Source of the DNA: Synechococcus sp. UW69
Lineage (GTDB): Bacteria > Cyanobacteriota > Cyanobacteriia > PCC-6307 > Cyanobiaceae
Direction: 5' to 3'
Assembly (NCBI RefSeq): GCF_900474185.1
Contig: NZ_UCNW01000011.1
Span: forward strand, 62,001 to 126,000
Length of the DNA stretch: 64,000 nt
Positions 1 through 64,000 of the stretch are shown piece after piece (positions within the stretch are counted from its first letter, which is position 1; each line of letters opens with the position of its first letter). The position numbers were made by a program, and so were the translations under genes. The notes beneath the pieces are model-generated. The model made no database searches. It worked only from the letters and a program-made list of their open reading frames with translations, and had not been told where the DNA came from.

Positions 1-67
1 CGGCATGCAGACCGGCCGTAAAGCCGGAAGGCCAACCACTGTTTCCCAGGGGCAGGAGCTCCGTCAC
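1..67 (-). CDS. recD: RecD N-terminus (partial, runs off the window)
   Basis: A GTG codon at 67..65 opens a frame that continues to the window edge and reads as a RecD-like beginning (TELLPLGNSGWPSGF, then TAGLHA). The GTG overlaps the recB stop in a GTGA junction, the usual sign of translational coupling, and recB-recD adjacency is the expected order. RecD is the 5'-3' helicase subunit of exodeoxyribonuclease V. Only about 22 residues are visible, so the call rests mainly on position. Confidence 0.55.
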   Translation of the reverse strand, partial: MTELLPLGNSGWPSGFTAGLHA

Positions 68-3000
68 GACGTCACCTCAGACAGGGCACGATCAAGAGCT
101 GCGATGCGATCAAGCGGCACGGATTCGACGATGCGGCCAGGGCCGACAGGACCCTCTGGAGAGGCACTCATCGATCCGGGCATCCCCCGCAAGAAGCAGT
201 AGACATAGCCCCCCAGATGCCGCTCGGGGGCGTAATCCGGCAGCCGCCAACGCAGATGTCGATGCAGGGCCACCAGGTAGAGGTGCGCCTGAAGGGGGTA
301 GTGGTGATGCAGCATCTGATCCTCCATCGCGTCCTGGGAGTAGTGATGCGGACCGCACAGCCCGGGTTCAACACCGGTGCGCCGCTCACCGATCCAGTTG
401 CTCTTCCAGTCGAGGACCCACCAGCGCTTGTGCTGGGGGTCCTGGAACACCAGATCGATCGACCCGGTGAGAAAGCCACGACTGTTGATCGACAACGACG
501 CCAAAGCAGGGCTGTAGGACGCACCAAAACGGGCTTTGGCATCGAAGGCAAAGGCAGCGACCAGATCGGCAGTACGCACGTGCTGAACCGGCAAATCAAA
601 GCTGAGTTCGGGCAGGCGCTGGTCCGGGCCCAGCTGATCCAGCGACAACGACCCCAACGGTCCACCCAGGGGCGTCTGAAGCACCTGATCCAAGCCCGTC
701 AACACATCGTTCTGCAGGCCTGGATCGAGGCCAGCCCGCCGTAACTCGGCGGCGATCAGCTCCAGTCGTTCGCTTGGCTCCGGCGACTCTGCTGCGGTGA
801 AGGGGAACTGTTCGAGAATCCGATGCAGGCAATCCCCCGCCGCGGCTCCACGGGGGAAGGCCGCCAAAGGCCCCGTCTCAGACCACTCTGATTCAGCAAC
901 TGCCGAGACAACTTCCTCGGCCCCTGGGTCACGATCGCGCCCATGCTCATGGAGCCGAATCTCGTCGGATGAGGCAATCCAGGCTGAGTAACTGGCACGT
1001 CCCCAACTCCGATCGATGCGCTTGGGAATCGGACCCAAGGCCAACGTCTCCGCCCGCAGCGGAGACCGCCAACGCGCCCCGCTGGGCAGGCTCTCCGCCA
1101 GGGGGGAGACGCGGATAGAAACCTCTCGCTCGACCAGGGCATCACTCAGCCGTTGATCGGTCAGGCTTTCGATCGCGTCTCCAGCCGCCTCAGCACCAAA
1201 GAGCCAGGCAGGCATGGGCGAGCCCTCCTGGCCAAAGGCTCGAGCCCAGATCAGGATGAGCTGGGATTTGGCTCGGGTCACCGCGACATAGGCCAGCCGT
1301 TCGGCCTCGGCCATGGCCTCCTGCTGCGCCTGTTGCGCCGCTTGCCAGCCCTCACCCCAGTGGACATCCACCCGAACCAGGCACTCACCAGAACGGGGAT
1401 CACGCCAGAGCGGGCCAGCAACAGCTGGGGGTGACTCCCAGAGATACGGGCAAATCACCACCGGATATTCGAGACCCTTGCTGCGGTGAACAGTGACCAC
1501 GGCGATGGCGCTGTCGGCCTGATCGCTGTGGGGCTGGCGCGCTTCCGGCACGGGCCGACTGGGATGTAACCGCTCCCGCCGCAACCAATCCGCAGCAGTG
1601 GCCACGTCCAGCCCCTGGCGGTGCATTGCTTCCTGCACCAGCCGAGCTGCCTGCTGAAGATCCCCCAACATCCGCCCCCGTTCCGACAGACCCGCCAACT
1701 GTTCCCCCTTCAGCAGGTCGGCCAGCGCTCCGAGCAGGCCCAGCCGGGGCATCAACTCGGCCAGTCCACGCAATTGCAGGGCCAGCTGATCCAACCGGTC
1801 CTGGTCCAAGCCATCTGGCGGTATGCCCATCAATCCCGAACAGGCCAGCAAGCGCAGGCGAACGTCATCGCCCGGTTCTGCCAGCGCATCGAGGAACCAC
1901 TGCAAGAGCAGGGCGGCTTCACTTTCGAGCACATCCCCCTGCGTCACCAGACGCGTAGGGAGACCACAGGCACCCAGGGCGCGCCGCAGCGCTTCAGCCT
2001 GCTGATGGCGGCTCACCAACACACACAGGTCGGCGGGGTTGAGGGTGTCCTGTTGCTGCAGTTGCTCCAGCACCATTGCAGCGAGGCGATGGGGCATCTC
2101 CTCCTCCAAGGCACTGCGGGTGGATGGCGACTCGGTGGAGATCAACTGCAGTTGCAACGCCGCGGCGTCCTGCGGTGGCGTGGCAGAGCTGCAGGGCTGC
2201 ACCGCGGGCACTGGAAGCGCAGAGCGGGGGAGACCAGGAGCCATTAACCGGTTCAACCCCTCCATCAAGGGTGCCGTCGTACGGAAGTTGTCGAGCAGGT
2301 GATCGATCCGCTCCACCTGCTGCCGGGCCGCCATGTAAGTCGCTAGATCACCGCCGCGAAAGCGGTAGATCGCCTGCTTGGGATCCCCGACCATCAGCAG
2401 CAGATGGCGTTCACCATCGCCGAAAGCCCGCTGCAAAAGGCGCCACTGCACAGGGTCGGTGTCCTGGAACTCATCCACCATCACGGCCCGGTAGCGCTGT
2501 TGCAGCGACGCAAGCCAAGCGACGTCGCCATCACCGGGATCCATCGCCGCCAACAATCCGGCAAAGGTGATCACACCGCGACGGCGGCGGCGGCGGTCCA
2601 GCTCCTGCAAGCCTCGCTCCAGCAAGTACTGCCAGGTGCGCTCCAACGGTGCATCCCAGAGCGCTGCGACGGCGGCCTGCAATCCCGGCATCACAAGGCT
2701 GGGGTCGGTTTCACCGCACTTCCGCGCGATACGGCACCAACTGGAGGGGTGGAAGTAATCCTTCAGTGGCTTCTCATGGGACGCAATCTCCAGCAGCGAG
2801 GGAACAGCCGTCTGGACACTGAGCCACTGATTGATCTGCGCACAGCGATCGCTCTTCGGCTTGGCGGAGTAGGGGGTGGTGGAACCACATCCCTGGGCTT
2901 TCCATTGTTCAGCGGCCTGGCGGAACCCGGCATCAAGGGCGGCATGGTCCCGGTGCCAGAGCGGGAGAAAGTCCTCCCAGAGTTGCGCCACCCAGCGGTC

Positions 3001-3672
3001 CAGCTGCGGTGCGAGAGAGCCGTCCAGATCGATTGCCGCTTCGCTGGCTCTGAAGCGCGGCTGCTGTTCGCCATCGAGTTGCGCTAACCCCCTGCGGAGA
3101 GCCTGCGGAGAGAGTCCACGCTGACGTAAACCCTTGAGCTGGTCCGGCGGCAGGCTCAACAGCTCCTGTTGCCAGAGGTCCTGCACCACTTCGGCCTGAA
3201 GCGCGGTGGCATCGGTGTCGAGCTGGGGCTCCATCGCAGCACCGTTGCTGAGGGCTAAACGGCGAAGACTGCGTCGGCAAAAGCCATGAATGGTGGTGAT
3301 ATCAGCCCGGTCCAGCTGCTCCAGAGCCACCAGCAAGCGGCGAATCCAAAGCTGACGCGCATCCCCTGGGTCCGTTCCCGCCAGCCAATCCTCAAGAACA
3401 GGATCTGGGGCGGAAGCATCTCGACCCTGCTCAAGTTGTTCCAGACCCTGCAACGCCTGCTGCAGGCGCTGGCCGATGCGGGAACGCAGCTCTTCAGCCG
3501 CCGCATCGGTGAACGTCACCACCAACAGACTGTCGAGAGCGTGATCGGCCTCCGTGATCAGACGGAGACAGAGATGAGCCAGGGCAAAGGTTTTGCCTGT
3601 GCCAGCACTTGCCTCGAGCAAGCGGACCCCGGGACTGAGGGGGTAAGAGTTGGCATCGAAGCGCTGAGCCAT
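64..3672 (-). CDS. recB: Exodeoxyribonuclease V beta subunit (RecB helicase-nuclease)
   Basis: 1202 residues, normal for RecB. It is the 3'-5' helicase and nuclease subunit of RecBCD, which processes double-strand ends for recombination and degrades foreign linear DNA. Visible motifs are Walker A ASAGTGKT (residues 21-28), VVTFTDAAAEELRSRI, the UvrD-type Walker B DEFQDTD near 400, the AIYRFRGGD motif, a TVHRSKGLEYPVV motif in helicase domain 2, and a C-terminal nuclease block ending in LDWKSNW. The ATG at 3672 lies just before the helicase domain and no upstream start is needed. The downstream partner recD overlaps by four bases. recC is nearby, with one small opposite-strand gene between. 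Confidence 0.95.
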   Translation of the reverse strand: MAQRFDANSYPLSPGVRLLEASAGTGKTFALAHLCLRLITEADHALDSLLVVTFTDAAAEELRSRIGQRLQQALQGLEQLEQGRDASAPDPVLEDWLAGTDPGDARQLWIRRLLVALEQLDRADITTIHGFCRRSLRRLALSNGAAMEPQLDTDATALQAEVVQDLWQQELLSLPPDQLKGLRQRGLSPQALRRGLAQLDGEQQPRFRASEAAIDLDGSLAPQLDRWVAQLWEDFLPLWHRDHAALDAGFRQAAEQWKAQGCGSTTPYSAKPKSDRCAQINQWLSVQTAVPSLLEIASHEKPLKDYFHPSSWCRIARKCGETDPSLVMPGLQAAVAALWDAPLERTWQYLLERGLQELDRRRRRRGVITFAGLLAAMDPGDGDVAWLASLQQRYRAVMVDEFQDTDPVQWRLLQRAFGDGERHLLLMVGDPKQAIYRFRGGDLATYMAARQQVERIDHLLDNFRTTAPLMEGLNRLMAPGLPRSALPVPAVQPCSSATPPQDAAALQLQLISTESPSTRSALEEEMPHRLAAMVLEQLQQQDTLNPADLCVLVSRHQQAEALRRALGACGLPTRLVTQGDVLESEAALLLQWFLDALAEPGDDVRLRLLACSGLMGIPPDGLDQDRLDQLALQLRGLAELMPRLGLLGALADLLKGEQLAGLSERGRMLGDLQQAARLVQEAMHRQGLDVATAADWLRRERLHPSRPVPEARQPHSDQADSAIAVVTVHRSKGLEYPVVICPYLWESPPAVAGPLWRDPRSGECLVRVDVHWGEGWQAAQQAQQEAMAEAERLAYVAVTRAKSQLILIWARAFGQEGSPMPAWLFGAEAAGDAIESLTDQRLSDALVEREVSIRVSPLAESLPSGARWRSPLRAETLALGPIPKRIDRSWGRASYSAWIASSDEIRLHEHGRDRDPGAEEVVSAVAESEWSETGPLAAFPRGAAAGDCLHRILEQFPFTAAESPEPSERLELIAAELRRAGLDPGLQNDVLTGLDQVLQTPLGGPLGSLSLDQLGPDQRLPELSFDLPVQHVRTADLVAAFAFDAKARFGASYSPALASLSINSRGFLTGSIDLVFQDPQHKRWWVLDWKSNWIGERRTGVEPGLCGPHHYSQDAMEDQMLHHHYPLQAHLYLVALHRHLRWRLPDYAPERHLGGYVYCFLRGMPGSMSASPEGPVGPGRIVESVPLDRIAALDRALSEVTS

Positions 3673-3734
3673 GGATGAAGTCTGATCGGCACAGACCTCA
3701 AGAGCAGTGTTAACTTCTATTAAGTAGCCGGCGA

Positions 3735-3816
3735 AAGCTGCGAACTGGACTGGGTGCTGTCACGTCCCAGAACAGAAGACGACCTGAGCGAGGGCCTGAA
3801 GAACCCTCGCTTTTTT
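3735..3816 (+). ncRNA. Possible small RNA ending in an orphan terminator
   Basis: Upstream of the terminator at 3788-3816 there is no plus-strand gene: recB on the left reads the other way. The stretch holds a hairpin CTGGG/CCCAG around 3743-3765 and then the terminator hairpin, with an AT-rich TATTAAGT-like element near 3717 that could be a -10 box. This is compatible with a short independent RNA or a leader/attenuator for the small gene starting at 3825. Weak evidence, sequence reading only. Confidence 0.3.
3788..3816 (+). terminator. Rho-independent terminator
   Basis: Perfect 7-bp stem GCGAGGG/CCCTCGC with a 9-base loop followed directly by six T. It ends 8 bases before the ATG of the gene at 3825, so it either terminates a short upstream RNA or works as an attenuator. 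Confidence 0.75.
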
Positions 3817-3824
3817 GTGGGCTT

Positions 3825-4088
3825 ATGAAGCGATACGACTCAACCCTTGAGAGAACAGGGGCTTGTGTCGATGCGGTGCCAGCAGCGAACAGGTTGGTGA
3901 AAAGCACCTGCGTTGTTGTGTCTCCTGAACGTCGTCAGAAATTGGCTCAGCTGCTCGTGAGCAAGGCCGCCGCTGTCGAAAGCATCGGCCAGGAACATCG
4001 GGCTTACTTCTTCCGACGTCAGGCAGGAGATCCCGTGGTGATATCGAATGAACGCATGGGCGAGATGTTGGACGAGCTTTTCACTTAG
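3825..4088 (+). CDS. Small hypothetical protein between recB and recC
   Basis: 87 residues, no recognised domain. The second half is charged and looks helical (SPERRQKLAQLL, ISNERMGEMLDEL). It is convergent with recC and overlaps its stop by four bases. It is the only long frame here, and its composition looks like coding sequence rather than a shadow. Function unknown. Confidence 0.55.
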   Translation: MKRYDSTLERTGACVDAVPAANRLVKSTCVVVSPERRQKLAQLLVSKAAAVESIGQEHRAYFFRRQAGDPVVISNERMGEMLDELFT

Positions 4089-7000
4089 CGAAGTTGCGCC
4101 AGGAGAGGGCCGTAAAGCAGCTGGCAAGCCTCTTGGAATCCGTCCTGATCCATCAGCTGCTCCGCGGAGATCTCCGTACCAAAGCAGAGCTGCATCACCG
4201 GGGTGGTTCCTTCCTCCTGCCAGGTCGCTCGAAATCCCAGTTCCCCGGAACCCGGTTTGCGCTGCTCTTTGGCCACCATCTGCCAGCCACTCTTCGGGGG
4301 AACCGGCCAGCACTGCACCAGGCCCTGTTGCGCCAAATCCTGAAGCTGGTGCAGCCGATCCATGGCTTCAGCCTCCGGTAACGCAGCCCAACGCAGATGC
4401 ACCTCAGCTCCGGCAACCCGTGTGCTGCGGGCCACCACCGCTGAACCACCAGCAGGAGCCAGACCCTCAGCACAAAGCAGCAGATGCAGCAACCAACCGC
4501 GCATCACGGCCGCGGCCGTAAGCATGCCGGGCTGCACCACCACCTGGGTGTCCCCGGCAAAAAGCAGGGGCGTTGGCAAGCACGCGAGGACATGGACCTC
4601 CCGCCGGCAGGGGCCGAGCGATGCCAACTGACGCTGCAGGGCCTGCCAACGCTGCTGCAGATCCTCCTGCTCCAGAGCAGCGCCAGCACCCGCAGGAAGC
4701 ACGCCCTGGCCCGCCAGCAACGCCGTCCAATCTGGAGCCGACCCAAGAATGAATTGCTCCTCAAGCTCATGGTTGAGCAGCAGATAGCGCTGCAAACCGT
4801 CCAGCTCGAGGGCTTCAAGGTCTTCCACAGCCTCAATGCCTTCACCTGGACGCAACCCCCGCGCTTGCAACCAGGCCTTCTGGGGCTGCTGCATCCAGGT
4901 CAGCAACGCTTCAGGGTCCAACGCCGAGACCGAGGTCGGAACGTCAGCGTCCCTAGCCAGCGGTTCCCGCCAAAGCGATGACCAGGCCAGCCCCAGGGAG
5001 TCCTGGGCCGATGCTGGGGCGCGATCGAGACAACGCCTGGCCTCCAGCTGGCGTCGATCACAACTAAGCGGCGCCTCGGGTCTGAAGTTTTCAGGGGACA
5101 GGGGGTTGGCCGCCGGAGTGATCACCAACCCCTCCGTGGAGGCGCTGGCCCGACGCAACTGCTCCTGCAGGACGGCAAGCCACTGTTCCACGGGCGCCGC
5201 TGGCGGCTGGGGCTCACCCGTGCGCTCCAGCCGACCGCACCAGCTGATCAAAAGATGACGCCGAGCGGACATCAAGGCCTCCAGCAGCACGTAGCGGTCC
5301 TGGTCGCTGCTACGGGGGTCCCCCAGACTCCGTTGCTGCTCCAGCAGATGGAAGCCAGGACGCCGGCTCGGGCGAGGGAAGTCAGCGCTGTCTAACCCCA
5401 TCAACACAATCACCTTGTGGGGAATCGCTCGCATCGGCTCCAGGGCGCTGATGGTGAGAGCACCACTGCGGTGACCGAAGCGGCCGCTGTCCACCGACAA
5501 CGCCTCCTGCAGCACCTCCAGCGCCACGGCAGCGTCGAGGTCCAAGGAGCAATCTTCCGCCCGCAGCCGCCACTCCTCCAGCGCCGCAGCCCAGCTCTGC
5601 AACTCGTCGGCCCAGGCTCCACCATCAGCAAACAGCTCCTCGAGCAGGGACTGCAGCAGCTGAACCCAGCCATGGCATGGCCGGGGCTGGCGCAAGCGAT
5701 CCAGCATGCGCGCCAGACGATCCAGAAGACTCCACCAACGCACCAGGTGGTCGGGGTCGAGCCCCTGCTGAAACGGTGCCGCCCCCGCTGGCGCCAGGCC
5801 CGGCTCGACCGGCAGCACCAGCCCGAGCAGCCAGCGGTCCAGACACCAGCGCAGGCTGTGCACCTCATCACTCCCGCGCTCCCGGGAATCCAGACCCCAG
5901 CGAAAACCGCTGCGTTGAAGCGTTTGGGTCATCAACACCGCGTCCTCCGCCGTGAGTCCCTGCTGGCCCTGAATAGCCGGGTTGGCCAGAAGACGTTCCA
6001 GACCCGTAGCGGTGAGGCGCGTGGCCGCTAGCTCCAACAACGTGAACATCGCCATCGACAACCCAGGACTGTTCTGCTGACTGCGGTCGGTGAGGCGCCA
6101 GGGCAAATCGATACCGATGGCAGCCGTGTCGTTGAACACAGAGCTAAGCAGCGGTGCATAGCGCTCAATCTGCGGCGTCATCACCAGCACGTCTCGCGGC
6201 GCAAGATCGGGATCGGCCGCCAGCCACTGAAGAATGCGATCACGCACCAATTGCACCTCCCGCCAAGGCCCCGGCGCTGCCTGAAACAACAGCGACTGGT
6301 CGTTGGTGAAACGGGTTAACGCGGGGATGCTTTCGGCATCCACAAGCTGCTGCTGAAGCTGATCGAGCAGGGTGGGCTGACGCTGTTCAGCAGCGGCGAT
6401 CTGCAGGGACCCCGCAAAAAGGTCACCCTCGCGTCGCTCCCCCAGCTGCGCTTCACCGGAGCCTTCCAACAACTGCTGAAATTCAGCACCCATCCGCCCG
6501 AGAACAGCCTCCAAACGAGGCGCTTCAGCCAACCAGCCACCATCGGGAGGGGAAAGCCAGTCCTCCCCAAGTGAGGCCCGCCGACTGCCGCAACGCTGCC
6601 AGAGGTCCGGGCAAGGCGTCAGCAGGTAGATCTCCACCTCCAGAAGCCCAGACAAGGCCTGAATGAGTTCAACCTGCACCGGCGCCAGAGCGCTGATGCC
6701 GAACAGCCTCAACCGCTCCGGCAGCACGGCCGGGTCGACGTCTCCTCGCCGAAGCGAATCAACAGCCTCACGCACCTGCAGGCCAAAGGGGGCGCGGGGC
6801 AGCCGTTGGGCTAGCAGTCTCCAGAGAACGGCTTGCCAGTCATCTTCTGGCCGCGGCCGTTTCCATCGCTCCAGTTGATCTGGGCGATAGAGGGCGTAAT
6901 CGTCCATGGCATCGGCGATTGATCGTGCCAGCTGCCAGCGATCCCGCGTTAACCCCGAGGTGGTTCCCTCTCGCTGGGCTAACCACACCTGAAGAGGCTG

Positions 7001-7324
7001 GGCGACCGGTTGCTCCAACAGTTCGGGAAGCAGCTCAAGTACAGCCCAGACCAGCTGGCCCGCCCGCCAAGGATCATCTTCCTGAGCCGGGAGATGAAGC
7101 ACCTGGCGCACCAGCTGCCGCAAGCGACTGCCCGGAAACGGGAAACGCACCAGAGAGCTGATGCCATTGGCCATGGCCAGCTGCTCCCCCAGCCATCGGC
7201 TGGTGGGCCAGGTGTTGACCATCACCTCAACCGTCTCCAAAGGCCCAAGCTGCTGCTCAATCAACTGCCGAGACAGCAAGCGAGCCAAAAATTCAGCCCT
7301 GTTGCTTCGGTAAACCGTCAGCAA
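4085..7324 (-). CDS. recC: Exodeoxyribonuclease V gamma subunit (RecC)
   Basis: About 1079 residues from the TTG at 7324. RecC is the scaffold of RecBCD that recognises Chi in the unwound strand; it has a helicase-like fold without an active ATPase site. Typical features here are the N-terminal YRSNRAEFLARLL, the PTSRWLGEQLA block, VLVMTPQIERYAPLL near 400, and the helicase-like VIVLMGLDSADFPR. An open frame continues upstream to 7453, but the extra Cys/Gly-rich residues are unlike the family and overlap the phosphoesterase gene. The TTG start gives a short overlap (7318-7324) with the upstream stop, typical of coupling. Start uncertain, identity strong. Confidence 0.92.
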   Translation of the reverse strand: MLTVYRSNRAEFLARLLSRQLIEQQLGPLETVEVMVNTWPTSRWLGEQLAMANGISSLVRFPFPGSRLRQLVRQVLHLPAQEDDPWRAGQLVWAVLELLPELLEQPVAQPLQVWLAQREGTTSGLTRDRWQLARSIADAMDDYALYRPDQLERWKRPRPEDDWQAVLWRLLAQRLPRAPFGLQVREAVDSLRRGDVDPAVLPERLRLFGISALAPVQVELIQALSGLLEVEIYLLTPCPDLWQRCGSRRASLGEDWLSPPDGGWLAEAPRLEAVLGRMGAEFQQLLEGSGEAQLGERREGDLFAGSLQIAAAEQRQPTLLDQLQQQLVDAESIPALTRFTNDQSLLFQAAPGPWREVQLVRDRILQWLAADPDLAPRDVLVMTPQIERYAPLLSSVFNDTAAIGIDLPWRLTDRSQQNSPGLSMAMFTLLELAATRLTATGLERLLANPAIQGQQGLTAEDAVLMTQTLQRSGFRWGLDSRERGSDEVHSLRWCLDRWLLGLVLPVEPGLAPAGAAPFQQGLDPDHLVRWWSLLDRLARMLDRLRQPRPCHGWVQLLQSLLEELFADGGAWADELQSWAAALEEWRLRAEDCSLDLDAAVALEVLQEALSVDSGRFGHRSGALTISALEPMRAIPHKVIVLMGLDSADFPRPSRRPGFHLLEQQRSLGDPRSSDQDRYVLLEALMSARRHLLISWCGRLERTGEPQPPAAPVEQWLAVLQEQLRRASASTEGLVITPAANPLSPENFRPEAPLSCDRRQLEARRCLDRAPASAQDSLGLAWSSLWREPLARDADVPTSVSALDPEALLTWMQQPQKAWLQARGLRPGEGIEAVEDLEALELDGLQRYLLLNHELEEQFILGSAPDWTALLAGQGVLPAGAGAALEQEDLQQRWQALQRQLASLGPCRREVHVLACLPTPLLFAGDTQVVVQPGMLTAAAVMRGWLLHLLLCAEGLAPAGGSAVVARSTRVAGAEVHLRWAALPEAEAMDRLHQLQDLAQQGLVQCWPVPPKSGWQMVAKEQRKPGSGELGFRATWQEEGTTPVMQLCFGTEISAEQLMDQDGFQEACQLLYGPLLAQLR

Positions 7325-8022
7325 GAGCCTGTATTTGCAGACAGCACAGACGGTCTTTGCTGGAGATCCGAAGGCCTGGGAAAGGATGTGTCCGTTGCAG
7401 CCCCCTGAACCTGCACAACAGCATCCGTTTCCGGGCAGAACGCCGACAGACAACCGCCGTAGACCGCCCCTGTATCGATCAGCACGATGCGCTCCAGGCG
7501 CTCCACCTGGGGACGGGGCGTGTGTCCCACAACAACGAGGCCAAAACGACCGTCATAGATCTCCCAGAACGGGTCGCGAATGGAGAGATCCGGCTGGCCA
7601 TCAGCATTGAATCCGGCGTGGGTGGCGCACCAGCCGTCACCTCGATACACGAGGGGGAGCTGTTGCAGTCGCGGGAGCCACTGTCTCGCGCTGCTCTCGC
7701 CCAACTGGCCGACGGTGGCGTGTTGGCTCAAGCCTTCCTGCGATGAATCAACAACGTGGTTCTCCAAAGCATGGATGAGATCTTGCTCGTGGTTACCGCG
7801 CAACCACGTTGCACGGCCCGTCTGGATCAGATCCCAAACCAGATCCATCGTTGCAGGGATGGCCTCACCACGGTTGATCACATCCCCGCAGAACACCAGA
7901 TGGTCGTTCGGCGGCAGAATCGCAAGCAGATTGAGCAAAGGCTGGTAGCAGCCGTGCACATCTCCAATCACCCAGTGCTTGCGTTTGCTCTGGTTCAAGA
8001 CAAGGCCATGGAGATCTCCCAA
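7318..8022 (-). CDS. Calcineurin-like metallophosphoesterase (Ser/Thr phosphatase type)
   Basis: 234 residues with the two-metal phosphoesterase signature in order: GDVHGC near 20, CGDVINRGE near 45, RGNHEQD near 76, THAGF mid-protein, VVGHTP near 165. These place it in the PPP/ApaH-like family, a cytosolic protein phosphatase or dinucleotide-polyphosphate hydrolase. It lies directly upstream of recC and overlaps it by a few bases, so the two are probably co-transcribed. Substrate cannot be told from the sequence. Confidence 0.85.
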   Translation of the reverse strand: MGDLHGLVLNQSKRKHWVIGDVHGCYQPLLNLLAILPPNDHLVFCGDVINRGEAIPATMDLVWDLIQTGRATWLRGNHEQDLIHALENHVVDSSQEGLSQHATVGQLGESSARQWLPRLQQLPLVYRGDGWCATHAGFNADGQPDLSIRDPFWEIYDGRFGLVVVGHTPRPQVERLERIVLIDTGAVYGGCLSAFCPETDAVVQVQGAATDTSFPRPSDLQQRPSVLSANTGSC

Positions 8023-8065
8023 TTCTGTCTACCCCACTGACCCCAGCAATCAACCAAAAAGCAGA

Positions 8066-8401
8066 TCAGAACAAACCGAGAAAACGCTTGCGTTCCGGCT
8101 GTTCTGACGAGTCTGGCTTGGCTTTTTCTGGGGTTGCTCGTCGATAACGGGGCTTGGTATCACCGACGGTGACCAGAGGGTCATTGTTTTTGAACCAAAT
8201 CCAGTCACGAATCGGGGGCGTCTCGGTGAGATCGCGACGGGTCAGCCTTAACCCCAGCTTGGCCGAAGCACCCAAAAGGATGTCCACCATTGCGTCTCCA
8301 TCGGCACAGGTTGCCAAGGCCTTATTGGTTTTCTCAGCACCATCGAGGGCTTTGACCAGAAGTGCGATGCGCTGCTGAACAGGAAGGGAACTGGGATTCA
8401 T
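8066..8401 (-). CDS. Nif11-like small cytosolic protein
   Basis: 111 residues. The first half carries LVKALDGAEKTNKALATC and a helix ILLGASAKLGLRLTRRDL, resembling the Nif11 N-terminal domain (helix, acidic segment, then an A.KLG.....DL block). The C-terminus is basic and Pro/Lys rich. No Gly-Gly leader cleavage site or Cys-rich core is seen, so it is probably not a peptide precursor. It abuts ycf54 (shared base 8401), forming a pdxJ-ycf54-this gene run. The domain assignment is tentative. Confidence 0.6.
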   Translation of the reverse strand: MNPSSLPVQQRIALLVKALDGAEKTNKALATCADGDAMVDILLGASAKLGLRLTRRDLTETPPIRDWIWFKNNDPLVTVGDTKPRYRRATPEKAKPDSSEQPERKRFLGLF

Positions 8402-8721
8402 CAGACGGCATTGGCAAGAGCATCGGGAATAACCTCGGACGGTGCCTCGAAGGAGCCCACCACGACGTATTCGAGACGCAGTTTGAGGAAGGTGATGAAG
8501 GTGGGGTCGGTGGACACCACTGCAGCAGCTGGTTGAGGGACCTTCGCCTTGACGTCAGCCATCTCTGGCGCCTCAAGAAACACCGGTTGCTTCACCAACC
8601 AAAAATCGATCTCCTTTCCCGTCTCGGCGTAGTTGCGCTGACGCTCCCGAAGCACTTCCTCCAGCGGCTCCTCCACCGTGAGGAAGCGCTCGCTGGCTGC
8701 AATGAAGTGATACGTCGTCAT
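8401..8721 (-). CDS. ycf54: Ycf54 (DUF2488), Mg-protoporphyrin IX monomethyl ester cyclase factor
   Basis: 106 residues that follow the Ycf54 family almost throughout: [36 protein letters not shown], then [18 protein letters not shown] and a short IPDALA tail. Ycf54 binds and stabilises AcsF (CycI), the aerobic oxidative cyclase that forms the fifth ring of chlorophyll. The start overlaps the end of pdxJ by four bases, so the two are probably translated together. Confidence 0.9.
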
Positions 8722-9467
8722 CCGGGCGCTTGTCCAAAAAGGGGATCCAGGCGGGGATTCTGAACCAAGACCTTCATATCCCGCACCGCCTGTTGCAGTC
8801 CGACGGCCACGGAACGCGCCACGATCGTGTGGCCAATGTTGAGTTCCTCCATGCCGGGAATGGCTGCAATTGGCTCAACGTTCTGATATGTCAGGCCATG
8901 GCCGGCGTTGACCCTTAAACCCAGCTGCCGAGCGATGGCTGTGCCTTCGTGCAACCGCGCCAACTCCTGCGGCTGGGTGTTCCAGTCGGCATCGGCATAC
9001 CGTCCCGTGTGCAATTCCACCCAGCAGGCACCCGTGCTTCTGCAGGCATCAAGCTGATTGGACTCCGGATCCACAAACAGGCTGACCGGAATGTTGGCGG
9101 CCTGAAGGGTTTGCACAAAACCACGCAGGGAGTCTTTTTGTCCTGCCACATCCAGGCCTCCCTCGGTCGTGACCTCCTCACGCCGTTCCGGCACCAGCGT
9201 GACCATGTCGGGCTTAATCCTCAGCGCAATGGCCACCATCTCTTCGGTGGCTGCCATTTCCAGGTTGAGCCTGGAGCGCACGGTTTGCCTGAGCAACTCC
9301 ACATCCCGATCCTGGATATGGCGGCGATCTTCCCTCAGGTGCACGGTGATCCCATCAGCACCGCCGAGTTCGGCGAAAAGAGCCATAGACACTGGGTCTG
9401 GCTCCACGGTTCGCCTCGCTTCTCGAATGTTGGCGATGTGGTCGATATTGACGCCGAGGCTGGCCAT
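8718..9467 (-). CDS. pdxJ: Pyridoxine 5'-phosphate synthase
   Basis: 249 residues, full family length. PdxJ condenses 1-deoxy-D-xylulose 5-phosphate with 3-amino-2-oxopropyl phosphate to pyridoxine 5'-phosphate, the last ring-forming step of DXP-dependent B6 synthesis. The sequence opens with [16 protein letters not shown] and carries [37 protein letters not shown] and [11 protein letters not shown], the phosphate- and substrate-binding blocks of the TIM barrel. First gene of the minus-strand run pdxJ-ycf54-8066. Confidence 0.95.
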
Positions 9468-9547
9468 GACGAGGCAGTCGTTGGCCGGATCCTATGCAGC
9501 TTTGCCTGGGGGCCTTAAGTTCTCAAACGTCGAATTTGTAGAGCCCG

Positions 9548-10249
9548 TTGCAAGCGGCCCTGGCGACCCGAGAAAGCGCCCTAAGTGTCGGAATCGACCG
9601 TTTCTGGGCCCCCCTGGCGATGTTCACCACCCAGGATCTCGCGCTGCGTCTTCAGTTTCGTGAGCGGCTGGTGCTGCATCCGGAGCATCTGCCCCATCAA
9701 GGACCAGTGATCTTGGCGCCAACGCACCGCGCCCGCTGGGATGCCCTCATGCTGCCGATGGCCGCTGGCCGACGGGTCAGTGGCCGCGACTGTCGCTTCA
9801 TGGTGACAACCACTGAAATGCGTGGGCTGCAGGGATGGTTTCTCCAACGGCTGGGCTGCTTTCCGGTGGACCAGGGACGACCCTCGATGACCACCTTGCG
9901 CCTCGCCATCGATCTTTTGGCCGCCGGACAGCAGCTGGTGATGTTCCCCGAAGGAAGGATCCATCGAACCGACCAGGCCATTCAGCTGTGGCCGGGTCTG
10001 GTGCGTCTGGCTCAGCTCGCCCAGAGCCGAGGCGTTTCCGTTCCTGTCGTTCCCGTCGGGCTCGGGTACAGCCAGGCCCCACCACGGCCCTTCAGCCGGG
10101 CTGCCATTTGTTTCGGTTCCGCCCTGACGGTGCCACCAAAAGGCGAGCGTGAGGCAACACGCCTGTTCAACATCCAATTGGCGGATGCGATGCATACGGC
10201 TGAACAAGCGGCCCGTACTGCCGTTGGCCGACCACTAAAAGGCTTCTAA
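9548..10249 (+). CDS. plsC: PlsC-family acyltransferase
   Basis: Up to 233 residues with a TTG start at 9548; an ATG at 9620 would remove 24 residues. The acyltransferase motifs are present: motif I HRARWD (HX4D), motif III FPEGRIHRT, motif IV VPVGLGY. The family acylates 1-acyl-glycerol-3-phosphate to phosphatidic acid or related glycerolipid acceptors at the inner membrane. Transcribed away from pdxJ. The exact acceptor is not deducible. Confidence 0.82.
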   Translation: MQAALATRESALSVGIDRFWAPLAMFTTQDLALRLQFRERLVLHPEHLPHQGPVILAPTHRARWDALMLPMAAGRRVSGRDCRFMVTTTEMRGLQGWFLQRLGCFPVDQGRPSMTTLRLAIDLLAAGQQLVMFPEGRIHRTDQAIQLWPGLVRLAQLAQSRGVSVPVVPVGLGYSQAPPRPFSRAAICFGSALTVPPKGEREATRLFNIQLADAMHTAEQAARTAVGRPLKGF

Positions 10250-10277
10250 AGTCCGCCAAACTTTTCTTGCTGTTCTC

Positions 10278-10805
10278 ATGGGTTGTCGCGCATTGCTGAC
10301 AGCTGCTGCACTGGTGGCGACCCTGGGTGTCACTGCGGCTCCTGGCATCGCACAAACGTCAGCAGGAAACCGCGTTCTTGCTCAAACCCAGGGTGGATTC
10401 AACCCTGCGGCTGTTCGATCCATGCTCGCCAGCGGCGATGCTGCCGCCAGCCGGGGAGACCTTGCAGCGGCACGGGCTGATTACGACAAGGCCCGTCAAG
10501 CGTCCAAGCAACTGCTGGCCTTCTACCGCGATCTCAGTGGTGCCTTCCGCGGGCTGGACGCGCGCATTCCCCGTGAGATGGACAACAAGGGCCGTGAAGC
10601 CCTCGAGCTGCTGGCCGAAACCAACCTGAGGCTTGCAGCCTTGTTCCGTCGCCAAAACCAGCCGGAGGTGGCTGTTCCAGTGCTGGTCGAGGTGGTCAAG
10701 CTGATGACACCCGCCAAGCCCCAGGGTCAGCAGGCCTACCAAAGCCTTCTGGAACTGGGCTTTGTCGAAACGGAATTCCGAGGTGCATCTGCAGCCGGCC
10801 AATAA
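10278..10805 (+). CDS. Secreted or periplasmic conserved hypothetical protein
   Basis: 175 residues. Residues 1-26 form a signal peptide (hydrophobic LLTAAALVATLG, then AAPGIAQ). The mature part is rich in Ala, Leu, Arg and Gln helices, with an ASGDAAASRGDLAAARADYD segment resembling a helical or TPR-like repeat. It starts 28 bases after the acyltransferase, so an operon is possible. No enzyme motif is seen. Confidence 0.7.
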   Translation: MGCRALLTAAALVATLGVTAAPGIAQTSAGNRVLAQTQGGFNPAAVRSMLASGDAAASRGDLAAARADYDKARQASKQLLAFYRDLSGAFRGLDARIPREMDNKGREALELLAETNLRLAALFRRQNQPEVAVPVLVEVVKLMTPAKPQGQQAYQSLLELGFVETEFRGASAAGQ

Positions 10806-10853
10806 GCCGGTCTGTCAGCATCTGAGCCAGTTCCCACTTGCGCAACCACCGCC

Positions 10854-11102
10854 ATGGTGCAGCCGGATGCCGTTGAAGCCGCGATCCAACAGGTCATTCC
10901 AGACGCCAAGGTCACCGTTGAGGATCTGACCGGCGGCGGTGACCACCTCCAAGTGACGGTTGTGTCGTCCGCTTTTGCGGGCCTCTCACGCATCCGTCAG
11001 CATCAGATGGTCTACGGCGCTCTGCAGCAAGAATTGGCAAGCGAGGCGATTCATGCCCTCGCGCTCAACACCTCAACTCCTTCGGACGCTGCGTCCGCTT
11101 AA
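10854..11102 (+). CDS. BolA-family protein
   Basis: 82 residues with the BolA fold signature: an N-terminal helix ([12 protein letters not shown]), a [12 protein letters not shown] strand block, then [14 protein letters not shown] with the conserved histidine expected to take part in [2Fe-2S] ligation. BolA proteins pair with CGFS monothiol glutaredoxins in iron-sulfur trafficking and iron sensing. The partner glutaredoxin is the next gene, 20 bases on, which supports the call. Confidence 0.9.
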
Positions 11103-11122
11103 CGCTCAACCCACGATCAACG

Positions 11123-11446
11123 ATGGACCCTTCCACCAAAGCTCGAATCGAAACTCTGGTCGCCTCCAGCCCGATCTTCGTGTTCATGAAGGGCTCCAAG
11201 TTGATGCCCCAGTGCGGTTTCTCAAACAACGTGGTCCAAATCCTGCACTCCCTCGGTGTGGCATTCGAGACATTCGATGTTCTTTCCGATATGGAAATTC
11301 GCCAGGGAATCAAGGACTTTTCCAGCTGGCCCACCATTCCCCAGGTTTACGTGAACGGGGAATTCATGGGCGGCTCTGACATCCTGATCGAGATGTACAA
11401 CTCCGGCGAACTCAGGGAAAAATTGGAAATTGCTCTGGCGAGCTAA
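11123..11446 (+). CDS. grxD: Monothiol glutaredoxin, Grx4/Grx3 family (CGFS)
   Basis: 107 residues. VFMKGSKLMPQCGFSNNVVQ contains the CGFS active site; the cis-Pro block WPTIPQVYVNGEFMGGSDI and the final acidic helix are also present. The protein carries a glutathione-ligated [2Fe-2S] cluster and passes it on together with BolA. Co-directional with bolA and probably in the same operon. Confidence 0.95.
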   Translation: MDPSTKARIETLVASSPIFVFMKGSKLMPQCGFSNNVVQILHSLGVAFETFDVLSDMEIRQGIKDFSSWPTIPQVYVNGEFMGGSDILIEMYNSGELREKLEIALAS

Positions 11447-11447
11447 C

Positions 11448-11720
11448 TCAATAGCCCCGGGGATGCTGCATATACAAAGTGCTGACATCCCCGTCAGGGC
11501 CAATAAAGCTGGAGGGATCCATGATCCAGCGATCGATCAATTGCTCAAGGCGATGCTGAGAACGAGGGTCAAGAGAACCTGATTTTCTCAAGGCATGCAG
11601 ATAGCCGTCGGAGTACAGCCGCAGCTCCGAAGGGGTGTGATAGCGCGTGGTCAGCTCCTGGCAGGCATCGCACAGCGACTGGAAATGACGGATAGCTTCA
11701 GGGTCGTCGAGTGATGTCAT
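11448..11720 (-). CDS. Cyanobacterial conserved hypothetical protein (DUF6761-like)
   Basis: 90 residues from MTSLDDPEAI. All-helical, with LCDACQELTTRYHTPSELRL, then a YSDGYLHALRKSG segment and a C-terminal MDPSSFIGPDGDVSTLYM. A small family found in cyanobacteria; function unknown. Convergent with grxD, with stops one base apart. A start three codons further up (11729) is possible. Confidence 0.75.
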   Translation of the reverse strand: MTSLDDPEAIRHFQSLCDACQELTTRYHTPSELRLYSDGYLHALRKSGSLDPRSQHRLEQLIDRWIMDPSSFIGPDGDVSTLYMQHPRGY

Positions 11721-11794
11721 GAGATGCAACAGCAGCCCCTGTTACCAGCCTGCCAGGAAATTCGGCTTAGCGTAGGCGCGCCTGAGCCGATCCA

Positions 11795-12562
11795 GTGACC
11801 TCCACTCCCCACAACCTTTCGGCTGAAACGTCTGCAGCCAGCTCCGATTCGGTTGTGATGCCAACCTCAAACACCGGTCAGGAGCCTTCTCGGGTCTTGG
11901 TGGTCGAGCCGCATCCAACCCTGCGCACGGTGCTGGTCCAGCGGCTCCGTCATGACGGACATCTCACGGCAGCTGTTGCCAATGCCGTTGAAGCTTTGGA
12001 GGTCTGTCAGGAACAGTCTCCCGATCTGTTGGTCAGCGCGGAACTGCTGGAGCGGAGCTCTGCACTCCGTCTGGCCGAACAGCTGCGATGCCCTGTGATT
12101 GTGCTGACGGCACGTACCGGTGCAGAACCAGTGGTGGGCCTGCTGGATGACGGCGCCGATGATGTGTTGCGCAAGCCTTTCGGTCTTGAGGAATTGGCCG
12201 CCCGTTGCCGCACCCTGCTCAAGCGGGGGCACAGCGGTCTGCAGGAACGGGTCACCGTCGGACCGCTCGAAGTGCATCTGCTGCTGCGCCAAGTGACGCT
12301 GAGGGAGCAGCCGGTGGAGCTCAGCCCTCGCGAATTCGCCCTGCTTTGTGCCCTTTTGATGCCCCCTGGGCTGGTGCGTAGCCGACAGGAACTGCTGCGG
12401 ATGGCCTGGCCACCCTTCAGTGGCGGCCCCCGCTCCGTGGACACCCAGGTGCTGACCCTGCGCCGCAAGTTGGAACAGGCTGGTCTGGGCGAGGGCGGTG
12501 GAATCACCACCGTGCGTCAGCGGGGCTATCGCTTCAGCCTGGACAACCTGCCGGCGAGCTAG
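11795..12562 (+). CDS. OmpR/PhoB-type response regulator with an atypical receiver
   Basis: 255 residues. A receiver-like domain spans about 33-145 and a winged-helix DNA-binding domain about 155-250 (LSPREFALLCALL, RSVDTQVLTLRRKLEQ, GYRFSL). The receiver lacks the usual phosphorylation site: the acidic pair at the start of the domain is reduced to VVEPH, and the residue where the Asp is expected (PDLLVSAELLE) is Ala. The late Thr (VIVLTAR) and Lys (LRKPF) remain. This points to a phosphorylation-independent regulator. A later start at residue 22 (MPTSNT) is possible. The target is unknown. Confidence 0.85.
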   Translation: MTSTPHNLSAETSAASSDSVVMPTSNTGQEPSRVLVVEPHPTLRTVLVQRLRHDGHLTAAVANAVEALEVCQEQSPDLLVSAELLERSSALRLAEQLRCPVIVLTARTGAEPVVGLLDDGADDVLRKPFGLEELAARCRTLLKRGHSGLQERVTVGPLEVHLLLRQVTLREQPVELSPREFALLCALLMPPGLVRSRQELLRMAWPPFSGGPRSVDTQVLTLRRKLEQAGLGEGGGITTVRQRGYRFSLDNLPAS

Positions 12563-13087
12563 ATCAGGTGTCGTCATTCCAGTCAGAGACTGGATTCTTA
12601 CCGTCGTTGGATGAGTTGAAATCGACGTTCTCACAACCCTGGGATGTTTGCTCACACCAGTAGGGGAACGCCAAGAGTCACCGCAAGGGATCGCTTACAA
12701 GCAGCCACGAGGAGACGACAAAATCCCACCGCTCCATCACGAATCACCGCCAGGGCAGCATTCAGAGAGATTCGCTTATGCCTTCCGAGTGGAGGCGGAT
12801 TGATTTCTTCAGTTGAGCCTCTTTAGGCGGGACCAAATGGTGTGAGGTCACCCAACCCAATTCACAGACGTGGTTCAAACAGACTTTGACCTGAACCGTT
12901 CCACAGGGGAGGTTTGTTAGCTCGGTTGTCATCCCATAAGACCAACTGGGTCGATTTGAGCGTCTTGAAGCGACTTGGCAACCGCAAACATCTGAACGAA
13001 ATCAAGAGTTGTTTCCAGCCCAGGCGCAGTTGATTTATCCGTTCACACGGGTAACCATGGCGGGGTCGACACCCGGGAGCCCCCGCC
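12563..13087. other. Intergenic stretch without a convincing gene
   Basis: About 525 bases after the response regulator. A short perfect hairpin CCAGTC/GACTGG lies at about 12580-12594 without a T-run. Several short frames are open but none has a coding look. No promoter could be placed with confidence. Confidence 0.5.
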
Positions 13088-13225
13088 GTGATCGGATTAA
13101 CCAGGATTTATTGCAACCAAGGAGAGAAGTTTCTCCTCATCGATGTCGTTTCTGAAGACGCCCCCAAGACGTCGGAAGAGCTTGCCAATGAAGGCTGGGA
13201 GATCGAAGCAGAAATACCTGTCTGA
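13088..13225 (+). CDS. Small hypothetical protein (45 aa)
   Basis: GTG start, 45 codons: VIGLTRIYCNQGEKFLLIDV, then an acidic part with SEELANEGWEIEAEIPV. Composition and hydrophobic/charged pattern look like a real short protein. Directly downstream another frame (about 13223-13413) also reads protein-like (GYSTYAAQRLPGHFPNGFKA) without a start codon, which suggests a decayed or frameshifted neighbour. Function unknown. Confidence 0.4.
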   Translation: MIGLTRIYCNQGEKFLLIDVVSEDAPKTSEELANEGWEIEAEIPV

Positions 13226-13531
13226 AATCAGTCGACGATCACCACGTCAGCCCTGGGGCGACCGTTACAGACGGCTACAGCACCTATGCCGCCCAGAGGC
13301 TTCCCGGTCACTTTCCCAATGGTTTCAAAGCACTGGTTGAAGTGCCGGCGATCGGTGCGATCTGGATGGCTGCATCGATCACCACAAAGCTGATCAGTAC
13401 AGGACAAAGGTGAGCATTGATGAGGCCTTTGACTTTGCTCATTGGGTTGGCCTGGCTGGATTCAGCCTTGTCTCCACATCTTCGATGGACGGACTTGTGC
13501 CTGGGTATCCCCAAGCGGTTCTGCGGCATAG

Positions 13532-13753
13532 ATGGCTGTGATGGTTCACAGTGAAGGGGTACTTCGGTCCGAGGACCCAGCGCGAACACTCAATAACGAA
13601 ATTTCAGAGCTTCAGGCCCGAGTTGCATTCCCTCAACACTGGAGCAGCGGAGAGCACGCGCAGCACATTGAGAAACTCCGCCAGCTCCAATACCAAAAGC
13701 AGCAGCTGGTTTCCGAATCAAGGCAAGCTCATATGGAGCGAAACCATTACTGA
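13532..13753 (+). CDS. Small helical hypothetical protein (73 aa)
   Basis: 73 residues, strongly helical and charged (RTLNNEISELQARVAF, HIEKLRQLQYQKQQLV), probably a short coiled coil. It runs into the DUF1651 frame, its stop overlapping the first codons of that gene (see next entry). Function unknown. Confidence 0.5.
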   Translation: MAVMVHSEGVLRSEDPARTLNNEISELQARVAFPQHWSSGEHAQHIEKLRQLQYQKQQLVSESRQAHMERNHY

Positions 13754-14009
13754 AGATCTTTCCTACAAAACTGAAGGCGCTTGGCTAAGCAATGAGCCAC
13801 AGCAGATGTTCTGCCAGTTCACAAGCCATCGGGATGGCTCTCGAAATGAATTAATTTGCCTGCGCAATTTTCATTGGCGACCACCTGATGATCCAATCCC
13901 CCAGGGCAGTCAGCTGATGACGCGCCAAGAGGCTTTGGAGAAATGGAACACGCTCAAGTCGATGGGCTGGAAAAAATGTGCTGGCCCCCTGCAGCAAGGC
14001 ACTCTCTGA
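13746..14009 (+). CDS. DUF1651 family protein, start unclear
   Basis: The frame ending at 14009 carries the DUF1651 pattern of marine picocyanobacteria: GAWLSNEPQQMFCQF, RNFHWRPPDDP, then LMTRQEALEKWNTLKSMGWK. The open frame reaches back to 13551, but that part is the shadow of the 73-aa gene. No ATG, GTG or TTG lies between the two, so translation would need a rare ATT start at 13746 (overlapping the upstream TGA), a frameshift from the preceding gene, or the gene is damaged at its 5' end. Confidence 0.55.
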   Translation: MTEDLSYKTEGAWLSNEPQQMFCQFTSHRDGSRNELICLRNFHWRPPDDPIPQGSQLMTRQEALEKWNTLKSMGWKKCAGPLQQGTL

Positions 14010-14192
14010 GAATCAACTGCCGCTGAATCTGCTTGAGCTGACAGACCAGTTGCGATTCGGCGTTAACGAACCAGACGTCTTCGCCGGATTTCTGCACCGG
14101 AGGAGGGGTAGGGATAGTCCTTGGTTTCCGCAGTGTTGAAGCCTGTATCAATCACAAAGCCACCGAGAAGCACGATCCGGGGCTTTCTTTCG
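14010..14192. other. Short intergenic stretch
   Basis: Short minus-strand frames are open here but nothing has coding character, and no hairpin with a T-run is seen. Confidence 0.4.
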
Positions 14193-14747
14193 TCAGCCTG
14201 GATAACCTGCAGGCAAGCCGATCCAGCCTTGAGCCAGGGCCAGGGAAGCAAGCAGTTCGCCGGCAATCATCATCACGGCTAGGCCAGCCAAGAGCTGATA
14301 GGTCCAGGGTGGTGTCAAACGCCCGATGCCCTTGGTCGACACATTGGTGTTGGCCGCCAGCAGAGCCAGGAATCGATCAAAGCGCTCGATGCGTTGCGGC
14401 AACAGCTGGTGACGAAGATCGGCTGCCTTCACGTAATACACCGTTCCGCCCTGACTGGTGCCGACGGGAACCAAGCCACGGATGTCCTGCCAACGCATGG
14501 TCCAGCCGCGGCGCAGCAACCAGCGGATCCAGGCGGGGTAACGCACCTGAATTCCCTCGGCATCGGTCTCCACCCGTTCACTCAACAAACCGATCACCAA
14601 CACCAGGCCCAGCAGCAGCCCTGCCACCATCAGCCATCGAAGCTCAGCAGGAGCGAGCAACGGCAAGGGCAACACCAAGGCCCCATAGAGGCTGAGCAGG
14701 GTGAAGCGGATCAGGGGTGATAGGCCGAAGCGTTCGATGCCGGTCAT
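14193..14747 (-). CDS. Cyanobacterial conserved membrane protein
   Basis: 184 residues. Two hydrophobic segments near the N-terminus (about 13-32 and 37-54), a soluble PH-like middle with WQDIRGLVPVGTSQGG and YYVKAADLRHQLLPQRIERF, and a third membrane segment at about 150-172. The middle looks like the YdbS/PH-type domain of small membrane proteins. Its ATG overlaps the stop of the upstream gene (14744) by four bases. Function unknown. Confidence 0.7.
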   Translation of the reverse strand: MTGIERFGLSPLIRFTLLSLYGALVLPLPLLAPAELRWLMVAGLLLGLVLVIGLLSERVETDAEGIQVRYPAWIRWLLRRGWTMRWQDIRGLVPVGTSQGGTVYYVKAADLRHQLLPQRIERFDRFLALLAANTNVSTKGIGRLTPPWTYQLLAGLAVMMIAGELLASLALAQGWIGLPAGYPG

Positions 14748-15028
14748 CGGTCGTCCGGGGACCCCGGCAGCGGTTCGATCAGTTCGGAGGGTTGGTAGGT
14801 GCCACCAAACACCTCCTGTTCACGGCCTTTCCAGAACTGTCCCAGACGCATTAGATCGGCGTGGGCCTCCTGCACCTTCTCGAGATACAGCTGAGGATCC
14901 ATCGAGTCTTTGGCTTCCTTGAGTTTTTTGAGACGCAGCATCTGCAGATTCCAGGGCTTGCTGAGCTCACCCCTCTGTTCGAGGTAGCGGGCCAGATCTT
15001 CCGACGACGGCTGAAACTCAGGCGACAT
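14744..15028 (-). CDS. Cyanobacterial conserved hypothetical protein (94 aa)
   Basis: 94 residues, soluble, mostly helical: SSEDLARYLEQRGELSKPWN, then LKKLKEAKDSMDPQLYLEKV, QEAHADLMRLGQFWKGREQEV and a Pro-rich tail. It lies between crtH and the membrane protein on the same strand and overlaps the latter by four bases. No known motif. Confidence 0.7.
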   Translation of the reverse strand: MSPEFQPSSEDLARYLEQRGELSKPWNLQMLRLKKLKEAKDSMDPQLYLEKVQEAHADLMRLGQFWKGREQEVFGGTYQPSELIEPLPGSPDDR

Positions 15029-15063
15029 CCCAACTCCTAGATGAAATCACGCTAAGCAAAAGA

Positions 15064-16620
15064 TCAGGCCGGCAGCGCCCAGGGGTTCAGGCCCAGATCG
15101 GCCCCAACCCGATGGGCACAGGCAAACCCACTGAAGGCCACAGCATTCAGACCCTGGCCGGGGAAACAGGAATCACCCACGCAATAGAGGTTCTTCAGTC
15201 CGGTGCGGTTGAACGGCATCGGCAGCAGACCCGGGAGCTGCATCGCCGGGATCGGGCCGTAGCTGCCCTGAAAGCGACCAAGAAAACGCCGGTGGCTGCG
15301 GGGCGTGCCGATCTCCTTGTGGGTGATGGCCTCCGCAAGGCCGGGCAGGACCGCCTCGAGTCGCTGGATCAATCGCGCGGCATCGGCTTCCTTTTTCTCC
15401 CGGTACTGACTGGGAGATAGCCCTTGCCAGGCCTGCATCGATGAAGGCGTGAAGGTGTGGACGATGTGATGGCCAGCCGGGGCCAGATCCGGATCCAAAA
15501 GCGAAGGCATCGACACGAAGATGACCCCCTGCTCGTCTTCCATCCGGCTCCATTCTTCGAGAAGCAGGTGGTGGCAGTGGGTGCCGGCCGGAATTAGATC
15601 GGCCCGAACGCCCAGATGCAGCGAGAGGAAGGACGGCGAAGGCACATAGCGCTTGCGCCAGAACTGCTCCTTGTCAGGCGTGTGGGCAGCATCAACCAGG
15701 GCCTGGCCAGAGCGGCGCTTTTCATCACCATCACCCGAGAAGGTGTCCCATCGGGTGGCATTGGAGATCACCCGCTTGGCATGGATGATCTCGCCATCGG
15801 CCAGTTTCACGCCCACCGCCTGATCGTTCTCGATCAGGACCTCGGTGACCCGAGCCTTGTAGCGAATGGCGCCACCGTGGCGTTCCAATCCCTGCACCAG
15901 CTTTTCGGCGATCACGCCGACGCCTCCTTTGGGGTAATTGATCCCCCCCGCATGGCGATCGGAAAACACCATGCCGGCATTGATCATCGGCGTGCGATCC
16001 GCCGGCATCACCGACCAGCAGAAGCACTCGATATCGATGAACTTCAACAGCTGCTCGTCCTTGATGTGCTGGCGAGCCACCGCTCCGACATTGAACGGCA
16101 GCCAGCGAGCTAGGCCTAAGCAGGCCAGTGGCGCTTTAAAGAACACCTTGGTCAGATAGGCCGGATCCTCCAGGGACAGCAGCGGCATGGCGTCCAAGCA
16201 GTTGAACACCTGCCAACAGGTGTCGTAAAAGCGGCGGATTCCCTCGGCCTCGTGGGGAAACCGTGCCGTGAGATCAGCGATGAACTGCTCGTAGTCGCGA
16301 TCCACCGCGATGCGCAGGCCACCGGGCATGTGGTACTCCAGCTGGGCGGAGTCGGGAATGGTGTCGCAGTGCTCGCCCACGTCCGCCAAGGCCCGAGTGA
16401 GCAGGTTGGTGTATCCCTTCGTCCCGAAGCCGAAAATCATCGAGGCCCCAACGTCAAAGGTGTAGCCCTCACGCTTGAAGGCTCCCCCACTGCCGCCGGG
16501 GATCACATACCTCTCCAAGACAAGAGTCTTGGCTCCTTTCGCCGCCAACTGACTGGCGGTGACCAAGCCACCGATGCCTGAACCGATCACAACGGCATCC
16601 CACTGCTGCTTCTCGCTCAT
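15064..16620 (-). CDS. crtH: Carotenoid isomerase (CrtISO/CrtH)
   Basis: 518 residues, full length for the family. An FAD-binding oxidoreductase that converts poly-cis-lycopene (prolycopene) to all-trans-lycopene, ahead of cyclisation. The dinucleotide motif VVIGSGIGGLVTASQLA starts at residue 10, followed by GGSGGAFKREGYTFDVGAS. Further blocks are GGINYPKGGVGVIAEKL, TPRSHRRFLGRFQGSYG and a C-terminal NLYCVGDSCFPGQGLNAVAF. Membrane-associated enzyme of carotenoid synthesis. No damage seen. Confidence 0.93.
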   Translation of the reverse strand: MSEKQQWDAVVIGSGIGGLVTASQLAAKGAKTLVLERYVIPGGSGGAFKREGYTFDVGASMIFGFGTKGYTNLLTRALADVGEHCDTIPDSAQLEYHMPGGLRIAVDRDYEQFIADLTARFPHEAEGIRRFYDTCWQVFNCLDAMPLLSLEDPAYLTKVFFKAPLACLGLARWLPFNVGAVARQHIKDEQLLKFIDIECFCWSVMPADRTPMINAGMVFSDRHAGGINYPKGGVGVIAEKLVQGLERHGGAIRYKARVTEVLIENDQAVGVKLADGEIIHAKRVISNATRWDTFSGDGDEKRRSGQALVDAAHTPDKEQFWRKRYVPSPSFLSLHLGVRADLIPAGTHCHHLLLEEWSRMEDEQGVIFVSMPSLLDPDLAPAGHHIVHTFTPSSMQAWQGLSPSQYREKKEADAARLIQRLEAVLPGLAEAITHKEIGTPRSHRRFLGRFQGSYGPIPAMQLPGLLPMPFNRTGLKNLYCVGDSCFPGQGLNAVAFSGFACAHRVGADLGLNPWALPA

Positions 16621-16643
16621 GGCATCGCTTCTTTGAAGTGACG

Positions 16644-17609
16644 CTAAGGGGCCGTCTGCGGCCTTGGATCCGGACGATGAATCGGCGGCATCACCGTGAG
16701 GATCACTTCAGAGCGCACCGGCCGCCCGAGTTCGGCACTGCAACGGGCATCAATGTGATGGCGCAGCCCATCAATCACCCAACTTTCCTGGGGCTGCAGA
16801 GGATTGATGTAGACCACGACAAAGGCTGTACGGCCCAACTGCTGCACGGTGAAGTCCATCATTTGCAACTGAAGCCCCACCAGTTCCTGCATCAACACAA
16901 CCCGGGTGCGCTGCAACACATCCGGGTCGGCGGCGCACCCGGCGGCCTGGGCCATGGCATCACGCAGCGCCGCCAAGGGTTCGCGCAACAAGGCCAGGCT
17001 GACCGCAAGCACCAGCAGTGCATCGGTAATCGGCGCCAGCGCGGAAAGCGGCGTTGCCAGCAACAACGGAGAGGCCAGCAGGGCCAGGCCTGTGGCCAGG
17101 GTGATCACCGCATCGATCCGAGCATTACGGGCCTCCGTCAACAGCAATAGGGACACTCCCCCGGTGCGGCGCCAATCCCGCCGATGCCGCCAGGCCAAAA
17201 GCCCGCACAGCGCTGTCATCAGAACGGTGTAAAGCCCCACCGGTTCCAGATGCAGAGGAGCAATGCTGGAGCCCCGCCACCAGTCGATCAGGGTGGAGCA
17301 AGCGCTGCCGACGCCAAAGCCGATCACCCCCAGCAGCACCAGGGAGCGGAACAACACATACAGGGCCTCCTGCCCCTCATAGCCATAGGGCCAGGCTCGA
17401 TCCGGGGGACGCACAACATTCATGCTGATGCGGCTGGCAATCAACGATGAACCCACCAGCACACCGGAATAGAGACCGTCCAACAGCAGGGCCGACGAAC
17501 CGGTCAGCACATGGGCGGAAAACCCGGCGAGTGCCATCACTGCATTGGCTCCGACCCCAAAGCGCAGCGAGCGCTGTTCGATCCGGCGAGCCTCAGCAGG
17601 GGTGTTCAT
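16644..17609 (-). CDS. Cation diffusion facilitator family transporter (atypical)
   Basis: 321 residues, with about six membrane segments between residues 20 and 205 and a soluble C-terminal domain ([20 protein letters not shown], later FVVVYINPL). Architecture and length match CDF metal-proton antiporters. The usual HxxxD metal site is altered: the second helix reads LLLDGLYSG and the fifth [11 protein letters not shown], each keeping one Asp but not the second ligand. Transport specificity is therefore doubtful. Its ATG overlaps the trmFO stop by four bases. Confidence 0.7.
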
Positions 17610-18976
17610 ACCGTCAGAGTCTCGGGTTGAAGGGCCTGCACCGGCTCTAGGTCATGCAAGGCGCGATCGCGGTAAGCGCCATAGCGGGCTCGCTTGTCGC
17701 GGATCCGCTCCGGTAGATCGGGCAAAAGTCCAAAATTGGGGGGCATCGGCTGAAATTTCGCGGTGGGCGCCTCGCTAACGAAATGGGTGAGGGCTCCACT
17801 CATGCAGGTCGATGGCAGATCAATGGGCTCAAGCCCCCGGGCCAACCGAGCCGCATTGGTGCCGGCCAACCAGCCACCGGCAACGGCGGCGGCATAGCCC
17901 TCGGTGCCCGTGATCTGACCAGCAGCCAAGAGGGTGGGACGCTGGCGGAATTGCAGCGTGGGCTGCAGCAGCTGCGGCGATTCAAGAAAGGTGTTGCGGT
18001 GCATCACACCGAACCGCACGAATTCCGCCTGGCCCAACCCAGGAATCATCTGAAGAACACGCTTCTGCTCTCCCCATTTGAGATTCGTCTGGAAGCCCAC
18101 CAGATTCCACAGACGACCATCCTTGTCTTCCTGCCGCAGCTGAACCACGGCGTAGGCGCGCTTGGCCCGGCGCACGTCGCGATCATTCACATCACCCCAA
18201 CGAGGGTCCCAGAGCCCGATCGGCTTCAACGGGCCGTAGCGCATGGTGTCTTCACCCCGACGGGCCAGCTCCTCAATCGGCAAACAGCCCTCAAAGAAGG
18301 TGGCGTCGTTCTGATCAAAGTCCTTGAGTTCGGCCTGTTCGGCTTCGAGCAAGGCCTGGCGGAAGGCCAGGTATTGCTCCTTGTCCATGGGGCAGTTGAT
18401 GTAGTCCGCATCACCCTTGTCGTAGCGGCTAGCGCGAAAAGCCACCGACAGATCAATGCTGTCGCCATGGACGATTGGGCTCGCCGCATCAAAGAAGTGG
18501 CAATCAGCTCGGCCGGTGAAACAGCGCAGATCCTCCGCGAGGGGTTCACTGGTGAGCGGCCCCGTCGCCAGCACCGTGATCGCATCAGCCGGCGGCAGGG
18601 TGTGCTGCTCGCGGCGTTCAATCGTGACCAGAGGGTGTTGATCCAGAACTTCAGTCAGCGCAGCGCTGTAGCGACCGCGATCGACGGCCAACGCCCCACC
18701 CGCCGGGACAGCGTGGGTGTCGGCCGTGCCGATCACGAGGGATCCCAGCCGACGCAGCTCCTCCTGCAGCAAACCCGCTGCACGGTCGCTGCTCAGGGCG
18801 CCGAAACTGTTGCTGCAGACCAACTCAGCGAAGTCGCTGCTGTGGTGGGCGGGAGATCGTCGAATCGGACGCATCTCCACCAGGGTGACTGCAACCCCAG
18901 CACGGGCGATCTGCCAAGCCGCTTCGGTACCGGCAAGACCGGCACCGAGCACAGTGACATGTGGAGATTGAGACAA
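17606..18976 (-). CDS. trmFO: Methylenetetrahydrofolate-tRNA-(uracil-5-)-methyltransferase TrmFO
   Basis: 456 residues. FAD-dependent enzyme that makes m5U54 in the T-loop of tRNA using methylene-THF as carbon donor. Rossmann motif [18 protein letters not shown] at residues 8-25; the [11 protein letters not shown] signature has the reactive Cys54; [12 protein letters not shown] holds the second conserved Cys; FETNLKW-like [14 protein letters not shown] and [19 protein letters not shown] are typical C-terminal blocks. It sits upstream of the CDF gene with a four-base overlap. Confidence 0.95.
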
Positions 18977-19025
18977 CCAGCTGCATCAAGCAGCCTTCAG
19001 CCTACGAAGCTTGCTCGCCTGTGAA

Positions 19026-19238
19026 TCAAGCGCGGCTGCGCTTGAGCATCAGCTGCAACTGACCCACCGCAGCACGGCCGATGTTGAAGGCAGCCCAGCT
19101 GACGGCGGCGAGAATCGGAGCAACCACAAGGAACAGACGGGCATCAATACCCAGGACTTGGCCCGTGGTGATCACGCTGAAGGCCGAGTAACCGACGATC
19201 ACCAGGATGAGGACCAGACCGATGGCAACTCGGACCAT
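19026..19238 (-). CDS. psbY: Photosystem II protein PsbY-like, with an extra N-terminal membrane segment
   Basis: 70 residues. The C-terminal part LFLVVAPILAAVSWAAFNIG then RAAVGQLQLML matches PsbY, a one-helix subunit at the PSII periphery next to cytochrome b559. PsbY in freshwater cyanobacteria is only about 40 residues. Here an additional hydrophobic helix (VAIGLVLILVIVGYSAFSVI) precedes it, so the protein has two membrane spans or a targeting segment. Solitary gene between trmFO and the hexapeptide protein. Assigned by motif similarity. Confidence 0.75.
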   Translation of the reverse strand: MVRVAIGLVLILVIVGYSAFSVITTGQVLGIDARLFLVVAPILAAVSWAAFNIGRAAVGQLQLMLKRSRA

Positions 19239-19341
19239 TCTTGAAAACGGAAATCAGTGTCGCCGATCTTACGGACTTCTACGTGGATCCCACGACCTTC
19301 CTTGAAAGCTGATCAAATTCGCAGCAATCAAGGGGTTGAGT

Positions 19342-19854
19342 TCAAGGAGTGATTTGAGCGTGGGATGCCGCCAGTCGGGCATAGCGCTGGGCATGGCGGC
19401 GCTGCTCTTCGATCGCTTCCGGAGGAAGATCCCGCTTCACGACGGCCGGGGCGCCCATCACCAGGGTCCCAGGGGGCACATCCCTCGTGACGACTGATCC
19501 GGCGGCGACCAGAGCACCTGCACCAACGGTGACGCCATTCAGAACGATGGCACCAATCCCCACCAGGCACCCATCCTCCAGCGTGGCGCCATGGATCACG
19601 GCCCGGTGACCAATGGTGACGTTGATACCGATATGTACCGGCTGCCCCGGATCGCCATGGAGCACGGCGCCATCCTGAACATTGCTCCCCGCTCCGATGC
19701 TGATCTGTTCCAAATCACCGCGAGCCACAGCCATGGGCCAGAGGCTGCTGCCCTCAGCCATCCGGACGTTGCCGATTACAACAGCGGAATCGGCGATCCA
19801 AGCGTCCGCATCGATCTGGGGATCGGGCCAGGGCTTCGAGCCAGTCATGACCAT
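19342..19854 (-). CDS. Gamma-carbonic-anhydrase-like hexapeptide protein (YrdA/PaaY type)
   Basis: 170 residues built of left-handed beta-helix hexapeptides (ADSAVVIGNVRMAEGSSLWP, GAGSNVQDGAVLHGD, VGAGALVAAGSVVTRDVPPG). Three His (in VLHGD, IGHRAVIHG) are placed as the zinc ligands of the gamma-class trimer. The C-terminal helix EEQRRHAQRYARLA is typical. Homologues include CcmM's N-domain, but no Rubisco small-subunit-like repeats follow. Activity as a carbonic anhydrase is not proven for this subgroup. Confidence 0.85.
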   Translation of the reverse strand: MVMTGSKPWPDPQIDADAWIADSAVVIGNVRMAEGSSLWPMAVARGDLEQISIGAGSNVQDGAVLHGDPGQPVHIGINVTIGHRAVIHGATLEDGCLVGIGAIVLNGVTVGAGALVAAGSVVTRDVPPGTLVMGAPAVVKRDLPPEAIEEQRRHAQRYARLAASHAQITP

Positions 19855-19934
19855 GGTTCAGCAACCACCAGTTTCTCTGGCGACCTGAGTGATAACCTCA
19901 TTCGGTGCCATAAATGGCATGCCCAAGCGGGCAC

Positions 19935-20006
19935 GGGTCGCTAGCTCAGCGGTAGAGCATCCGGCTTTTAACCGGCTGGTCCTGAGTTCGAATCTCAGGC
20001 GACCCA
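19935..20006 (+). tRNA. trnK: tRNA-Lys (TTT)
   Basis: Acceptor stem GGGTCGC/GCGACCC, D-arm GCTC-AGCGGTA-GAGC, anticodon loop CTTTTAA (anticodon TTT), T-arm with GTTCGAATC, discriminator A. No CCA is encoded. Complete 72-nt cloverleaf on the plus strand. Confidence 0.95.
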
Positions 20007-20100
20007 TATCAACGCTTTGATGTCGTCTCGTGACTCAGGCTGGCCATCACTGCGGCGGCTGTTAGAAAGCCGTGAATTCTTGATCAGGCCTACGGTTCAG

Positions 20101-20193
20101 ATGGCGTATTTCGCGTTTTTTGGCGTCACGATTCTTCTGGCTCTGCTGGGCGGACTGTTTTCCCGGGTCGCTGCCGAGCGCTACTGGATGTGA
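20101..20193 (+). CDS. 30-residue single-membrane-segment protein
   Basis: ATG...TGA of 30 codons: MAYFAFFGVTILLALLGGLF followed by SRVAAERYWM. One hydrophobic helix with a short basic C-terminal end, the size and layout of the tiny photosystem or cytochrome/NDH subunits, but it does not match PetN, PetL, PetG, PsbT, PsbM, PsbJ or PsaM as I know them. It lies 10 bases before the FAD oxidoreductase gene. Confidence 0.5.
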   Translation: MAYFAFFGVTILLALLGGLFSRVAAERYWM

Positions 20194-20202
20194 TCAGCGG
20201 CG

Positions 20203-21369
20203 ATGACGTCAGCGAGCGTGCCTGAGGTTGATCTCGCGGTCATCGGTGCTGGGCTGTCCGGTTGCAGCCTGATCGGCCGATTCCACCAGTTGCAATCCAA
20301 TCTGAACATTGCGCTGATTGAAGCCGGCCGGGGGCCGGGGGGCAGGGCTGCTAGCCGTCGCAGGAGAGACCAAAGCGGCTGGTTGCTCGACCATGGAGCA
20401 CCTGGTTTTGCTCTCAAAAACCCTCCCTCCAAGGGGATGGAGGAACTGCTTTCACCGTTGCAGTCGGCAGGTGTCCTGGAGCGCAACAAGCGTCCTGTGC
20501 TTTCTCTGGACGCAGACGCAGCCTTGTCTGCCGCCACAAGCCCTGAGGCCTGCCCGGAGGGCGGGTGGTGGCATGGCGTTCCCTGCATGGCCCGCATCTG
20601 CGAAGAGCTGCTTGATGGTGTTGGCTCAGCGCAAGTGAGCCGTCATTTCGAGACCCGCGTGCGCTGGCTTGAACGACGCAACGATCATTGGCTGCTGGAA
20701 AACGAGGATCGGAGCTGGAGCCTCAAGGCCCAGAAACTGGTGCTTAGTGGAACCCTGCTGGCCCATCCCCGCTCCCTGAAGATGCTGGCGTGGGACGACG
20801 TCCCCTTGAGATCAGCCGTGGCAAAGGGCGTGGACGTCGGCCTCGATGCCGTGCTGAGTCAACTCCAACGCATGCGCGCCGAGGTGCGCTGGAACTTAAT
20901 GGTGGACCTCGGCGTGCCCGACCTCAAGGGTGATGGCTTCCCTGCTCAAATCTGGTTGAACGAAGCTGCGAAGGCGCGCTGGCAGGTGGAAAGACTCGTT
21001 TTTCAGCCTCAAAGCGATGGACGCTGGGGGCTGGTGGTGCATGGTTTGGATTCGGGAGAAGCGATCACTCCCCAAAGCCAGGCTCGCCTGCTCGCCCAAG
21101 AGCAACATCGTCTTGTGAACCTGTTGCCAGAACTGCTCAAGTCTTCATCGGGTCTATCAGCTGCGGTGAACCAGGCAAAACCCCTCGGCGTGATGCGCTG
21201 GGGAGCATCACGCCCCCTCAACCACCCTCTTCACCCAGAGCTTCAGTGGTGCCCCAAAAGCGGAGTGGGATTTTGCGGGGATTGGATCGAGGGCCCTGGC
21301 TTTGGAACAGCGGAAGGAGCGATTCGCAGCGGCGTCGACCTCGCTGAACAACTGCACGCTGACCGCTAA
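20203..21369 (+). CDS. Renalase-like FAD/NAD(P)-dependent oxidoreductase
   Basis: 388 residues. N-terminal Rossmann motif LAVIGAGLSGCSLIGRF with the ALIEAGRGPGGRAASRR block of the renalase/amine-oxidase group (E then GGR..SR), LLDHGAPGFAL, and a C-terminal FAD block VGFCGDWIEGPGFGTAEGAI. Soluble. The substrate is not deducible; cyanobacterial members are annotated only as NAD(P)/FAD-dependent oxidoreductases. Its stop lies 13 bases before tRNA-Pro. Confidence 0.8.
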   Translation: MTSASVPEVDLAVIGAGLSGCSLIGRFHQLQSNLNIALIEAGRGPGGRAASRRRRDQSGWLLDHGAPGFALKNPPSKGMEELLSPLQSAGVLERNKRPVLSLDADAALSAATSPEACPEGGWWHGVPCMARICEELLDGVGSAQVSRHFETRVRWLERRNDHWLLENEDRSWSLKAQKLVLSGTLLAHPRSLKMLAWDDVPLRSAVAKGVDVGLDAVLSQLQRMRAEVRWNLMVDLGVPDLKGDGFPAQIWLNEAAKARWQVERLVFQPQSDGRWGLVVHGLDSGEAITPQSQARLLAQEQHRLVNLLPELLKSSSGLSAAVNQAKPLGVMRWGASRPLNHPLHPELQWCPKSGVGFCGDWIEGPGFGTAEGAIRSGVDLAEQLHADR

Positions 21370-21382
21370 CCTCTTAAGGCGC

Positions 21383-21456
21383 CGGGGAGTGGCGCAGTTT
21401 GGTAGCGCGCTTGCTTTGGGAGCAAGATGCCGCAGGTTCGAATCCTGTCTCCCCGA
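21383..21456 (+). tRNA. trnP: tRNA-Pro (TGG), integration site of the element
   Basis: 74-nt cloverleaf: acceptor CGGGGAG/CTCCCCG, anticodon arm TTGCT-TTGGGAG-CAA with anticodon TGG, T-arm GTTCGAATC. Its 3' half (from 21410) is repeated at 31383, so this is the reconstituted copy left of an integrated element. The gene is intact. Confidence 0.95.
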
Positions 21457-21515
21457 TGCCTCAAAAAGTCAGTCCCCAGCTGACATCTTCACCGCTCCGC
21501 AAGGGGCGGTTTTTT
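21410..21515. repeat. attL: 106-bp direct repeat, left copy
   Basis: The first 53 bases (from CTTGCTTTGGG to GATGCCTC) are identical to 31383-31435; the remaining 53, including the terminator, differ at only a few positions. The tRNA-side copy completes tRNA-Pro. The crossover most likely lies in the identical part around the anticodon loop. Confidence 0.9.
21492..21515 (+). terminator. Terminator of tRNA-Pro
   Basis: Stem CCGCTCC/GGGGCGG with a short GCAA-type loop followed by six T. The same terminator is repeated in the right attachment copy at 31465-31488. Confidence 0.8.
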
Positions 21516-21532
21516 CTTGCATTCACTCAGGC

Positions 21533-21581
21533 GTGCGTAAAACGTGCGTAAAACCAGCTGACCACAATCCTTTTTGCGCAC
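21533..21581. promoter_or_regulatory. Candidate integrase arm-type sites, left end
   Basis: Two head-to-tail copies of GTGCGTAAAAC at 21533-21543 and 21544-21554, and an inverted relative (TTTTTGCGCAC) at 21571-21581. The matching pair GTGCGCAAAAC x2 lies beside the right end at 31261-31282. Repeats of this kind flanking both att cores are the expected layout of lambda-type integrase arm sites. Confidence 0.6.
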
Positions 21582-21699
21582 GACTTTCCAGAACGCCTAG
21601 TGACGCTTACACACACCAGCTAACGTCCCTATTAACGGAATCGCGCTTCTCGGTGCCCCCGACCCGCGGTGACGTCGACCTCCTTCTCTCAGTCAACAG

Positions 21700-22137
21700 T
21701 TGTCTGGAGAACAGCTGCCAAAGCCCATTCATCCGACGCAGCAGACGCTGCCCTTAGAAGAGTGGATTGCCTTGCCAATCCGCACACCTAAAGGTGAGCG
21801 CCCGGTGCGTTGCGGGAATGCGGCTGAAACGGCGGCGGCTCATAGCAAGGTTCGACGCGCCCACGCCTTAGGCGTCATTCGGGAGCACACCGAGGGCAAA
21901 CCTCGCGAAGGTGAACTGCTTTGCCACAAGATCGGCAATCGCTTTCACCACCTTCAGCAGCATCTGTTCAAGACCGAGGGAAGGCCACCCGCTGCAGTGC
22001 AGCAGGAAGCAATAGATGCAGAAGCATCGAAACCTCCCGCAGAAGACTCACCCGAAATCAGCGCCTACTTCGAGTGGTTATGGGGACCTCTCAAATACCC
22101 CGACCTCCACATCACAAATCACTCATTGGGTGCATGA
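21700..22137 (+). CDS. Hypothetical protein of the integrative element
   Basis: 145 residues from a TTG start; no domain recognised. Basic middle part (AETAAAHSKVRRAHALGVI) and KIGNRFHHLQQHLFKTEG suggest nucleic-acid contact. Its stop overlaps the start proposed for the next gene, so the two are probably coupled. First gene from the left end of the element. Start uncertain. Confidence 0.5.
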   Translation: MSGEQLPKPIHPTQQTLPLEEWIALPIRTPKGERPVRCGNAAETAAAHSKVRRAHALGVIREHTEGKPREGELLCHKIGNRFHHLQQHLFKTEGRPPAAVQQEAIDAEASKPPAEDSPEISAYFEWLWGPLKYPDLHITNHSLGA

Positions 22138-22414
22138 GCCTGAAGCCGCAAAGCTTCTAGCGATTAGACAGAACACACTCAGAGCAATGCGCCGTGACGG
22201 CAGGTTGTCACCTGGCGATCACTACATATTTGCCACTGGGAACCTTGGTGGTCCGGTGGTCTATGACATCGACGCCATCAGAAAAACACTTGCCGAGAGA
22301 ACCATCGCGGCAGTGCGCAAACACGAGACTCAGCGGAAAGCTGAATTAGAGCGACGCCTGGGGCTGATCGAAACCTATGGCGAAGAGGACCACCTCAAAA
22401 AAGAGGGGGAATGA
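22130..22414 (+). CDS. Excisionase/MerR-like DNA-binding protein
   Basis: About 94 residues from a GTG at 22130. HEPEAAKLLAIRQNTLRAMR then RDGRLSPGDHYIFATG has the winged-helix layout of excisionases and MerR-type phage regulators (AAxxLxxxxxTLRxxxRxGxL, then a wing). A charged C-terminal helix follows. The open frame extends back to 22016, but that part overlaps the previous gene. Likely a recombination directionality factor or repressor, and it lies directly upstream of the primase. Confidence 0.65.
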   Translation: MHEPEAAKLLAIRQNTLRAMRRDGRLSPGDHYIFATGNLGGPVVYDIDAIRKTLAERTIAAVRKHETQRKAELERRLGLIETYGEEDHLKKEGE

Positions 22415-22417
22415 GTC

Positions 22418-24427
22418 ATGCGTTCCTCTGGAAGAAACAATCCCTGCCCCATTTGCGGCAGGACAAAAGACGGTGATTGCCGTATCACGGACGTCGGGAT
22501 GGTTCTTTGTCACACCAGTCGTGGTGGCGTGGTCGCCAAAGGCAATCGTCATCCTGAGCGCCCTTACATCTACTGCGGTGAATCAGATGAAGCCCAAGGG
22601 TTTGGGAAGTGGCTACCAGAGCAACTCGCTAATGACAAACCTCAGAAGCTGAAGCGAGAACCCAAAACCCACCATTTTCTATATCGCTTTTGGGATGGCT
22701 CAGAAGTTCCCGTAAAGCGGCGGCGGATTGATTACCCCGACAACCGCCCAAAAGATGTCCGATGGGCTGGAACCCTCACCGGTCGCCCTGAAGCCGAGAT
22801 ACAGCCCTATCTATGGAAGGAATCAACAACCCGTCTGGCAACCGATGGTGGTGTTCTCTTCGTTGTCCGTGGGGAGCTGAAGGCAGAGCTACTGCTGAGC
22901 CTTGGGCATAACGCCATCAGCATCCTTGGCATCAGTGAGCGGTTGATTGCTGAACTGCGCCGTCTCGGTCGTGATGTCGTGCTCTGTCCTGACTGTGACC
23001 TAGCGGACCTAAACAAGTGGTATGCGGAGCTAACCCGTCAGCTCCCTCAGTGCCGTCATCTGCTCAGCCCAATGAAGGGTCTGAACTGGAGACAACCGCC
23101 AGAGCACGGTGGGCTTGGTGTTGAGGATTGGATCGAAGCAGCGAAGCCTGATGCCGACACCATCAACGCCGCCATCACCAGTGAGCCTTGGCAACCTCAG
23201 CCAGTCATTCTTGACCGCGCAGAAACGCTTGACGACCTTCTCGGTCCAGTCGAAGACGGGAAGCTCCGCAGACCTCGCACAGACAAACTGACGCAGGCAA
23301 TCGACATTGTTCTGCCGCTGCGGTTCAACGAACTGACTCAGCGCATTGAGAACAACGGCAAAGAGGTCGACAGCGATTTCCTGCAAACCCTTTATCTGCA
23401 GCTGGCTGAACTACACCAGCTGGAAATCAATTCCAAGCGAGCCGCTGATGCTGCACTCGTCGTTGCCAGGCGCAATGCCTATCACCCTGTTCGCGATTAC
23501 CTCAACAGCGGTCTCCCAAAGCTTGAGGAGGTTGATTGGCAGCAAATTGCAGCCTGTTGCCTGAACACTCCTGAGCCGTGGGCGCAGGTTCATCTGCAAC
23601 GCCAGCTGATCGGATTGGTCGCGCGGGCGATGAAGCCTGGCTGCAAGCTCGACACCGCCCTGGTTGTTCATAGCCCTAAGCAGGGCATCGGCAAATCAAC
23701 AATGTGGGCAATCCTTGGGGGTCGGTGGTTCTCCGATTCCCTAGGCGACCTCCGCAATCTGAAAGACGACGTTCTGTCGCTCCATTCAGCATGGATTCAC
23801 GAATGGGGAGAGATTGATTCGGTTGTCGGGAAGCGTGAGTCGGAAACGCTCAAGAAGTTCCTCTCAGCTCAAGTCGACAACGTTCGCAAGCCATACGGAC
23901 GTGGCGTTGAAACGCTCCCACGAACCTGCGGGATCGTCGGCACCACTAACCGCGACGACTTCATCAAAGACCCGACAGGTAATCGTCGGTTCCCAGTGAT
24001 CAGCGTCAACAGCGTCAATACCGATTGGGTCAAAGCCAACCGTGATGCGATCTGGGGTTCAGCCCTGGCGGCATTCAATGCCAACACTGAGTGGCATTAC
24101 TCCAACGAGGAGAACACTCAGATCAGCGCCGATGCCCAGAACTTTGCTGCTGAGGATGTCGTGCTCAATGCCGTCGAATCCTGGTGCGATGACCACCCAG
24201 ACCTCACTGAGGTGGTGGTTGCTCGGATTGTGTGGGACATCAACCGAATTCGAATGGGCGAACAGGAATACAGCCGTCAGGTGGGCAACCGATTGCGGAT
24301 TTTGGGCTGGACGCGATCCAAGACCAGAACCAGAGCACTTTTACCTGATGGATCCAAAACCGACAAAACCAATCAATGGATCAGACCCACTTCCCCTGCA
24401 CTGCCCCAACCACAGCCCAATGCTTAA
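22418..24427 (+). CDS. Primase-helicase (Toprim plus VapE/DUF5906-type ATPase)
   Basis: 669 residues. A zinc-binding N-terminus (CPICGRTKDGDC, then VLCHTS) is typical of primases. A Toprim-like centre has VVRGELKAELLLSLGHNAIS and the acidic CPDCDLADL. A C-terminal AAA+ region has Walker A GIGKST near 430, Walker B WIHEWGEID, and the sensor block GTTNRDDFIKDPTGNRRFP common in VapE/DUF5906 proteins of satellites and islands. It probably starts and drives autonomous replication of the excised element. Starts 4 bases after the regulator gene. Confidence 0.85.
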   Translation: MRSSGRNNPCPICGRTKDGDCRITDVGMVLCHTSRGGVVAKGNRHPERPYIYCGESDEAQGFGKWLPEQLANDKPQKLKREPKTHHFLYRFWDGSEVPVKRRRIDYPDNRPKDVRWAGTLTGRPEAEIQPYLWKESTTRLATDGGVLFVVRGELKAELLLSLGHNAISILGISERLIAELRRLGRDVVLCPDCDLADLNKWYAELTRQLPQCRHLLSPMKGLNWRQPPEHGGLGVEDWIEAAKPDADTINAAITSEPWQPQPVILDRAETLDDLLGPVEDGKLRRPRTDKLTQAIDIVLPLRFNELTQRIENNGKEVDSDFLQTLYLQLAELHQLEINSKRAADAALVVARRNAYHPVRDYLNSGLPKLEEVDWQQIAACCLNTPEPWAQVHLQRQLIGLVARAMKPGCKLDTALVVHSPKQGIGKSTMWAILGGRWFSDSLGDLRNLKDDVLSLHSAWIHEWGEIDSVVGKRESETLKKFLSAQVDNVRKPYGRGVETLPRTCGIVGTTNRDDFIKDPTGNRRFPVISVNSVNTDWVKANRDAIWGSALAAFNANTEWHYSNEENTQISADAQNFAAEDVVLNAVESWCDDHPDLTEVVVARIVWDINRIRMGEQEYSRQVGNRLRILGWTRSKTRTRALLPDGSKTDKTNQWIRPTSPALPQPQPNA

Positions 24428-24650
24428 AACTCACTCCCTAATTGCGATCTCTCCATTGCTGGGGCAATGGGGCAGTGAATACAGAAGAGTTTTTAGGGGA
24501 GTGTTTCGGGGGTGAAGAGCGCCTCCCGCGCCAAGCAATAACCCTGATTTCAGGAAGGAACTCAGTGCCCCACTGCCCCCAGCCCTACTGCTGGCAGCTT
24601 CTTTCTCCTAATTCTTTAGGTCACTAACCTGAAATCAAGGTCGAATCGTT
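24428..24650. other. Gap between primase and TerS-like gene
   Basis: No gene seen. It contains short repeated words GGGGCAATGGGGCAGTG and CAGTGCCCCACTGCCCCC that could pair with each other (GGGGCAGTG/CACTGCCCC), spanning about 24463-24580. This could be a long-range stem in a transcript or part of a replication origin. Not resolved. Confidence 0.3.
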
Positions 24651-24977
24651 ATGGCGAAGAAGTCCGACAAAGCAGAAATTGATCGGCGGATTCATACCGT
24701 CGTGAAACTGTTGTCGTCGGCGAAAACAAACAGCTACATCCTGCGATTCTGCGCGGAAGAATGGGGGGTACAGAAGCGACAAGCTGAGACGTACCTACAA
24801 CGTGCAAGAGAAATCATCCGTGCTGATTACTCAGTCGAACGCTCTGACTTCCTCGGCACACGTCTGGCCCTACTGGATGAAATCATCGAAGCCAGCATCC
24901 GCTGCAAGCAACACAGCAATGCTGTTGGTGCTTTGAAGCTTCAGGCACAGCTAACCAGGCTGCTGGAAGGCAACTAG
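24651..24977 (+). CDS. Small terminase-like helix-turn-helix protein
   Basis: 108 residues. The N-terminal half EIDRRIHTVVKLLSSAKTNS, YILRFCAEEWGVQKRQAETY reads as a homeodomain-like HTH like that of phage small terminase subunits (phBC6A51/TerS type). The C-terminal half is helical (GTRLALLDEIIEASIRCK, AVGALKLQAQLTRLLEG), as needed for ring assembly. Satellites often carry a private TerS to redirect packaging of a helper phage. No TerL is present. The assignment is by fold-like pattern only. Confidence 0.5.
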   Translation: MAKKSDKAEIDRRIHTVVKLLSSAKTNSYILRFCAEEWGVQKRQAETYLQRAREIIRADYSVERSDFLGTRLALLDEIIEASIRCKQHSNAVGALKLQAQLTRLLEGN

Positions 24978-25077
24978 ATGCCAATAAAAACGCTGTCAAA
25001 CGAGCGGGGCTAAGTGTGAATTAAGCCAGCGGAATCAGCTGAATCCAAGAACAAGGCCAAAGGCTGCCCGCGGTCAT

Positions 25078-25088
25078 CCCCCCCCCCC
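25078..25088. repeat. Run of 11 C
   Basis: Homopolymer in the noncoding stretch 24978-25179, about 90 bases upstream of the dehydrogenase GTG start. Apart from this run the gap holds a good ribosome-binding sequence (AGAGGGA at about 25164) for that gene and no other feature. Confidence 0.9.
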
Positions 25089-25179
25089 ACTTGAAGTCGA
25101 CCCTGGAGGTTCCAATGAATGGCGGAGCCAGCGGCATCCGTAATAACAGCACCGATTAAAAGTAGAGGGATCATCATGA

Positions 25180-26265
25180 GTGCAGACCAAGCGAACAACC
25201 TTGCGCATCGCCGTCATTGGAGCCTCCGGCCACTGCGGACGTCAGCTAGTGGTTCAGCTTCTGAACCGCCGCTTGATTCCGACCGACGGCTGCCTGCAGC
25301 TGGTGGGTCATCGAGGCGGTTCCAGCGAAACCAGTCTTTGGGCCTTGCGAACGGATCTCAACGACGCCTTCTGTGACGACGCGCCGACGATCGAAGTTGT
25401 GCTTGATGTCAACAACATCTGTGCCGACGTCGTGGTGATGCTGGCGGGCAGAACCCTCAGTACCGACCCCTCTCAAACCGCCGACCGCGCGCAGCTCGGC
25501 GCACAGAACCGCCTGGTATTCGAGCAATACGCAGAAGCAATATGCAATCCATCCGGATCCGGACCGGTGGTGATCGTTCAGTCCAATCCCGTGGAAATGG
25601 GTGTCCAGATCTTTGCGGATGCGGTGGGACGCCATCGGGTGATCGGCGCCGGTGCGTGGTCAGACACTCTGCGTTTTCGCGCTGAACTGGCACGGTCACT
25701 GCAACTCCGCCGAACCCACATCCAGGCTTGGACCCTGGGGCAACACGGCGATCACCTGGTGCCCTGCAGGAGTCAGATCAGTGCTTGGGGGGTACCTGGC
25801 GACGCGGTGATTATCCTTCAGGAGCAACTGCGACAGCAGGCAGAGCTGCAGTCATTCCCGGAGCGGTTACGACAGCAACGGTCTGTGCTGCTCGAGCACC
25901 TGCAAGAGAAGCGGTGGGACTTGGCCAATGCCCTAATAGAGGCTTGCCCTCCGGACCTTCGCACCGGTTTGCGTCCCTTTTTGACCCACTTCACCAGTGA
26001 CGGTCACACCACAGAGGTGATGACGGCGCACGCCGTCACCGATCTTGTGGCCTGCCTTGCGGAAGCCAAGCCCCAGGTGTTTGCAGCCCAGGTGCAACTG
26101 GCTGGGGAATGGCTCGACTGGCACGGCGTCCTAGGTGTACCCGTTCTGCTGGGGGTAAACGGTTGGAGTCAGGTCTGCCCCCTGCCCCTAGAGCCTGACG
26201 AAATCAAGGCCCTTCTCACGGCAGGTAAAGCGATTCAAAACGTGTTGAAGATCGCCACAGCCTAG
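25180..26265 (+). CDS. Malate/lactate dehydrogenase-like protein (cargo)
   Basis: 361 residues from a GTG preceded by AGAGGGA. The N-terminal Rossmann motif IAVIGASGHCGRQLVVQLL, then DVNNICADVVVMLAGRTL (the NAD-domain AG block), VVIVQSNPVEMGVQIFAD (the SNP loop) and WTLGQHGDHLVP (the GEHGD active-site His motif) match the LDH/MDH superfamily. The catalytic His is kept; the expected substrate-loop arginines are hard to place, and the long C-terminal part is divergent. Probably a cargo gene of the element. The substrate is unknown. Confidence 0.75.
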   Translation: MQTKRTTLRIAVIGASGHCGRQLVVQLLNRRLIPTDGCLQLVGHRGGSSETSLWALRTDLNDAFCDDAPTIEVVLDVNNICADVVVMLAGRTLSTDPSQTADRAQLGAQNRLVFEQYAEAICNPSGSGPVVIVQSNPVEMGVQIFADAVGRHRVIGAGAWSDTLRFRAELARSLQLRRTHIQAWTLGQHGDHLVPCRSQISAWGVPGDAVIILQEQLRQQAELQSFPERLRQQRSVLLEHLQEKRWDLANALIEACPPDLRTGLRPFLTHFTSDGHTTEVMTAHAVTDLVACLAEAKPQVFAAQVQLAGEWLDWHGVLGVPVLLGVNGWSQVCPLPLEPDEIKALLTAGKAIQNVLKIATA

Positions 26266-26307
26266 TTTCAGCAAAGACCTCAACTTTGTAATGGCCTAGC
26301 AATAAAA

Positions 26308-26334
26308 ACCCCGCGATTGCTGACGGGGTGGTTT
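26308..26334 (+). terminator. Probable terminator of the dehydrogenase gene
   Basis: Stem ACCCCG/CGGGGT with a 10-base loop, preceded by an A-run and followed by GGTTTG. The T-run is weak. The A-run on the left would give a T-run on the minus strand, so it may also serve the convergent gene ending at 26366. Confidence 0.5.
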
Positions 26335-26365
26335 GTGTGAGGTTTTGTCTGGAGATGGATGGCTA

Positions 26366-26710
26366 TTACTCTTCTTCTTTATATTCATAATATTTGCCTT
26401 CTGGCTCAGGTCGAGGATCAAATTTGATTAAATATATTGCAAGCTCAACTGCTTCTCTCGCCAGCCTTTCTAGATCGAATTCCGCCAAGCTGTATGCATC
26501 AAGACCTTCATGCCATTTAAATACAGCTACTTCGTCATATGCAAAAAATCTAAGAAACGGTGGATCAAAGAGACTGCCCTCCCGAAAATACTTCAAAGTC
26601 CAAGAGTCTTTGTTGTAGTAACGCTCAACAATCCGACGAGCAAGAATTGTCTTCCGCTCGTCAAAGTGATTCAGAAATTCACATCGCTTAAAGAAATTGC
26701 GAAAAGGCAT
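26366..26710 (-). CDS. Hypothetical acidic protein of the element
   Basis: 114 residues from the ATG at 26710 (MPFRNFFKRCEFLNHF). Helical, aromatic-rich, with a very acidic C-terminus (EYKEEE). AT-richer than its neighbours, suggesting a recent import. A longer open frame up to 26998 exists, but its extra part has no coding character. No domain recognised. Convergent with the dehydrogenase. Confidence 0.55.
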   Translation of the reverse strand: MPFRNFFKRCEFLNHFDERKTILARRIVERYYNKDSWTLKYFREGSLFDPPFLRFFAYDEVAVFKWHEGLDAYSLAEFDLERLAREAVELAIYLIKFDPRPEPEGKYYEYKEEE

Positions 26711-27005
26711 AATTAAAAAATTTATGGAGAATAGATTTCTGTCGGGAGATGGATGGCGACAACAACGCCCCCTGCTTTTCCCTTGCGGGTCTTGTATAGC
26801 TTTCAGCCAATAGGCATCAGGCTTCCCGACAAGAGTATTAACTACATGCCGCTTGCAGGGTTGCTGCGCCGACAGTTCCGGGCAACTCGTCATCCCAAGA
26901 GGACCAGTCAGTCCATTTGTAAGGTCCCCACGGTGAGCTGATATCTGGGCGCGATGTGCTGTAAGACCTATCCCTTGATCTCCATCCACGGCAATCAAAT
27001 TGCCT
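26711..27005. other. Gap without a supported gene
   Basis: Open minus-strand frame only (upstream extension of the preceding gene). The ATCTCCATCC/GGAGATGGATGG words near 26743 and 26979, also at 26350, are short dispersed repeats. No terminator seen. Confidence 0.35.
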
Positions 27006-27260
27006 CTAATTTATTTTATCACTCCAGTGCTTTTTGTAAAATTTATCAATATCCTCGTCTGGAGATGTGTCCTTAATTTCTGCGGTAACGAATGGGTGGT
27101 CAGTTGAAATAACTTTTACATAAATACAGCCACTACTGCTGGAAAAACAGCCACCCCTTCTCCAGCCATTTGGGGCTGTTTGCCCAAAAGCCGGAATAGC
27201 TAATACTGATGCGGCACTGATTACAGCAGCTGTTGCAGCGAATGTCTTGAAGAGTTTCAT
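27006..27260 (-). CDS. Small secreted hypothetical protein
   Basis: 84 residues from the ATG at 27260. Residues 1-25 form a signal peptide (LFKTFAATAAVISAASVLAI, then PAFGQ). The mature part has a CFSSSSGC pair that could form a disulfide and a charged C-terminal half (TSPDEDIDKFYKKHW). An ATG at 27305 would put extra residues before the signal peptide and is less likely. Function unknown. Confidence 0.6.
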   Translation of the reverse strand: MKLFKTFAATAAVISAASVLAIPAFGQTAPNGWRRGGCFSSSSGCIYVKVISTDHPFVTAEIKDTSPDEDIDKFYKKHWSDKIN

Positions 27261-27366
27261 TTGATTCCTGTGTGTTGTGAGGCTCTCGCCCCGTGAAAAC
27301 ACCATCTCCGTTCCAGCCGGGAATCAACTCCCCCATTCGAGCCATTTATTCGTGGCTTCAGGTAGC

Positions 27367-27603
27367 TCAGTTAGGGGATACAGCTTCCTTATACGGATCA
27401 ACACCCGAGCAATAAACCCAGTGTTTGCAGGACTTCAGGGAGTGTGACCCAGGTGCCAACAACCCTTGTCTCAGCTGACAAGCGCCCAGCACCTGGCACT
27501 GACTCAACGTCACGTACCCGAAGTGGTGACAGGTAGAGCAACTCCTATGTCCCTTGAAGGATTCCAGCTCCCTTTGATCCAGAAAGCCCCACTCCTCCAT
27601 CAA
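27367..27603 (-). CDS. Cys-rich hypothetical protein, full copy of a repeated family
   Basis: 78 residues with seven Cys: CSTCHHFG, CQVLGACQL, SCKHWVYC. The spacing suggests a zinc or disulfide-bonded domain. The C-terminal motif KSCKHWVYCSGVDPYK recurs, diverged, in two other minus-strand frames of the same element (29518 and 29955). Function unknown; the repetition argues that the motif was a real protein domain. Confidence 0.55.
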   Translation of the reverse strand: MMEEWGFLDQRELESFKGHRSCSTCHHFGYVTLSQCQVLGACQLRQGLLAPGSHSLKSCKHWVYCSGVDPYKEAVSPN

Positions 27604-27680
27604 GCCCCTCCCTTGCAGTACTTCTGTACTACTCCAGGTCAGAGGGGATTGGCAATGGGTTCACTTCCCACCTCCACCAC

Positions 27681-28004
27681 TCAAACCAGGAGATTGCGCT
27701 CAAGGATCAGTGACTCAAGTCGATCCACCCTGTGTTGGAGCCTTGCGAACTCGGCTTCGTTGACGAGTTGGGCATTAGCCAGCTCGTGGAGATGCTCAAT
27801 GAAGTGCTGGAAGATCTCGTGCAGCTGACGTAGTGACTCGTAAAGCTCCACGACTTTCCGCTCAAACTCTTTGTAGAGATACGCCAGCTGAGCATCCAAC
27901 TCCTCCAAGAGTCTTTCGTGCGATGTCCCGACAAGGTGGGTCGTGATCTGAAGATTGCGAATGAAGAGCACATCGGGAGTCGTGAAGTCGTGAGAGAAGG
28001 CCAT
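27681..28004 (-). CDS. Coiled-coil hypothetical protein
   Basis: 107 residues from MAFSHDFTTP. After a short N-terminal part the protein is one long amphipathic helix (LLEELDAQLAYLYKEFERKV, VELYESLRQLHEIFQHFIEH, FARLQHRVDRLESLI) with regular heptad leucines. A structural or partner-binding role is likely. An ATG 8 codons upstream (28028) is possible. No similarity recognised. Confidence 0.6.
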   Translation of the reverse strand: MAFSHDFTTPDVLFIRNLQITTHLVGTSHERLLEELDAQLAYLYKEFERKVVELYESLRQLHEIFQHFIEHLHELANAQLVNEAEFARLQHRVDRLESLILERNLLV

Positions 28005-28290
28005 GGATTTGGTTGCTCTGGACACCACGAACCTGACCGGACTCTGTCAATTCCGCAAGATCAATTTGGCTGATTTATCCCGAGGAATCAAAATCAGGAT
28101 CGACTGGCATCACTGAATAAAGTTGAATCTAATAACTTGCTGAAAACGGCCTATATTGAGTTTTACTGACACCTGACTCCGGTGGAAGCAGCTGCTGAAC
28201 ACGGTGATTCTTTGTTGTCACTGACCCACCTCCACCGCTGCTTTGAGCAGTGACTTCCAACTGCGGTGCTGTTCAGGATTGGCAGCGGGT
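28005..28290. other. Gap in the element
   Basis: About 285 bases without a convincing gene. AT-rich around 28100-28160, compatible with a promoter for the leftward coiled-coil gene, but no exact boxes can be set. Confidence 0.35.
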
Positions 28291-28482
28291 TCAGGCTTCC
28301 GTTGTGACATCCACCTCAAACAGGACTGCTCCATCTGGGCTGAGCACCCTGGTTTTCCTGCCGATCATCCTGGCGATCCTCTTCGCTTCTGCTGAGGCGA
28401 CCTCCAATGCCGCTGCTGACGTATGAAGGTGCCACTCCAAGAAAGGGTTGAGTTCTTCGACTCGGAACTGCCTTTCTGCCAT
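28291..28482 (-). CDS. Small hypothetical protein (63 aa)
   Basis: 63 residues, helix then strand: FRVEELNPFLEWHLHTSAAA, EVASAEAKRIARMIGRKTRV and a beta-like end LSPDGAVLFEVDVT. The layout (helix, basic turn, beta hairpin with a DG turn) is protein-like. No known family. Confidence 0.5.
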   Translation of the reverse strand: MAERQFRVEELNPFLEWHLHTSAAALEVASAEAKRIARMIGRKTRVLSPDGAVLFEVDVTTEA

Positions 28483-28842
28483 GCCTCTCAGTATCAGACG
28501 AACCCAGACAACACGATCTAGGCGTTCTAGGAGTGATGTGACGAGTGTTCGCTCGCAGTAGTAGGCAATACAAAAAGAACGTCGCTCAGTAGTTTTTCAG
28601 GGAATTGAGAAATCGCTGCAGGCCCCCCGAACTGCCCCCATATTTGGTGTCCAGATGGTGTCACCTATCACCGTCTTGGCAGCACGGGAGAGCGACCCGT
28701 TGGCTGGCAGTCAAAGCACCCTTGGCACGAGCGATTGTCAGGGGTAGCTTTCTGCGCTTTTCGCAAATTGGAAAACATTTGTGCCTTTTTAGGCGAAGGT
28801 TTGTATACCGAGGAACGTGTTTAAGCGGATACTGCATCGCTC

Positions 28843-29034
28843 GGGGAGAACTAGCTTCTCCTCGCAGTTCCGTGACCCCAAGTCCTTGCTTCGGTTGTTG
28901 ACCTTCCGACGGAGGGGTCTGTCAGTAAGTGGGGCGATCTGGAACCGTTGATCAGTGGTTAGGGAGAAGGAGGCAGCCGTAAGCCTCCCCTCCGCTACGG
29001 CAAGAAAGACCCCTGGTGGTGTCAGTCCCAGGGG
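28843..29034. other. Multi-hairpin noncoding segment
   Basis: Four perfect stems in 190 bases: GGAGAA/TTCTCC (28845-28861), GACCCC/GGGGTC (28874-28919), GGAGGC/GCCTCC (28969-28988) and CCCCTGG/CCAGGGG (29010-29034). No convincing gene overlaps it, and the wider gap 28483-29152 is otherwise empty. Could be a structured RNA of the element; the strand is not determined. Confidence 0.35.
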
Positions 29035-29152
29035 CTGAGCACTTCTCGCCGACCTCAAGTTGATGCACCCATGTGACCAAGTTGTGATCAGCAGGCGCGA
29101 GGTTCACGACTAGGTCCAACTCGATGGCTATCAAGTGGAATAGCTGAGCTCT

Positions 29153-29377
29153 ATGCAGATGCGACTCGCTGTACTCCTATCACTGGCTTTGCTAGCCCCA
29201 GCGACTGTGTTTGCCCATGAGGCCAAGGTCACAGCCGAAGGAATGTCAGAAGAATTCGCGACTGCTGAGGCAATGCGTGGAGTTCCCAAAGGTGCATCGG
29301 TGACCGACACCGCTTGCAGGAGTCAAGACGTTGGGATGTCGACCCGCTACTGGTGCACCGTCAAGTACAGCGATTAG
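29153..29377 (+). CDS. Small periplasmic hypothetical protein
   Basis: 74 residues. Signal peptide MQMRLAVLLSLALLAPATVF with cleavage after AHA-like VFAHEA. The mature 50 residues carry two Cys (TACRSQD, YWCTVKY) fit for one disulfide. Function unknown. Confidence 0.6.
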   Translation: MQMRLAVLLSLALLAPATVFAHEAKVTAEGMSEEFATAEAMRGVPKGASVTDTACRSQDVGMSTRYWCTVKYSD

Positions 29378-29388
29378 CCGGCTGCGGG

Positions 29389-29517
29389 CTAGCTCTCGTT
29401 CTTCTTGAGCTTCACGAATGCAGCCAACACGTTTGCAGTAGCCACCGCTTGAGACTCTCCGGTGTTCTGCATCCGTCTCTCTACAAGCTTCTCTACAAGC
29501 TTCTGAGTGGCGTCCAT
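29389..29517 (-). CDS. Very small helical protein (42 aa)
   Basis: ATG at 29517: MDATQKLVEKLVERRMQNTG, then ESQAVATANVLAAFVKLKKN. The amphipathic composition and ATG start look genuine. A 12-base tandem repeat (CTACAAGCTTCT) encodes the KLVEKLVE duplication. Its ATG follows directly on the stop of the Cys-motif remnant (TGAATG), so the two were probably an operon. Confidence 0.5.
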   Translation of the reverse strand: MDATQKLVEKLVERRMQNTGESQAVATANVLAAFVKLKKNES

Positions 29518-29628
29518 TCAGGTGTCCTCCTTATACGGATCCACTGCTGAGCAGAAGACCCAATGCTTACAGCTCTTGAGGGGGTGGGCACTAGGGGGCA
29601 GAAGCCACCACCTTGGTTTGATGCCCGG
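29518..29628 (-). pseudogene. Remnant of the Cys-motif family, copy 2
   Basis: In this minus-strand frame the C-terminal part KPRWWLLPPSAHPLKSCKHW then VFCSAVDPYKEDT matches the end of the 27367-27603 protein (PGSHSLKSCKHWVYCSGVDP). Upstream of it a stop is met before any start codon, so only about 35 codons remain. Read as a truncated paralogue. Confidence 0.5.
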
Positions 29629-29660
29629 TTATCGCTTAAAGGCAGAGGACAGTCCTCTAC

Positions 29661-29819
29661 TCAATACCCACCAATTCGCAGAACCATCTCAAGAGCACTC
29701 AAGCCAAAGATGAAAGTGCCGCCCAGCAGTGCGAGTTCCTTCTTGGACGAAGCCATTGGAAGCAGGGCAGCGCCCATGATCAGCGATGCGAAGAATATAA
29801 AGGGATTCTGTAATTCCAA
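29661..29819 (-). CDS. Very small membrane protein (52 aa)
   Basis: TTG at 29819 (or ATG at 29777): MELQNPFIFFASLIMGAALL, then PMASSKKELALLGGTFIFGL and SALEMVLRIGGY. Two hydrophobic segments separated by a SSKKE turn, a hairpin membrane protein. It belongs to the minus-strand run of tiny genes downstream of the integrase. Function unknown. Confidence 0.45.
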   Translation of the reverse strand: MELQNPFIFFASLIMGAALLPMASSKKELALLGGTFIFGLSALEMVLRIGGY

Positions 29820-29954
29820 ATAGGCGGCTCTTGTTATAGAAGCCAGTCTCTCACTGGATGTAACGGAAACTTCATGTACTTGAGTTCAAGTACCTACAGA
29901 TATCGACACACTTTTTACACAAGTTAATTTCTTTGGCGAGAGACAATTCAGGAT

Positions 29955-30061
29955 TCAGGGCTGATACGAATCAACTCCTGAGCAGAACGTCCAGAGCTTG
30001 CACCGCTTCTTTAGGTGCTGCCCCTGCTGCAGCTGCTTCTGCCTGAGGGATCGGGCAATCA
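29955..30061 (-). pseudogene. Remnant of the Cys-motif family, copy 3
   Basis: Frame ending at 29955 reads LKKRCKLWTFCSGVDSYQP, clearly related to the LKSCKHWVYCSGVDPYK end of the 27367 gene. It begins inside the 3' end of the integrase gene in another frame and has no clear start codon. Either a fusion scar or an overlapping small gene. Confidence 0.45.
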
Positions 30062-31231
30062 GACGTTTACTGCCGCAATGATGTCCGCGGTTGCATTGGG
30101 TTTGAACCGCGCGTAGCTCTTCAAATGCACCTCAATGGTGTGCCCCATTGCCTCGCAGATGTTGGCGATTGGCACGTTGGCAGCATGCATCCCCTTGGCG
30201 TAGCGGTGCCTAAATGAATAAGGCGTGAGCTGTTCACCCTGGTGCTCGGCTTCATCCCGAAGCATCATCCAGACATTGCGTCTGCGCAGGTATTGATTCA
30301 ACGCCTGCCCCCCATCGCCCTCACGGTTCAATGGCGGCAATTTCTCGCCCACCTGCAACCGAGCCTGGAGCTTCCAATCAATGGCGGAGCCATCTGCTTC
30401 ACGAAGAAGCAACGGGTGGAGTCGCCGCGGCTCTGTCTTCGCTCCCTTGGTGCCGCCCATCGACTTTTGATAGATGGTCCAGAGTTCTGCCCCGCTTACC
30501 CCGTCTTTGATCCGGAGATGTCTCAACTCCTCAGGACGCAACCCGTAGACGGCGCATAACTGGATTGCAAAGCGCCAGCGGTCATGAACTTCGCCCGCAG
30601 GCAGGTTGTCGAGCAACTGGAGTAATTGCGCATCACTGAGGGGGTATCCGATTCGCTTTGGCTTCAGGGTCTCTGGAAGCGACGCGGGGGGGCTGTAGAT
30701 CGGCTTGAGGTGCCCACGTTGCACCGCCCAGTTCAGGAAGCCATAAAGCTTCTGACGGCTCGTCTGTCGCATCCGAGAGCCTTGTTCCCATTGCTTGAGG
30801 CACTCCATCGCCAATGCCTCACCATCAACCGGTGGCTTGCCTTCAAAGCAGACACGCAGGTTCTTCAGAACAGGCAGATAGTTGTATCGCCACGTTGTAT
30901 CACCAGCGTTGGGGACGAACTCTCGATATTTCTCAAACAGCTGGTTGAAATCCAGCTTCTGATGACTGCTAGCGGTGTCAGCTTTCTGCGCTGCAGCAGC
31001 AAGGGTGATCTGACCACCGTTCCACCGCTTAAAGATCTGCTGGATACGAGGGAGGGCTGAACTAGCTCCTTCTTGAGACCAGGGGTAGATCAACATCACC
31101 GAACCATGATCTTGAACCTCAAGGCGCATCCGCCCACGGGCATTGCGTACCTTCCATCCCGCGCCACAGGAGGTGCGAACCAAATCTCGAAATGGCTTGA
31201 TCCAAGGGGCTGCATCGACGACGCGCGGCAA
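30059..31231 (-). CDS. int: Tyrosine recombinase/integrase of the element
   Basis: 390 residues. The N-terminal part (AP2-like arm-binding plus core-binding SAM-like) runs to about 200. The catalytic domain follows: box I Arg in VYGLRPEELRHL, box II SFRHRYAKGMHAANVP, AMGHTIEVHLKSYARF with the His and the nucleophile Tyr near 380. It catalyses site-specific recombination between the tRNA-Pro site and the element. It starts about 150 bases from the right att copy, pointing into the element, the classic int-att arrangement. Intact. Confidence 0.92.
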   Translation of the reverse strand: MPRVVDAAPWIKPFRDLVRTSCGAGWKVRNARGRMRLEVQDHGSVMLIYPWSQEGASSALPRIQQIFKRWNGGQITLAAAAQKADTASSHQKLDFNQLFEKYREFVPNAGDTTWRYNYLPVLKNLRVCFEGKPPVDGEALAMECLKQWEQGSRMRQTSRQKLYGFLNWAVQRGHLKPIYSPPASLPETLKPKRIGYPLSDAQLLQLLDNLPAGEVHDRWRFAIQLCAVYGLRPEELRHLRIKDGVSGAELWTIYQKSMGGTKGAKTEPRRLHPLLLREADGSAIDWKLQARLQVGEKLPPLNREGDGGQALNQYLRRRNVWMMLRDEAEHQGEQLTPYSFRHRYAKGMHAANVPIANICEAMGHTIEVHLKSYARFKPNATADIIAAVNV

Positions 31232-31260
31232 AACGACAGAGGCATCTCGCTATCTCAAGT

Positions 31261-31282
31261 GTGCGCAAAACGTGCGCAAAAC
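31261..31282. promoter_or_regulatory. Candidate integrase arm-type sites, right end
   Basis: Two exact head-to-tail copies of GTGCGCAAAAC, 30 bases upstream of the integrase start and 100 bases from the right att copy. They match the left-end pair GTGCGTAAAAC except for one T/C. Being in the int promoter region, they may also serve as an autoregulatory site. Confidence 0.6.
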
Positions 31283-31382
31283 GCAAAATATCTGCCAACA
31301 CCTGTTGACAGCTCACGACTCAGAAGCATTACCAGAACTGAGTCACAGACTGGGAAAACACAGAAAACGACTTAAGGAATCT

Positions 31383-31488
31383 CTTGCTTTGGGAGCAAGA
31401 TGCCGCAGGTTCGAATCCTGTCTCCCCGATGCCTCTAAAAGTCAGTCCCCAGCTGACATCTCCACCGCTCCGCAAGGGGCGGTTTTTT
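31383..31488. repeat. attR: 106-bp direct repeat, right copy
   Basis: Copy of the tRNA-Pro 3' half (from the anticodon arm to the discriminator base), the following spacer and the terminator. The 5' half of the tRNA is absent, so this is not a functional tRNA gene. It sets the right end of the element. Confidence 0.9.
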
Positions 31489-31600
31489 GTTGCTTGCGCA
31501 GACGTTTGGGGGCAGATCACTAGGACACGCAGCGCTCACCACATGACTTTTCTGGGCACCACCTGACATGTTGTCAATGGAGGGATGGCCCAAAGTCCCA

Positions 31601-31641
31601 ACCTCTCATTAGGTCTTGCTTTCCGAGACCTAATGAGAGGT
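31601..31641. repeat. Perfect 16-bp inverted repeat
   Basis: ACCTCTCATTAGGTCT / AGACCTAATGAGAGGT with a 9-base loop, 113 bases outside the right att copy. No T-run follows, so it is not a standard terminator. Could be a regulator site or an RNA hairpin. Confidence 0.7.
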
Positions 31642-31684
31642 CAATCTCGATGTCTGAGTAGTTCATTGCTTGAGTCTCGACACT

Positions 31685-31948
31685 TCACTCTCGACCGCAA
31701 CGACACTTACCGCCTCTCCACTTGGAACACTTCGACTTTTTGCAACCCTTCTTTTTCTTCTTCTTCTGTTCTGAAGGGACTTGTTTCTGAGCCATCTCGC
31801 CCGTTGAAGACCGTGTGCCGCAATAGAAGGCAACCCCTCCGATGAGACCCCCTAGGGTCCATCTCGACGTTGTTGGATTGCCAAAAAGCACAGCTCCCGC
31901 AACAACAGCGGCCACTAAGGCTATCCAATATTTCCGTACTGAGGACAT
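31685..31948 (-). CDS. Membrane-anchored Lys/Cys-rich small protein
   Basis: 87 residues. Two hydrophobic segments at about 8-24 and 33-44, then a hydrophilic tail with a run of Lys and a KGCKKSKCSKWRGGKCRCG block containing four Cys in metal-binding spacing. The tail could bind metal or nucleic acid. No family recognised. Confidence 0.55.
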   Translation of the reverse strand: MSSVRKYWIALVAAVVAGAVLFGNPTTSRWTLGGLIGGVAFYCGTRSSTGEMAQKQVPSEQKKKKKKGCKKSKCSKWRGGKCRCGRE

Positions 31949-32029
31949 CGGTCGTCTCGGTGAATGCGTCGCCAGAGCACTTGGGACGTCTCATCCTTCC
32001 AGACTTGCAGCCTCACATCTGAACCACAG

Positions 32030-32152
32030 ATGCGCGTGCGAACGGCAGGAGTGCTTTTAATCGCAGCCTTGGTCGTCGTGATAGCTACCGGAGTGAGGAG
32101 ATCCGAGAGCTACACGACCCACGTCGTCCAGGGTTCCCCCAGCAGAAGCTGA
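32030..32152 (+). CDS. Small single-span protein (40 aa)
   Basis: ATG start, MRVRTAGVLLIAALVVVIAT then GVRRSESYTTHVVQG. A basic N-terminus and one membrane helix, a typical small inner-membrane or exported peptide. Not matched to a family. Confidence 0.4.
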   Translation: MRVRTAGVLLIAALVVVIATGVRRSESYTTHVVQGSPSRS

Positions 32153-32310
32153 TTTTTAAGGCAGCGGAGGACCGAATAGAAGAGAGCGGCCGCTGAAGGC
32201 CTTTTAGTGCCCTGTATGGGGGATTGCCCCTTTGTTTCTACTCATTGGTTTGTAAGTAGATACTCGCGGTGGCCAGTGTTGAGATGGCCTCTAAATAAAC
32301 AAGAAATTCA

Positions 32311-32517
32311 ATGGGGTGCCTCAACGATTCGCTTTGTGATCTGGGGACACTCCACATCCCGAAGACACCCACGTCGGTAGCTTCTGGTGATCCGTCCAGG
32401 AGCAGCAAAGTGGGCAGCAGGGTGTGCGGCCTGAATGGAACACCACACTTGAAAGACTTTGATTTGATACGAGAGCTGTTGATTCAATGTGCTGAAGAGT
32501 ATCGGAAGCCGTTCTGA
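32311..32517 (+). CDS. Possible small protein (68 aa)
   Basis: Open frame with an ATG, but only the last third (DFDLIRELLIQCAEEYRKPF) looks protein-like. No family and no clear ribosome-binding site. Kept with low confidence. Confidence 0.25.
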   Translation: MGCLNDSLCDLGTLHIPKTPTSVASGDPSRSSKVGSRVCGLNGTPHLKDFDLIRELLIQCAEEYRKPF

Positions 32518-32544
32518 CGTCTCGGCCCATGCTGAAGTAGAGGA

Positions 32545-32724
32545 ATGCTCGAATCGCGATCAACCAACGAATGGGAATCATGGTTGCAACGCCGTGATTC
32601 AAATGATGTCCACTGGGAGGATGCAGAAGAGCTGAGGTTCCTATCAAGTGTTCTGTTGATCTGTTTGCCAAAACGCTGGATGCACGAAATGCAAGTGGCA
32701 GGCAGTAGCAACGTGAGTACCTAA
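32545..32724 (+). CDS. Small acidic hypothetical protein (59 aa)
   Basis: ATG at 32545: MLESRSTNEWESWLQRRDSN, DVHWEDAEELRFLSSVLLIC and LPKRWMHEMQVAGSS. Helical, charged, with Trp at regular spacing; it looks more like coding sequence than the overlapping frames. Function unknown. Confidence 0.4.
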   Translation: MLESRSTNEWESWLQRRDSNDVHWEDAEELRFLSSVLLICLPKRWMHEMQVAGSSNVST

Positions 32725-33004
32725 CCAGGCGCTGGAATCCAATTCATAGTCGTCTTCCAAACAGGAAGCCAGATTGTTGATTGGTATTTAAAAGAGTTAT
32801 GCATTGAGTCAATGCTCCTTCGTTGCTTCTGCACTCGATCGACGTCCAGCAGGCAACAACATGACCGAAAACTTTCATCAAATATCAATAAAAAAGCCCG
32901 CACGATTATTGACTTATCACTCCAAATTAGCGGCAGCATTATTGCCTGCTGTACCGATTCAACCCAGTGAAGCCATCAACTGGTCTCGTAGAAGGCGTTT
33001 TTGA

Positions 33005-33113
33005 TGCCTAACGGACAGATACTGGACAATCCTGAACCCGCGCCAGGATCTTTTGAGCGGCGCAATCTGCTCATAAGTCAGACACGAGAAGTCTTGCAAC
33101 CGCCAAACTCACC
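33005..33113. other. Noncoding stretch leading to the structured element
   Basis: No gene seen from about 32725 to 33659 apart from short uncertain frames. The notable structure in it is listed separately at 33114-33222. Confidence 0.4.
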
Positions 33114-33222
33114 AAAGAAGGCGCATACGAAGGCACCTTCTTTCCAATGGTTTTTCCGTTAACCATTGGGCGCTGGTCACTGCACTGACTCTCTTCTGGC
33201 GATGCGGGGAGTCAGACCAGCG
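33114..33222 (+). ncRNA. Candidate structured RNA, diverged fourth copy of the 52.8-kb family
   Basis: Two simple hairpins (AAAGAAGG/CCTTCTTT at 33114-33143 and CCAATGG/CCATTGG at 33144-33169) are followed by a nested hairpin. Its outer stem is CGCTGGT/ACCAGCG (33171-33177 with 33216-33222) and its inner stem CTGACTC/GAGTCAG (33185-33191 with 33209-33215). The nested hairpin has the same layout as the three tandem units at 52.8-53.3 kb. The seventh outer pair is T-A here but A-T in the unit at 52979, a compensatory change. Expression and strand are not proven. Confidence 0.45.
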
Positions 33223-33659
33223 TTTCTTCACTTGGAGGGTTGCAACGCAGACGGCCTAACTTCTGCATCGTCGCTCCGCCTTCGATGATGGTTTCACTGC
33301 GAATCAGCGTCACACGGCCATAATCTCTAAGCAGAGCTGTCGCCTAGATGCGAGAGGGAAACCACATCGGGCGTGGTTATTCGATGGATGGATGGTTAAC
33401 AAGCTGTCGGCTATTTCTCTCCTTTTCTGGCGACTCATCAACGGCAGCTGCGTTGAATAGCAGCATTTGAGTGGAACACAGCGACAGCTACTCAGCACCG
33501 ACACCCCGGAAAGCATCAGCAGCAATCCAGAGAAGCAATAAAAAAACCCTTGGAGTGGAAACACACCAAAGGCGCTTTTTCTTCTAGCGATGACACCCAT
33601 CAGCCATGGACCAATTCAGCAATGACCCAGAAAGGATCAACAGAGCAGAAACATTGCAA

Positions 33660-33914
33660 TTATGCAGCCAAAGACTGTTGCTTAAGAGATAAGCGACCTC
33701 CAGCCATCGAGTTATGAACTAAATCTTGAGCATATTGGCGACCTGCTTTTTGTGCTTCACGGACACTTTTAAAATTACCGACAAAATCGTACTCTTTTCC
33801 ATCAACTGTTGCTGCTACGGCGTAGAGCTTGTCAGCGACCTTACTGACAGACCAGCGCAAGAAACACGCAGGGGAGTTCTTCTGGCTGTGCATACTGTCC
33901 TCCATAAAATACAA
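33660..33914 (-). CDS. Small hypothetical protein (up to 84 aa)
   Basis: Likely start MEDSMHSQKNSPACF (third residue onward). FLRWSVSKVADKLYAVAATV, DGKEYDFVGNFKSVREAQKA, then GRQYAQDLVHNS reads as a beta hairpin plus helix, similar to small DRBM- or AP2-arm-like folds. No family assigned. Solitary gene. Confidence 0.55.
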   Translation of the reverse strand: MYFMEDSMHSQKNSPACFLRWSVSKVADKLYAVAATVDGKEYDFVGNFKSVREAQKAGRQYAQDLVHNSMAGGRLSLKQQSLAA

Positions 33915-34145
33915 GTGGACTTAAGCACTTACCTGCTTAACCAAGCCAAAGGCTTTATATTACGCAAATAGGTAATTATTTTCTTTTCATTATTTGACCG
34001 TCAAAGGCTCGTTCTCTCAATTGCATACGTGGGGAACAATTGCCTATTTTTTGTTCAGGTCCGTCGGGCATGGCATCGCCCACACCAGGATCTGATGATC
34101 GCGATGGAGCAGCGAACCTTGACCTCCTGAGCTCAGCTGAGGAAT

Positions 34146-34157
34146 GGGGGGGGGGGG
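34146..34157. repeat. Run of 12 G inside a nested hairpin
   Basis: The G-run merges into GGGCTC-GAAACT-GAGCCC, itself enclosed by CCTCCTGAGCTC and GAGCTCAGAGG (about 34124-34192). A stable noncoding structure directly downstream of the secreted-protein gene ending at 34184; part may act as its terminator. Slippage-prone. Confidence 0.7.
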
Positions 34158-34183
34158 CTCGAAACTGAGCCCCGCTTAAGAGC

Positions 34184-34441
34184 TCAGAGGATGCCGAGAG
34201 GTCCCTTTTTCTTCTTGCAGTAGCCAGCGCCAATATTCATCCATCCCGACGGGCAAGCTTCGCCGGCAGTAGGGGCCACCTCGTAATAGATGGGCGACAC
34301 ACATGTCGTACCAAGGGTATTGACGTAACCAAGCGGGCACTGGTCATGCCCCGGAGCTTTGGGGATCTCCTTTTGAGCCATTGCAGCAGGAATGGCTGAA
34401 GCAAGTGCCAAAGGCAGCAGCGCGAAGAGTGCTCTATTCAT
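34184..34441 (-). CDS. Small secreted Cys-containing protein
   Basis: 85 residues from the ATG at 34441. Signal peptide MNRALFALLPLALASAIPAA followed by MAQ. The mature part has four Cys (DQCPLGYVN, TTCVSPIYY, EACPSGWMN, GYCKKKKG) in a repeated C-P-x-G-[WY]-x-N pattern, suggesting two similar half-domains. A longer frame to 34492 adds no plausible leader. Function unknown. Confidence 0.6.
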   Translation of the reverse strand: MNRALFALLPLALASAIPAAMAQKEIPKAPGHDQCPLGYVNTLGTTCVSPIYYEVAPTAGEACPSGWMNIGAGYCKKKKGPLGIL

Positions 34442-34755
34442 GGACGGATGGTTGCTTGGTTGCGCTCTAGCAACTCCAGTCGTCCAAGACAAGGTGATTC
34501 GGGCTTAAGTGAAGCCATCAGATCAGTTATGGCTTCAGCTTGAGCCGCGCATGAGTAGAGATATTCAGGTGCACCTCAATGGAGCACTCGATGGCCTCGC
34601 AGGTAGAAGCGATAAGGATCAACAAAAATGGGGTCAGTGGGACCATCTAGAGCACTTACGCAAAGCGACATCAGCGGTTGCAAGGCCTAGAGCAGCAAAG
34701 AATTGGCACAATTTAAATGAATTGCTAACAATAAAGATGCATTGCTCTTCTTGGC

Positions 34756-35133
34756 TTGAGAAAAAACCACTTCGGAGCCTATTCATTCGGATTAGTTGTT
34801 GTTTCTATATTTGTATCGATGATACCCACAAGCACGCTCGCTCAGCAGAGCGTGATGGGCACCTGCACCTGGACGAAAGGAAACTCACAGCCACGCAAGC
34901 AATCATGCACAATGCAGCACTTCAACTCTGGAAGCCTCACAATAACTACATACAAAAAGAATTATATTTTCGAGCCTTACAGCTCCAGAGGTGGATACAA
35001 GCATTTTAATCGAATTTTTCAATTACATGGCGATTTAAACCCGAAGGTTAGTGGACAAACTTCATTCAGCCTGATTAGCGTTGAAGCCAGCAAAACGTTT
35101 AAGAAGCTTGAGTTCAAATCTGAGAATCCATAA
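34756..35133 (+). CDS. Secreted hypothetical protein (125 aa)
   Basis: An N-terminal signal sequence (HFGAYSFGLVVVSIFVSMIP, TSTLAQ) precedes a mature beta-rich domain with GTCTWTKGN, QSCTMQHFNSGSLTI, later HLHGD-like FQLHGDLNP and SFSLISVEAS. AT-rich relative to core genes. No known family. The ORF at 34509 overlapping it in another frame is not supported. Confidence 0.55.
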   Translation: MRKNHFGAYSFGLVVVSIFVSMIPTSTLAQQSVMGTCTWTKGNSQPRKQSCTMQHFNSGSLTITTYKKNYIFEPYSSRGGYKHFNRIFQLHGDLNPKVSGQTSFSLISVEASKTFKKLEFKSENP

Positions 35134-35197
35134 AAGAGAATTGCCATCTACATCAATCAAGAGCTAGTCTTCAAACAGGTGATCAGGAAAGAATTTA

Positions 35198-35413
35198 TCA
35201 AGGTTGATCAAGACCTCTCTCCTTCGCATAACTCTTGAAATGATTCGGGAATTCATCTGCAAGAAGAACAAGCGCATGGCTTGCGGAGCCCATTTGTTCG
35301 GTGACTTCATCAAAAACCGAAGCGAAGCAGCTTTCGCACCTGATTTCCAGGCAGAGCTCTTCCCATGTTGTTTGTTGTTGATTAAAACTGGCAACAAGCT
35401 CCTGGAACGTCAT
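35198..35413 (-). CDS. Small hypothetical protein, possibly frameshifted at its end
   Basis: 71 residues, MTFQELVASFNQQQTTWEEL and CLEIRCESCFASVFDEV, helical and acidic, with a plausible RVLLADEF end. In another frame directly downstream NLDKFFPDHLFED continues in a protein-like way to 35164, suggesting a frameshift that cut off the original C-terminus. Confidence 0.4.
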   Translation of the reverse strand: MTFQELVASFNQQQTTWEELCLEIRCESCFASVFDEVTEQMGSASHALVLLADEFPNHFKSYAKERGLDQP

Positions 35414-35598
35414 TGGAATCAGCTACTTTTAAACCTGCTTATCATAAGGAACGCTCAGAGAGGATTGGATGTCTCTCAGCCTGCATGAATTCATCATCCA
35501 TCATCGATGGCGTTAAACTCTCGGGGCGGACATCGATAGGCTCACCCTTCACCGTTATGGCCTAAGCAGAACTGAGTGTGATTGACCAAAATAGGAAA

Positions 35599-35724
35599 AT
35601 GAAACGACTGCAGCGACTGCTTCAGCGATTGGTAGGCAAACGGGAAAAGCCTCCATTGCACACACCTGAAGAGCTGGAATGCTTTAAAGCAGATGCGATT
35701 GAGAACCGCAGCAAGCACTACTGA
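35599..35724 (+). CDS. Very small basic protein (41 aa)
   Basis: ATG at 35599: MKRLQRLLQRLVGKREKPPL then HTPEELECFKADAIENRSKH. Basic amphipathic helix plus an acidic helix. Its TGA overlaps the ATG of the next gene (TGATG), which argues for a real coupled pair. Confidence 0.5.
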   Translation: MKRLQRLLQRLVGKREKPPLHTPEELECFKADAIENRSKHY

Positions 35725-35903
35725 TGCAGGGAGCAACAGAACTGGCACTGCTCACTCTTGCTTTTGTCGGTCTTCAGCTGTGGTGGCTCAGCAAGGTCTT
35801 TTTGAATCGCCCTCGACAGCCAAGACCCCTGGGCAAACCGATGCGAGCTAATTCACTCCAGCATGAAAAAAATATCCTGCAAAAGATCTTTGATCAATCC
35901 TGA
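35724..35903 (+). CDS. Very small membrane protein (59 aa)
   Basis: ATG at 35724: MQGATELALLTLAFVGLQLW then WLSKVFLNRPRQPRPLGK and a hydrophilic helix with a KNILQKIFDQS end. One membrane span with a basic, Pro-rich cytoplasmic part. Coupled to the upstream 41-aa gene. Function unknown. Confidence 0.5.
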   Translation: MQGATELALLTLAFVGLQLWWLSKVFLNRPRQPRPLGKPMRANSLQHEKNILQKIFDQS

Positions 35904-36032
35904 TCACTCACATCTGATGCTCTTAGCTCGATGGCCATGGCCTAGAGAACAGGGCTATCGGTATGCCTAGGGACAAACACCGATGCATTCCATGATCTGA
36001 ACGATCAACGTGGTTCATCAGCAAAGACAAGG

Positions 36033-36218
36033 ATGTCACTCATTTGTTGTGCTCACTGTGGTCACATGCACTCGAGCGTGAGAGTCGACTGCCCTCAGTG
36101 CAACCTAAAAGCGGACGATCTGAGCCGCCTTAGGGCAACTGCGCAAAGAAAAACATGGAGACCCAATCCATGTGCTGATCGTTTCAAAGCGAGGAAGAGC
36201 CAGCCAAAACCAATCTGA
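36033..36218 (+). CDS. Small zinc-ribbon protein
   Basis: 61 residues. CCAHCGHMH and VDCPQCNLKADDLSRL form a two-CxxC zinc ribbon, followed by a very basic tail. The layout is common among small nucleic-acid- or ribosome-associated proteins. No specific family. Confidence 0.6.
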   Translation: MSLICCAHCGHMHSSVRVDCPQCNLKADDLSRLRATAQRKTWRPNPCADRFKARKSQPKPI

Positions 36219-36557
36219 AGACAGCATGGACGATGACTCGCATTGGGGTGTTTTGGCAAGGCATCCCGCTCCTCGGATGGGATGACCGCTCAGTGCAGTG
36301 CTTCAAAAGAGGCCGTTACTAGCCCGTGGGTGCTGAAGCTGGGGTTAAAACTCTGGTGACAAACCGGTCGGTCATTTTTATTTCGGTCGATACCGTCAGC
36401 GACAGCAGAAGAAGGATCTCCGATCTTGTCTCCCCTCAGGCCAACGGAGGCTGGCAGCAAAACTCCTCGAACTGATTCTCTGCAACTGAGCTCAGACACT
36501 GCCGGCTGCTACAGCTGCGTTTCAGTTGCTAAGTGTTGGGTGCGTGATGCAACAACC
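36219..36557. other. Gap without a supported gene
   Basis: Open frames in both directions but without coding character; the upstream extension of the next zinc-ribbon frame lies here. No clear hairpin with a T-run. Confidence 0.35.
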
Positions 36558-36722
36558 ATGGCCTTTGAAGCTCCCCCTGCAGAGGGACGTCAGTGCACAA
36601 GCTGCGGTGACATCAAAATCCTGAATTTCTTTGGCTTGGACAGCAAAGAGTGCCGGAACTGTGAAGCGAAACGTCGCCGACATGCCTTGAAGCAAGAGGC
36701 CGATGGAGCAACCGAGGCTTGA
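36558..36722 (+). CDS. Small zinc-ribbon protein (54 aa)
   Basis: Preferred ATG at 36558: MAFEAPPAEGRQCTSCGDIK then LNFFGLDSKECRNCEAKRRR. Two CxxC pairs make a zinc ribbon, with a basic/acidic helical end. The open frame reaches back to 36426, but the extra part lacks coding character. Confidence 0.6.
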   Translation: MAFEAPPAEGRQCTSCGDIKILNFFGLDSKECRNCEAKRRRHALKQEADGATEA

Positions 36723-36832
36723 ATCCTCAACAACGATCAGGTGACTTAACCAAAATCGCGTATTGGCACAGCCTGCAATAAGTATATGCACCAATGTTAA
36801 GGCAGTAGCAATGCGCTATCACCAGAGAAGAG

Positions 36833-37036
36833 TTGAAAAGAGTTGTCATGGGCAAGGTTCTTTCCGCAGCCAAATGGTCATTCGATCTTCTTGGTCAGCG
36901 CATCGCCGCTCTACGGCTGAAAAAAAGCTTTTCAGAGTCAACAATTTACAGCGAATTTGCCTACGACGAATCGCAGATGAGGGAAACAAATGCAATTAAG
37001 AGACAGCAGAAATCAACCCTCGAATACGACTGCTGA
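36833..37036 (+). CDS. Small hypothetical protein (62-67 aa)
   Basis: Start at 36833 or 36848 (MGKVLSAAKWSFDLLGQRIA). Then LRLKKSFSESTIYSEFAYDE and a basic C-terminus. An amphipathic N-terminal helix and mixed charge; function unknown. Confidence 0.5.
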   Translation: MKRVVMGKVLSAAKWSFDLLGQRIAALRLKKSFSESTIYSEFAYDESQMRETNAIKRQQKSTLEYDC

Positions 37037-37247
37037 ACCTGCCAACACCATGGATGCGAAGTGGATGAAGAGGCCACTTCGGATAGTCAAGTGATCCCAC
37101 TGGAAGAACTCAGAGTCCCCCCCGCGCTAAGAGCTCCCGATTCAGTAGCAGGATCTCAGCCGAAATGCCATGGAGGTCTAACAGCTCTAGGGGAGTTGGC
37201 GCTTTCAGCCCCAGTCCCCTAGAACGCAAGTCAACACGCTTGTCGTT

Positions 37248-37424
37248 ATGGCCTTGATTCCCCGCTGGCAGTACATGACTGACAGCAGCAAAGCAATGGT
37301 CAAACGATCCGCGATCACGCTTGTGGTCGTCTTGATCGGTTTAACGCTTTTGCGGGCCATTTTCCCGTGGATTCTGCTTGGGCTGGCCATCTACGGAGCT
37401 TGGTGTCTGCTGAACCGGCAATAA
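37248..37424 (+). CDS. Small membrane protein (58 aa)
   Basis: ATG at 37248: MALIPRWQYMTDSSKAMVKR then two hydrophobic helices (SAITLVVVLIGLTLLRAIF, PWILLGLAIYGAWCLL). Followed after 3 bases by another tiny membrane-protein gene, so the two probably form an operon. Confidence 0.55.
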   Translation: MALIPRWQYMTDSSKAMVKRSAITLVVVLIGLTLLRAIFPWILLGLAIYGAWCLLNRQ

Positions 37425-37427
37425 TCC

Positions 37428-37574
37428 ATGAAAGAAGAGACATCGCAAGCCAGACGAACGCTATTCATCTGGGCCCTTGCTCTCAATATCGTCGCTTGGG
37501 GCGCCTATTTTTATTTAACCAAAGTGATGGGATTCGACTTGGAATCGATTCGTCAAGCCAGGATTGCTGGTTGA
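37428..37574 (+). CDS. Small single-span membrane protein (48 aa)
   Basis: ATG at 37428: MKEETSQARRTLFIWALALN, IVAWGAYFYLTKVMG, then an acidic/basic tail ESIRQARIAG. One membrane helix. Directly follows the 58-aa gene. Confidence 0.5.
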   Translation: MKEETSQARRTLFIWALALNIVAWGAYFYLTKVMGFDLESIRQARIAG

Positions 37575-37859
37575 GTCTTGATGCACCATGTGAGGGCTTT
37601 CCTCACAACAAACCAGCGCACAGGTCGGATGAAATTCAACGATCTACAGGCTCGATCGACTTCGAATGCCAGTGCGTCGTTACATCCGGACAACCGCGCC
37701 ACGATGAACGAGATGCTCAGCCCAGGCTGAGCAATGGCGGGGCTTCAGCATGGGTTGCGCCATGCAAGCAGCAGCTGCATGCTCACCCACTCTTCATCGG
37801 CCTGCACCAATGAAAGGCGTCGCGTCATAACCTCCTGTTAAACAGCAGAGCACTGCCGC

Positions 37860-38855
37860 ATGAATCGCTCCCTGAAGCCGAGTCCTGAGGCTCAGCAATC
37901 CTCTGGAGATGGTCAATCGGAGAGCTTGGTGAGGCAAAAGACTGTGCAGAAGATATGTGGCCAAGCCTTTGTGTTTTTTGGAGTTGTTGTTCTGGGGGTT
38001 TCACTTTATAAATTTTTTAGCGCTTTTTGGCTCAATGTTTCTCCCTGGCCCGAGCTGCTGCTTGGAACCGTTGGTTTGCTGTTGGTTATCTCAGGAAGCA
38101 TTGTCCGAAACTCAGCTTTTTCAACGTCCTTGCTTTCGGAATTCAGCCCTTCAGCTCGAGCTCGACGTTCACTACTCATGCTTGCCCTTGCGTGCTTGAT
38201 CATGGGCTGCCTGGTTCTGCTCAAGTTTTCCGTTCAGGATGTCTTGCGTTACAAGCGCCTGCTTGGTGAGGGAGGAATTCTTGAGTATTTGCAAGCCCTG
38301 ATCTTGTTTACTTCGGCGTGGGTTTCTTGGCTGATTTCCAGGGATCTATGGAGACGTCTATTCATGCGCTTGCACGCTGTCATTTACGCCATCATTTCTT
38401 TTGGCATGTTCTTCGTTGGCCTAGAGGAGATTGCCTGGGGTCAAGTATTATTTGGATGGGAAACACCAGAGAATATTGCAGCTGTTAACGCTCAGAATCA
38501 AACCACATTTCACAACCTAAAGTTCTTCCAAAACCATCTCGATCTCAACCTTTTCTTGTTTTCAGCCTTGATCCTGATTTTGGTGCTATGGCGACCTTCT
38601 GTTGGCTTAATCCGATCAAGACTTCTTAGCGGTGGGGCAACTTTGCCCACAGTATTCTTTATGCCAAGATATTTCTGGCCCTTATTCTTCTGCGCCGCAT
38701 TACTATCTTATTTCGTAGCTACGGAATCGGGGACTGATTTCGTAATTAATATCGATCAAGAGTGGGCAGAATTTTGCCTATACCTCGCTTTTGGATTGGG
38801 CTTATTAAGAACATATATTCTGCTTGGTGATGCTCCACACCATCGGCGTGACTGA
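37860..38855 (+). CDS. Polytopic membrane protein, uncharacterised family
   Basis: 331 residues with about seven membrane segments (around 37-55, 62-80, 102-122, 142-158, 172-190, 228-245, 272-290). The signature is an intramembrane GLEEIAWGQVLFGWETPENI followed by NAQNQTTFHNL, a motif block shared by an uncharacterised family of bacterial membrane proteins. The conserved acidic/Trp/Gln residues suggest an enzyme active site in the membrane. The N-terminal 30 residues are hydrophilic. Solitary gene. Confidence 0.75.
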   Translation: MNRSLKPSPEAQQSSGDGQSESLVRQKTVQKICGQAFVFFGVVVLGVSLYKFFSAFWLNVSPWPELLLGTVGLLLVISGSIVRNSAFSTSLLSEFSPSARARRSLLMLALACLIMGCLVLLKFSVQDVLRYKRLLGEGGILEYLQALILFTSAWVSWLISRDLWRRLFMRLHAVIYAIISFGMFFVGLEEIAWGQVLFGWETPENIAAVNAQNQTTFHNLKFFQNHLDLNLFLFSALILILVLWRPSVGLIRSRLLSGGATLPTVFFMPRYFWPLFFCAALLSYFVATESGTDFVINIDQEWAEFCLYLAFGLGLLRTYILLGDAPHHRRD

Positions 38856-39691
38856 TTAAGCCATATCAACACTTCACCCGATGCATCCGTGTGACTAAAA
38901 ATCACTATTAAGCTGTAAAAATAAAGATGCAAGACCCATTAATCTCTGCACTGAGAGATCGATCTTGATTTCGAGATGTGCTGAGTTCTTTGACGCTTTC
39001 ATGAAGTTGCTCCTCTTTCGTCATCGATGGCGTCATCCAGTCTCCGGATGAATTCATCAACACTGTGGCGATGGGAGCACCTCACTCCAATGGCGCCACC
39101 CGATCGGTCCTTTTCTCCGCAGCGTTGTTGCATTCAATCCGGCTCGCCGGCTTTGGCATGGTGCTGACAAGCCTGGCGCCAAGAGAAAGGCCGTCACCAC
39201 TGCAAGCGGCCTTAATCCGAGCCAACAAACAACCCAAGCCTGATCAGGCTCCACAAGCTCCTTGAGTGCGAACCATGGCTTGCCAAAGCAAGGGTTGCAG
39301 GTGCAGATCAACAGCTGACCGCATCCAGCTGCAACAGGCTTGCTCGAAGGGAGACCGAGGTTATAAATCGTTCGGTGCAGACAAAAAAACCGCCCCATCG
39401 CAGGAGCGGTTTCAAGAGCCGTAGCAATCCCCATCACCCGGCAATCTGCACCAGATTTTGATGCAATAGAAAAATAATATCCATTAGCCCCCAGATGTAG
39501 TGGACGACAACAGTCACTTAAGACTCAAATGAATATGCGTAACGAAGCTGCATCAGGCAAGGGCAGCACTGCATCTAGTGCTAGCGGTAGTTAGGCATCC
39601 TCACCCACATCGACCATGCTTGTCGCGGCGACAAGCTCGTGATTGGCGAGACACTAGATCTGGTGGAGAGCGTCAACCCAGCGATGGAATC
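38856..39691. other. Gene-poor stretch of about 835 bases
   Basis: No convincing gene. Contains a small perfect hairpin ATCTCT/AGAGAT near 38941-38958 and the minus-strand terminator at 39383-39412. The words TCATCGATGGCGT and GATGAATTCATC near 39020-39057 also occur near 35487-35515 in a different order. Confidence 0.4.
39383..39412 (-). terminator. Orphan minus-strand terminator
   Basis: Read on the minus strand: AAACCGC, a partly paired loop, GCGGTTT, then a run of T (the A-run at 39383-39389). A good rho-independent terminator, but no minus-strand gene lies within several hundred bases upstream (to the right). Suggests a small minus-strand RNA. Confidence 0.6.
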
Positions 39692-39907
39692 ATGCTGCGC
39701 CATGATGAAGACATTCTTAAGGGAGCAGCCATGATTGCTGGCCCGTCCTGCCCATTGCACTTAGGACTTCTCGACAGTCCTGACTACTGGACTGATGACG
39801 CACTCATCTCTGCATTGCGTCCCTTGAATGCAGAGGAACTTCACCACTTGGCCATCGGATCCCAACAACAGAAGAAGCGGGAAGAACGTCACAGACGCTT
39901 CGCTTAA
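39692..39907 (+). CDS. Small hypothetical protein (71 aa)
   Basis: Start at 39692 (MLRHDEDILKGAAM) or at the internal ATG (MIAGPSCPLHLG). LGLLDSPDYWTDDALISALR and PLNAEELHHLAIGSQQQKKR are helical and coding-like, with a basic end. Unknown family. Confidence 0.45.
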   Translation: MLRHDEDILKGAAMIAGPSCPLHLGLLDSPDYWTDDALISALRPLNAEELHHLAIGSQQQKKREERHRRFA

Positions 39908-39952
39908 GCGCGAATGATCTGGCCTCATGCCAATGCACAGAGGAAGACAGTG

Positions 39953-40225
39953 ATGCATTCATTCAACGCCACTGGCTCAACCTGAGCTCAACCCTGCTTG
40001 TGTGCATCACAGCGTTGTCGTTACATCCCCTCAACACGCTTCCTGAAGTTCCAGGCTCCGACAAAACCCATCATTTCGTTGCCGACGAGGCTCATCATCC
40101 TCGGCTTTGCGCTTTACAGCGGCTTCATCGAACTGATCCAGCCCCGTGTGAATCGCCAAGGAGAATGCATGGATTTTCTAGCCGATACCTGCGGACTTTT
40201 AATTAGCGTTATGTTGTCTTTTTAA
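39953..40225 (+). pseudogene. VanZ-like protein, frameshifted and internally deleted
   Basis: Frame A reads LSSTLLVCITALSLHPLNTL then PEVPGSDKTHHFVA, the VanZ N-terminus with its PGSDKxxHF motif. Frame B takes over at about 40080 with RLIILGFALYSGFIELIQPR, NRQGECMDFLADTCGLLIS, the VanZ C-terminal half. About one membrane helix is missing between them and the frames differ, so the gene is broken. No good start codon remains in frame A. Confidence 0.65.
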
Positions 40226-40527
40226 CCAATATTCTTAAAAGGCATAAACCCGGCAAGCATTAATTGGTAGCAGAGCTTGCAAAAATATCTCTCTGCATGA
40301 ACTAGAAATATTTTCATCTAACGAGAGCTCCGTGGAGACATTATACAAATAACATCGCAACATGAGACAGACCAACTTTCATCCTTGTTGTGAAAAATGC
40401 AGTCTGCAAGCCCTCGTTGTCTCGGCCTCAACAATTACCCTGGCTTGTCATTTTAAATCGATAAACTTCAACGAAGGATCCATGGCTGATGTTCGTGGAT
40501 TGGGCCTCTCACGAAGATTTCTCCCTC
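40226..40527. other. Upstream region of the methyltransferase
   Basis: About 300 bases, AT-rich around 40225-40360, with a ribosome-binding-like GAAGGATCC at about 40472. An in-frame ATG at 40489 is possible, but the family start fits 40528 better. No other feature. Confidence 0.35.
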
Positions 40528-41244
40528 ATGAAATTAGATCGTGTCGTTTTCTACGGGAGACTTGGGGAGCAGGCCATGCAGATGTTCGGTCTCGCGGCTG
40601 AACTCGACCGCTGGCGGGGCTCCACAGTTCTCGACTGCCCTGGAGGTCCGGGGACCCTGGCGGCCCACCTGCGCGCCGAAGGCTGCGACGTTACGGCCAT
40701 CGATCCTGTCTATGCGCTCCCCCGGGCGGACCTGGAGCGCCGCGCCCTGGCGGATCTGGAGCAGACCATGGCGATACAAGCCACCAGCCCCACACTGCGC
40801 AGCGACTTTGATCTTGAGGCCTGTCGACAGGAGCACCTAGTCGCCCTAAAAGAATTTCTCGACGACCACCGGGCCCATCCAGATCGCTATCTGAGTGCGG
40901 CCTTACCCGATCTGCCCTTCAAGGATCAGAGCTTTGATCTGGTGCTCTGCGGTCACCTGCTGTTCTCCTATGCGCCCCTGGCCGATGGGGGGCTGATGGC
41001 TGGTCAGGGGCTGGATCTGACCTGGCATCGTCGTGCTCTGGCGGAACTGTGCCGTGTCAGTCGCCGGCAGGTTCGGCTTTATCCGGCCCACACCATCGCC
41101 CTCAACGCCCGCCGCCATCCCTATGCAGAGGCTCTGCTGGCCGAGCTGCCGGCCGGCTGGCGAGGCTGTTTCGTCCCAAGCATCTATGACCAGGGGCATC
41201 GAGGCTGCACAGATGCCCTGCAGTTGGTGCGCCTTGAACCATGA
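40528..41244 (+). CDS. SAM-dependent methyltransferase (class I)
   Basis: 238 residues from MKLDRVVFYGRLGEQAMQMF. Motif I VLDCPGGPGTLAAHLRAEG near 35, the acidic motif II VTAIDPVYAL, and LPFKDQSFDLVLCGHLLFSY (motif IV-type) are clear. The C-terminal part YAEALLAELPAGWRGCFVPS is typical of a cyanobacterial group annotated only as methyltransferase. The frame also contains an ATG 13 codons up (40489). The substrate is unknown. Confidence 0.85.
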   Translation: MKLDRVVFYGRLGEQAMQMFGLAAELDRWRGSTVLDCPGGPGTLAAHLRAEGCDVTAIDPVYALPRADLERRALADLEQTMAIQATSPTLRSDFDLEACRQEHLVALKEFLDDHRAHPDRYLSAALPDLPFKDQSFDLVLCGHLLFSYAPLADGGLMAGQGLDLTWHRRALAELCRVSRRQVRLYPAHTIALNARRHPYAEALLAELPAGWRGCFVPSIYDQGHRGCTDALQLVRLEP

Positions 41245-41263
41245 CCGGCTCCGCTGTCGCGAC

Positions 41264-41569
41264 TTAGCTCAGCGCAGAGCGCATGTTCAGATCCACCCCA
41301 GTTTTGGCGTAGAGCTTCAAGTCGGCAGGGTTGCCCCCAGATGCTGCCAGCACGATGGAGGCCCGAGCAGGACGCGCCTCTGCCTGAGGACAAAGCATGG
41401 GAACCAAGGTTGCCAGGGACTCCGGACTGAACTCGTTAAGCAACAGGACATCCGCGCCGGCCACCACCGCAATTCCTGATCGATCCGGAGGGACGAAAAG
41501 CGTGTCTGGGCTGGGTTTCGCGAGGCTGACATGGCTGGCAGAGATGACATGCCTCCGGCCTGCATCCAA
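41264..41569 (-). pseudogene. nadC: C-terminal fragment of nicotinate-nucleotide pyrophosphorylase (NadC)
   Basis: The readable similarity is AGADVLLLNEFSPESLATLV then LAASGGNPADLKLYAKTGVD, the last third of NadC (AGADxxxLDxFSP and EASGGxxxxxxxxYAxTGVD). NadC is about 280 residues; only about 75 remain, the catalytic Lys/Arg N-terminal parts are absent, and the final IS-TSA motif is changed to NMRSA. Read as a decayed duplicate. Confidence 0.55.
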
Positions 41570-41679
41570 ACCAATCCCTTTGCCAACAGTCGATGACGCT
41601 CTTTAGCGAGACGACTCTTCAGCTCGCGCTTTACAAACCGTTACGCAGGGCTTAACATTTTGAAATCTTCAGAACAGTC

Positions 41680-41877
41680 ATGGCATCTTCCACCCCCAAT
41701 GACGACTGGTTCCAAAACGCCGCCGCTGCACAAATCCGCAACGAGCGCTTTGAGCGAGCCGAGCTACTCAATGGCCGCACCGCAATGATTGGCTTTGTTG
41801 TGGGCATCCTGACGGAGGCCCTGACGGGACACGGGATCGTCAGTCAGATCACCTTCGGGGTTTTCGGCTGCAACTGA
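41680..41877 (+). CDS. hli: High-light-inducible protein (Hli/HLIP)
   Basis: 65 residues. The single chlorophyll-binding helix carries the hallmark ERAELLNGRTAMIGFVVGIL then TEALTGHGIVSQI (E..N.R.AM.G). Hlips bind chlorophyll and carotenoids and protect photosystem assembly under high light and other stress. In thylakoids. Solitary here. Confidence 0.93.
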   Translation: MASSTPNDDWFQNAAAAQIRNERFERAELLNGRTAMIGFVVGILTEALTGHGIVSQITFGVFGCN

Positions 41878-42097
41878 TTGCCTCGGGGGCTTCCTGGACA
41901 CCTCAGCAGTGACTCCCAGGCCCCCACTCCATCGATATCTGCAGGCAATCCCCAAAAGCCTTCGATGGGGACTGCAACTCATCGCATCGCCACTACAAGA
42001 GAAGTCATGCAGAAGCCGCCTTTAAACCCGCTTGTTGCAATGACTCTTGAAGTTATGGACGTTTTGCGTTAGAAGGTTATGGATTGGTTATGAAGCG

Positions 42098-42256
42098 ATG
42101 AAGACAAGCACTGCTCACCTACGTCTCGAGTCCCTCCAGCTCGCTGCTGAAGAGTGCAAGACCCGTGACGAAGCCCAGAAGATCCTGAAGAAAGCTGACA
42201 AGGCTCACGCCAAGCTCGAGTCATCAGCAGCTCCATTTCACCGCCCCAGCTCTTAG
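42098..42256 (+). CDS. Small basic helical protein (52 aa)
   Basis: ATG at 42098: MKTSTAHLRLESLQLAAEEC, KTRDEAQKILKKADKAHAKL. One long charged helix with a Pro-rich end, a pattern frequent among small proteins of marine Synechococcus. Function unknown. Confidence 0.5.
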   Translation: MKTSTAHLRLESLQLAAEECKTRDEAQKILKKADKAHAKLESSAAPFHRPSS

Positions 42257-42347
42257 ACGTCCAATCAGATGTCAAGGTCATACAGGGGCATGTTCGATAC
42301 ATGACAACTCCTTCATGATGAATCGGAAAAGCTGAGCACAACCGACT

Positions 42348-42815
42348 GTGGATCTTCGTTCTTCAGGTGCATTGCTTCGGATCTTGGTGCTGATGGCAAT
42401 TGCCGATGGTGTCCTTGCACCAGAAGAGCTTGTGATGTTGGAGAGATTGAGTAAGGAATACTTCAAGAAGTCAGAGTTCGATAGCTGGGATCAGGCTTTT
42501 CAAAACCCGATGGATCTGAAGCAACTCGCCCAGGAGATTGCAATTGCCGACCGCCCTCTGGCCGCGAAGCTCGCTTATATGGTGATTGGCTGCAGCCGAG
42601 AGGAATACGGGTTTGCTGTTAACTCGGCAGAACGCAAAGCATTCGATCAATTAACTCAGAGCCTTGATCTTACGGAGCTTCAAAAAGACTTAGCCATCCA
42701 AGAGGCAAGCCGTGAACTCGCTCGCCGACCTGGTTTTTGGGAGATTCTGATTAACACCTTCAGCAACCAATTCATGTTGGATACAGATCCCAATCCCCTG
42801 GCTCCATCGAACTGA
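42348..42815 (+). CDS. TerB-like protein
   Basis: 155 residues from a GTG start. An all-helical protein whose first part, LLRILVLMAIADGVLAPEEL then VMLERLSKEYF, matches the TerB domain (A.ADG.....E...L) with its acidic DG/EE metal-binding loop. A second block, QEIAIADRPLAAKLAYMVIG and then NSAERKAFDQL, repeats the pattern. Role in stress or metal response is an inference from the family. Confidence 0.65.
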   Translation: MDLRSSGALLRILVLMAIADGVLAPEELVMLERLSKEYFKKSEFDSWDQAFQNPMDLKQLAQEIAIADRPLAAKLAYMVIGCSREEYGFAVNSAERKAFDQLTQSLDLTELQKDLAIQEASRELARRPGFWEILINTFSNQFMLDTDPNPLAPSN

Positions 42816-42826
42816 ACACGTCCTGT

Positions 42827-43309
42827 TCATATCAGTTCCGGATGGTTGGGATCCCCCTTAAACGGACCACGTGTCCAAGGTGTGATCCAGCCTCCGTAGA
42901 ACAAACCTGGCTGAGCCAAAACCGTCTCCCCTTCCAACCTGCAACCATCAACGCTTCTTGGATAAATGCTGATCCATCCGGCTAAGAGAGCAAACGACTG
43001 GGTTGGATCGGGGTAGCTCCACCCCGCACGAACGCGACGACTGGTTCCATCATCAGCACTTACATCCCAGTAGGAAGCTACTCCTTTCCATTCGCAAAAT
43101 GACGGCCGCCCCGTTGAAGGGTGGAGCGTGCCAGGTTTAAAAGCCGAAGGATGAAGATAAATCGTAGGAGGGTGGAATGTCTCACAGACACGCACATAGC
43201 GCTGATCTTGTGCAATCAACTCTCCCAAAATCCAAATTTCGACAGAACCAGACACCAGCTCAACTAAAGGGGGACGAGGATATTCAGAAGCATTTTCAAC
43301 GGGTCGCAT
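42827..43309 (-). CDS. DUF427 domain protein
   Basis: 160 residues from MRPVENASEYPRPP. The DUF427 fold is recognisable by RYVRVCETFHPPTIYLHPSA, FCEWKGVASYWDVS, AGWSYPDPTQSFALLAGWIS and PGLFYGGWITPWTRGPFKG. The family is a small beta barrel of unknown activity, widespread in cyanobacteria and actinobacteria. The longer frame to 43363 adds 18 residues unlike the family. Confidence 0.85.
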   Translation of the reverse strand: MRPVENASEYPRPPLVELVSGSVEIWILGELIAQDQRYVRVCETFHPPTIYLHPSAFKPGTLHPSTGRPSFCEWKGVASYWDVSADDGTSRRVRAGWSYPDPTQSFALLAGWISIYPRSVDGCRLEGETVLAQPGLFYGGWITPWTRGPFKGDPNHPELI

Positions 43310-43429
43310 GTGATCTATCCCTGTCTCATTCAGAAGCAATCTTAACGGCGATGATTGGCACAAGAAAGCGACACTGTTCGATCACAATTCCTGCATTGAT
43401 GGCCAAATCAAATCCATCCGCTGTAGAGG

Positions 43430-43828
43430 TCAGCCCATGTCGAGCAGATAGTGCATCACCGCAACTCGATGGGCGACCCCAACTCCATCGGAGCAATCGG
43501 GACCGATCAAAGCATCCGGAACCCGATGAATACGACTGATCGGCCTGATTTCATAGGCCGTTCCTTCGGGAGCACCGCCGCCTCGACTGCGATCCCAGAT
43601 CCCATTGGGGTCCCCCTTGTAATGCCCCACCACCTGCGAAAGGTGTGCGTAGAAATTCAGCCCCATTCGACATAAGACGATCGCCAAACAGGCATCAAAA
43701 TCTTCGGAGGACAAAACATTGACGCCATCGCGAACAGCACGTTCGTCGACACCGAGAACCATGTCTTCAAGGGCTGTTTCACCCGTCAATTGCCAGCAAC
43801 GGATGGTGACGGCTTCGTGTTGGCTCAC
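43430..43828 (-). CDS. Conserved hypothetical protein (132 aa)
   Basis: 132 residues from a GTG that overlaps the stop of the upstream 41-aa gene (GTGA). Contains LEDMVLGVDERAVRDGVNVL, SEDFDACLAIVLCRMGLNFY and HLSQVVGHYKGDPNGIWDRS; no family assigned. Mixed alpha/beta, cytosolic. Confidence 0.6.
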   Translation of the reverse strand: MSQHEAVTIRCWQLTGETALEDMVLGVDERAVRDGVNVLSSEDFDACLAIVLCRMGLNFYAHLSQVVGHYKGDPNGIWDRSRGGGAPEGTAYEIRPISRIHRVPDALIGPDCSDGVGVAHRVAVMHYLLDMG

Positions 43829-43950
43829 TTTCTACGCGTGAGGTCTCCAAAATCATCGTCGTTTGGCTGAAGAAATTGCCAAACGACAGGAACTGTGATG
43901 ATGACTGTTAAGCCGATGGTGACCCAGATCGCTGTTGCGTAGTCACCCAT
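43825..43950 (-). CDS. Very small membrane protein (41 aa)
   Basis: ATG at 43950: MGDYATAIWVTIGLTVIITV then PVVWQFLQPNDDDFGDLTRR. One membrane span, acidic tail. Coupled to the next gene by a four-base overlap, which supports both starts. Confidence 0.6.
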   Translation of the reverse strand: MGDYATAIWVTIGLTVIITVPVVWQFLQPNDDDFGDLTRRK

Positions 43951-44072
43951 GCCCATGCACCAAACCCATCAGACCATAACCACTTCGATCTACGAGAGCT
44001 GATCGGAGAGTCGGGCCTGACGTTGACGGTGGAACCGACGCTTCTTAGCTTTGCCGCACCCACTTCAGCCGA

Positions 44073-44360
44073 ATGCGCGGATTTCTGACGGCTGGATTCC
44101 TGCTTTGCACGCTTCTCCCTGCAGGGCAAGCAGCTGTTTTCACCGTCAAACCAGGCACGTCGTTTTATTCCAAACCTCAAGCCAAGCAAGAGCTTCTGCT
44201 GCAGCTGCCGGAAGTACGTGTTCATGTTCCACCGAAGAAAGACGCCGCTGGCTTCTGCCAGTTCAAGCTGATCTACAAAATTGCTGACCGTGACAACCCC
44301 GAGCTGCCATCAACCGGCTGGGCCCGGTGTGTCTCTACCGACAAGCTTGTCCCGAACTGA
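44073..44360 (+). CDS. Small secreted protein with an SH3-like domain
   Basis: 95 residues: signal peptide MRGFLTAGFLLCTLLPAGQA, then FTVKPGTSFYSKPQAKQELL (reminiscent of bacterial SH3 domains: a short strand, then xSxP), later GFCQFKLIYKIADRDN and GWARCVSTDKLVPN. Two Cys fit one disulfide. It is followed after 6 bases by another secreted protein. Function unknown. Confidence 0.6.
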   Translation: MRGFLTAGFLLCTLLPAGQAAVFTVKPGTSFYSKPQAKQELLLQLPEVRVHVPPKKDAAGFCQFKLIYKIADRDNPELPSTGWARCVSTDKLVPN

Positions 44361-44366
44361 CCGCAA

Positions 44367-44807
44367 GTGATTCAGCTTCAGCGATCGATCCCAATGCTGT
44401 TCGCAGCACTTATCGCCGCATGTGCCATCGCACCAGAGGCAGCCAAGGCCACTGAGCTTGAACAGACGGTTTGCAGGAATGGCACCAGAGAAGCTGTCTG
44501 TAGCGTCAAGCTCGACGACAACAGCCTTGAACTGAAGCTTGAACCCGATCTCATGCTGCAAGCAAGGCGCCTGGGGCGCTGGCGGATGAGCCACCAAGAC
44601 GGGATCACAACCCGCAGCTGCAATGCACGCATCGATCTCGGAAGCGAAGTTGTCTATGGGGTTTTACGGATCAGCTCCAGCACAGGGACAAGCCTGATCT
44701 GGCCCCAGCAGAAACTTGAAATCCCGGATTTGCACTTCAGCTCAACCCACTCCATGCCGAGAGAGTCACACTTGGACACTCCCTCGGCACAGCCTGGTCA
44801 TCCTTAA
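44367..44807 (+). CDS. Secreted hypothetical protein
   Basis: 146 residues (GTG at 44367, or a later ATG before LFAALIAACAIAPEA). Signal peptide to about residue 29, then ELEQTVCRNGTREAVCSVKL, DDNSLELKLEPDLMLQARRL and RSCNARIDLGSEVVYGVLRI. Beta-rich with three Cys. Probably in an operon with the preceding gene and ended by the terminator at 44864. Confidence 0.6.
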   Translation: MIQLQRSIPMLFAALIAACAIAPEAAKATELEQTVCRNGTREAVCSVKLDDNSLELKLEPDLMLQARRLGRWRMSHQDGITTRSCNARIDLGSEVVYGVLRISSSTGTSLIWPQQKLEIPDLHFSSTHSMPRESHLDTPSAQPGHP

Positions 44808-44863
44808 TCCGCTCGCTGAGACCACACTCAGCTCGGGGGCGAGACACCCCTCACACGCGGACC

Positions 44864-44894
44864 AAAGGCTTCCGTTCAATCCGGGGGCCTTTTT
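44864..44894 (+). terminator. Terminator of the two secreted-protein genes
   Basis: AAAGGCTTCC and GGGGGCCTTTTT pair with a short loop and end in five T. It lies 57 bases after the stop at 44807, in the right orientation. Confidence 0.75.
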
Positions 44895-44962
44895 ATTGAG
44901 CCCATAAAAGAGACCGGCGAGCCTCATCATGAAATAATTAAGCGATCCTTAAGGGTCGCTGC

Positions 44963-45214
44963 ATGGGTTACCTCGCAAAGCAGCTGAGCGCGCAAGAGGT
45001 CAAGCAGGGATACGCACTGCTCAACCTGATGGAGCACCTGGATCGCGAAATGGACCTGCTCAACCAACAGCGAATCCGCGTCGGAGCATCATCCGAGGAG
45101 GGCCAACGGCTCACCCAGCTCAAGCAGAGTCATCTGCGAAAAATTCAGAGCTGCATCAGCGAGCTCAACACCAGTGGCTTCAACGACTGGTTGCTGCACC
45201 AACAGCCTGCATAA
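44963..45214 (+). CDS. Conserved hypothetical helical protein (83 aa)
   Basis: 83 residues, MGYLAKQLSAQEVKQGYALL then NLMEHLDREMDLLNQQRIRV and LKQSHLRKIQSCISELN. Fully helical, probably a short antiparallel pair. No family recognised. Confidence 0.55.
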   Translation: MGYLAKQLSAQEVKQGYALLNLMEHLDREMDLLNQQRIRVGASSEEGQRLTQLKQSHLRKIQSCISELNTSGFNDWLLHQQPA

Positions 45215-45255
45215 TCCTTGAATGGGCCTGAGACCTCTTGGGTGAGAACAACCCC

Positions 45256-46173
45256 TTGACGCTTTCGGTTGTCTACCACCCTCGCTACTCCGCTCCGCTG
45301 CCGAGCACCCATCGCTTTCCGATGGCGAAGTTCCGGCTGCTGCATCAACTTCTGCTGGAGCAGGGGGTGATCCAGGCCAACCAGGTCCATCGGCCCTTGA
45401 GCATCGCCCGCAAGGATCTGGAACATGTGCATCCCCGCGGTTATCACGAAGCCTTCAGCCGCGACCGCCTGCCCCATCCGGCGCAACGCCGCATTGGGCT
45501 CCCTGCCACACGTCCGTTGGTGCAGCGCACCTGGCTCGCCGTGGGCGGCACCTTGTTAACGGCACGCCTGGCTCTACAGCGAGGCCTGGCTTGTCATCTC
45601 GCTGGTGGCACCCACCATGCCCACCCCGACTTCGGGAGCGGATTCTGCATTTTTAACGACTGTGCTGTCGCCGCACGGGTGTTGCTGACAACAGGGGAGG
45701 TGCAGCGGATTCTGATCATTGATCTCGACGTGCACCAGGGCGATGGTTCAGCAGCCTGTTTTCAACACGACCCCAGGGTGACCACCCTCTCGGTGCACGC
45801 CGGCAGCAATTTCCCCTTGCGCAAAGTGCAGGGGGATATCGATATTTCCCTCGCCGATCACACCAGCGATGACGACTATCTCGCCGCCATTGCCGATCGA
45901 TTGCCAGACGCCTTGGACAACACCGCGCCGGAACTGGTTCTCTTCAACGCCGGCGTGGATCCCCACCGCGATGATCGGCTCGGCCGACTTGCACTCAGCG
46001 ATGCGGGATTAATGATGCGGGATCGACTCGTGCTCGATGCCTGTCTGCGCCGCAGAATTCCAACCGCGACCGTGATCGGTGGTGGTTATGACGCCCTCAC
46101 CCCGCTGGTGCAGCGCCACGCCATCGTTGTGCGTGCCGCTGCCGAGCAAGCTCGCTTGTTCGATCTGCCATGA
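45256..46173 (+). CDS. Histone-deacetylase-family (acetoin utilisation/acetylpolyamine type) hydrolase
   Basis: About 305 residues from the TTG at 45256 (LTLSVVYHPRYSAPLPS); an earlier TTG at 45238 is also open. The class II-like HDAC motifs are complete: AGGTHHAHPDFGSGFCIFND with the His pair, ILIIDLDVHQGDGSA with the zinc Asp/His, VLFNAGVDPHRDD with the second zinc Asp and VIGGGYD near the end. A zinc amidohydrolase acting on acetylated small molecules or lysines; the substrate is not known. The stop overlaps the next ATG (ATGA). Confidence 0.9.
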   Translation: MTLSVVYHPRYSAPLPSTHRFPMAKFRLLHQLLLEQGVIQANQVHRPLSIARKDLEHVHPRGYHEAFSRDRLPHPAQRRIGLPATRPLVQRTWLAVGGTLLTARLALQRGLACHLAGGTHHAHPDFGSGFCIFNDCAVAARVLLTTGEVQRILIIDLDVHQGDGSAACFQHDPRVTTLSVHAGSNFPLRKVQGDIDISLADHTSDDDYLAAIADRLPDALDNTAPELVLFNAGVDPHRDDRLGRLALSDAGLMMRDRLVLDACLRRRIPTATVIGGGYDALTPLVQRHAIVVRAAAEQARLFDLP

Positions 46174-46736
46174 CTGAGGCCTTGCCCCCCTGGAGACCTC
46201 TGCTGCGCGCTGCCTTGCAGCGGGAGGGGCGCTCCGTTAGCGCCCGCTGGGTGCAACTGGCCACGAACGGGCGCGATCGAACGCCCCGGGTGCGGACGTT
46301 GGTGTTCCGAGGCTGGTCCGGTGTGGACCAGCTGGAACTATTCACTGATCAACGCAGCGAGAAAGGGAAAGAACTCTCCAACGATGGAGCAGCAGAACTG
46401 TGCTGGCTGTTCCCCAAAGCCCGCCAGCAGTTCAGGCTTCGCGGCATGGTGCAGCTGATCACACCTGCCGAACAAGCTGAACTCTGTCAGCAGCGCTGGC
46501 AACAGCTCTCCGATACAGGGCGTGCTGTCTGGGGCTGGCCCACACCGGCCGATCCACTGGATCCCTCTGCAACTTTCCCCGAGCAACTCAGTGAAACGTC
46601 ACCGCTACCAAACCATTTCGTGGTGCTGCGGTTGCAGATAGAGACCGTCGAGCGGCTCCACCTGGGGCCTCATCCCCATCAACGCACGCGTTGGAGCGCG
46701 GCAACGCACTGGCAGGAGCAATCGCTCAACCCCTAA
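46170..46736 (+). CDS. Pyridoxamine 5'-phosphate oxidase-like FMN protein
   Basis: 188 residues. WVQLATNGRDRTPRVRTLVF, then TDQRSEKGKELSNDGAAELC and KARQQFRLRGMVQLI give the split-barrel FMN-binding pattern of the PNPOx family (cyanobacterial Alr4036-type). The C-terminal HFVVLRLQIETVERLHLGPH and WSAATHWQEQSLNP resemble PdxH ends. True PNPOx activity is uncertain. Coupled to the HDAC-like gene by an ATGA overlap. Confidence 0.8.
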   Translation: MTEALPPWRPLLRAALQREGRSVSARWVQLATNGRDRTPRVRTLVFRGWSGVDQLELFTDQRSEKGKELSNDGAAELCWLFPKARQQFRLRGMVQLITPAEQAELCQQRWQQLSDTGRAVWGWPTPADPLDPSATFPEQLSETSPLPNHFVVLRLQIETVERLHLGPHPHQRTRWSAATHWQEQSLNP

Positions 46737-47072
46737 TCACCACCAACGATCGACGCGACCAACAGAAGGGCGGCCCGGCTTACTAGGTACTGTCACCACC
46801 GACAACCGCTGCAGATCACGTCGGTAATCAAAACGGCAGAAGCCGACGCCTGTGCCGGAACAGGCGGAGAGACTTTTGAGTGCAACAGACGACCAGCGCC
46901 GCTCTTCCGGCGTTGGCATTTGTTCAGGGGCAGGACGCCAACCATCGGCGATCAGATGGCGGTTCGCCTCAAGGATGGTCTGTCTGGCACTGAGCTGCGG
47001 CTCAGGCTTGGCAAGCACCGACCCTCCCATCAACCAGGGGAGCAAAAGCGATAGGAGAACACAACGTCCCAT
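46737..47072 (-). CDS. Secreted conserved hypothetical protein
   Basis: 111 residues from the ATG at 47072, preceded by GAGG at good spacing: signal peptide MGRCVLLSLLLPWLMGGSVL followed by AKPEP. Mature part: LEANRHLIADGWRPAPEQM, SLSACSGTGVGFCRFDYRRD with a Cys pair. This Trp/Cys pattern occurs in cyanobacterial secreted proteins of unknown role. Convergent with the PNPOx-like gene, stops adjacent. Confidence 0.65.
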   Translation of the reverse strand: MGRCVLLSLLLPWLMGGSVLAKPEPQLSARQTILEANRHLIADGWRPAPEQMPTPEERRWSSVALKSLSACSGTGVGFCRFDYRRDLQRLSVVTVPSKPGRPSVGRVDRWW

Positions 47073-47135
47073 GCAGGGCCTCATCCCTCTCTGCCATAGC
47101 CATGGATTCATCGGCTGACCACAGGATCAGGCGAC

Positions 47136-47651
47136 TCAGGCCACACCCTCTGGGACAAGCAGATACTCCGCATAACGGATCGTTAATCCCAGCTGACCAT
47201 CCCAGGCCACGGCGTAACTCCAATGGCCTTCACCGCGCATTCCGGTGGAAGATGGCCCCGGCTCGACCCAAAGAAGGGGCTCATCAGCAATCACACCGCA
47301 ACGGCCGCTGGCCTTGTTGCACACACGATCACCCACATGAAAACAAGGCATCGGCGTCGACGCCTGCCCCTGTTGATGTTGTGAATGATCAGGCTCGTTT
47401 CCACCTGCAGCAACAGGCTCAGCTTCCTCCAGCAAATCAATCACCGGGGGCAACCAGTTGGGGTCAGGCAGAGCACCCTGCAGGAGGTGGCCAATGGCCC
47501 GACCACGACCGACGCCGTAAAAGGCGCAGTAGGTGTCGAGCCGTTGCAAGACATCAGGCTTCAACCAAACCTGCACCGGCTTGGCCTTGGGTTCCTTGCT
47601 GGCCTGAAAGCGACCACCAGAATCTCTGGACGTGGATCGGGGAGCTGCCAT
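47136..47651 (-). CDS. Hypothetical protein with a ribbon-helix-helix-like N-terminus
   Basis: 171 residues. KPVQVWLKPDVLQRLDTYCA then GVGRGRAIGHLLQGAL reads as a strand-helix-helix DNA-binding unit. The C-terminal FHVGDRVCNKASGRCGVIAD and SYAVAWDGQLGLTIRYAEYL resemble a small Tudor/KOW-like beta barrel. The middle is low-complexity (Gln/His rich). DNA binding is an inference. It starts 13 bases from the end of the membrane-protein gene. Confidence 0.6.
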   Translation of the reverse strand: MAAPRSTSRDSGGRFQASKEPKAKPVQVWLKPDVLQRLDTYCAFYGVGRGRAIGHLLQGALPDPNWLPPVIDLLEEAEPVAAGGNEPDHSQHQQGQASTPMPCFHVGDRVCNKASGRCGVIADEPLLWVEPGPSSTGMRGEGHWSYAVAWDGQLGLTIRYAEYLLVPEGVA

Positions 47652-47663
47652 GAGATCAAGCGG

Positions 47664-48677
47664 TCAACCTGCAGTGAACTGAGCGAGAGGCTGGATACTG
47701 AGGGCAATCACCAGACTCACCACCACGCCGATGGCGGCTTTCCAAAGATCACTACCAATGATCTTGGCGAGCGTGCCGCTTTCCTGGTTGGTAAACACGT
47801 ACTCGAATTCCCTTTCCTTGATCCTCAGGGCAATCTCTCGACCGCCGAGCAGCCCCAAAAACACCCAGGTGGTGCTCAAAGGGAACGTCGAAAGAAACGC
47901 CTTATAGAGCAGACAAAGGCCAAAAAAGAAGTCAATCACCGTGGCCGACCGAAGATCGGACGTGTTCGTCTTCGAGCGGAGCACAGCCTGTATGGGACCA
48001 CCCCCGGTGGCTACCAGAACACATAGGCCCATGCAGAGCACCAGCGTGCAGATCAGCATGGGGAAGAACCCAAGCTGACGGGGCAGGAACACAAAGATAT
48101 TGGCCAAGTCCTGCACCAACCACATGCTCCAAAGGAAACCGGTGGAGCACCACTGCAGTAGGTACCAGATTTTGCTGGGATCCTTACCCTCCTCAGAGCA
48201 GCGGAACACCCAGCGCTCCAGCAACCACATGCCCAGGCCATAGGCGGCGAGGCCCACGGCGAAGGCGAGGACGTAGCCCGTTAGAGAACTGTTCAGCAGC
48301 TTGCCGATGTTGGCCGGCTGGAACGAGGACAACACCAAGAACGAGGTGCTCACCGGCGCCCCCCATTGGGTTAACGCCAGAACAGCGAGCGGGGGAAGGA
48401 CATAAACCCAGGTAAAGGGTTCAGGCAAAGGGAACTCTGTGCCAGGAACACTGAGCCTTCCCCAGGCGGGATCACCATTGGACAGAACCCAGCCCAACAT
48501 CAACACCACGGTTGTCACCGTGCAGATAAAAAGCATCTGCACCGGCTTTGGCGTGCGTTTTTTGTTGGATGAGATGTAGGTGCCGAGGGTCTGAAGAGAG
48601 TCGTTCGCGACGACGGAGTACGCCGCCAGGAGGAAACCGACAACCATCCAGAGGCTGACGTCCATGAAACCGGTCAA
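47664..48677 (-). CDS. PiT-like membrane protein, possible phosphate/ion permease
   Basis: 337 residues, about eight membrane segments. The first helix reads LAAYSVVANDSLQTLGTYIS, like the GANDVANAFGT signature of PiT permeases but degenerate. A second related block, QWGAPVSTSFLVLSSF, resembles the PiT SxPxS-TH block. C-terminal half with IDFFFGLCLLYKAFLSTFPL and STTWVFLGLLGGREIAL. Probably a distant relative of inorganic phosphate permeases; transport is not shown. The intergenic distance suggests co-transcription with the 47136 gene. Confidence 0.65.
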   Translation of the reverse strand: MTGFMDVSLWMVVGFLLAAYSVVANDSLQTLGTYISSNKKRTPKPVQMLFICTVTTVVLMLGWVLSNGDPAWGRLSVPGTEFPLPEPFTWVYVLPPLAVLALTQWGAPVSTSFLVLSSFQPANIGKLLNSSLTGYVLAFAVGLAAYGLGMWLLERWVFRCSEEGKDPSKIWYLLQWCSTGFLWSMWLVQDLANIFVFLPRQLGFFPMLICTLVLCMGLCVLVATGGGPIQAVLRSKTNTSDLRSATVIDFFFGLCLLYKAFLSTFPLSTTWVFLGLLGGREIALRIKEREFEYVFTNQESGTLAKIIGSDLWKAAIGVVVSLVIALSIQPLAQFTAG

Positions 48678-48790
48678 GGTGCTGGATTGACTCCGTTGTA
48701 GTGCTCTGCCGAGGGAACGTCGGTGCTACAGACCACCCTGTCATCGGATGGCATCTGATCCGTCCGCTGCAATCTGCGCGTCGACGATGA

Positions 48791-49066
48791 ATGTTGTGTG
48801 GTCGACGGCGATGCACCACCGGAGCGATTCGACCACTGATTTACGTTGACGGACAAATCCGTGTCTACCGATACACCACCGAATTTCTTAAGGGGCGAAG
48901 AGGCTTGACACAAGCCAAAACCAAGGCGAATCCCAGCGCCTGGCAGGCATCACTGAAAGCAGCGATCAAAGGCTTGAAGCAACCAAAACGAGACGCAAAG
49001 AACAAAATCGCAGACGATAGGTCGACATTTTTGTCGACACATACAAAGACAAAAGTCTTCATTTAG
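48791..49066 (+). CDS. Possible small basic protein (91 aa)
   Basis: Open frame with an ATG; the part after residue 15 is coding-like (PLIYVDGQIRVYRYTTEFLK, QASLKAAIKGLKQPKRDAKN), very rich in Lys. No family. Kept at low confidence, as its N-terminus overlaps the upstream region of the PiT-like gene. Confidence 0.35.
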   Translation: MLCGRRRCTTGAIRPLIYVDGQIRVYRYTTEFLKGRRGLTQAKTKANPSAWQASLKAAIKGLKQPKRDAKNKIADDRSTFLSTHTKTKVFI

Positions 49067-49138
49067 AGAATCCATCCAATACAAAATAGGTCGGTCAGGA
49101 GCTCGACAAGCCCTTGCAATACTCTTGTAGCCCTTGAG

Positions 49139-49333
49139 ATGCTTGACGCGAGACGGACCATAGGTCTCACGACAACGAAGTGGATATCTGCACCGCAGCC
49201 TGAAAAAATACGGCTAAGAGGTTACCGACAAGACGAAATAATCCAGGAAAAGGATGATGTGGTTTCAGAAAGAATCAGACAAGTCGGACTTCCGGCCGAA
49301 TCACGAAACAAAAAAATCCCCCCATCTCACTGA
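49139..49333 (+). CDS. Possible small protein (64 aa), uncertain
   Basis: Open frame with an ATG and charged composition (RGYRQDEIIQEKDDVVSERI). It ends inside the isiA terminator, which speaks against it. Low confidence. Confidence 0.25.
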   Translation: MLDARRTIGLTTTKWISAPQPEKIRLRGYRQDEIIQEKDDVVSERIRQVGLPAESRNKKIPPSH

Positions 49334-49342
49334 GATGAGGGG
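49318..49342 (-). terminator. Terminator of isiA
   Basis: On the minus strand, CCCCTCATCTCA and TGAGATGGGGGG pair with one mismatch and a very small loop, followed by a run of seven T. It lies 22 bases after the isiA stop. Very strong. Confidence 0.9.
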
Positions 49343-49364
49343 TACATCAGAAACGGCAGATCAA

Positions 49365-50402
49365 TCAGGCGCTGATCTTGGAATTCCCCATGTTGTCAAG
49401 CGCCTCAGAAACGCGCTTGAAGTTAAAGCCCATGCCGCGCAAGGCATGCCAAAAATGCCCCTGCAGGAAGAAGAATGCAAGGTAGAAGTGCGTATTGGCC
49501 AGCCAAGCCCGGGCTGAGTGGGCACCACCTTCAAGAGTAGTTGCGTCGCTGAAGTAGGGAGAGAAGGCGAAATTCAATTTCAATGGATCGCCATACAGCT
49601 CAACGGGATAAATTGTTGTGTTTTGAGCACACCAAATGGTGGTCACAAATCCCATCAGAGCTATACCTGCAAGCGAGTAAGACAAAATTGACTCGCCGTT
49701 GTAGATCAAGACCTTTTTGAAGGGACCGAAAGGGCTGGAGATGATATGCCAAACACCACCAATCGTGAGAATGAAGGCCAAAACAGCATGGCCACCCATC
49801 ACGTCCTCAAGACTGCTGATGGAAAGAAAATTAGCCTGATAACCCCACACCATGCCGAGGTCAATGTTTGGTTCCACCCGTCGAACAGCTCCGATGGCGC
49901 TGTCGTAAATTCCATGGCGCTTTGCCCATTCAACGAAGGCGATGACTCCGAGGCCGAGAAAAATCAGGTGATGACCCAGGATGAAAGTGAGCTTTTTGCC
50001 ATCACTCCATTCAAAATGAAACTTTTGGGCGCGGCCCTCAGCTTCTGAAAGGTCTTTGGGAGCTCGAAGCGTATGCCAGATTCCAGCTGCTCCAAGTACA
50101 GCAGATGAAACCAGATGGAATGCTGCGATCGCGATGAGGGGTTGCTGGTCAATGATTACAGCACCTTCTCCTACGCCGAAGCCAAGGCCGGCGAGATGTG
50201 GAATCAAAATCAGCCCTTGTTCTCCCATTGGCAGTGTTCCGTCATAACGGGCCAACTCAAACAAGGTGAAGGCACCAGCCCAAAACATGATCAAGCCTGC
50301 ATGGGCTGCATGGGCTGCAATAAAAGAGCCGCTGCGTTTAGCCACGCCTGAGTTTCCAGCCCACCAGTCATAACTGACTGATGAACTTCCATAAGACTGC
50401 AT
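49365..50402 (-). CDS. isiA: Iron-stress-induced chlorophyll-binding protein IsiA (CP43')
   Basis: 345 residues from the ATG at 50402 (MQSYGSSSVSYDWWAGNSGV); a TTG two codons up is less likely. Six membrane helices of the CP43/Pcb family, with chlorophyll-ligand His in FIAAHAAHAGLIMFWAGAF, AIAAFHLVSSAVLGAAGIWH, FILGHHLIFLGLGVIAFVEW and MGGHAVLAFILTIGGVWHII. It lacks the large lumenal loop of true CP43 (usual for IsiA/Pcb). IsiA forms antenna rings around photosystem I when iron is short. No isiB follows. See the candidate Fur site upstream. Confidence 0.93.
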   Translation of the reverse strand: MQSYGSSSVSYDWWAGNSGVAKRSGSFIAAHAAHAGLIMFWAGAFTLFELARYDGTLPMGEQGLILIPHLAGLGFGVGEGAVIIDQQPLIAIAAFHLVSSAVLGAAGIWHTLRAPKDLSEAEGRAQKFHFEWSDGKKLTFILGHHLIFLGLGVIAFVEWAKRHGIYDSAIGAVRRVEPNIDLGMVWGYQANFLSISSLEDVMGGHAVLAFILTIGGVWHIISSPFGPFKKVLIYNGESILSYSLAGIALMGFVTTIWCAQNTTIYPVELYGDPLKLNFAFSPYFSDATTLEGGAHSARAWLANTHFYLAFFFLQGHFWHALRGMGFNFKRVSEALDNMGNSKISA

Positions 50403-50502
50403 TTTCAAAAAAATGTGGCATTCGCAACTTAAGAATTGACCCGATCCAATTCGCCTTATTTTTACATTACTTTTTAGGGTTAGATCTTATTTAACCAGAA
50501 AA

Positions 50503-50521
50503 AGAATCATTTGCACATATT
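50503..50521 (-). promoter_or_regulatory. Candidate Fur site upstream of isiA
   Basis: On the minus strand the region reads AATATGTGCAAATGATTCTT, a partial match to the Fur consensus (AATGAT core). It lies about 100 bases upstream of isiA in an AT-rich promoter region. Fur control of isiA is established in other cyanobacteria; this particular site is an inference with a weak match. Confidence 0.3.
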
Positions 50522-50708
50522 AAACCTTGACCGCATCAATGGAGACAACAGGAAAGTCTAATTGTAGCAAGCAGTGGATCAATCAAGAACATGCTGGATC
50601 GTGCTAGCTGCAAAAATCCACCGGCATCCACAACAAAGCACAAAATCAATTGAGAGCATTCGAAGTATCAAATGAATGCGCAGGAATAGAAGAACAGTCT
50701 TTAGATTT

Positions 50709-50743
50709 CGCCTGAGCCTGCAGGGGTTTTGCAGGCTCAGGCG
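50709..50743. repeat. Perfect 14-bp inverted repeat
   Basis: CGCCTGAGCCTGCA / TGCAGGCTCAGGCG with a 7-base loop, GC-rich, in the 750-base gap between isiA and the next gene (50403-51155). No run of T follows on either strand. Nothing else of note was found in this gap apart from the isiA promoter region. Confidence 0.75.
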
Positions 50744-51155
50744 AGCCATGGTTCATCCACCCATGGCTTGTCTTTTAAATACAGAATAAAAAAGAGATCT
50801 ACCCCTCGAAATTATTGACGAGGAGTAAATCACTTATGTTTTTGCCGAACCCCGTCCAAGGGCGACCTAACTATTATCAAGACTTGACAGCACAGCCACG
50901 TAATTAACGCATCAAGAGGGTGTTAAATCTAAAACGTTGATCGAGACAATTGATCGAAAGGAAGAGCGACACCTTTAGTGATGCCCATCCAGAAGGCAAT
51001 GCATATGCGATGACTTCGAGCCATCCTTACCACCAGATTGAAGAATATGGGCAATTCCACCAACGTTCATATCAAAGCCAAAAAGAGGCATCAAAACAAT
51101 AGAACAATATTTTGACTATTATTTTTTGCTAGTGAGACCTAGCAAAACATCAGCA

Positions 51156-51536
51156 TTACGAATTACTGGTGGAGTGTGGATTATAGGGATCATGCCAAAC
51201 GGTGGGACGCAACACTCGACGCCGCTCAGTAACGCATCGAACTGTGGTCTGATGGGCTTGTGCAATAGCATCAATAAGACCAATCGGCCATTCAGTTCCA
51301 CAACGCATCTCTGCTTCTAAAACTGATGCATCAAGGTTGGTGAGACGAGTTGTCTTACGGGACATCAGAGAGCGGGGCCAGAGTGGGAAAGACTCATGCA
51401 GGCGAGTGATTAGCGCAAAAAGCAACCCAATCAGCACCGACATTAATACTGTTTTTAGTGCACGTCTGACTGACCCTTGAACCTGGAGGGAAGAAGGGCC
51501 AGACGACGCCAATGAATTCGACAGCAGCGAATCCAT
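51156..51536 (-). CDS. Membrane-anchored hypothetical protein
   Basis: 126 residues from MDSLLSNSLASSGPSSLQVQ. A single membrane helix (KTVLMSVLIGLLFALITRL) near 30-50 is followed by a soluble domain: RKTTRLTNLDASVLEAEMRC, GTEWPIGLIDAIAQAHQTTV, HDPYNPHS at the end. A longer open frame to 51659 has Cys-rich, non-conserved sequence. Function unknown. Confidence 0.5.
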   Translation of the reverse strand: MDSLLSNSLASSGPSSLQVQGSVRRALKTVLMSVLIGLLFALITRLHESFPLWPRSLMSRKTTRLTNLDASVLEAEMRCGTEWPIGLIDAIAQAHQTTVRCVTERRRVLRPTVWHDPYNPHSTSNS

Positions 51537-51962
51537 TGAAGGAACAGCTCCGGCTGGAATGAACTGTTCAAACAAATATTCGCTGGCCCCCTGGAAAGAT
51601 GTGCTTCCAATGCCGCTACAGCGAGATTCCTTTGAGCAATGACAACGTGACCAATGCAACCCCAGACTGAGGGATCAACTCTCTCGATCTTCCATGAATC
51701 AATGGTGGTGGAGTGGCAAGGCTTGAGAGCGGTGTGACAAACCACAAGTAGGTTCTCAGGCTGGTACCCCTGGAATCCACAAGTCATTCTCGGCTAGCGC
51801 CTAAACATGAAGCCTGACTGGCTGGTCAGCCAAGAACATGATAGACGAGTCAGTGCCAAACCGAAGCAACAACAGTTCCCTCACAATGCGCTTCAGTGAC
51901 TGCCATTAGCTTCACCCAACCATATCCACCGATGCCACAATCCCTTTTGGGTTGAGTCAAAA

Positions 51963-52160
51963 TCAGTCAATCTTGAGTCTTTGCGATTCATTTTCAAGCC
52001 GCTCTTTCACCAACTCCGCAAAATCACAATAGCTTATATCTTCTGTCTGCTTATCTCTCATGATCTCCTGAGCCTCCTGCATTAAATAGTCATAGGTAGT
52101 CTTATCAGTGGTTCGGTTTGCCAAGTCAATGATATGGGCAAATGCTTCGATGTTTGTCAT
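51963..52160 (-). CDS. Small acidic helical protein (65 aa)
   Basis: 65 residues, MTNIEAFAHIIDLANRTTDK, YDYLMQEAQEIMRDKQTEDI and FAELVKERLENESQRLK. Strongly helical, AT-rich codons unlike the flanking core genes. Function unknown. Confidence 0.55.
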   Translation of the reverse strand: MTNIEAFAHIIDLANRTTDKTTYDYLMQEAQEIMRDKQTEDISYCDFAELVKERLENESQRLKID

Positions 52161-52536
52161 GACTAGAATGCAGTTGCCTAGAAATTAGCCTGATTGCTGC
52201 TCAAGGGTCGTCTTAAATTCTACCAATGACCAATCATATTGATACGCAAAAATATTCAAACACCTAAGAGCTGATCAATTAATAATTCGCCAATCATTGA
52301 CAATGAGCATTGCCATGGTATTCACTTAGAACCAAAAGAGAAGAGGCACGCTGGCATGAATCGAATCCACTATCCCCTCATCGCCAATTGTGCTCATGGG
52401 AGCTCATCAGCGATACCTAGACAAAGATACATCAGGAAGATAAAACTGCTTATAAGCGTGCATCTTCCTATCTCACGTTAGAGCTTTTGAATAATTCAAT
52501 TACTCCAAAACCAGCACAGATAAACTCTTGCTCTTA
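52161..52536. other. Gap without a supported gene
   Basis: About 375 AT-rich bases between the 65-aa gene and rpmG. No convincing gene, and no terminator for rpmG was recognised. Confidence 0.4.
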
Positions 52537-52737
52537 TTACTTGATTTCACGATGCAATGTCATTCTGTTGAGCTGCGGGCAGAATTTCATGAGCTCAAGC
52601 CTATCGGGAGTATTTCTCCGGTTTTTTGTAGTCGTATAACGGGATACACCTGGCGAGCGTTTTTCGGAAGTTGCAGCTGTCCTGCACTCTGTACATTCAA
52701 GAGTGACAACAATTCGAACACCTTTGCTCTTAGCCAT
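52537..52737 (-). CDS. rpmG: 50S ribosomal protein L33 (isolated copy)
   Basis: 66 residues that fit cyanobacterial L33: [55 protein letters not shown]. The first zinc pair (CTEC) is present; the second pair has only one Cys (CPQLN). L33 binds at the ribosomal E-site region. The gene is not next to rpsR, its usual neighbour in cyanobacteria, and sits in an accessory region, so it may be a second, variant copy. The tandem repeat array begins 30 bases upstream on the other strand. Confidence 0.85.
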
Positions 52738-52766
52738 GAAAATAAAATTGCAATCAAAACAAAATT

Positions 52767-53290
52767 GGCTGGACTGACTCTCCGTCGCTCATGAAGAAGA
52801 GTCAGCTGTAACCCCAGCTTGATGACCCGGATAAGTCATCGAATTGAAGGTGCCTCGCGAGAACCTTCAAATTTCATCTTGCCTCCGGCTCACGCAGGCG
52901 TTGCATAAAAATGAGAAGTTGGCATCACTCAAATGAAACCAGGTCTCGTTTCAAAGCTTCCGAAGACAAATGCGGTAACGCTGGACTGACTCTCCGTCGC
53001 TCATGAAGAAGAGTCAGTTCTGCTCCAGCGCCCGATGGCTCGCCAGAATCATCGGGTGAAGAGGCGCCGTCAAGCTGCCCTTCAAAGCAACGATGACCTT
53101 GAAAAGTGGCAATTACCGTTCCGATGAAGCAGTGACTTTGACCAAATGAGACGGGAGCAAGTTGCAAGACGACTCATCAGGGTGAGATAACGCTGGACCG
53201 ACTCCCCCTACGACGAAGAAGTCAGTTGGTGTACCAGCGCCCGATGACACGATCAATCATCGATTTGGATGCTTCTCCAAGCGTCCACTA
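52767..53290 (+). ncRNA. Three tandem structured units (candidate RNA family)
   Basis: Units start at 52768, 52979 and 53191, about 212 bases apart. Each has an outer stem (GCTGG/CCAGC in unit 1, CGCTGGA/TCCAGCG in unit 2, CGCTGG/CCAGCG in unit 3). An inner stem follows (CTGACTCT/AGAGTCAG in units 1 and 2, GACT/AGTC in unit 3). Next comes a second hairpin (GATGAC/GTCATC, CCCGATG/CATCGGG, CGATGA/TCATCG) and a third (GAAGGT/ACCTTC, GAAG/CTTC with an extension, GGATGC/GCGTCC). G-T pairs in units 1 and 3 favour the plus strand as the RNA. No convincing gene overlaps. Expression is not known. Confidence 0.5.
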
Positions 53291-53480
53291 CGAATATCTC
53301 TCAGTGAAATGTTCGATGGCGTTCCGATGAGTCAACGACATTGTTCAAATGAGCCAAAGCCCTGTGACGATGAATTCAATACGTCTGCTGGTTTCAAGAA
53401 GCAGTCTGTATTGCTCAACAATCTCGCTGAAAACCGAGTTGACCCGTCAAGAGTCGATTTTTGATTAAGGCCGCAAAAAG

Positions 53481-53993
53481 TCAGTTCACCACCTTCAGAG
53501 TGCGAATTCCCGAGGCCTTAACCCAACTTGCGAGTGCATCGATGTCAGCCCTCTTTGGAATGCAGATGCACCCTGTGCCGGGGTAACAGCGGTGGATTCC
53601 CAGAGCACTGCGAGTGGTGTCGAAGCGAGGGGTCAGGTCAAACCAAAGATCGTTACCCCAAGGTTCGGGACGTCCCAAGCTGTACTCGCCGGCGGGTAAG
53701 GGGGCAGCATTGCCGGGACTCCAGCGGCGATCAGCGGTTTGGCGCCCGGCAACACCACTGGCTGCTGGCCAACTGGCCAGGAGTCGAGAGCCTCGATGCA
53801 GCTCAACCTTCCAGATGCGGTTGCCGTCAGGGAACCGCTCAGCAGTTCGGCGGGTACTGAGCTGCAGTGCCCCTCCCTGCAGCAAGGCTGTCGTGGGCCC
53901 CTGTTGCCCCAGTAGATCAGGAGCCGCCACAGCAACGGAGCCCACAAGCACCAAAGGCAGCAGGAGTGCGTGGCGCAGCATCACGATCCGCAT
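53481..53993 (-). CDS. Secreted L,D-transpeptidase-like protein
   Basis: 170 residues from the ATG at 53993 (or 53981): signal peptide RIVMLRHALLLPLVLVGSVA ending VAAPDLLG. WKVELHRGSRLLASWPAASG, LPAGEYSLGRPEPWGNDLWF, GIHRCYPGTGCICIPKRADI then ALASWVKASG follow the YkuD layout, with the His (GIH) and the Cys of the SxGC-like GTGC. It would act on peptidoglycan in the periplasm. The catalytic Arg after Cys is replaced (CIC), so activity is uncertain. Confidence 0.65.
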   Translation of the reverse strand: MRIVMLRHALLLPLVLVGSVAVAAPDLLGQQGPTTALLQGGALQLSTRRTAERFPDGNRIWKVELHRGSRLLASWPAASGVAGRQTADRRWSPGNAAPLPAGEYSLGRPEPWGNDLWFDLTPRFDTTRSALGIHRCYPGTGCICIPKRADIDALASWVKASGIRTLKVVN

Positions 53994-54045
53994 GAACAGT
54001 CCACCCACTTTGGGGCTGCCACGATGACCTGCAGCAGACCAGTCA

Positions 54046-54759
54046 TTGGTGGACGTTCTCGATCTGTTTCCACGCTCCATCCTTCGGGGCACCCTGCCGG
54101 ACCCTTTGCTCCAGCAGCTGATTGATCTAAGCGAAAGCGTTCTCGCCAATCCTGATTCCAGCCCCGATGCATCAGCGAAGCTGGCCGGTCAACTGCGTCA
54201 GCAACGCGAACTGCGGCCGGACCAACCCGGCGTGCAGGACCTCAGCAACAACCACCTGCTGCCTGCCTGTGATCGTTGGATCCGCCATGTGATGGACCGT
54301 CAGCCTCCCCAAGGTCGCGGCCCCTGGGTTCCCGGTCGATATCGCTTGCAGATGATTGATCTCTGGCTCAATTGCCAGACCGCAGGCGATTACAACCCCA
54401 CCCACACCCATGGCGGCAGCTTTTCCGGGGTGATCTTTCTAAAGGTGCCACCCCAGATCAATGCCGATAGTTTTGATGGCCAACTCTGCTTCCACGGTCC
54501 GGAAGACTGGCATCTGCAATCGTTCCGCACCGGAATGGCGCACTACGTGCTGCCCGTCCCCGGAGAGTTCTATGTGTTCCCGGCCTGGCAACCCCATTCG
54601 GTGATGCCCTTCCGTGGTGAAGGGGAGCGCTGGTCCCTCGCTTTCAATGCCATGGCAGCACCTGGTTCTGCACCAACCGCAACGCAACAGCCCGCCCAGC
54701 AGCAGCCCCTTGGCAACGTTTCCCTCTCGAGTCAGCGCCCCACCGCCAAGGGATTCTGA
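54046..54759 (+). CDS. 2OG-Fe(II) oxygenase family protein
   Basis: About 237 residues (TTG at 54046, or the GTG at 54049). The double-stranded beta-helix core carries the iron ligands HTHGG (first His) and QPHSVMPF (second His), with SGVIFLKVP and the 2-oxoglutarate Arg in ERWSLAFN. It matches the TIGR02466-type oxygenases common in marine cyanobacteria and their phages. The substrate is unknown. Divergent from the transpeptidase gene with only about 50 bases between the starts. Confidence 0.8.
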   Translation: MVDVLDLFPRSILRGTLPDPLLQQLIDLSESVLANPDSSPDASAKLAGQLRQQRELRPDQPGVQDLSNNHLLPACDRWIRHVMDRQPPQGRGPWVPGRYRLQMIDLWLNCQTAGDYNPTHTHGGSFSGVIFLKVPPQINADSFDGQLCFHGPEDWHLQSFRTGMAHYVLPVPGEFYVFPAWQPHSVMPFRGEGERWSLAFNAMAAPGSAPTATQQPAQQQPLGNVSLSSQRPTAKGF

Positions 54760-54801
54760 GGAGAGCTGCCAGAGTCAACTGGTTGCATCTGTTCAGGATT
54801 C

Positions 54802-55053
54802 ATGAGTCAAACAGAGCCACTCGAGCAGGCCAAAGCGATCGCATCGGCGTTGGAGCAGTTGGCCGATCAGTTGCGCCCTGAAGTGATTCGCTCAGCGAGG
54901 CTGGATCAAGAGGGACGTCGGGATCTCGACCGGATCGAGTACGCCCTGGGCACCATTGGCAAGGCCTTGATCCTGACGGACTATTCCATCGACGAAGAAA
55001 AAGACATCGACAAGCTCAAGGCCTTCCGCGAATCCCAGAAAGGGATGGGCTGA
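54802..55053 (+). CDS. Conserved hypothetical helical protein (83 aa)
   Basis: 83 residues: [55 protein letters not shown]. All-helical, acidic. It follows the oxygenase gene by 43 bases on the same strand and overlaps the convergent phosphodiesterase by 38 bases. Function unknown. Confidence 0.6.
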
Positions 55054-55810
55054 CGTCAGACCAACGCAGCACTTGATGCTGAAGATCTCCATCAGACGTC
55101 AGGTCGAGAAGCCTTCCGCCTGGATCACCAGCTCGGTCGAGGGGACAAGCCTGCACTGCCTTGAAACTGCAAAGCGTGGAAGGGCAGCCCAGAAGTGACA
55201 CATCAGGACGCGTCGTCCAGTGGCCTTGCCAATGCTGATGAATATGGCCAAACAAAACCGCCCGCAGAGCGAGATGGGGACGTAACACAGCCTCAAAAGA
55301 ATCTTGATCAAGCAACCGGATCGCATCCATGCCGTCATCACCGATGGCGATCGGAGGATGATGAAGAGCAACCACAAGGGGCAGATCACGGCGCTCTGAA
55401 CGCTGCAAACGCCGTTCCAGCCACTGGAGCTGAGCCAAGCCGAGCTGACCGGCTGCAGAAGAAACCTTGTGGCTGTTCAGCAGTACCAAGCGCACTCCTC
55501 TGACCACAAAATCAGCGGGGCCTGTCACGCACGCACGCCCCAAAACCGCATCCAGCAACAGCGGGTGATCGTGGTTACCGGGCACCAGAGCAACCTTGCA
55601 GCGCACGTGGTTGGTCAGGGCTGTTCGCAGCCGGACATAGCCACCCCAGCTTTCGTCCTGGCAAAGATCACCCGTGACCAGAACCAGATCGGGGTCCATG
55701 GCGCAGCCAACCCGCAGAGCTTGCTCCACATGTGCGAGGGCCAGCCTTCCACGCACCAAACCTTGATCAGCTGCCACCAGGTGTGGATCACTCAGTTGGA
55801 GAATTCGCAT
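55016..55810 (-). CDS. Metallophosphoesterase, CpdA-like
   Basis: 264 residues. [46 protein letters not shown] and [12 protein letters not shown] give the full metallophosphoesterase set in the 3',5'-cyclic-AMP phosphodiesterase (CpdA/GpdQ) arrangement. Cytosolic. It may hydrolyse cyclic nucleotides or phosphodiesters. First ATG chosen; it overlaps the upstream Trp-rich gene by 23 bases. Confidence 0.85.
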
Positions 55811-56021
55811 CGTCCTCAGGAATGGACTGCCAGCCGCTGCTCCAGCGATTTGGATCTTTGAGCTCGCTCCAGAGCACCCGTTCCCGATGGGATGGCTTCA
55901 GGACAGCGGCCAATTCCACCCAGCGCTGATCACCGCTCCCACCCTGCGTGATCAACTCGAAATGGCGATAACCGGCAACCGGGCTCTGGCTGGTCCAGGC
56001 CCGCGCAGGACGCCAAACCAT
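55788..56021 (-). CDS. TIGR02450 family Trp-rich protein
   Basis: 77 residues with six Trp at family positions: [58 protein letters not shown]. Small conserved protein of marine cyanobacteria and proteobacteria, function unknown. Its ATG overlaps the stop of the DUF3764 gene (TGATG). Confidence 0.8.
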
Positions 56022-56287
56022 CAGCTGGCGACGAACACCTGGCTGATGGTGCTCTCAATCACATGCCCTGAAGCCTCGATCATGTCGGTGTTGTCGGCAA
56101 TGAATTGCTCCATCACACCGGGAGAGGCTTGCATCACGGCGCAGACCTTGGTGGGGTCCTCCTTGCTGACTCCCCGGTAGAGGGAAGTTATACCAGCGAT
56201 TTTCTGAAGCGGCAGAGATGCGTCATAGGTGGCGACCCATTCAGCAAATGACTTGGTGATCGTGAAGGTGAGGACGTGGGTTTCCAT
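56021..56287 (-). CDS. DUF3764 family protein
   Basis: 88 residues from METHVLTFTITKSFAEWVAT. YDASLPLQKIAGITSLYRGV, VMQASPGVMEQFIADNTDMI and STISQVFVAS match the cyanobacterial DUF3764 family, a small ferredoxin-like fold. Function unknown. Operon with the Trp-rich gene and the phosphodiesterase. Confidence 0.8.
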   Translation of the reverse strand: METHVLTFTITKSFAEWVATYDASLPLQKIAGITSLYRGVSKEDPTKVCAVMQASPGVMEQFIADNTDMIEASGHVIESTISQVFVAS

Positions 56288-56432
56288 CGACCAGAACGAC
56301 ATCGCTGGCGGACGTTATCACCAGAATTCGTCTTGCTTCTCGGCAACCGAGGGGATTAGATCACGACAATGAAATAGAGGCGAGACGGCACTCTCATTAA
56401 GGACTACTATTGAGAACAAGCGAGGAGAAGCT

Positions 56433-56888
56433 GTGACATCGTCCTCCGCGCCTGCCTCAACTGACACAACTTTGCAGCGGGGCCTGCATCAGGACGGGCG
56501 TCGACTCACCCCGCAGCGCAAACGTGTTCTTGAACTTTTTGAACACTGTGGATCCGGTTGCCACCTCAGTGCCGAGGAGGTGCACCAGCAGCTGGCGGCA
56601 CTCGACATGAAGGTGTCCCTGGCCACGGTGTATCGCACCCTGCGCCTCCTGGCCGACATGGGATTGCTCCAAGAACTGGAACTCAGTGAGGGTGGACGAC
56701 GCTTCGAGCTAGCCGTCGAAGATCATCGTCAACATTACCATGTGGTCTGTATCCGCTGCGGACGGACAGAAGAATTTGAAAGCGAATCCGTTCTTGCAGC
56801 AGGGGCTGCTGCCGCAGAACATGTTGGCTTTCAACTCATTGAATCCAGCCTGAATGTGCGCGCGATCTGCCCCAAGTGCCAGGGATAA
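56433..56888 (+). CDS. Fur-family metalloregulator (Fur or PerR type)
   Basis: 151 residues from a GTG. The winged helix has RRLTPQRKRVLELFEH, HLSAEEVHQQLAALD and SLATVYRTLRLLADMGLLQE. The dimerisation domain has YHVVCIRCGRTEEFES and a C-terminal ICPKCQG, giving two CxxC structural zinc pairs. It resembles Synechocystis PerR (the LxELELSEGGRRFEL and NVRAICP blocks) as much as Fur, so metal and regulon are left open. Possible regulator of isiA, 6 kb away. Confidence 0.85.
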   Translation: MTSSSAPASTDTTLQRGLHQDGRRLTPQRKRVLELFEHCGSGCHLSAEEVHQQLAALDMKVSLATVYRTLRLLADMGLLQELELSEGGRRFELAVEDHRQHYHVVCIRCGRTEEFESESVLAAGAAAAEHVGFQLIESSLNVRAICPKCQG

Positions 56889-56906
56889 GCACTTAACAGC
56901 TGATCA

Positions 56907-57101
56907 TTAAGCGCGAAATTCCCTGTCGTAGAGATCTGTCACAAGGAGGTCAATGAGCTGCACGGAAACAAGCTCTTTTTCGCGCCTCAAGGTGTTCAAC
57001 AAGACTTGAACCTGGCGGTGATGCATCAACGACACCTCACCCATCTCCAGCCATCGGGCACTGAGTAGGGATTGAAGACGCTCACGTGGAGACGATGACA
57101 T
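56907..57101 (-). CDS. Small hypothetical helical protein (64 aa)
   Basis: 64 residues, MSSSPRERLQSLLSARWLEM, LMHHRQVQVLLNTLRREKEL and VSVQLIDLLVTDLYDREFR, amphipathic helices throughout. It converges on the Fur-type gene and is conserved-looking. Function unknown. Confidence 0.55.
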   Translation of the reverse strand: MSSSPRERLQSLLSARWLEMGEVSLMHHRQVQVLLNTLRREKELVSVQLIDLLVTDLYDREFRA

Positions 57102-57220
57102 CGGGTACGCCCCTCTTTCTCACACTGAAGCCAGCAGAACGACCTCTGAGAAGGTGCCTGCAACAGAAGTCTTCCGAAGCTTTTGTGAAGCGAACCCTTG
57201 GAGACCTTCCTGTGGCGGCC

Positions 57221-57616
57221 TTACTGAGGGTGCTCGTTACAAGGCATCCAGTAGCGATCGCCCATGCGGTGCACTCCTTTGCAGCCCAACTTGCGTGCCT
57301 GCTCCTCCGCCTCCTCTCGACTTGGATAAGCCAGATAGCGCGGGTTGGTCGTGGAGCGAATCTGAATCAAGCCCATGCTCATCGGGCCTGCTGTGATCAC
57401 CCCCATGGTGTTGACACCCACCGCCACCAATCCCATCCCAACGATGGCTGCATTGATCACGCCCATCGCCACCACACCGATCGAGACCACCCCCATCGGC
57501 ACCACCCCAATGCAGATGACCCCCATCGGCACGATGCCGATGGAGATGGTGCCCAGAGGAGCTACCCCGATCGCAATTCGCTTCGGCTTGCTGCCGCAGT
57601 GCCCACCTTCACTCAT
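57221..57616 (-). CDS. Decapeptide-repeat protein with a DUF3721-like C-terminal domain
   Basis: 131 residues. Residues 12 to 85 are seven imperfect 10-residue repeats (ISIGIVPMGV, ICIGVVPMGV, VSIGVVAMGV, then weaker) of alternating Gly and branched hydrophobics, almost without charge, as in a beta-solenoid or membrane-embedded sheet. Residues about 90-131, YPSREEAEEQARKLGCKGVH then RMGDRYWMPCNEH, match the DUF3721-like domain of the next gene (57620). No signal peptide. Function unknown. Confidence 0.6.
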   Translation of the reverse strand: MSEGGHCGSKPKRIAIGVAPLGTISIGIVPMGVICIGVVPMGVVSIGVVAMGVINAAIVGMGLVAVGVNTMGVITAGPMSMGLIQIRSTTNPRYLAYPSREEAEEQARKLGCKGVHRMGDRYWMPCNEHPQ

Positions 57617-57619
57617 GAA

Positions 57620-57841
57620 TCAGTGCGCTCCATGGTGATCCGCCTCACCGTGCTTGTCGCAGACCATCCACATCTCACCCATCTGATGCGCACCCTTGCA
57701 ACCAAATCCCGGGGCAGCCGCTTCGGCTTCAGCTTTGGTGCTGAACATCGCCTGTTTGGGTTGGCCATGCGCCTCAGCCATGGCTCCCGTCGCAGACATC
57801 AGAAGAACAATGGCAGCGAAACAAATGCGATTCAGCGGCAT
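57620..57841 (-). CDS. Secreted DUF3721 domain protein
   Basis: 73 residues. Signal peptide LNRICFAAIVLLMSATGAMA, then FSTKAEAEAAAPGFGCKGAH and QMGEMWMVCDKHGEADHHGA. The single DUF3721 domain has the paired Cys and a His-rich tail that could bind metal. It directly precedes the decapeptide-repeat gene, which carries the same domain, so the two are probably related by duplication. Confidence 0.7.
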   Translation of the reverse strand: MPLNRICFAAIVLLMSATGAMAEAHGQPKQAMFSTKAEAEAAAPGFGCKGAHQMGEMWMVCDKHGEADHHGAH

Positions 57842-57883
57842 GGCATCGACACATATCTCCCCACTATGCCCATGAAGAGAGAA

Positions 57884-58834
57884 TCAGCCCTGAAGTGCTC
57901 CACCACAACTTGACCCTGCGCCAGCGGTACAGCCGAAACAATGCTGAGCCGTGTGGATCGACTGATCCGCCGGAACGGTTGAGAGGCGCATCAGATCACG
58001 AAGGTGACGGACGTCTCCGGAACAGGGGAGTCCGAGCTGCTGGTTGAAATCGCAGTCATAAAGATGGCCTTGCCAGTCCACACTGATCAGCTGGCGGCAC
58101 ATCACAGACTCCAGATTGTCGGGGTTGTGCGCATCCTCCAGAAGGGCTTGATATGACTGCAATTCGCTGTTGAGTTCCAATTGCCTGGCGAACCGTTGGA
58201 TGGGCATGTTGGCCAGCGTCAGTAGACGATCAAACCGAATCCCCAACCCAGCCAATGCGGTCTTGTAATCAGCCTCCAAGGCCTGCTGGGGGGGAGGCAA
58301 AACCGGCCCAAGGGGGTTGTAGACGAGATCCAGCTGTCTGTTGGGATCACCCGTTCCGTAGCCCAGAACATTGAGCTGCCGCAGCCCGCTGATGCTGCGT
58401 TCAAACACGCCATCACCCCTCTGGCGATCAACATTCTCAGCGCTGTAACAGGGCAAGGAGGCTGTGATGCAAACTCCGTGGTCTGCCAGGAATTCAGCCA
58501 GGTCCTCCTGATCCGGTTCACTCAGGATTGTGAGATTGCAGCGGTCAATCACCGCGGTTCCACGTGATCGTGCCTGCCGCACCAAATCACGAAAGCCCGG
58601 ATGCAGCTCCGGTGCTCCCCCCGTGAGATCGAGGCAGGCGATCCCATGGCGCTCAAGAATCTGAGGAATCAATGCCAGAAGATCCGCAGCCATCATCTCG
58701 GTGCGGGTCGGCCCAGCATTCACGTGGCAATGGGCGCAGCTTTGGTTGCAGCGGTACCCAAGATTGACCTGCAACGTTGTGAGCTGTCCGCGCTTCAATG
58801 ACGGGAAAACGCTCTCAACGACAGTCACCGGCAC
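57884..58834 (-). CDS. arsS: Arsenosugar-type radical SAM protein (ArsS-like)
   Basis: 316 residues. Radical SAM cluster motif CNQSCAHCHVNAGPTRTEMM near 29, CLDLTGGAPELHP for SAM binding, then a C-terminal block with CRQLISVDWQGHLYDCDFNQ and HCFGCTAGAGSSCGGALQG supplying further Cys for an auxiliary cluster. This is the family of ArsS, which makes the arsenosugar precursor from dimethylarsinate and SAM; homologues are widespread in marine cyanobacteria. No arsM lies next to it in this window. Confidence 0.85.
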   Translation of the reverse strand: MPVTVVESVFPSLKRGQLTTLQVNLGYRCNQSCAHCHVNAGPTRTEMMAADLLALIPQILERHGIACLDLTGGAPELHPGFRDLVRQARSRGTAVIDRCNLTILSEPDQEDLAEFLADHGVCITASLPCYSAENVDRQRGDGVFERSISGLRQLNVLGYGTGDPNRQLDLVYNPLGPVLPPPQQALEADYKTALAGLGIRFDRLLTLANMPIQRFARQLELNSELQSYQALLEDAHNPDNLESVMCRQLISVDWQGHLYDCDFNQQLGLPCSGDVRHLRDLMRLSTVPADQSIHTAQHCFGCTAGAGSSCGGALQG

Positions 58835-58926
58835 CCAACAGATAACGCTGATTCTTCCAGACAGCAGATCGAAGTGGAGTTGGTTCTTGTCGACACAATC
58901 AACGGGTCTTCTCTTGATCAGCTGCG

Positions 58927-59136
58927 TTAACCGGCGGAGGCGAACATTCCACTGCGGCGAAACTGATGGTCGAACTTGAGGCCGGTAACCGCATCCGTAC
59001 AGATAGGTTCTGAAGCCGGCAAATCAATCGTGCAGTGGGGAATCTGAGCTTCCATCACCGCATGAATCGACAAGGCGGCGATCGGAAGGGCGGTACCGCT
59101 GAGGACAGCGAGAACAGCGAAAGTTTTGGCAAACAT
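58927..59136 (-). CDS. Small secreted protein (69 aa)
   Basis: 69 residues: signal peptide KTFAVLAVLSGTALPIAALS, mature part with HCTIDLPASEPICTDAVTGL (two Cys, one likely disulfide) and a short basic end. Unknown function. Solitary, on the minus strand between arsS and stpA. Confidence 0.55.
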   Translation of the reverse strand: MFAKTFAVLAVLSGTALPIAALSIHAVMEAQIPHCTIDLPASEPICTDAVTGLKFDHQFRRSGMFASAG

Positions 59137-59215
59137 GAGAAGTGGGTTGGTGCTGAGGCAACCCTCCTCAATTCAGCGCTGATTCCTGATGACACCGGTC
59201 AAGCGCGGTTGTGAT

Positions 59216-60433
59216 TTAGCGCACAGGGTCCCCAGAGCGACGCGCGGAAAGCTGGCGGAACCAGGCGATGTATTGGTCCGGACCGTCGGGCATCAGCACG
59301 TCAATCCGCAGGGAATCCTCTGGATCGGTGATTCCTTGCAAGCTCCCATCGGCATGGCTGGGCCGATCCACTTCGCCATGGCTGCTGTCGACGAGAACAA
59401 CGCGGTTGGGTTGACCACACCAGGCCCCGAGGTCCTGCAACAGGTTGAGGAAGCCTCGATCACTGCCGCCTCTCAGCCACCCCGTGCCATCAGCTGATGC
59501 CGTGGAGGTAACGGTGTCGCCCACCCCCACCAACAAGGGCATCCGTTCCGCGGGGATCCGCTCCTTAACCAAGGCCAACAGCGCATCGGGGGAGTGGGGA
59601 GCCGTTCTCACATTGAAGGCATCACCCAAAGGGGATTCACCCCAACGGCGCTTGATGTGCTGATTGAGCAGCACCAGAAGGCCAGCCTCCTTGATGGAAC
59701 CTGTGAGCATGAATTGAATGTCGGTGGTTCCGACATCCCCGAAAGCAGCGGGTTTGATCCGTTCATCCCCTTGTGCATCACGGCCCAGGTTGGGAGCCAC
59801 ATGCAAAAAGAAAGACCCCTCCAACCCCTGATCTGCAGCTTCAGAAAGCAACTGATGCATCAGCTCAGACAGCATGGTCTGAAGAGCCTGCTGACAAGTC
59901 ACATCACCGGGGACAAAAGCAAAAATCCCATTGAGATTGATCGTCGGTGAGACCTGGGTGTCCAACACGGCGGCTTTGGCAACCTGAGCCAGGTCGTCTC
60001 CATGCAGCTGCGGAAGCAGGGCCGGCAGCCGTTCCATCAGCAGGGCTTCCATCCTGCTGGGGGCTTGAGCAAGGAAGGTCATTTCCTCCTGCGAGACGCC
60101 GGGATGGCTTAGGTCGCCAAAGCGATCCTGCAACTGCACCCCTCCAGCCGCCAGACCCGGCAGATAACGCCCCTCACGTTTGGGTAAATCGGGATCCGCC
60201 AGGGCCTGTTCCACGAGACGGTTCACCCCGCGACGGCCCTCATGTTCACCATTGGTCAACACAGCGAATTGGCCATCCAGGGCAGCGACTGCTTCCACAT
60301 AGGCAGGATCCATGCACCGTGTCAGTGGATCCTTCACGAGTTGCATGCAGACGCCATCGAGGTCCTGCACGATCAACAGGTCTTCAGCACCTGTGAGCTC
60401 TTGCAGGAACTGGTCGGGCGTCAGACGGGGCAT
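59216..60433 (-). CDS. stpA: Glucosylglycerol 3-phosphate phosphatase
   Basis: 405 residues. StpA dephosphorylates glucosylglycerol phosphate to the compatible solute glucosylglycerol, the second step after GgpS. The HAD-like motif IVQDLDGVCMQLVKDPLTRC near the N-terminus, TNGEHEGRRGVNRLVEQALA, DVGTTDIQFMLTGSIKEAGL and LVGVGDTVTSTASADGTGWL are the family blocks. Cytosolic, salt acclimation. The partner ggpS is not in the window. Divergent from the Rieske gene. Confidence 0.88.
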   Translation of the reverse strand: MPRLTPDQFLQELTGAEDLLIVQDLDGVCMQLVKDPLTRCMDPAYVEAVAALDGQFAVLTNGEHEGRRGVNRLVEQALADPDLPKREGRYLPGLAAGGVQLQDRFGDLSHPGVSQEEMTFLAQAPSRMEALLMERLPALLPQLHGDDLAQVAKAAVLDTQVSPTINLNGIFAFVPGDVTCQQALQTMLSELMHQLLSEAADQGLEGSFFLHVAPNLGRDAQGDERIKPAAFGDVGTTDIQFMLTGSIKEAGLLVLLNQHIKRRWGESPLGDAFNVRTAPHSPDALLALVKERIPAERMPLLVGVGDTVTSTASADGTGWLRGGSDRGFLNLLQDLGAWCGQPNRVVLVDSSHGEVDRPSHADGSLQGITDPEDSLRIDVLMPDGPDQYIAWFRQLSARRSGDPVR

Positions 60434-60545
60434 GGAGATTCAGAGATGTCGCTTCAGACGAATGCACAACAGTGCAATTTCTTCGCGCAACTCCTTAGTT
60501 CCAAACGAGTGAGAAGTCCAGTGGCGGAGGCACGGAGCAGCGCTG

Positions 60546-61916
60546 ATGGCAAGCGAAATACCGCGGTCAAGCCATCCGGCTAGCGAACATGGCGGCCTTG
60601 ATGCTCCTGCCATGAACCCCACCTGGACCGAACAGTGGTGGCCCATCAGCTATGTGCAGGACCTCGACCCTAAAAAGCCGAGTCGATTCACCCTGCTAGA
60701 GCGGGATCTGGTGATCTGGTGGGATAACAGCAAGGAACGCTGGCGAGTGTTCCCCGATGTCTGCCCCCACCGTTTGGTTCCCCTCAGCGAAGGTCGGATC
60801 AACGACGAAGGGCTCCTTGAATGTCCGTATCACGGCTGGAGTTTCGATGGCAGCGGCCAGTGCCAGCGCGTGCCGCAAGCGCTCGAGAACACTCAGCCCA
60901 ACAACCGGCGGTCCCGCTGCGCCAGCTTGCCGACAGCGACGGGGCAGGGACTGCTGTTCGTCTGGATGGGTGCCCCCGATGCCGCAGACCCAAGTCAGCT
61001 CCCCCTGGTTCCAGCTCTTGAAGACAATCCCGAAAGCTGGACGGTGCAGGACACCTTCCGGGATCTCCCCATGGATGCGGTGACCCTGCTGGAAAACGTG
61101 CTCGACGTCAGTCACGTTCCTTTCACCCACCACAAAACCGTGGGCAAGCGGGACAACGCTGCCCCCGTTGAAGCCAAAGTCACCCATGAAGACGCTGATG
61201 GCTTCGAAGCGTTCTGGGAGGAGGGGCCTCGGCGGGGCAAGCTCGGCGCCCAGTCCACCTGCTTTCGGGCTCCCCAACTGATGTGGCACGACCTAACCGC
61301 CAAGGGGTTCGGCCGCATCCTCACCGTTGTGTATGCCGTCCCGATCCGACGCGGAGAGTGCCGCCTGTTCGCCCGCTTCCCCTTCCAGTTCCAATCAGCG
61401 TTACCTCGCATCCTGATCGGATTGCGTCCCCGCTGGTTGCAGCACATCGGGAACCACAAGGTGCTGGAGGACGATCAGGTATTTCTGCACTGGCAGGAAC
61501 GGGTGCTCGAGCGGGCCGGCGGTAGCTCCGCCGTGGAGCGCAGCTTTTTTATGCCCACAACTTCAGACGTCTACGTCGCTGCCCTGCATCGCTGGTTGAA
61601 CGCCAACGGCGGCGAGCCCTTTGCAGGGCAACGCCTACCACCCAGGCAAACCACAACAGAGCTCATGGATCGGTACCTCAGCCACACCATCCATTGCCGC
61701 AGCTGCTCTGCAGCTTTGGCGAACATTCGAAAGGCTCGTCCATGGACCTGGGCGTTGCTCTGGGGATCCTCAACTCTCGTGGGCATCGGACAGGGCACCC
61801 CCTGGAGCAGCATCGGCTTGGTCACCGCCGCAGTGACGGGCCTGGGACTGCGACAGCTCAACCTCTGGGAGCAAGGGCTCACTGTCGGCAACGGCTTGGC
61901 TCCTCGCAACGGCTGA
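60546..61916 (+). CDS. Rieske non-heme iron oxygenase, pheophorbide a oxygenase (PaO/Tic55)-like
   Basis: 456 residues (an ATG 22 codons later, MNPTWTEQWW, is also plausible). Rieske [2Fe-2S] motif CPHRLVPLSEG...ECPYHGWSF near 75-105, mononuclear iron site LLENVLDVSHVPFTHHKT near 185, and the C-terminal TIHCRSCSAALANIRKARPW with a CxxC typical of PaO/Tic55 proteins. Hydrophobic segments at the C-terminal end anchor it in the membrane. Chlorophyll breakdown or a related oxygenase role; the substrate is not established for the cyanobacterial members. Confidence 0.88.
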   Translation: MASEIPRSSHPASEHGGLDAPAMNPTWTEQWWPISYVQDLDPKKPSRFTLLERDLVIWWDNSKERWRVFPDVCPHRLVPLSEGRINDEGLLECPYHGWSFDGSGQCQRVPQALENTQPNNRRSRCASLPTATGQGLLFVWMGAPDAADPSQLPLVPALEDNPESWTVQDTFRDLPMDAVTLLENVLDVSHVPFTHHKTVGKRDNAAPVEAKVTHEDADGFEAFWEEGPRRGKLGAQSTCFRAPQLMWHDLTAKGFGRILTVVYAVPIRRGECRLFARFPFQFQSALPRILIGLRPRWLQHIGNHKVLEDDQVFLHWQERVLERAGGSSAVERSFFMPTTSDVYVAALHRWLNANGGEPFAGQRLPPRQTTTELMDRYLSHTIHCRSCSAALANIRKARPWTWALLWGSSTLVGIGQGTPWSSIGLVTAAVTGLGLRQLNLWEQGLTVGNGLAPRNG

Positions 61917-62369
61917 TCAAGGCAACGGCAGCAAGCTCGGCTTCACCTTGCCCTCAATATCGACCTTGCCTCCAATCGTGATTTTGTCTGCAACAGACAC
62001 ATCTGCTCGCACAGCAAGCGGTTGATCAGCCGTGACGGACAGCTGCCCTTCCACTCCGCTGACCCGAGCATCGGCATTCACCGTCACTGCTCCCGCAATC
62101 GATTTCACCGACACGGGGCCTTCAATCGCAAGAGGGACATCTCCGGAGATGGTCACCTGCTCCTGCACCACCACCGGTAAAGGCGTATCTGAGCGGATGG
62201 TGACGCTGGGGGGAAGGACCAGCTTGTCCACCTGCAATCCACCCTCAATCGCAATGGGGATAGGCCGACTGAGCAGCTTTATTGCCGTGGCCGCCAAAAC
62301 CAGGCTGGACAAGACGACCGCCGCAGGCCAGCGGTACGCCATCAGCAGATCACGGCTGGACACAGGCAT
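61917..62369 (-). CDS. Membrane-anchored beta-repeat protein
   Basis: 150 residues. One membrane helix (PAAVVLSSLVLAATAIKLL) near residue 15-33, then a run of short alternating strands: VTIRSDTPLPVVVQEQVTI, SGDVPLAIEGPVSVKSIAGA, VSGVEGQLSVTADQPLAVRA, DKITIGGKVDIEGKVK. A regular strand-turn pattern with about 16-18 residues per turn suggests a beta-solenoid or a shaft outside the membrane. Convergent with the Rieske gene, with stops almost touching. Function unknown. Confidence 0.6.
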   Translation of the reverse strand: MPVSSRDLLMAYRWPAAVVLSSLVLAATAIKLLSRPIPIAIEGGLQVDKLVLPPSVTIRSDTPLPVVVQEQVTISGDVPLAIEGPVSVKSIAGAVTVNADARVSGVEGQLSVTADQPLAVRADVSVADKITIGGKVDIEGKVKPSLLPLP

Positions 62370-62667
62370 GTGAACAATGACTTGAGCGCATTACAGCGTG
62401 TTTGGAGCAAACACGCTCGCCAAGAGGCCATCGCCACCTCTCGATCGACACATCAAGGGGAATCAAGCGACAGAGAAATTCAAAAACCATCAAACAAGGG
62501 CAATTACTGAAGACTTCGAAGTACCGGATTAAAACTAAAAATTGAATACCTTTTAAACACAATCCTGCCTAGCAAACTCACCATAACCCCCGAAACAAAC
62601 CAACCCCCTAGGCAATGTAAATGTCAGGGAGCACCATAAGAGCTAGCATAGTTTTGATCGCTAACCA
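62370..62667. other. Upstream region of the GST gene
   Basis: AT-rich, about 300 bases. No gene. AGCATAGTTTTGATCG at about 62645 could be part of a promoter. A run of short A/T tracts near 62500-62600. Confidence 0.35.
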
Positions 62668-63234
62668 GTGATGACTCTTTATCTCTACGGCGGCCCCAAG
62701 ACCCGTGCATCGATGCCGAAATGGTATGCGGCAGAAAAAGGGATTTCCTACAATTACGTCAACGTTGACCTGGCAGCTCGCCAAAATCTTGCACCGAGTT
62801 ATTTGGAGGTGAATCCTTTCGGCAAGTTACCTGCCCTTAAAGACGACAGCAATGGATTAATGCTATTTGAGTCAGGCGCCATTCTTCAATATCTCTCCGA
62901 GAACTACACCAACGAAGTCAAAGATCCAGCAACACGAGCCTCCATCAGCCAGTGGATTCTTTTCGCCAACTCCACACTGGCGATCGCTTTATTCGTTCCC
63001 TCCAATAAGGAACGGGAGTTTCCAAGACTGATGGCGACACTGAATGACCTCTACAGCAAGAAAAAGTTTTTAGTGGGGGATTGCTGGACAGCCGCCGATT
63101 GCGCAGTCAATGCATATCTTGGCTACCTCCCCATTTTTTATCCCAACGAAGATCTCTCAGCCTATCCAGAAATCCAGTCCCTCAATCAGCGAACACGTTC
63201 CAACCAAAATTACAGGCAGATCATGGGCCTTTGA
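62668..63234 (+). CDS. Glutathione S-transferase family protein
   Basis: 188 residues (start at 62668 or the ATG three bases later). N-terminal thioredoxin-like half: LYLYGGPKTRASMPKWYAAE, VNPFGKLPALKD (the cis-Pro block), LFESGAILQYLSENY (glutathione-binding ES). C-terminal helical half: VGDCWTAADCAVNAYLGYLP (the GST N-capping D). Probably a detoxifying or glutathione-dependent reductase; the substrate is unknown. Codon use is AT-richer than the flanking core genes. Confidence 0.88.
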   Translation: MMTLYLYGGPKTRASMPKWYAAEKGISYNYVNVDLAARQNLAPSYLEVNPFGKLPALKDDSNGLMLFESGAILQYLSENYTNEVKDPATRASISQWILFANSTLAIALFVPSNKEREFPRLMATLNDLYSKKKFLVGDCWTAADCAVNAYLGYLPIFYPNEDLSAYPEIQSLNQRTRSNQNYRQIMGL

Positions 63235-63753
63235 CCCAACCTGAGCTGAGGTTCACTTGTTAGCGAGAGAGCAAAATTCAAAACCTCAAAACCAGCAAAA
63301 TATTCACCTCAGAGCTTAAAGAGCAAGAAGCAACATAAGGTCCACATGACTGCAAAATCACCCGATAACAAATTCACAGCTTGTTATTGACCACATCAGG
63401 GCTATCGTCCCGCACGATATCGGGAGCAGCTTTCGACTCTGGCCCCAACCAAGCTCCGAAAAAAAAGACGCACATTGCTGACTTCAAGAGATTCAAATAA
63501 AACTCCAGTCAGATCATTTATCTGTTCCTACATCCTCAAGCTTGGACCAACCAAGATTCACGAAGAGAATCATCATCAATTTCAAAGCATCTCACCATCG
63601 TCCTTGGAGTGAATTGATCTCTCCCACTCCAACATCAACCCATCGCCCCAATCGCACCAAAAAAACCATGACGGAAGCCTCCGCATCGTGATTGGGAACG
63701 GTATTTGTCTGCTATGAGCAGTTTCACGCAGGGCGCTGCTTAGTCTTGCCGCC
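63235..63753. other. Gap without a supported gene
   Basis: About 520 AT-rich bases. A minus-strand frame is open here but overlaps the start of the next gene and has no coding character. No terminator recognised. Confidence 0.4.
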
Positions 63754-64000
63754 ATGCGCAACTCCTTCTTCGACCAAAGCCTGGATGCCGGAGCGATAAG
63801 GCGGCGCGTGCAAGAGCTGTCGAACGGCAAGGTCGGCTTCTACAGCGTCGGGCTCTACCCCGCATCCCTGGCTTACAACTGCGCCATGCAGAACGCGGAA
63901 GGGCGTCTGCTGTTAGCCCCACGTCCAGGCCGGGACCTGCTGGGAGCCTTCCCCAGAGAAACGATTGCCAACATGGATGACGAGCACGTGGAGACAGTGC
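63754..64000 (+). CDS. Hypothetical protein, N-terminal part (runs off the window)
   Basis: At least 82 residues: MRNSFFDQSLDAGAIRRRVQ, then ELSNGKVGFYSVGLYPASLA and EGRLLLAPRPGRDLLGAFPR. The sequence is GC-rich and coding-like. No domain recognised in the visible part. Confidence 0.6.
   Translation, partial: MRNSFFDQSLDAGAIRRRVQELSNGKVGFYSVGLYPASLAYNCAMQNAEGRLLLAPRPGRDLLGAFPRETIANMDDEHVETV

Follow-up and report, generated by a model that had tools for sequence, protein, structure and literature searches.

Three diverged copies of a repeat stand side by side in the 64,000-nucleotide stretch of Synechococcus DNA analysed here (the window), and they raise the question of whether the locus encodes a structured RNA, on which strand that RNA would be made and what it would do.

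The array and its family

A sequence-only reading had placed three tandem units of about 212 bases, each carrying the same succession of hairpins, at positions 52768, 52979 and 53191. This was confirmed: three diverged units carrying these hairpins follow one another in the region 52767-53290, starting at 52768, 52978/9 and 53190/1 at a spacing of 211-212 bases. The C-A mismatch described for the inner stem of unit 3 was present as well, and the stretch shared identically by units 1 and 2, given as 36 bases, was found to measure 38. The limit of 53290, however, proved too narrow, as did the setting: the conserved unit extends to 53353, the whole array spans 52764-53353 and two further copies lie in the window (Table 1). 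The window units are 166-178 nt long in the minus-strand covariance model R2.

Table 1. Features of the window and of related loci, with the search result on which each assignment rests
Feature	Position	Strand	Support
Cyano-2 RNA (RF01702), window	28678..28880	+	Rfam
Solitary unit	33048..33225	+	R2 126.7 bits; unit in the alignment of the model
Inserted block (antenna gene of IsiA/Pcb type, small genes, rpmG2, array)	48955..53480 (ends approximate)		Flank comparison
Chlorophyll-binding antenna protein, IsiA/Pcb type, in the inserted block	49365..50408	-	TIGR03041 504.5 bits
Divergent fourth unit, same block as the array	51460..51636	-	R2 39.5 bits, E 2.8e-9; R1 28.7 bits
rpmG2, second ribosomal protein L33 gene	52537..52737	-	Pfam PF00471 E 5.6e-22
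Unit 1 (nearest rpmG2)	52764..52937	-	R2 106.0 bits; unit in the alignment of the model
Unit 2	52976..53150	-	R2 119.5 bits; unit in the alignment of the model
Unit 3 (in a leader, the first to be transcribed)	53188..53353	-	R2 105.3 bits; unit in the alignment of the model
Cyano-2 RNA, locus L061	2714..2914		Rfam
Cyano-2 RNA, locus L044	7814..8018		Rfam
Cyano-2 RNA, locus L089	100..314		Rfam

The divergent fourth unit sits upstream of a small hypothetical ORF (~51156-51450, minus) that had no Pfam or NCBIfam match, and no recognised gene was found directly downstream of the solitary unit. Tandem Repeats Finder reported no array in the array region. With an E cut-off of 0.1, matches to the same region, tandem as well as dispersed, were obtained in 15 of the 34 genomes of the genus. 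The weakest of them probably reflect chance; the strong ones include G023 (E 8e-128, 519 nt at 80% identity) and G015 (E 1.3e-49). On their RNA strand the three units gave folding-energy z scores of -1.8 to -2.7, as compared to -0.9 to -3.5 on the other strand, and folding energy is by itself weak evidence for structure in the array.

A covariance model (R1) was built from an alignment of 53 units (A2), as the sequence-only reading had suggested, and recovered a family. Units were detected in 21 of the 34 genomes of the window's genus at 1-24 copies each, with 10 copies in the window's own genome and none in the remaining 13. Genomes that had contributed no training sequence were among them (for example G008, G013, G022 and G033), and together with the strong matches in relatives this means that the repetition of the array is not due to chance. 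Across the taxonomic family, R1 matched 17 of 300 genomes and R2 matched 21 of 400, in both cases within the window's genus, one of 59 genera in the latter search; since both searches used stricter filters, distant relatives may have been missed. An exact-pattern search of 257 Gb of genome contigs returned 15 stretches, 10 from Synechococcus and five from unrelated bacteria, the latter being about what we estimate such a pattern to yield by chance. Two exact patterns sought in viral contigs gave zero matches, and a search of phage records returned nothing.

The search against Rfam that had been suggested along with the model was carried out with Rfam 15 on positions 52400-53600, and no family matched at E values up to 5, including Cyano-1, Cyano-2, glnA and Downstream-peptide. 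At gathering score only the Cyano-2 RNA of Table 1 and two tRNAs were found in the whole window. The RNA was not found in the parts of the literature on picocyanobacterial non-coding RNAs that were covered, where Yfr103 and Cyano-2 come nearest; coverage was partial and an earlier description is possible. The units thus apparently constitute an uncatalogued, multicopy family of structured RNAs in marine Synechococcus. Some units are accompanied by an additional copy of the nested terminal hairpin (L034 6642-6997, L061 3001-3354, L073, L078 and L084), which in these five loci stands ~141-147 nt from the next unit.

Covariation and the strand of the RNA

Base pairing was evaluated in a minus-strand alignment of 54 units (A6), in which 28 named pairs gave 95.1% paired cells, and in the plus-strand alignment A2, in which 29 named pairs gave 87.9%. 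Double changes, altering both sides of a pair, were observed at 14 of the 28 named pairs of A6. They amounted to 98 cells as compared to 35.1 +/- 6.6 in shuffled alignments, with 0 of 500 shuffles reaching 98, and controls in which the partner was slid paired just 29-48% of cells. These counts, like the wobble counts below, are drawn from related copies and are not independent events. The covariation is strong and the structure of the unit is under selection, in agreement with what had been proposed from the sequence.

The accompanying reading of the plus strand as the RNA strand did not stand. On that strand A-C mismatches outnumbered G-U pairs 99:37 in A2 and 248:101 in A3, an alignment of 142 matches, despite A3 having been fitted to the plus-strand model. 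By helix, the A-C excess in A3 was observed in three of four helices, the fourth being even at 44:44. An A-C mismatch on the plus strand is a G-U wobble on the minus strand, and the excess therefore points to a minus-strand RNA. Counted on the minus strand, G-U pairs numbered 86 and A-C mismatches 20; of the 25 informative pair columns, 21 show this asymmetry (p 0.0009, without correction for relatedness).

RNAalifold gave consensus energies of -16.7 kcal/mol on A6 (minus) and -1.0 kcal/mol on A2 (plus), which are different alignments, and recovered two of the helices in A6 unaided. Folded as full units, the minus strand was the more stable in 89 of 131 cases, as it also was for 69.5% of 200 random window segments; for the core alone it was more stable in 116 of 131, a figure that carries no control of core length. 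A comparison of energies between strands is consequently not decisive for the folding strand. The pairing, the wobble asymmetry and the near-constant, same-strand offsets to genes described below place the RNA on the minus strand, and probes or reporters directed at the plus strand would miss it.

Units upstream of small genes

Read along the minus strand, the order in the window is unit 3, unit 2, unit 1 and rpmG2, whose start codon lies 26 nt past the edge of unit 1. A second L33 gene, intact or damaged, was observed 3' of an array of 3-7 units in eight genomes, the damaged copies being those of G028 and G029. In locus L042 of G020 (~2440-2480) the array is followed by an apparently decayed rpmG2, in which a stop comes after the start and first residues. 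The rpmG2 product shares 75% identity with the main L33 encoded in the same genome and 83-85% with that of other species, G001, G003 and G011 among them. It has lost its second CxxC pair (CPQL), whereas the main L33 keeps both (CTEC, CPHC); seven of the eight array-linked copies were readable at this position, six with CPQL and one with SPQL.

Gene offsets were surveyed for 82 gene copies of eight families in loci fetched because they hold units. In 48 copies a same-strand unit lay no more than 200 nt upstream, and in two the unit in that position was on the opposite strand, counts that are not independent since the loci were picked for having units and many are orthologous. The distance from unit edge to start codon was near-constant within gene families and differed between them. 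On the RNA strand it was 26-30 nt for rpmG2 (8 of 8 copies), 22-30 nt for the GEELV (GEELVGLAL) family (11 of 12), 14-15 nt for the small TELLEVV family (6 of 8; a family left without a Pfam name), 36 or 88-89 nt for MDPLV, a 28-residue ORF (8 of 9), and 60-86 nt for the small MKRSLK family, which had no Pfam match (4 of 4). Fewer copies were involved for DUF3104 (PF11302; 54-65 nt, 6 of 14), prokaryotic metallothionein (PF02069; 91-104 nt, 3 of 14) and HLIP, a high-light-inducible-type protein barely above the cut-off for PF00504 (48 nt, 2 of 13), both HLIP-linked units being weak at 32 and 39 bits. Units were absent at 11 of 14 metallothionein, 11 of 13 HLIP and 8 of 14 DUF3104 copies, and the coupling is thus not obligatory.

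From the side of the units, 200 nt of downstream sequence held a listed gene for 48 of 142, another unit for 41 and neither for 53; among the 132 units of at least 40 bits the corresponding numbers were 46, 40 and 46. A third of the units accordingly stand in front of a listed gene. In longer arrays small genes such as TELLEVV lie between some of the units. Allowing at most 170 nt from one unit to the next, the longest run comprised five (L043, G015).

From these observations we infer that the unit is probably a cis-acting 5' leader, riboswitch-like, which singly or in tandem controls a small gene and rides genomic islands. The unit is a structured element of ~175-230 nt on the minus strand. 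The conserved motifs CUCAUUUG ... UCAUCUG lie near its 5' end, and with them it comprises a variable hairpin, a GGAG/CUCC hairpin, a CCAAUGG/CCAUUGG hairpin and the terminal nested hairpin CGCUGG...CUGACUCC...GGAGUCAG...CCAGCG. Transcribed ahead of a short gene, it would fold just upstream of the start of that gene, and one or several tandem copies would control expression, most likely in that a ligand or factor would change the terminal hairpin and thereby affect ribosome entry or the passage of RNA polymerase. The leader modules would travel with genomic islands. At several genes, 14-30 nt separate the end of the terminal nested hairpin from the start codon, which is close enough for the hairpin to influence ribosome entry; for families at offsets of 36-104 nt such an effect would be less direct. 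Counting against the proposal, a sigma-70 promoter scan of positions 52400-53700 returned 0 sites, the offsets differ from one gene family to another and 53 of 142 units lack a listed gene or further unit downstream.

Tandem riboswitches usually occur as pairs, and runs of five exceed that. It is conceivable, and we put it forward tentatively, that the units represent a new riboswitch class that senses metal status or, given HLIP, light or oxidative stress, is mobile in islands and is stacked to as many as five copies before one gene. An L33 lacking its zinc site and a metallothionein invite a metal hypothesis, which does not account for HLIP and the unknown genes.

The units could instead be minus-strand small RNAs that act in trans, either cut from longer precursors or self-terminated, with their proximity to genes incidental or part of a dual function. 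The 53 units with neither a listed gene nor a further unit within 200 nt downstream leave room for a trans role. By eye, a hairpin and U-run follow some units, as at the solitary units of L074, L086 and L089, where they resemble an sRNA terminator; a script flagged seven such cases, five of them on runs at least 65 nt away. For Cyano-2, which shares islands with the units, Table 1 of PMC2864571 answers the question of cis-regulation with 'probably not'. We nevertheless consider a trans-acting role unlikely, on account of the near-constant start offsets in several unrelated gene families and of an opposite-strand placement at just two of 82 gene copies. Inspection of the alignment by eye likewise revealed no conserved promoter-like sequence before the unit.

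Genomic islands and known RNA families

In all ten relatives fetched, 64-472 nt separate the flanks of the block that holds the array, and the block of ~4.5 kb in the window is therefore an insertion. The antenna gene and the rpmG2-array region were found elsewhere in eight genomes (G023, G002, G004, G024, G028, G029, G015 and G020); in our reading the 5' flank of the array diverges between the window's genome and G023 soon past the last unit. Cassette ends were resolved in locus L061 of G028 (2194-4843), where two tandem, integrase-less cassettes of ~1.3 kb have been added to the 3' end of a protein gene, two units and a Cyano-2 RNA being found inside a 1.3-kb cassette of this genome. Each cassette ends in CTGCTGGAGGAGCA, a repeated 14-bp sequence preceded by a conserved arm, and in the cassette-free genomes G024, G002, G033 and G013 the flanks meet with an overlap of 16-17 bp. 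In this island, then, the cassettes end in a repeat of 14-17 bp that lies apart from the units, and the units are internal cargo.

An alternative is that the units act as DNA, whether as a folded, attC-like recombination site, an attachment site for an island integrase or a selfish palindromic repeat. Integron attC arrays are structured repeats in a single orientation that lie near recombinases and between small genes; the units of the listed arrays likewise share one orientation, their copies are dispersed and patchy, and tyrosine recombinase genes or remnants lie within ~1.1 kb of a unit at six loci at least. A DNA-level role is nonetheless improbable, as the 86:20 asymmetry between G-U and A-C favours selection on a single RNA strand and the cassette junctions of L061 fall outside the units. 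Matches to an integrase profile, which at times adjoin a unit, were moreover obtained in 34 of 34 genomes including the 13 without units, the profile having been seeded by four integrases chosen for lying near units. The integrase/att reading was pursued and then dropped once the wobble asymmetry emerged. Mutually related tyrosine recombinases were observed near several units, in the window (~30065-31219, minus) and in loci L044, L071, L073 and L074.

Among catalogued RNAs, Cyano-2 resembles the units in being a multicopy, patchily distributed structured RNA of the same genus and the same islands. It was found in 22 of 34 genomes, in 19 above the family cut-off, and of its 62 matches 13 are by our reading no more than 5 kb from a unit, one of them at 87 nt in G028. 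It is, however, a separate family with Rfam matches of its own in L061, L044 and L089 and none in the units of the window. A short sequence at ~48788-48955 of the window recurs across many genomes of the genus, and some of its occurrences score weakly for Cyano-2 (30-37 bits, below cut-off); this repeat is possibly another multicopy RNA. The glnA RNA (RF01739) and the Downstream-peptide RNA (RF01704) are likewise candidate 5'-leader RNAs of cyanobacteria according to PMC2864571, whereas the units have no Rfam match at E 5, are confined to one genus, form runs of up to five and precede other genes.

That the units are a form of the abundant non-coding RNA Yfr103, or of another known RNA family, is very improbable. 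Yfr103 is also a multi-paralogue structured RNA of marine picocyanobacteria, with seven paralogues in the related organism CC9605, but in PMC5069720 it is described as 290-328 nt long and as present in Prochlorococcus, WH7803 and RCC307, a far wider range than that of the shorter units, which in the search with stricter filters were confined to a single genus (21 of 400 genomes); the two are set apart here by length and range. Other known families are opposed by the absence of any Rfam match at E 5. A decayed protein-coding repeat, named beforehand as a refuting outcome and suggested by some ORFs that run through units, is refuted to near certainty by core lengths that spread evenly modulo 3 (32/32/32 in the 96 units scoring 70 bits or more) and by the finding that any single frame is open in just 3-21 of 132 units.

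Marine Synechococcus are major primary producers, and their islands hold many small unknown genes. If the proposal of a leader is correct, a shared, covarying RNA would tie a number of these small island genes to one signal and offer a handle on it, and arrays that place as many as five copies ahead of a single gene would provide a natural test of the stacking of RNA switches.
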